From: an uncultured Eubacteriales bacterium
GTDB taxonomy: Bacteria; Bacillota; Clostridia; Oscillospirales; QAKW01
Assembly (NCBI GenBank): GCA_934378025.1
Contig: CAKRPM010000016.1
Coordinates: 1-11,496 of the forward strand
Length of the DNA: 11,496 nucleotides
Reading direction: 5' to 3'
Part shown: positions 1 to 11,496 of the stretch, one piece after another
Position numbering within the stretch: the stretch's first letter is position 1
Layout: each line of letters opens with the position of its first letter
The notes under the pieces: model-generated
Told to the model about the DNA's origin: nothing
Database searches by the model: none
Seen by the model: the letters and a program-made list of their open reading frames with translations, nothing else
Program-made: the position numbers and the translations under genes

Positions 1-255
1 GGTTTGACGCCTGCGGATGAGCAGGATCCGTTGTTTGAACAATATGCCGATTCCATCACAGAGCGGGCCAACACCTTTGAAAATAAATTACAGGAAAAAA
101 TTTACAGTTTACTCAGTCACCGCGCGATGTATCCGGAAGAGCTTTGCGAAGCGCTGGATGAACCGATACAGCGGATTATGTCGCAAATCAGCATGATGGA
201 GTTTGCCGATTGGGTAGAGGCTGCACCGGGCGGTGCGGTAAAATTAAAATCATAG
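1..255 (+). CDS. dprA: DprA (DNA processing protein A), C-terminal end only
   Basis: The frame is open from the first base, so this is the 3' end of a gene that starts outside the window. The visible 84 residues carry no Rossmann core. They form a short linker rich in D/E/Q followed by a helix-turn-helix-like stretch (roughly the last 55 residues, from the IYSLLSH segment through PEELCEAL to the end). This fits the winged-helix domain found at the C-terminus of DprA/Smf proteins. DprA loads RecA onto incoming single-stranded DNA in natural transformation. The main support for the name is position: dprA directly upstream of topA and trmFO is a standard Bacillota arrangement. The stop codon (253-255) is 10 nt before topA, so the two are probably co-transcribed. 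The identification rests on a short tail plus synteny. Confidence 0.72.
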   Translation, partial: GLTPADEQDPLFEQYADSITERANTFENKLQEKIYSLLSHRAMYPEELCEALDEPIQRIMSQISMMEFADWVEAAPGGAVKLKS

Positions 256-265
256 AGAGGTTAGC

Positions 266-2353
266 ATGTCGAATTTAGTTATTGTGGAGTCTCCGGCGAA
301 AGCCAAAACCATTGAGAAATATCTTGGAAAAAATTATAAAGTGGTGGCGTCGGTCGGGCATGTACGCGACCTGCCAAAGAGTGAGTTTGCCGTAGACATC
401 GAACATAATTTTACACCGAAATATATTTCCATTCGTGGAAAAAGTCAGATTATCAATGCGCTGAAAAAAGATGTGAAGGGCGCTGATCGTGTATATCTGG
501 CGACCGACCCGGATCGCGAGGGGGAGGCGATTTCCTGGCACCTTTGCACACTGCTGGGACTGAACCCCGATGATAAAAACCGCATTACTTTTAATGAAAT
601 TACCAAAAATGCGGTGCGGCAGGCCATTCAACATCCGACGGTAATTGATAATAATTTGGTCGACGCACAGCAGGCCAGACGTGTATTGGATCGAATTGTC
701 GGCTACAAATTATCACCGTTTTTGTGGAAAAAAGTCAAAAAAGGCCTTTCTGCCGGACGTGTGCAGTCCGTGGCGACGGCCTTGATTGTGCAACGCGAAA
801 AAGAAATCCGTGCGTTTGTACCGCAGGAGTATTGGACCATTGACGGGTTGTTTGTAAAAAAAGGCACAGCCCGGAAAATGAAAGCCAGATTTTACGGCAC
901 CCCGGCAGGAAAAGTGGATATTCACAATGAGCAAGAAGCGGACGCATTGTACGAGGCGATTAAAGACGCCTCTTTTGTGGCGCAGAGCGTAAAAATCGGC
1001 ACGAAAAAGAAAAGTCCGGCACCGCCGTTTACCACGTCGACCCTGCAGCAGGAGGCCTCAAGACGCTTGAATTTTCAGGCGCGGCGCACAATGAAAGCGG
1101 CGCAGGAATTGTATGAAGGCGTTGATATCGAAGGTGTGGGTCTGACGGGTTTGATCACTTATATGAGAACGGATTCGCTGAGAATTTCCGACGATGCGGC
1201 TGCGGCGGCAAAAGAGTATATTGTCCGTCAGTACGGCGAGGCGTTCTATCCGTCCAAACGCAGAGTTTATAAAACCCGTAAAAGCGCTCAGGACGCGCAT
1301 GAGGCCATTCGTCCCACCTCTATGGAGCTGACGCCGCTGTCCATAAAAGAATCTCTCTCTTATGATCAATATCGGGTGTATAAACTGATTTATGAACGCT
1401 TTATTGCTTCGCAAATGAGTGACGCGATTTATGATACCATGGCCATTGATTTTTCGGATGGCGAGCATATCTTTAAAACCAATTGCCAAGCGATAAAATT
1501 TGCGGGCTATACAACGCTTTATGAAGAGGCGGAGAAAAAAGAGGAGAGCCAAAGCAAGCTGTATGCCATTCAGGAAGGCGACAGCGTTCGCTTGCATGAG
1601 CTGGAAAAACAGCAGAATTTTACGCAGCCGCCCTCCCGTTATACAGAGGCCTCGCTGATTAAAACGTTGGAGGAAAACGAGGTGGGCAGACCGTCTACCT
1701 ATGTGCCCATTATTACCACGATACTGGCAAGAGAATATGTCGAACGGGAGGGAAAAACGCTCAAGCCCACAAAACTCGGTGAAATTACCACCGATTTGAT
1801 GAGCGATTATTTCCCGAATATCGTGGATTGCGATTTTACGGCCAATCTGGAAAAGCAATTGGACACCGTTGAAGAAGGCAAAGAAAAATGGCAGGACGTA
1901 ATTGCCCAATTTTACGGCGGATTTGAAAAAAGTCTGGAAAATGCCGAGGAAAAGCTGAAAGATGTCCGCTTTAAGGTTCCGGATGAGGTGACGGATGAGG
2001 TCTGTCCCAATTGCGGCAAGAATTTGGTCATCAAAAGCGGACGATTCGGAAAATTTTTGGCGTGCCCCGGTTATCCGGAATGTAAGTTTACCAAAGCGAT
2101 TATTGTGGACACGGGCGTGCCTTGTCCGAAATGCGGCGCAAAGATTTTGCAAAAACGCTCCAAAACGGGAAAAACCTACTATGGATGCGAGCATAATCCG
2201 ACGTGCGATTTTATGACGTGGGATATTCCCTTGAAAGATAAGTGCCCGCATTGCGGTCAAAATCTGTTCCGCAGAAATAATCGTTTTCGCCAGGTGTATT
2301 GCGCGAATACCGCCTGTCCGGGAGCCGCTAAAGAAAAAAAGGAAGCGAAATGA
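266..2353 (+). CDS. topA: DNA topoisomerase I (type IA)
   Basis: This enzyme relaxes negatively supercoiled DNA by transient single-strand cleavage through a 5'-phosphotyrosine link. The 695 residues match the usual length of Bacillota TopA. The Toprim domain starts at the N-terminus with VESPAKAKT (Glu8) and has the metal-binding DPDREGE at 81-87. The catalytic tyrosine is Tyr299 in [11 protein letters not shown]. The C-terminus carries three four-cysteine zinc ribbons, beginning near residues 580 (CPNC), 620 (CPKC) and 660 (CPHC), all with cysteine pairs intact. The start at 266 is supported by AGAGAGG at 254-260, 5 nt upstream. The gene begins 10 nt after dprA and its stop overlaps the trmFO start by 4 nt (ATGA), so it sits inside an operon. 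Nothing looks damaged. Confidence 0.98.
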
Positions 2354-3663
2354 AAGAAGTATATGTAATCGGAGCGGGACTTGCCGGATGTGAGGCGGCG
2401 TGGCAGTTGGCGCGCCGTGGCATTGCGGTAACGCTCTTTGAAATGAAGCCGAAAAAGCATACGCCGGCGCATCGAAGCGACGGATTTGCGGAGTTGGTTT
2501 GTTCCAATTCCCTGCGGGCAGCGGGACTTTCCAATGCCGTGGGTCTTTTAAAGGAAGAAATGCGGCGGCTGGATTCATTGATTATGCAGGCGGCGGATGC
2601 CACGGCGGTGCCCGCAGGCGGCGCATTGGCCGTGGATCGGACGGCGTTTTCCGATTTTATCACGCGGGAAATTTCCCGACATGAGAAGATCACGGTGGTT
2701 ACCGAAGAAATTAAAGAGGTACCGACCGACCGTCCCACCATTGTGGCGACCGGTCCGTTGACAGCGGACGCCCTCAGTGCTTCGATTCAAAAAATGCTGG
2801 GGGAGGACTACCTGCACTTTTTTGATGCGGCGGCGCCGATTGTTACCAAAGACAGCATTGATATGGACATCGCATTTTTTGCCTCCCGCTATGATAAGGG
2901 GACGGCGGATTATATCAATTGCCCGATGGATCAGGCGCAGTATGAGGCGTTTTATCGGGAACTGATTCATGCAAAGAGTGCACCGCTTCATGATTTTGAT
3001 AAGGATCAAAAAGTGTTTGAGGGGTGCATGCCGGTTGAAGTTATGGCAGGGCGCGGGGAACAAACGTTATTGTTCGGACCGCTCAAACCCGTAGGCTTGG
3101 TGGACAAGCGCACCGGCCGACGCAGTTATGCCGTTGTGCAGCTGCGCAAAGATAATGCGGATGGAACACTGTATAATATGGTCGGATTTCAGACCCATTT
3201 GACTTTTTCCGAACAAAAACGTGTGTTTTCTATGATTCCGGGTTTGGCATCGGCGGAGTTTGTTCGTTACGGAGTAATGCATCGCAATACATTTTTGCAG
3301 TCGCCCAAGCTGTTGACTGCCAATTATGGTATGCGGCAAAATGAAAATTTGTTTTTTGCCGGGCAGATGACCGGCGTGGAGGGGTATGTCGAAAGCGCTT
3401 CCAGCGGATTGATTGCCGGCCTCACGCTGGCAAGACGGCTGGAGGGAAAACCGGAGGTCTTTTTCCCGCGGGAAACGGCGATCGGCGCCCTCGGACAATA
3501 TATCAGTGATGAAAGCGTTACCCGTTTTCAACCCATGAATATCAATTTCGGAATTATCAGCAGTCTGGAAACGCGGATTAAAAATAAGCAAGAGCGTTAT
3601 GCCGCGATTTCTCAAAGGGCGCTTGAAAGGATAGAACAATATAAGAAAACCTACAGTATATAA
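2350..3663 (+). CDS. trmFO: TrmFO: folate-dependent tRNA (uracil-54-C5)-methyltransferase
   Basis: TrmFO makes ribothymidine at position 54 of the tRNA T-loop, taking the carbon from methylenetetrahydrofolate and reducing it with FAD. The 437-residue protein starts with an FAD-binding dinucleotide fold ([10 protein letters not shown], residues 8-17). It keeps the two cysteines studied in the Bacillus enzyme: one in [11 protein letters not shown] (Cys51) and one in FEGCMPVE (Cys226). Near the C-terminus, [15 protein letters not shown] followed by SGLIAG is the second FAD-contact signature of the GidA/TrmFO family. The ATG overlaps the topA stop (ATGA, 2350-2353), which indicates translational coupling. 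In Bacillota this gene commonly follows topA. The sequence looks intact. The larger paralogue MnmG (about 620 residues) is ruled out by length and by the cysteine motifs. Confidence 0.97.
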
Positions 3664-3669
3664 GGAGGT
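3662..3669 (+). promoter_or_regulatory. Strong ribosome binding site of plsX
   Basis: AAGGAGGT is fully complementary to the 3' end of 16S rRNA, begins inside the trmFO stop codon and lies 4 nt before the plsX ATG. It is the strongest Shine-Dalgarno site in the window and fixes the plsX start. Confidence 0.85.
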
Positions 3670-3673
3670 CACT

Positions 3674-4678
3674 ATGAAAATTGTTGTAGACGCCTTCGGC
3701 GGAGATCATGCACCGATCGAAATTATTAAAGGCTGTGCACTGGCCGTGAAAGAATACGGCGTCACCGTGGTGTTGGTCGGCGACTCGTCTGTGATCGAAA
3801 AAACCATTGCCGATGAAAACATTGATAAAAACGGACTGGAAATCGTGCACGCGCCCGAGGTGATTACCATGGAGGATGATCCGCTGTCCGTTATTAAAAG
3901 TAAAAAGAACTCATCCATGGCAACCGCGTTTCGCGTTTTGAAAGACGGCAATGCGGACGCATTTGTTTCCGCCGGCAACAGCGGTGCGGTTTTAGTGGGT
4001 GCTACGATGATTGTAAAGCGAATCAAGGGCGTAAAGCGCGCCGCCTTAGCGCCGGTAATTCCCAGTGACCAAGGCCCGATGATGCTGATTGACTGCGGTG
4101 CCAATGTGGAATGTACGCCGGAATATTTGGTGCAGTTCGGCATTATGGGCAGTTTGTACATGAAACACATGTTTCATTTGGAAAACCCGCGCGTCGGCCT
4201 TTTAAATAACGGAACGGAAGAATGTAAGGGGACATCGCTGCAAAAAGAAGCGTATCCGTTGCTTGCCGCAGAAAAAAGTATTCATTTTATCGGCAATGTG
4301 GAGGCCAGAGATATGGTATTCGGCGCCTGCGATGTGGCAGTGGCGGATGGCTTTACCGGGAATATTGCGCTGAAAGTGTATGAAGGCGTCGGAAAAATGC
4401 TGGCAGGGAACATCAGCAATATGTTCAAAAAAAATCTCAGAACCAAGCTGGGCGCATTGTTTGTCATGGACGGCATTAACGCCTTTCGTAAAAAAATGGA
4501 TTATAAGGAGCATGGCGGCGCGCCGTTAATGGGCATTTCAAAACCCGTGGTAAAGGCGCACGGTTCGTCGGATGCCAGGGCTTTTAAAAATGCCATTCAT
4601 CAGGCAATTCTGTTTGCAAACAGCGGCATGATTGAACAAATTGAAAAAAATATTGTACAGACAAACGATTTGACTTGA
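3674..4678 (+). CDS. plsX: PlsX: acyl-ACP:phosphate acyltransferase
   Basis: PlsX converts acyl-ACP and phosphate to acyl-phosphate, the donor PlsY uses to start phosphatidic acid synthesis. It is a peripheral membrane enzyme. The 334 residues match the family length, and the N-terminus MKIVVDAFGGDHAP is the family hallmark. Other conserved blocks are SAGNSGA, the GANVECTPEYL segment, GLLNNGTE, and ADGFTGNIALK. The start at 3674 has an almost perfect ribosome site, AAGGAGGT at 3662-3669, which overlaps the trmFO stop codon and lies 4 nt from the ATG. The next gene is its partner acyl carrier protein, a common pairing. fapR and the fab genes often found beside plsX are absent here. Confidence 0.97.
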   Translation: MKIVVDAFGGDHAPIEIIKGCALAVKEYGVTVVLVGDSSVIEKTIADENIDKNGLEIVHAPEVITMEDDPLSVIKSKKNSSMATAFRVLKDGNADAFVSAGNSGAVLVGATMIVKRIKGVKRAALAPVIPSDQGPMMLIDCGANVECTPEYLVQFGIMGSLYMKHMFHLENPRVGLLNNGTEECKGTSLQKEAYPLLAAEKSIHFIGNVEARDMVFGACDVAVADGFTGNIALKVYEGVGKMLAGNISNMFKKNLRTKLGALFVMDGINAFRKKMDYKEHGGAPLMGISKPVVKAHGSSDARAFKNAIHQAILFANSGMIEQIEKNIVQTNDLT

Positions 4679-4703
4679 CTTTTTGTTCCATTATTTATAT
4701 TAT
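4675..4703 (+). promoter_or_regulatory. Sigma-70-type promoter upstream of acpP
   Basis: TTGACT (4675-4680) and TATTAT (4698-4703) are separated by 17 nt. Both match the housekeeping consensus at five of six bases. The -35 box overlaps the plsX stop codon. The transcript would start near 4710, about 27 nt before acpP, which suits the need for extra acyl carrier protein. The surrounding AT-rich stretch offers other -10 choices (for example TATAAG at 4703-4708) with poorer spacing. I see no FapR-like palindrome here. Confidence 0.68.
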
Positions 4704-4736
4704 ATAAGCAGATATTCCTAGAAGGGAGGGGTTTTT

Positions 4737-4961
4737 TTGAATAGTTTGGAAAGACTGAAAAGTATTATTGCGGATCAACTTGGCGTTGATGAAAATACAA
4801 TTACAGAGGATACGTCCTTGGAGGATCTGGGTACGGATTCGCTGGCGTTAGTCGAATTGGTGATGAGCGTGGAAGAAGAGTTTAATATTGAAATCGCCGA
4901 TGAGGATCTCGAAACGTTTAAAACAGTCGGAGATGTGCTTGACTATATCGCTGCAAAATAA
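4737..4961 (+). CDS. acpP: Acyl carrier protein
   Basis: This small acidic protein carries growing acyl chains on a phosphopantetheine arm. Its 74 residues are the normal length. The attachment serine is Ser35 in [12 protein letters not shown]. The rest shows the expected acidic four-helix pattern, with [14 protein letters not shown] as helix III and ending in VLDYIAAK. The start codon is TTG at 4737, inside a T-run, and is chosen because GAAGGGAGGGG (4721-4731) lies just upstream and no ATG is available at a suitable place. It has its own promoter at the end of plsX and is followed at once by a terminator, so it may be transcribed both with plsX and alone. In this genome ACP supplies both PlsX and fatty acid synthesis. 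Confidence 0.97.
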
Positions 4962-4965
4962 TATT

Positions 4966-4996
4966 AGGGGCGTCCATGGACGCCCTTTCATTTTTT
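4966..4996 (+). terminator. Intrinsic terminator after acpP
   Basis: A perfect 18-bp palindrome (4968-4985, GGGCGTCC-AT-GGACGCCC) starts 7 nt after the acpP stop and is followed by TTTCATTTTTT. As RNA it gives a GC-rich stem of about 7 bp with a CATG loop, extendable by A-U and G-U pairs. It is likely a partial stop, since rnc follows within 60 nt with no clear promoter of its own. Confidence 0.8.
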
Positions 4997-5037
4997 GAAA
5001 AGCGCTGTTGTTTATATAACGGCCTTGGTGCCGGAAT

Positions 5038-5041
5038 GGAG
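5038..5041 (+). promoter_or_regulatory. Ribosome binding site that sets the rnc start
   Basis: GGAG lies 6 nt before the ATG at 5048. The earlier in-frame ATGs at 4976 and 5036 have no such site, and the one at 4976 is inside the acpP terminator stem. Confidence 0.7.
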
Positions 5042-5047
5042 ATTATT

Positions 5048-5719
5048 ATGGATTTCTGCGAACTGGAAAAGAACATTCAATACAAATTTAAAAATATACA
5101 CCTTTTGAAAACGGCCATGTGCCACTCTTCCTATGCAAACGAACATCGCTTGGGGCATTTCGGCTGTAACGAACGGCTGGAATTTTTGGGCGATTCGCTG
5201 CTGGGTATGATTACGGCGGAATATCTTTATCGAATCAATCCGCCGTTTACCGAGGGCGATATGACCAAAATGCGCGCTGCGTACGTTTGCGAGGGGGCAC
5301 TGTGCAATTATGCGCGCGAAATTTCACTCGGTTCCTTTTTGCTGTTGGGACGGGGGGAAGATATGACCGGCGGCAGAGAACGGGATTCTTTGTTGGCTGA
5401 CGCGTTTGAGGCTTTGCTGGCCGCCATGTTTTTGGACAGCGATATTCGGCAAGTGAAAAAGTTTTTATTGCCGTTTTTAGAACGGCACAGCGTGTCCGAC
5501 AGCGGCATTGATTATAAAACCGCACTGCAGGAAAAAATTCAACAGTCGCCCAATGATGAAATTTGTTATACCCTGTGTGCTCAAAGTGGGCCGGATCATG
5601 ATAAGCGTTTTTCGGTCAGCGTGTCACTGAACGGCAGAATAATCGGTCAAGGCGAGGGCCGAAGCAAAAAAGAGGCGGAGCAGATGGCCGCCAAGCAGGC
5701 GCTGTCCGCCGATGAGTAA
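5048..5719 (+). CDS. rnc: Ribonuclease III
   Basis: RNase III cuts double-stranded RNA during rRNA processing and mRNA and small-RNA turnover. With the start at 5048 the protein has 223 residues, the usual size. The signature NERLEFLGDSLL is at 41-52. The metal-binding residues expected from the E. coli enzyme are present at Glu45, Asp49, Asp118 and Glu121. A double-stranded-RNA-binding domain fills about residues 153-222 (DYKTALQEKIQQ through RSKKEAEQMAAKQAL). A longer frame opens at 4976, but its first codons lie in the acpP terminator hairpin, so 5048 with GGAG at 5038-5041 is preferred. The stop overlaps the next gene by 8 nt. In many Bacillota smc and ftsY follow soon after rnc; here they do not. 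Confidence 0.96.
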   Translation: MDFCELEKNIQYKFKNIHLLKTAMCHSSYANEHRLGHFGCNERLEFLGDSLLGMITAEYLYRINPPFTEGDMTKMRAAYVCEGALCNYAREISLGSFLLLGRGEDMTGGRERDSLLADAFEALLAAMFLDSDIRQVKKFLLPFLERHSVSDSGIDYKTALQEKIQQSPNDEICYTLCAQSGPDHDKRFSVSVSLNGRIIGQGEGRSKKEAEQMAAKQALSADE

Positions 5720-6707
5720 GGGGAATATCGCATTGTTTATCCCGTTTCAGGGCTGTCCGTTTCACTGCATTTATTGTGATCAACGGCAGATTTCCGGCAG
5801 TGAGATTTTGACGCCGCAACGGGCGGCGTGTGAAATCCGCTCGGCGATGGACGGCCGAGCGGAAGTGCCCTTTGACGGGGATATTGCATTTTTCGGCGGA
5901 ACCTTTACGGGATTGCCGCAGGCGGAAATGACAGCATATCTTCAGGCAGCTTATCCTTATGTCAAGTCCGGGCGCGTTCGTGGCATTCGCTTGTCTACGC
6001 GGCCGGACTTTATTGATGAAAAAATACTCTCCCTTTTGCAGCAATACGGCGTTTGTCATATTGAACTCGGCGTGCAGAGTATGGATGATGAGGTGCTGCG
6101 TTTGTCGGGGCGGGGCTATACGACGCAGACGGTTCGGGAAAGCGCCCGAAAGATTTTATCATTTGGTTTTTCGCTCGGAATGCAAATGATGCCCGGTTTG
6201 CCGGGCGATACGCCGCAAAAAAGCATGGCAACCGCGCATGCGTTTGCGGAAATGGGGGCGGAAGAGGTGCGCGTTTATCCCACGCTGGTATTGCGTAACA
6301 CGGCGCTTGCCCGACTTTATGACGCGGGAAATTATCAGCCGATGACGCTTGAGGCAGCCGTATCGCTTTGTGCAGCGCTGAAAACGTTCTTTGATCAGCA
6401 GCATATTACACTGCTGAAAATGGGCTTGCATAGCACTTTGTCGCCGAATTCGGTGGTGGCAGGGCCGTATCATCCCGCCTTCGGTCAACTGGTCAACAGC
6501 CGTCTTTGTTTGGATAAAATGATGGCGTTTTGCTCGGAAAATGATTGTGCGGACGGAATATTGCGGGTGCTGCCGAATCAATATGATGCTTCGGATATTG
6601 TGGGGCAGCGGGGGCAAAATCGGATCGCTTTAGAGAAAAAACAAAAATTAACCTTGAAAATTTTAAAAAAACCATTGACAAACGACGAGAAATACATTAT
6701 ACTTTAA
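5712..6707 (+). CDS. Radical SAM protein (Elp3-like, no acetyltransferase domain), function unknown
   Basis: This is a 331-residue radical S-adenosylmethionine enzyme. The [4Fe-4S] ligands are Cys15, Cys19 and Cys22 in GCPFHCIYC. The SAM-contact motif GGTFTGLP is at 62-69, and ELGVQSMDDEVL (118-129) is the conserved strand-helix seen in the Elp3/HemN-like branch. Residues from about 150 on form the rest of the barrel plus a C-terminal extension. Genuine Elp3 is much longer and has a GNAT acetyltransferase domain, which is missing. Genes of this type beside rnc are common in Clostridia and I know of no assigned reaction. The ATG overlaps the rnc stop by 8 nt, indicating coupled translation. 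The last codons contain the promoter of the downstream rubrerythrin gene. Confidence 0.87.
   Translation: MSKGNIALFIPFQGCPFHCIYCDQRQISGSEILTPQRAACEIRSAMDGRAEVPFDGDIAFFGGTFTGLPQAEMTAYLQAAYPYVKSGRVRGIRLSTRPDFIDEKILSLLQQYGVCHIELGVQSMDDEVLRLSGRGYTTQTVRESARKILSFGFSLGMQMMPGLPGDTPQKSMATAHAFAEMGAEEVRVYPTLVLRNTALARLYDAGNYQPMTLEAAVSLCAALKTFFDQQHITLLKMGLHSTLSPNSVVAGPYHPAFGQLVNSRLCLDKMMAFCSENDCADGILRVLPNQYDASDIVGQRGQNRIALEKKQKLTLKILKKPLTNDEKYIIL
6675..6703 (+). promoter_or_regulatory. Near-consensus promoter of the rubrerythrin gene
   Basis: TTGACA (6675-6680, perfect) and TATACT (6698-6703, five of six) are 17 nt apart. Both lie inside the last codons of the radical SAM gene. The transcript would start near 6710, about 30 nt before the rubrerythrin ATG. 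This is the best match to the housekeeping promoter consensus in the window and implies strong expression independent of the rnc operon. I see no obvious PerR-type palindrome across it. Confidence 0.82.
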
Positions 6708-6741
6708 TAAAATAAATTATCAATAAGGAGACTTAACTATT

Positions 6742-7284
6742 ATGAAAAAATTTGTATGTCAAGTATGCGGATATGTTCATGAAGGCGACAGCGCACCGGA
6801 GTTTTGCCCGCAGTGCCATGCACCGGCGGCTAAGTTTACCGAACAGAGCGGGGAAAAAACTTGGGCAGCCGAGCATGTTGTCGGTGTGGCGCAAGGTGTC
6901 AGTGAGGACATTTTAGAGGATTTGAGAGCGAATTTTAACGGCGAATGTTCCGAGGTCGGCATGTATCTGGCCATGGCGCGCGTTGCGCATCGTGAAGGTT
7001 ATCCCGAAATCGGCCTGTATTGGGAAAAGGCAGCCTTTGAGGAGGCGGAGCATGCGGCCAAGTTTGCCGAGTTGTTGGGCGAAGTGATTACCGATTCCAC
7101 CAAGAAGAATTTGCAAATGCGTGTAGACGCGGAAAACGGCGCCACCGCCGGCAAATTCGATCTTGCCAAAAGAGCCAAGGAAGCGGGACTTGACGCCATT
7201 CATGACACGGTGCATGAAATGGCCCGCGATGAGGCGAGACATGGTAAGGCTTTCGAGGGTCTTTTAAACAGATACTTCAAATAA
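6742..7284 (+). CDS. rbr: Reverse rubrerythrin (NADH peroxidase-type)
   Basis: Rubrerythrins reduce hydrogen peroxide to water in anaerobes using a di-iron site fed by a rubredoxin-type iron. In this 180-residue protein the rubredoxin-like domain comes first: Cys6-x-x-Cys9 with GYVHEG, then Cys22-x-x-Cys25. The ferritin-like four-helix domain follows, which is the 'reverse' order known from Clostridium acetobutylicum. Likely di-iron ligands are Glu68 or Glu71 in [10 protein letters not shown], Glu101 and His104 in [10 protein letters not shown], Glu131 and Glu164/His167 in [15 protein letters not shown] at 6725-6730 serves the ATG, with spacing (11 nt) longer than usual. The gene has its own strong promoter and a strong terminator, so it is a single-gene unit. 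It points to an oxygen-sensitive host. Confidence 0.94.
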
Positions 7285-7326
7285 GCAAAAAACCGCATAA
7301 ATAAAGGGTTTTCGAGAATTTAAGGC

Positions 7327-7360
7327 AACAGGCACGGATTTTGTTCCGTGCCTGTTTTTC
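7327..7360 (+). terminator. Strong intrinsic terminator after rubrerythrin
   Basis: A perfect 12-bp stem (AACAGGCACGGA at 7327-7338 with TCCGTGCCTGTT at 7345-7356), a 6-nt loop (TTTTGT) and a T-run up to 7359. It lies 42 nt after the rbr stop and marks the end of the core-gene block. Confidence 0.92.
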
Positions 7361-7368
7361 TGTATTTG

Positions 7369-7439
7369 GTGGGATTTTCGGTGGGATTTCTAATTTTTGA
7401 AAGGTATTAAAAATATACCTTGTGGGACTGCGAGTGGGA
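7369..7439 (+). repeat. Two pairs of GTGGGA repeats around an inverted repeat (candidate attachment-site arm sequences)
   Basis: GTGGGA occurs at 7369, 7381, 7422 and 7434. Within each pair the spacing is exactly 12 bp, and three of the four copies read GTGGGATTT. Between the pairs is a 7-bp inverted repeat, AAGGTAT (7401-7407) with ATACCTT (7415-7421), separated by 7 nt. Short tandem repeats about one helical turn apart, next to a small inverted repeat, are typical of arm and core sites bound by tyrosine recombinases. The position fits, between the end of a core gene and an accessory cassette. No integrase gene is in the window, so this reading is an inference. Confidence 0.45.
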
Positions 7440-7456
7440 TTTTTGCCAAAATATGC

Positions 7457-7488
7457 CCTGAAAAACAGTGCGCGGTTGCATTTTCAGG
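7457..7488 (+). repeat. Inverted repeat over the -35 region (possible operator)
   Basis: CCTGAAAA (7457-7464) and TTTTCAGG (7481-7488) form a perfect 8-bp inverted repeat with a 16-nt centre. The right half begins at the last base of the -35 box, so a bound dimer would block the promoter. Restriction-modification genes are often controlled by their own methyltransferase or a small controller protein. No controller gene is seen here, so the binding partner is unknown. Confidence 0.35.
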
Positions 7489-7504
7489 CGAAATATGGTA
7501 AAAT
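7476..7504 (+). promoter_or_regulatory. Extended -10 promoter of the methyltransferase cassette
   Basis: TGGTAAAAT at 7496-7504 is an extended -10 element (TGn followed by TAAAAT, five of six). A weak -35 box, TTGCAT, lies at 7476-7481 with 17-nt spacing. The transcript would start near 7511, giving a leader of about 25 nt before the ATG at 7536. An 8-bp inverted repeat covers the -35 box. Confidence 0.6.
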
Positions 7505-7522
7505 GAATAAGAATATATCCGC

Positions 7523-7530
7523 AAAGGAGA
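7523..7530 (+). promoter_or_regulatory. Ribosome binding site that sets the methyltransferase start
   Basis: AAAGGAGA lies 5 nt before the ATG at 7536. The frame stays open upstream to a GTG at 7422, but that stretch covers the promoter and the GTGGGA repeats, so 7536 is the start. Confidence 0.85.
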
Positions 7531-7535
7531 TTTTT

Positions 7536-8738
7536 ATGGCAAGAGAAAACGCGCGGTCAAATCTTGGTGAAGCAACCAAAGGCAAAAATGACGAATTTTA
7601 TACGTTGTATGAAGATATACAAAAAGAGGTTAACGCCTACCTTGAATATAACCCTGACGTGTTCAGGGGTAAAACTGTGCTTCTGCCTTGCGACGATCCC
7701 GAATGGTCGAATTTCACAAGGTTTTTTGCACAGAATTTTGAAAACTTTGGACTAAAAAAGCTAATCAGCACAAGTTTTGCCCACGAAAGCAAAAACTTCA
7801 AAGGCGCGTATCAGCTTTCATTATTTGAGGAAGAAGCTCCCCAATTTGACGAAAGCAAAACAAAAACTCACGGCAAAATTTTCACCCTAACGAGAGATAG
7901 AAACCATTCAGGATTTATCGATATTGACGACCTTGAATGGCAGTATTTAGAGGGCGACGGAGACTTTAGAAGCGACGAGGTTAAGGCTTTGCGTGATGAA
8001 GCGGATTTTGTAATTACAAACCCACCTTTTTCACTCTTTCGTGAATTTTTGGCTTGGATTTTAGAAGCCAACAAGCAATTTTTGTTAATCGGAAACATTA
8101 ACTGCATTACATACAAAGAGGTGTTTCCCTTAATCAAAAACAACGTTGCGTGGCTTGGTAACGGTATGGGACGTTGGATTTCAGGTTTCATAGTTCCCGA
8201 AGCTTATGATTTATACGGAAGCGAGGCTCGTATTGACGAGAATGGCAACCGCATTGTTGCAACAAATAATTGTTTGTGGCTTACAAACATTGAACACGGT
8301 AGACGTCATCAACCATTACAGCTAATGAGTATGGCTGACAACTTGAAATTTAGCAAACATAAAGAAATAAAAGAAAACGGTTACCCAAAATATGACAATT
8401 ACAACGCCATTGAAATTCCCTTTACTGACGCTATTCCTAATGATTACGATGGCGAAATGGGTGTGCCGATCACATTTTTAGACAAATATAATCCCGAACA
8501 GTTTGAAATTGTTGGTCTTGGCAATTCGCGAGAAAATTTTACGCCGACAAAAGATTATATAAATCCATACAAAATTACTAAACAGGGCAAAGCTGTCAAC
8601 GGCGGTGCAATAAACTGTGTTCTAACATTGGCGACAAAAGAAAAGCCAGAGGGAAAGGTTTATTATATTGCGGATAATAGCGATTACCTCATACCGCCGT
8701 ATGCAAGAGTTTTAATCAAAAAGAGGGTGCAGGAATGA
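7536..8738 (+). CDS. EcoRI-family adenine-specific DNA methyltransferase
   Basis: The protein is predicted to transfer a methyl group from SAM to the N6 of adenine in a short DNA site. Its 400 residues resemble M.EcoRI along most of the length: an N-terminal [12 protein letters not shown] block (17-28), a [10 protein letters not shown] block (51-60), GDGDFRSDE (140-148), the catalytic NPPF motif (162-165) in [17 protein letters not shown] (216-222), NCLWLTN (245-251), [10 protein letters not shown] and [18 protein letters not shown].EcoRI is about 326 residues. The extra length here includes roughly residues 328-386, between the NPEQFE block and the last YARVLIKK, and may alter DNA recognition. 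Resemblance to M.EcoRI suggests a GAATTC-like target, but this is not shown. The stop overlaps the next gene by 4 nt (ATGA), so the two are translated together. No EcoRI-type endonuclease gene is present. Confidence 0.93.
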
Positions 8739-9898
8739 TTACCACACTAAAAACAGACATTACGGTCGCCGATATTTGCAAAGGTTTTGTATATAACGAA
8801 TTTGAGGGAAAGGGACTTTTTGGACTTTCAGGCAAATTGACAATACAGCCCGAATATCAGCGAAATTATATTTACGCCGACGGCAAACGCGACGTTGCAG
8901 TTATTGATTCAATCTTGAAAGGCTACCCTTTGGGACTGATCTATTTTACCAAAGTCGCAGAGGACAAATATGAGGTGCTTGACGGTCAACAGCGTATAAC
9001 GAGCTTTGGGCGTTATGTTACAGGCAAGTTTGCAATCAAAGACGATAACGACATACCGCGCTATTTTGTGGGTCTGCCAACCGACCTGCAGGACAAGATT
9101 ATGCAGACAAAACTGACAATCTATATCTGCGAGGGAACGGAAAGCGAAATTAAGGAATGGTTTAAGACCATAAATATCGCAGGTGTGCCTCTTAACGAAC
9201 AAGAGCTATCAAACGCGATCCATTCAGGACCGTTTGTAACAAAGGCAAAAGAGGAGTTTTCAAACAGCCAAAACGCCAATATCCAAAAGTGGAGTGCCTA
9301 TGTTTCGGGTAACGTTATCCGTCAGGACTATTTGAGGACTGCGCTTGAATGGGTGAGCAAGGGCAACATTGACGACTATATGAGCCGACACCGTTACGAC
9401 GATAATATCACCGAACTCAAGGCATATTTTACAAGTGTTATTGATTGGGTATCAAGCGTGTTTATCGACGTCGAAAGTGAAATGAGAGGGTTGCCTTGGG
9501 GCGAATTTTACGAGCGTTATCACCATAACGCCTATGCACCCGACGAGGTATCACGAAAGCTACGCGAACTATACGCCGACTTTTACGTTAAGGACAAAAA
9601 GGGCGTTTATGAATATATCCTCGGCGGTTGCACCGATAACAAGCTCTTAAATATCCGCGTATTTGACGAGCCGACCAAAAAAACGGTTTACACTCAACAG
9701 ACCAACAAGGCAAAGGCTGAAAATATTTCAAACTGCCCTTTGTGTGCTATGGGTAACGATAACAATAAAAACCGTATTTGGAAAATAACCGAAATGGACG
9801 CCGATCACGTAACCGCGTGGAGCAAGGGCGGTGCTACCGATATAAGCAACTGCCAAATGCTCTGCAAAACCCACAACCGAGCCAAAGGCAACAAGTAA
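8735..9898 (+). CDS. DUF262 (ParB/GmrS-like) protein with C-terminal HNH nuclease domain
   Basis: Predicted 387-residue nuclease. The N-terminal DUF262 domain (about residues 8-160) has the family marks PEYQRNY (39-45), [13 protein letters not shown] (59-71) and [10 protein letters not shown] (82-91). DUF262 proteins such as GmrS and SspE use this DGQQR fold to bind or split nucleotides and gate DNA cutting. A helical middle section follows, then an HNH domain (about 332-387). It has Cys334-x-x-Cys337, [12 protein letters not shown] with the likely general base His358, Asn372, and Cys377/His380 completing a zinc site, ending HNRAKGNK. All key residues are present. The ATG overlaps the methyltransferase stop by 4 nt and a terminator follows directly, so the two genes form a closed cassette. 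It is probably the nuclease half of a restriction-modification or defence unit. Whether it cuts unmodified or modified DNA cannot be told from sequence. Confidence 0.88.
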
Positions 9899-9911
9899 AA
9901 AAATAGAAATT

Positions 9912-9960
9912 AAATGCAAGGCAAAAATCACCGTAACCGGTGATTTGCCTTGCATTTTTT
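9912..9960 (+). terminator. Intrinsic terminator closing the methyltransferase/nuclease cassette
   Basis: A long stem pairs AAATGCAAGGCAAA plus TCACCG (with a two-A bulge between) to CGGTGA plus TTTGCCTTGCATTT, giving 20 bp around a TAAC loop, followed by a T-run to 9960. It lies 13 nt after the nuclease stop codon. Its length and strength suggest that transcription of the following non-coding region does not come from this cassette. Confidence 0.93.
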
Positions 9961-9989
9961 AATCTTCTATATTAAATATGCTTCACAGC

Positions 9990-10128
9990 TTAGCCGTAGC
10001 GGTGCTAAGAATTTGCAATGAAATTATCAATAGTTAAATTCAACACTTTAGGGGTTCCTAAAGAAAATTGCACTTTTAAGGTTTAGTTTTATTGCAACTC
10101 TTAGCAACCGCAAACAGCCTACGGCTAA
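9990..10128 (+). repeat. 139-nt imperfect long hairpin (structured RNA domain or MITE-like element)
   Basis: The two ends pair over a long distance. TTAGCCGTAG (9990-9999) pairs with CTACGGCTAA (10119-10128). CGGTGCTAAG (10000-10009) pairs with CTTAGCAACCG (10100-10110) with one bulged base. TTGCAAT (10013-10019) pairs with ATTGCAA (10091-10097). Inside is a separate perfect 7-bp hairpin, CTTTAGG-GGTT-CCTAAAG (10046-10063). It could be the 5' domain of the large RNA that follows, or a small palindromic insertion. No start or stop signals for a gene are seen. The copy of TTAGCCGT at 10815-10822 can compete for the same right arm. Confidence 0.6.
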
Positions 10129-10592
10129 ACAAATAAATATTGGGAGTTTAACGCTGTCTCTTGAAAACGGCGTGGTTTCGTCAGCCGTTACACTAAAATG
10201 ACGGGGCAAATATGGGTAGTTTCGCTTATACCCTCCAAATTCGGTTGTTTAATATGGCTGTCCTAAGTGTGTGAAGAAAGTGCAAAAGCACACGTAAAAC
10301 GTGAAATGCACGATAGGAGACGAAAAAGGCTTCAGCCTAGGACTGTTGGTGATCGTCCACCGCAGTTCGCGATCTTTTGTGTAATGCAATCAAACGGCGT
10401 AAGCAAGTGTGTAGTGAGAAAAATAAAAATTGGTGGCACCCACCTTTAAGGTAAGAAAGTGGTGTTATCTTTTGGATAGCTAGGCATTATTAGTTTGAAC
10501 AGCATATGTGAAGATTAGTGGTGAGACTACGGCATATACGCAAGCAACACAAATGCGGGATATGTAGATGGGCGAACATACGCCGTGCAAAC

Positions 10593-10795
10593 GGTGGGCA
10601 TTGAGGGAAGACCAATGTAAAAAGTTCGCGTGTTCTGTGCAAACAGACACAATTCAAGCGAATGTCCTAACCATGTGAAAAATGGTTTGATGGGGCGACG
10701 GGTGCGACACCTTTTAACCTATGGGCAGAATTTCACCTTATTTGCAAGGTGGAATTCTGCCCATTCGTATCCAAAGCTCAAGGTGGTGGGCATTG
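10593..10795 (+). repeat. 11-bp direct repeat within the non-coding RNA region
   Basis: GGTGGGCATTG occurs at 10593-10603 and again at 10785-10795. The first copy overlaps the 3' arm of a GCAA-capped hairpin. The second lies between two copies of the GGCAGAATT(T/C)CAC motif. It may reflect internal duplication or two sites for one partner. Confidence 0.5.
10721..10764 (+). repeat. 19-bp hairpin containing a GAATTC site
   Basis: ATGGGCAGAATTTCACCTT (10721-10739) pairs with the arm at 10746-10764 with a single G-U and a 6-nt ATTTGC loop. It is the most stable hairpin in the region apart from the terminators, but it has no T-run, so it is not itself a terminator. The right arm contains GAATTC (10752-10757). 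A third copy of the arm, GGCAGAATTCCAC at 10799-10811, is a perfect 13-nt match to the complement of the right arm and could displace the left arm. Confidence 0.8.
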
Positions 10796-10857
10796 TACGG
10801 CAGAATTCCACATATTAGCCGTTGCTATGTTACAGCAGGGGCAGAACATATAAAATC

Positions 10858-10890
10858 AAAGGACTTACCAAGCACGGTAAGTCCTTTTTT
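10858..10890 (+). terminator. Intrinsic terminator at the end of the non-coding RNA
   Basis: AAAGGACTTACC (10858-10869) pairs perfectly over 12 bp with GGTAAGTCCTTT (10876-10887) around a 6-nt loop, and T continues to 10890. It ends + strand transcription 5 nt before the stop codon of the convergent - strand gene. Read from the other strand it also gives a hairpin with a weaker T-rich tail, so it may serve both transcripts. Its presence on the + strand argues that the gene-free region before it is transcribed. Confidence 0.93.
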
Positions 10891-10895
10891 GTTGC

Positions 10896-11399
10896 CTATT
10901 CAATTTCAAAATCAAAAAATTGTTCCTCATAATCGATATATGGTTCTGCGCCTTGTGTTTGCATTTCTGCAATTTCTCGGTCGCGGTCTCTAATCTGCGC
11001 CTCTAACAACATTTTTTCCATTTTTAGTTGTTTGATTTGTGCCTCTGCCTCAACGCATCTCTTGTATAGTTCGGTTTGCGAGGTTTCGCGCTTAAGCTGT
11101 GCGCCGAGTGTTTGCAATTTTTCATAATTTTGTTTTACCCTTGCAGGACAGCTAACAGCTTCAACCAAGTTGTTAAGCACGGTTTCGTCAATAGTTACCT
11201 CTGCAAACGGCTCTTTTACGCCGTTTACCCTTTTATAGCGCACCTTACGGTGCAGAATTTTCGGTGTAAGGTCTTTTGAAAATGCCTCGCGCATAGTGTC
11301 CTCAATGCTAACCTCTGCTTTTACAGTTTCAAGCCTTGCTTTCAGACTTTCAATTTCTTCGTTTAGGTCGATTACCTGACCTATATCTAACTCTTGCAT
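10896..11399 (-). CDS. Coiled-coil protein of unknown function
   Basis: I do not recognise the family. The 167-residue product is highly charged and almost entirely helical. Residues 1-35 (ELDIGQVIDLNEEIESLKARLETV) and about 100-155 (AEAQIKQLKMEKMLLEAQIRDRDREIAEM) have coiled-coil heptads. Between them is a segment (TPKILHRKVRYKRVNGVKEPFAEVTIDETVL) that reads as a small beta-containing region. The tail is acidic and aromatic (EEQFFDFEIE). No signal peptide or membrane segment is present. The start at 11399 is chosen for AGAGAGGT 6 nt upstream. A start 6 codons earlier (11417) overlaps the stop of the upstream gene by 4 nt (ATGA) but has no ribosome site. The gene is downstream of, and probably co-transcribed with, the partial gene at the window edge. 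Its context suggests an accessory-element protein. A mobilisation or phage role is possible but not shown. Confidence 0.72.
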   Translation of the reverse strand: MQELDIGQVIDLNEEIESLKARLETVKAEVSIEDTMREAFSKDLTPKILHRKVRYKRVNGVKEPFAEVTIDETVLNNLVEAVSCPARVKQNYEKLQTLGAQLKRETSQTELYKRCVEAEAQIKQLKMEKMLLEAQIRDRDREIAEMQTQGAEPYIDYEEQFFDFEIE

Positions 11400-11405
11400 A
11401 TAAAT

Positions 11406-11413
11406 ACCTCTCT
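11406..11413 (-). promoter_or_regulatory. Ribosome binding site of the coiled-coil gene
   Basis: On the - strand AGAGAGGT sits 6 nt before the ATG at 11399 and supports that start over the earlier ATG at 11417. Confidence 0.6.
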
Positions 11414-11496
11414 TCATCGGTTGCGGTCAGTATGTTCAATTTCCTGCCGTTCCCTAAATTTTTGTTTTACAAAATCGCAAAATTTTTGCCAAATCC
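11414..11496 (-). CDS. C-terminal end of an unknown protein (partial)
   Basis: Reading the - strand from the window edge, one frame stays open for 26 codons (rich in K, R, E and Q, ending EHTDRNR) and stops at TGA (11416-11414). The stop overlaps a possible ATG of the coiled-coil gene (ATGA), the usual layout of neighbouring operon genes. The other two - strand frames meet stops within this stretch. Too little is visible to name it. It is short enough that chance cannot be excluded. Confidence 0.4.
   Translation of the reverse strand, partial: IWQKFCDFVKQKFRERQEIEHTDRNR

Follow-up and report, generated by a model that had tools for sequence, protein, structure and literature searches.

The window, by which we mean the whole stretch of 11,496 nt that was analysed, is one whole Clostridia contig and carries topA, trmFO, radical SAM and rubrerythrin genes, all of chromosomal type, upstream of the region studied here; plsX, acpP and rnc are named as present too, going by position and translation. 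A type II restriction-modification pair (7422-9898) stands directly before a gene-free stretch (9899-10895), which is followed by a convergent gene (10896-11417) and, at 11496, by the end of the contig (Table 1). In the nearest host relative found (G094), topA is 68% identical and six of these genes have matches inside an 11-kb span. The window holds no tRNA gene, and no Rep or relaxase gene was seen among the genes read in it. Repeated GTGGGATTT-type motifs occur at 7369-7442, just past the rubrerythrin gene, and possibly mark the left boundary of an accessory segment. The RNA region described below is read as part of an accessory segment, probably a mobile one, of a Clostridia genome.

The product of the convergent gene had no match in Pfam, NCBIfam or PADLOC. 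Among metagenome proteins it has 129 homologues, up to 90% identical, with the source name 'Clostridia bacterium'; the members look mosaic. The family was found in 0 of 95 and 0 of 394 order-level genomes, and the two weak matches among 391 class-level genomes were rejected as resembling unrelated coiled coils.

Table 1. Features of the restriction-modification pair, the gene-free stretch and the convergent gene
Feature	Position	Strand	Remarks
EcoRI-type methyltransferase	7422-8738		PADLOC model MTase_II
GmrSD_N/HNH protein	8735-9898		PADLOC model REase_II
Likely terminator of the restriction gene: hairpin with T run	9912-9957	+	14-nt perfect arms
Promoter-like TTGCCT-17-TATATT	9945-9973	+	Transcript start would be ~9980
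Long imperfect hairpin	9990-10128	+	-50.4 kcal/mol, z -7.2; none of 200 shuffles equally stable
RNA body, no detectable relative	10129-10571	+	Alone folds no better than shuffles
Three-way junction, GEBRO-homologous	10572-10629	+	Rfam RF02988 positions 259-338; GEBRO-only model R1
Hairpin right after the junction, second GCAA loop	10630-10652	+	Same placement in GEBRO
19-bp hairpin GGGCAGA...TCTGCCC	10721-10764	+	
Third copy of hairpin arm, alternative partner	10799-10811	+	Perfectly complementary to 10749-10761
Intrinsic terminator	10858-10889	+	Terminator-like on - strand too
Gene, no Pfam, NCBIfam or PADLOC match	10896-11417	-	Convergent with RNA region

The first-pass annotation had reported a region without a credible gene, ending at a 12-bp intrinsic terminator, and both statements are borne out. 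Over 9899-10895 the longest stop-free run in any of the six frames is 66 codons. Three + strand ORFs of at least 60 aa occur (10267-10449, 10630-10818 and 10721-10993); the protein tests took in the first and the last, neither of which had a Pfam match or a homologue among ~5.8 billion proteins. The terminator stem and loop (10858-10887) have 12 pairs and 6 nt, with a T run on the + strand, and the element, being terminator-like on the - strand too, may serve the convergent gene as well. At the other end, the terminator-like hairpin at 9912-9957 likely separates the restriction gene from the RNA; it is absent from the list of terminator sites, for which the loop limit was 8 nt. The promoter-like site overlaps this upstream terminator and is a weak signal, three such sites being found against 2.0 expected in shuffles.

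No Rfam family was matched at its own cut-off, but a scan of 9960-10900 with permissive filters returned GEBRO ('GC-enriched, between replication origins'; RF02988) at 10572-10650 with 26.5 bits and E 2.6e-5, computed over all 4227 families; the next-best family had E 2.2. The match falls far under the RF02988 gathering score of 284.7 bits, and the GEBROs of four plasmids (pUA140, pLM7, pSt0 and pST64987) score 289.6-347.9 bits. It was not listed in a scan of the whole window (E up to 5) or in one of 10250-10900, which we provisionally attribute to filter and envelope effects. A model of the 3′ domain, R1, built from the four Streptococcus plasmid GEBROs alone and run across all window positions, matched 10572-10652 at 26.3 bits (E 2e-5), with a runner-up of 9.5.

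The matched junction is made up of a closing helix, a GCAA-capped hairpin, a hairpin with an AGGG...AGAC loop and an AAAAA joining strand. Two hairpins with GCAA loops had been picked out earlier from the letters; both are present, and both fall inside 10572-10652. The alignment fitted to the structure has five rows, three of them distinct, and in essence sets the window against the Streptococcus plasmids; in it, 98.5% of 68 cells are paired, and in 16 of 23 pairs both letters differ. With the partners slid by 1-3 columns as a control, at most 41% paired and at most four pairs were two-sided, and none of 500 shuffles reached any of the pairing measures. All 22 testable pairs of the junction are kept together with the loop letters, and the loops and joining strand (GNRA, AGGG...AGAC, A-rich) are kept while the helices change. 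Within the modelled alignment these pair changes argue strongly for a shared structure, as the record of one divergence rather than of tree-wide covariation. Taken alone, 10572-10652 folds as predicted (z -4.9), and its outer helix has a probability of 0.89 within the fold of 9980-10890.

As background, R1 was run with stricter filters on 41 Clostridia-class genomes (~96 Mb) and gave seven matches at E up to 1, the best at 22.9 bits; four of these were inspected, of which two break several pairs and two omit most of the junction. By sequence alone the junction alignment is unremarkable, being reached by 23 to 183 of 500 shuffles, so the support for it comes from the structure-aware models. These models show 10572-10652 to be a homologous module, predicted to share an ancestor with the 3′ domain of GEBRO RNA.

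A model of the GEBRO 5′ core (R3: internal-loop hairpin, pseudoknot-loop hairpin and AGGU/ACCU helix) gave over 9900-10900 a best + strand match of 6.1 bits (E 0.16), which is not significant; a - strand match of 15.1 bits corresponds to the perfect 19-bp hairpin. Resemblances within the 5′ half (~10199-10241), seen by eye, were also rejected, since between 29 and 208 of 500 shuffles equalled the local alignment and R3 was not significant. For gapped alignment of the whole region to three plasmids, 2, 9 and 8 of 200 shuffles did equally well. When 10653-10860 was compared with the plasmid flanks, 0 to 23 of 500 shuffles did as well across eight plasmid/scoring combinations; this downstream similarity comes chiefly from the GGGCAGA...TCTGCCC hairpin and its neighbouring letters, and pSt0 and pUA140 have a hairpin similar to 10721-10764 on the downstream side of their GEBRO. 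On this suggestive evidence, weak GEBRO similarity may continue as far as the GGGCAGA hairpin; the remainder of the RNA would be novel or too far diverged to be recognized. The arms of the hairpin belong to a set of three related ones, GGCAGAATTTCAC (10724-10736), GTGGAATTCTGCC (10749-10761) and GGCAGAATTCCAC (10799-10811), which permit two alternative, mutually exclusive hairpins ahead of the terminator.

The fold of 10110-10895 is more stable than 20 of 20 shuffles (z -4.3), and so is that of its reverse complement (z -5.5), so folding energy does not choose the strand. Tiles of 400 nt gave z -5.5 (9601-10000), -3.1 (10001-10400) and -6.2 (10401-10800), and the excess stability is uneven: it is strong in 9990-10128, 10572-10652 and 10721-10764, while 10121-10520 (z -0.8) and 10129-10570 (z -0.5) fold ordinarily. 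The test is insensitive, as two real GEBRO RNAs used as a control did not go beyond z -1.7 and -0.1; folding energy by itself can therefore neither establish nor rule out an RNA of this kind.

A long-range pairing of 10121-10128 with 10815-10822 had been proposed to close the whole fold. The letters are present, but at chance level: at a spacing of 300 nt or more, 10110-10895 contains a single exact complementary 8-mer pair, where shuffles average 2.1 and 235 of 300 have at least one. The segment 10119-10128 has a better local partner in 9990-9999, to which it is perfectly complementary over 10 nt, and the feature more likely starts near 9980 than at 10121. The hairpin at 9990-10128 would form the 5′ domain of this RNA or else be a structure at the DNA level. 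An imperfect direct repeat (24 nt, 75%) has one copy at each end of the RNA region (9984-10007 and 10809-10832).

Further homologues were sought at several levels. No match to 9960-10895 was found by blastn in phages or plasmids, nor any to the DNA of 9900-11450 in 12 genomes of G094's family; in 391 class-level genomes, 9985-10895 gave nothing beyond short matches (20-49 nt) in 16 genomes, which were put down to chance. A model of GEBRO plus the window sequence (R2) found nothing in 394 genomes of G094's order (E up to 0.02, stricter filters) or in 40 relatives (E up to 0.05). In viral contigs, protein or translated queries gave no relative other than 23 restriction-gene loci that lacked the RNA module. 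Stretches in viral contigs that fit the junction pattern were likewise judged to be chance: 17 loci by eye (11 of them also with R1), at least 120 stretches (106 new loci by R2, best 14.4 bits), and two more patterns with 0 and 29 loci, none of the 29 matching R2. GEBRO itself was found in six plasmid records of the collection searched, all from Streptococcus, and in none of the phage collection. The RNA is rare within the collections searched. No description of GEBRO RNA turned up in the papers searched. In the pUA140 group of S. mutans RCR plasmids, the structured high-G+C stretch that holds GEBRO is bordered by replication origins (PMC3547324).

The neighbouring 'modification cassette' of the first-pass annotation is a type II restriction-modification pair. 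Relatives of the nuclease (61-80% identity) occur in 23 viral contigs, 22 of which also have the methyltransferase, and the RNA module was not found in these 23 loci; since the pair is present there without the module, it is probably cargo unrelated to the RNA. Restriction-modification genes do lie near a GEBRO-type RNA in both settings, the window and the S. thermophilus GEBRO plasmids pSt0 and pST64987, and we treat this proximity as coincidence because the window's pair stands in 22 of the 23 viral loci without the module. The annotation of the two plasmids lists a Bsp6I-type restriction gene together with a cytosine methyltransferase; pSt0, pST64987, pUA140 and pLM7 share an annotated T4SS DNA-binding-domain protein.

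We read 9980-10890 as a free-standing structured non-coding RNA gene of ~0.9 kb whose 3′ module is of GEBRO type (probability about 0.6); our best call is a larger, divergent GEBRO-related RNA under the formal membership cut-off. The large structured RNA suggested earlier is thus retained as the best reading, mainly on the strength of a GEBRO-homologous module with two-sided helix changes, but without the families then named or the closing helix.

The main rival, which we consider unlikely, is that the region works as DNA. It would be an origin of replication or transfer (single-strand origin, nick region) belonging to a rolling-circle element, integrated or former; the hairpins would be read on single-stranded DNA, and there would be no functional RNA. 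The hairpin at 9990-10128 precedes the GEBRO-like module much as a hairpin-rich single-strand origin lies beside the S. mutans GEBRO, and its stem has TAGCGG, one letter off the TAGCGT that is named for those plasmids (PMC3547324); that both strands fold better than shuffles fits as well. However, the pT181-type nick sequence CTAATAGC is absent from the region, and its one-mismatch sites in the window number two (8674 and 11152) against 6.1 expected, both outside the region. The genes read in the window include no Rep or relaxase, and loops and a joining strand that persist while helices change fit an RNA.

We give little credence to a structured RNA unrelated to GEBRO, its junction alike by chance or convergence. 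The score far under gathering, the match of only ~80 nt and its absence from scans of other stretches would agree with this, but E 2.6e-5 over 4227 families, the independent R1 model and a background that peaks at 22.9 bits over ~96 Mb speak for kinship. Slimmer still is the prospect of a non-functional intergenic remnant, a decayed accessory element with leftover hairpins: the ordinary folding energy over 10129-10570 and the want of a close homologue in the collections searched are what decay would leave, whereas 22 of 22 testable junction pairs and the loop letters, kept as they are, would be unlikely under it, and the terminator is intact. Membership of GOLLD, ROOL, OLE or HEARO, or descent from a group II intron by decay, for which only size and the many hairpins speak, has next to no chance of being right, as Rfam lists none of them for 9960-10900 at E up to 10, the scans of the window and of the RNA region brought up no group II intron model, domain V included, and the window lacks tRNA genes.

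For most large bacterial RNAs, little is known of what they do. For the RNA proposed here, transcription would run from ~9980 to the terminator at 10887. It would act in trans, which is made likelier because the terminator before it and the convergent gene after it leave no leader position or cis target. The RNA could be a scaffold in which a rigid three-way junction presents two GNRA loops for docking, with itself, another copy of the RNA or a protein. That the scaffold serves the upkeep of the carrier element is the weakest step and doubtful; it is suggested by the kinship with GEBRO and by the origins that flank the structured region in the pUA140 group (PMC3547324). Tentatively, one may picture a new class of giant RNA of ~0.9 kb around a GEBRO-type junction, itself transferred between Streptococcus plasmids and gut-type Clostridia mobile DNA: a portable element-maintenance module that perhaps works by RNA-RNA assembly through two GNRA-capped arms. 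If the main reading is true, a larger, divergent relative from Clostridia would show which part of GEBRO evolution has kept (the 3′ junction, loops and helices) and would offer a second, distant system for testing transcription, partners and structure.

Like GOLLD and ROOL, the RNA would be large, free-standing, structured and associated with mobile DNA (PMC12286853). It differs from them in that neither sequence nor structure matched at E up to 10, and in its setting: they occur in phages and prophages, often near tRNA genes, whereas the window has 0 tRNAs and chromosomal-type genes upstream. OLE RNA is likewise a large structured bacterial RNA, but gave no match. Rolling-circle single-strand origins share the long imperfect hairpin beside a GEBRO-type stretch and differ in that no Rep gene or pT181-type nick site was seen here. 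From GEBRO the region differs in size (350 model positions against ~0.9 kb), in a 5′ core that is not detectable in the window, and in its carrier, a Clostridia contig beside ordinary chromosomal genes as opposed to small Streptococcus plasmids (six records). As to a GEBRO-style setting between a single-strand and a double-strand origin, a long hairpin lies upstream (9990-10128), the region has no nick site and the contig stops at 11496. Measured against GEBRO membership, the score is below the gathering cut-off and the 5′ core is not recovered, but the 3′ junction and hairpin (positions 259-338) are. What the two have in common is the three-way junction with its GNRA-capped hairpin, AGGG...AGAC loop and A-rich joining strand, the adjoining hairpin and, perhaps, the GGGCAGA hairpin farther downstream.
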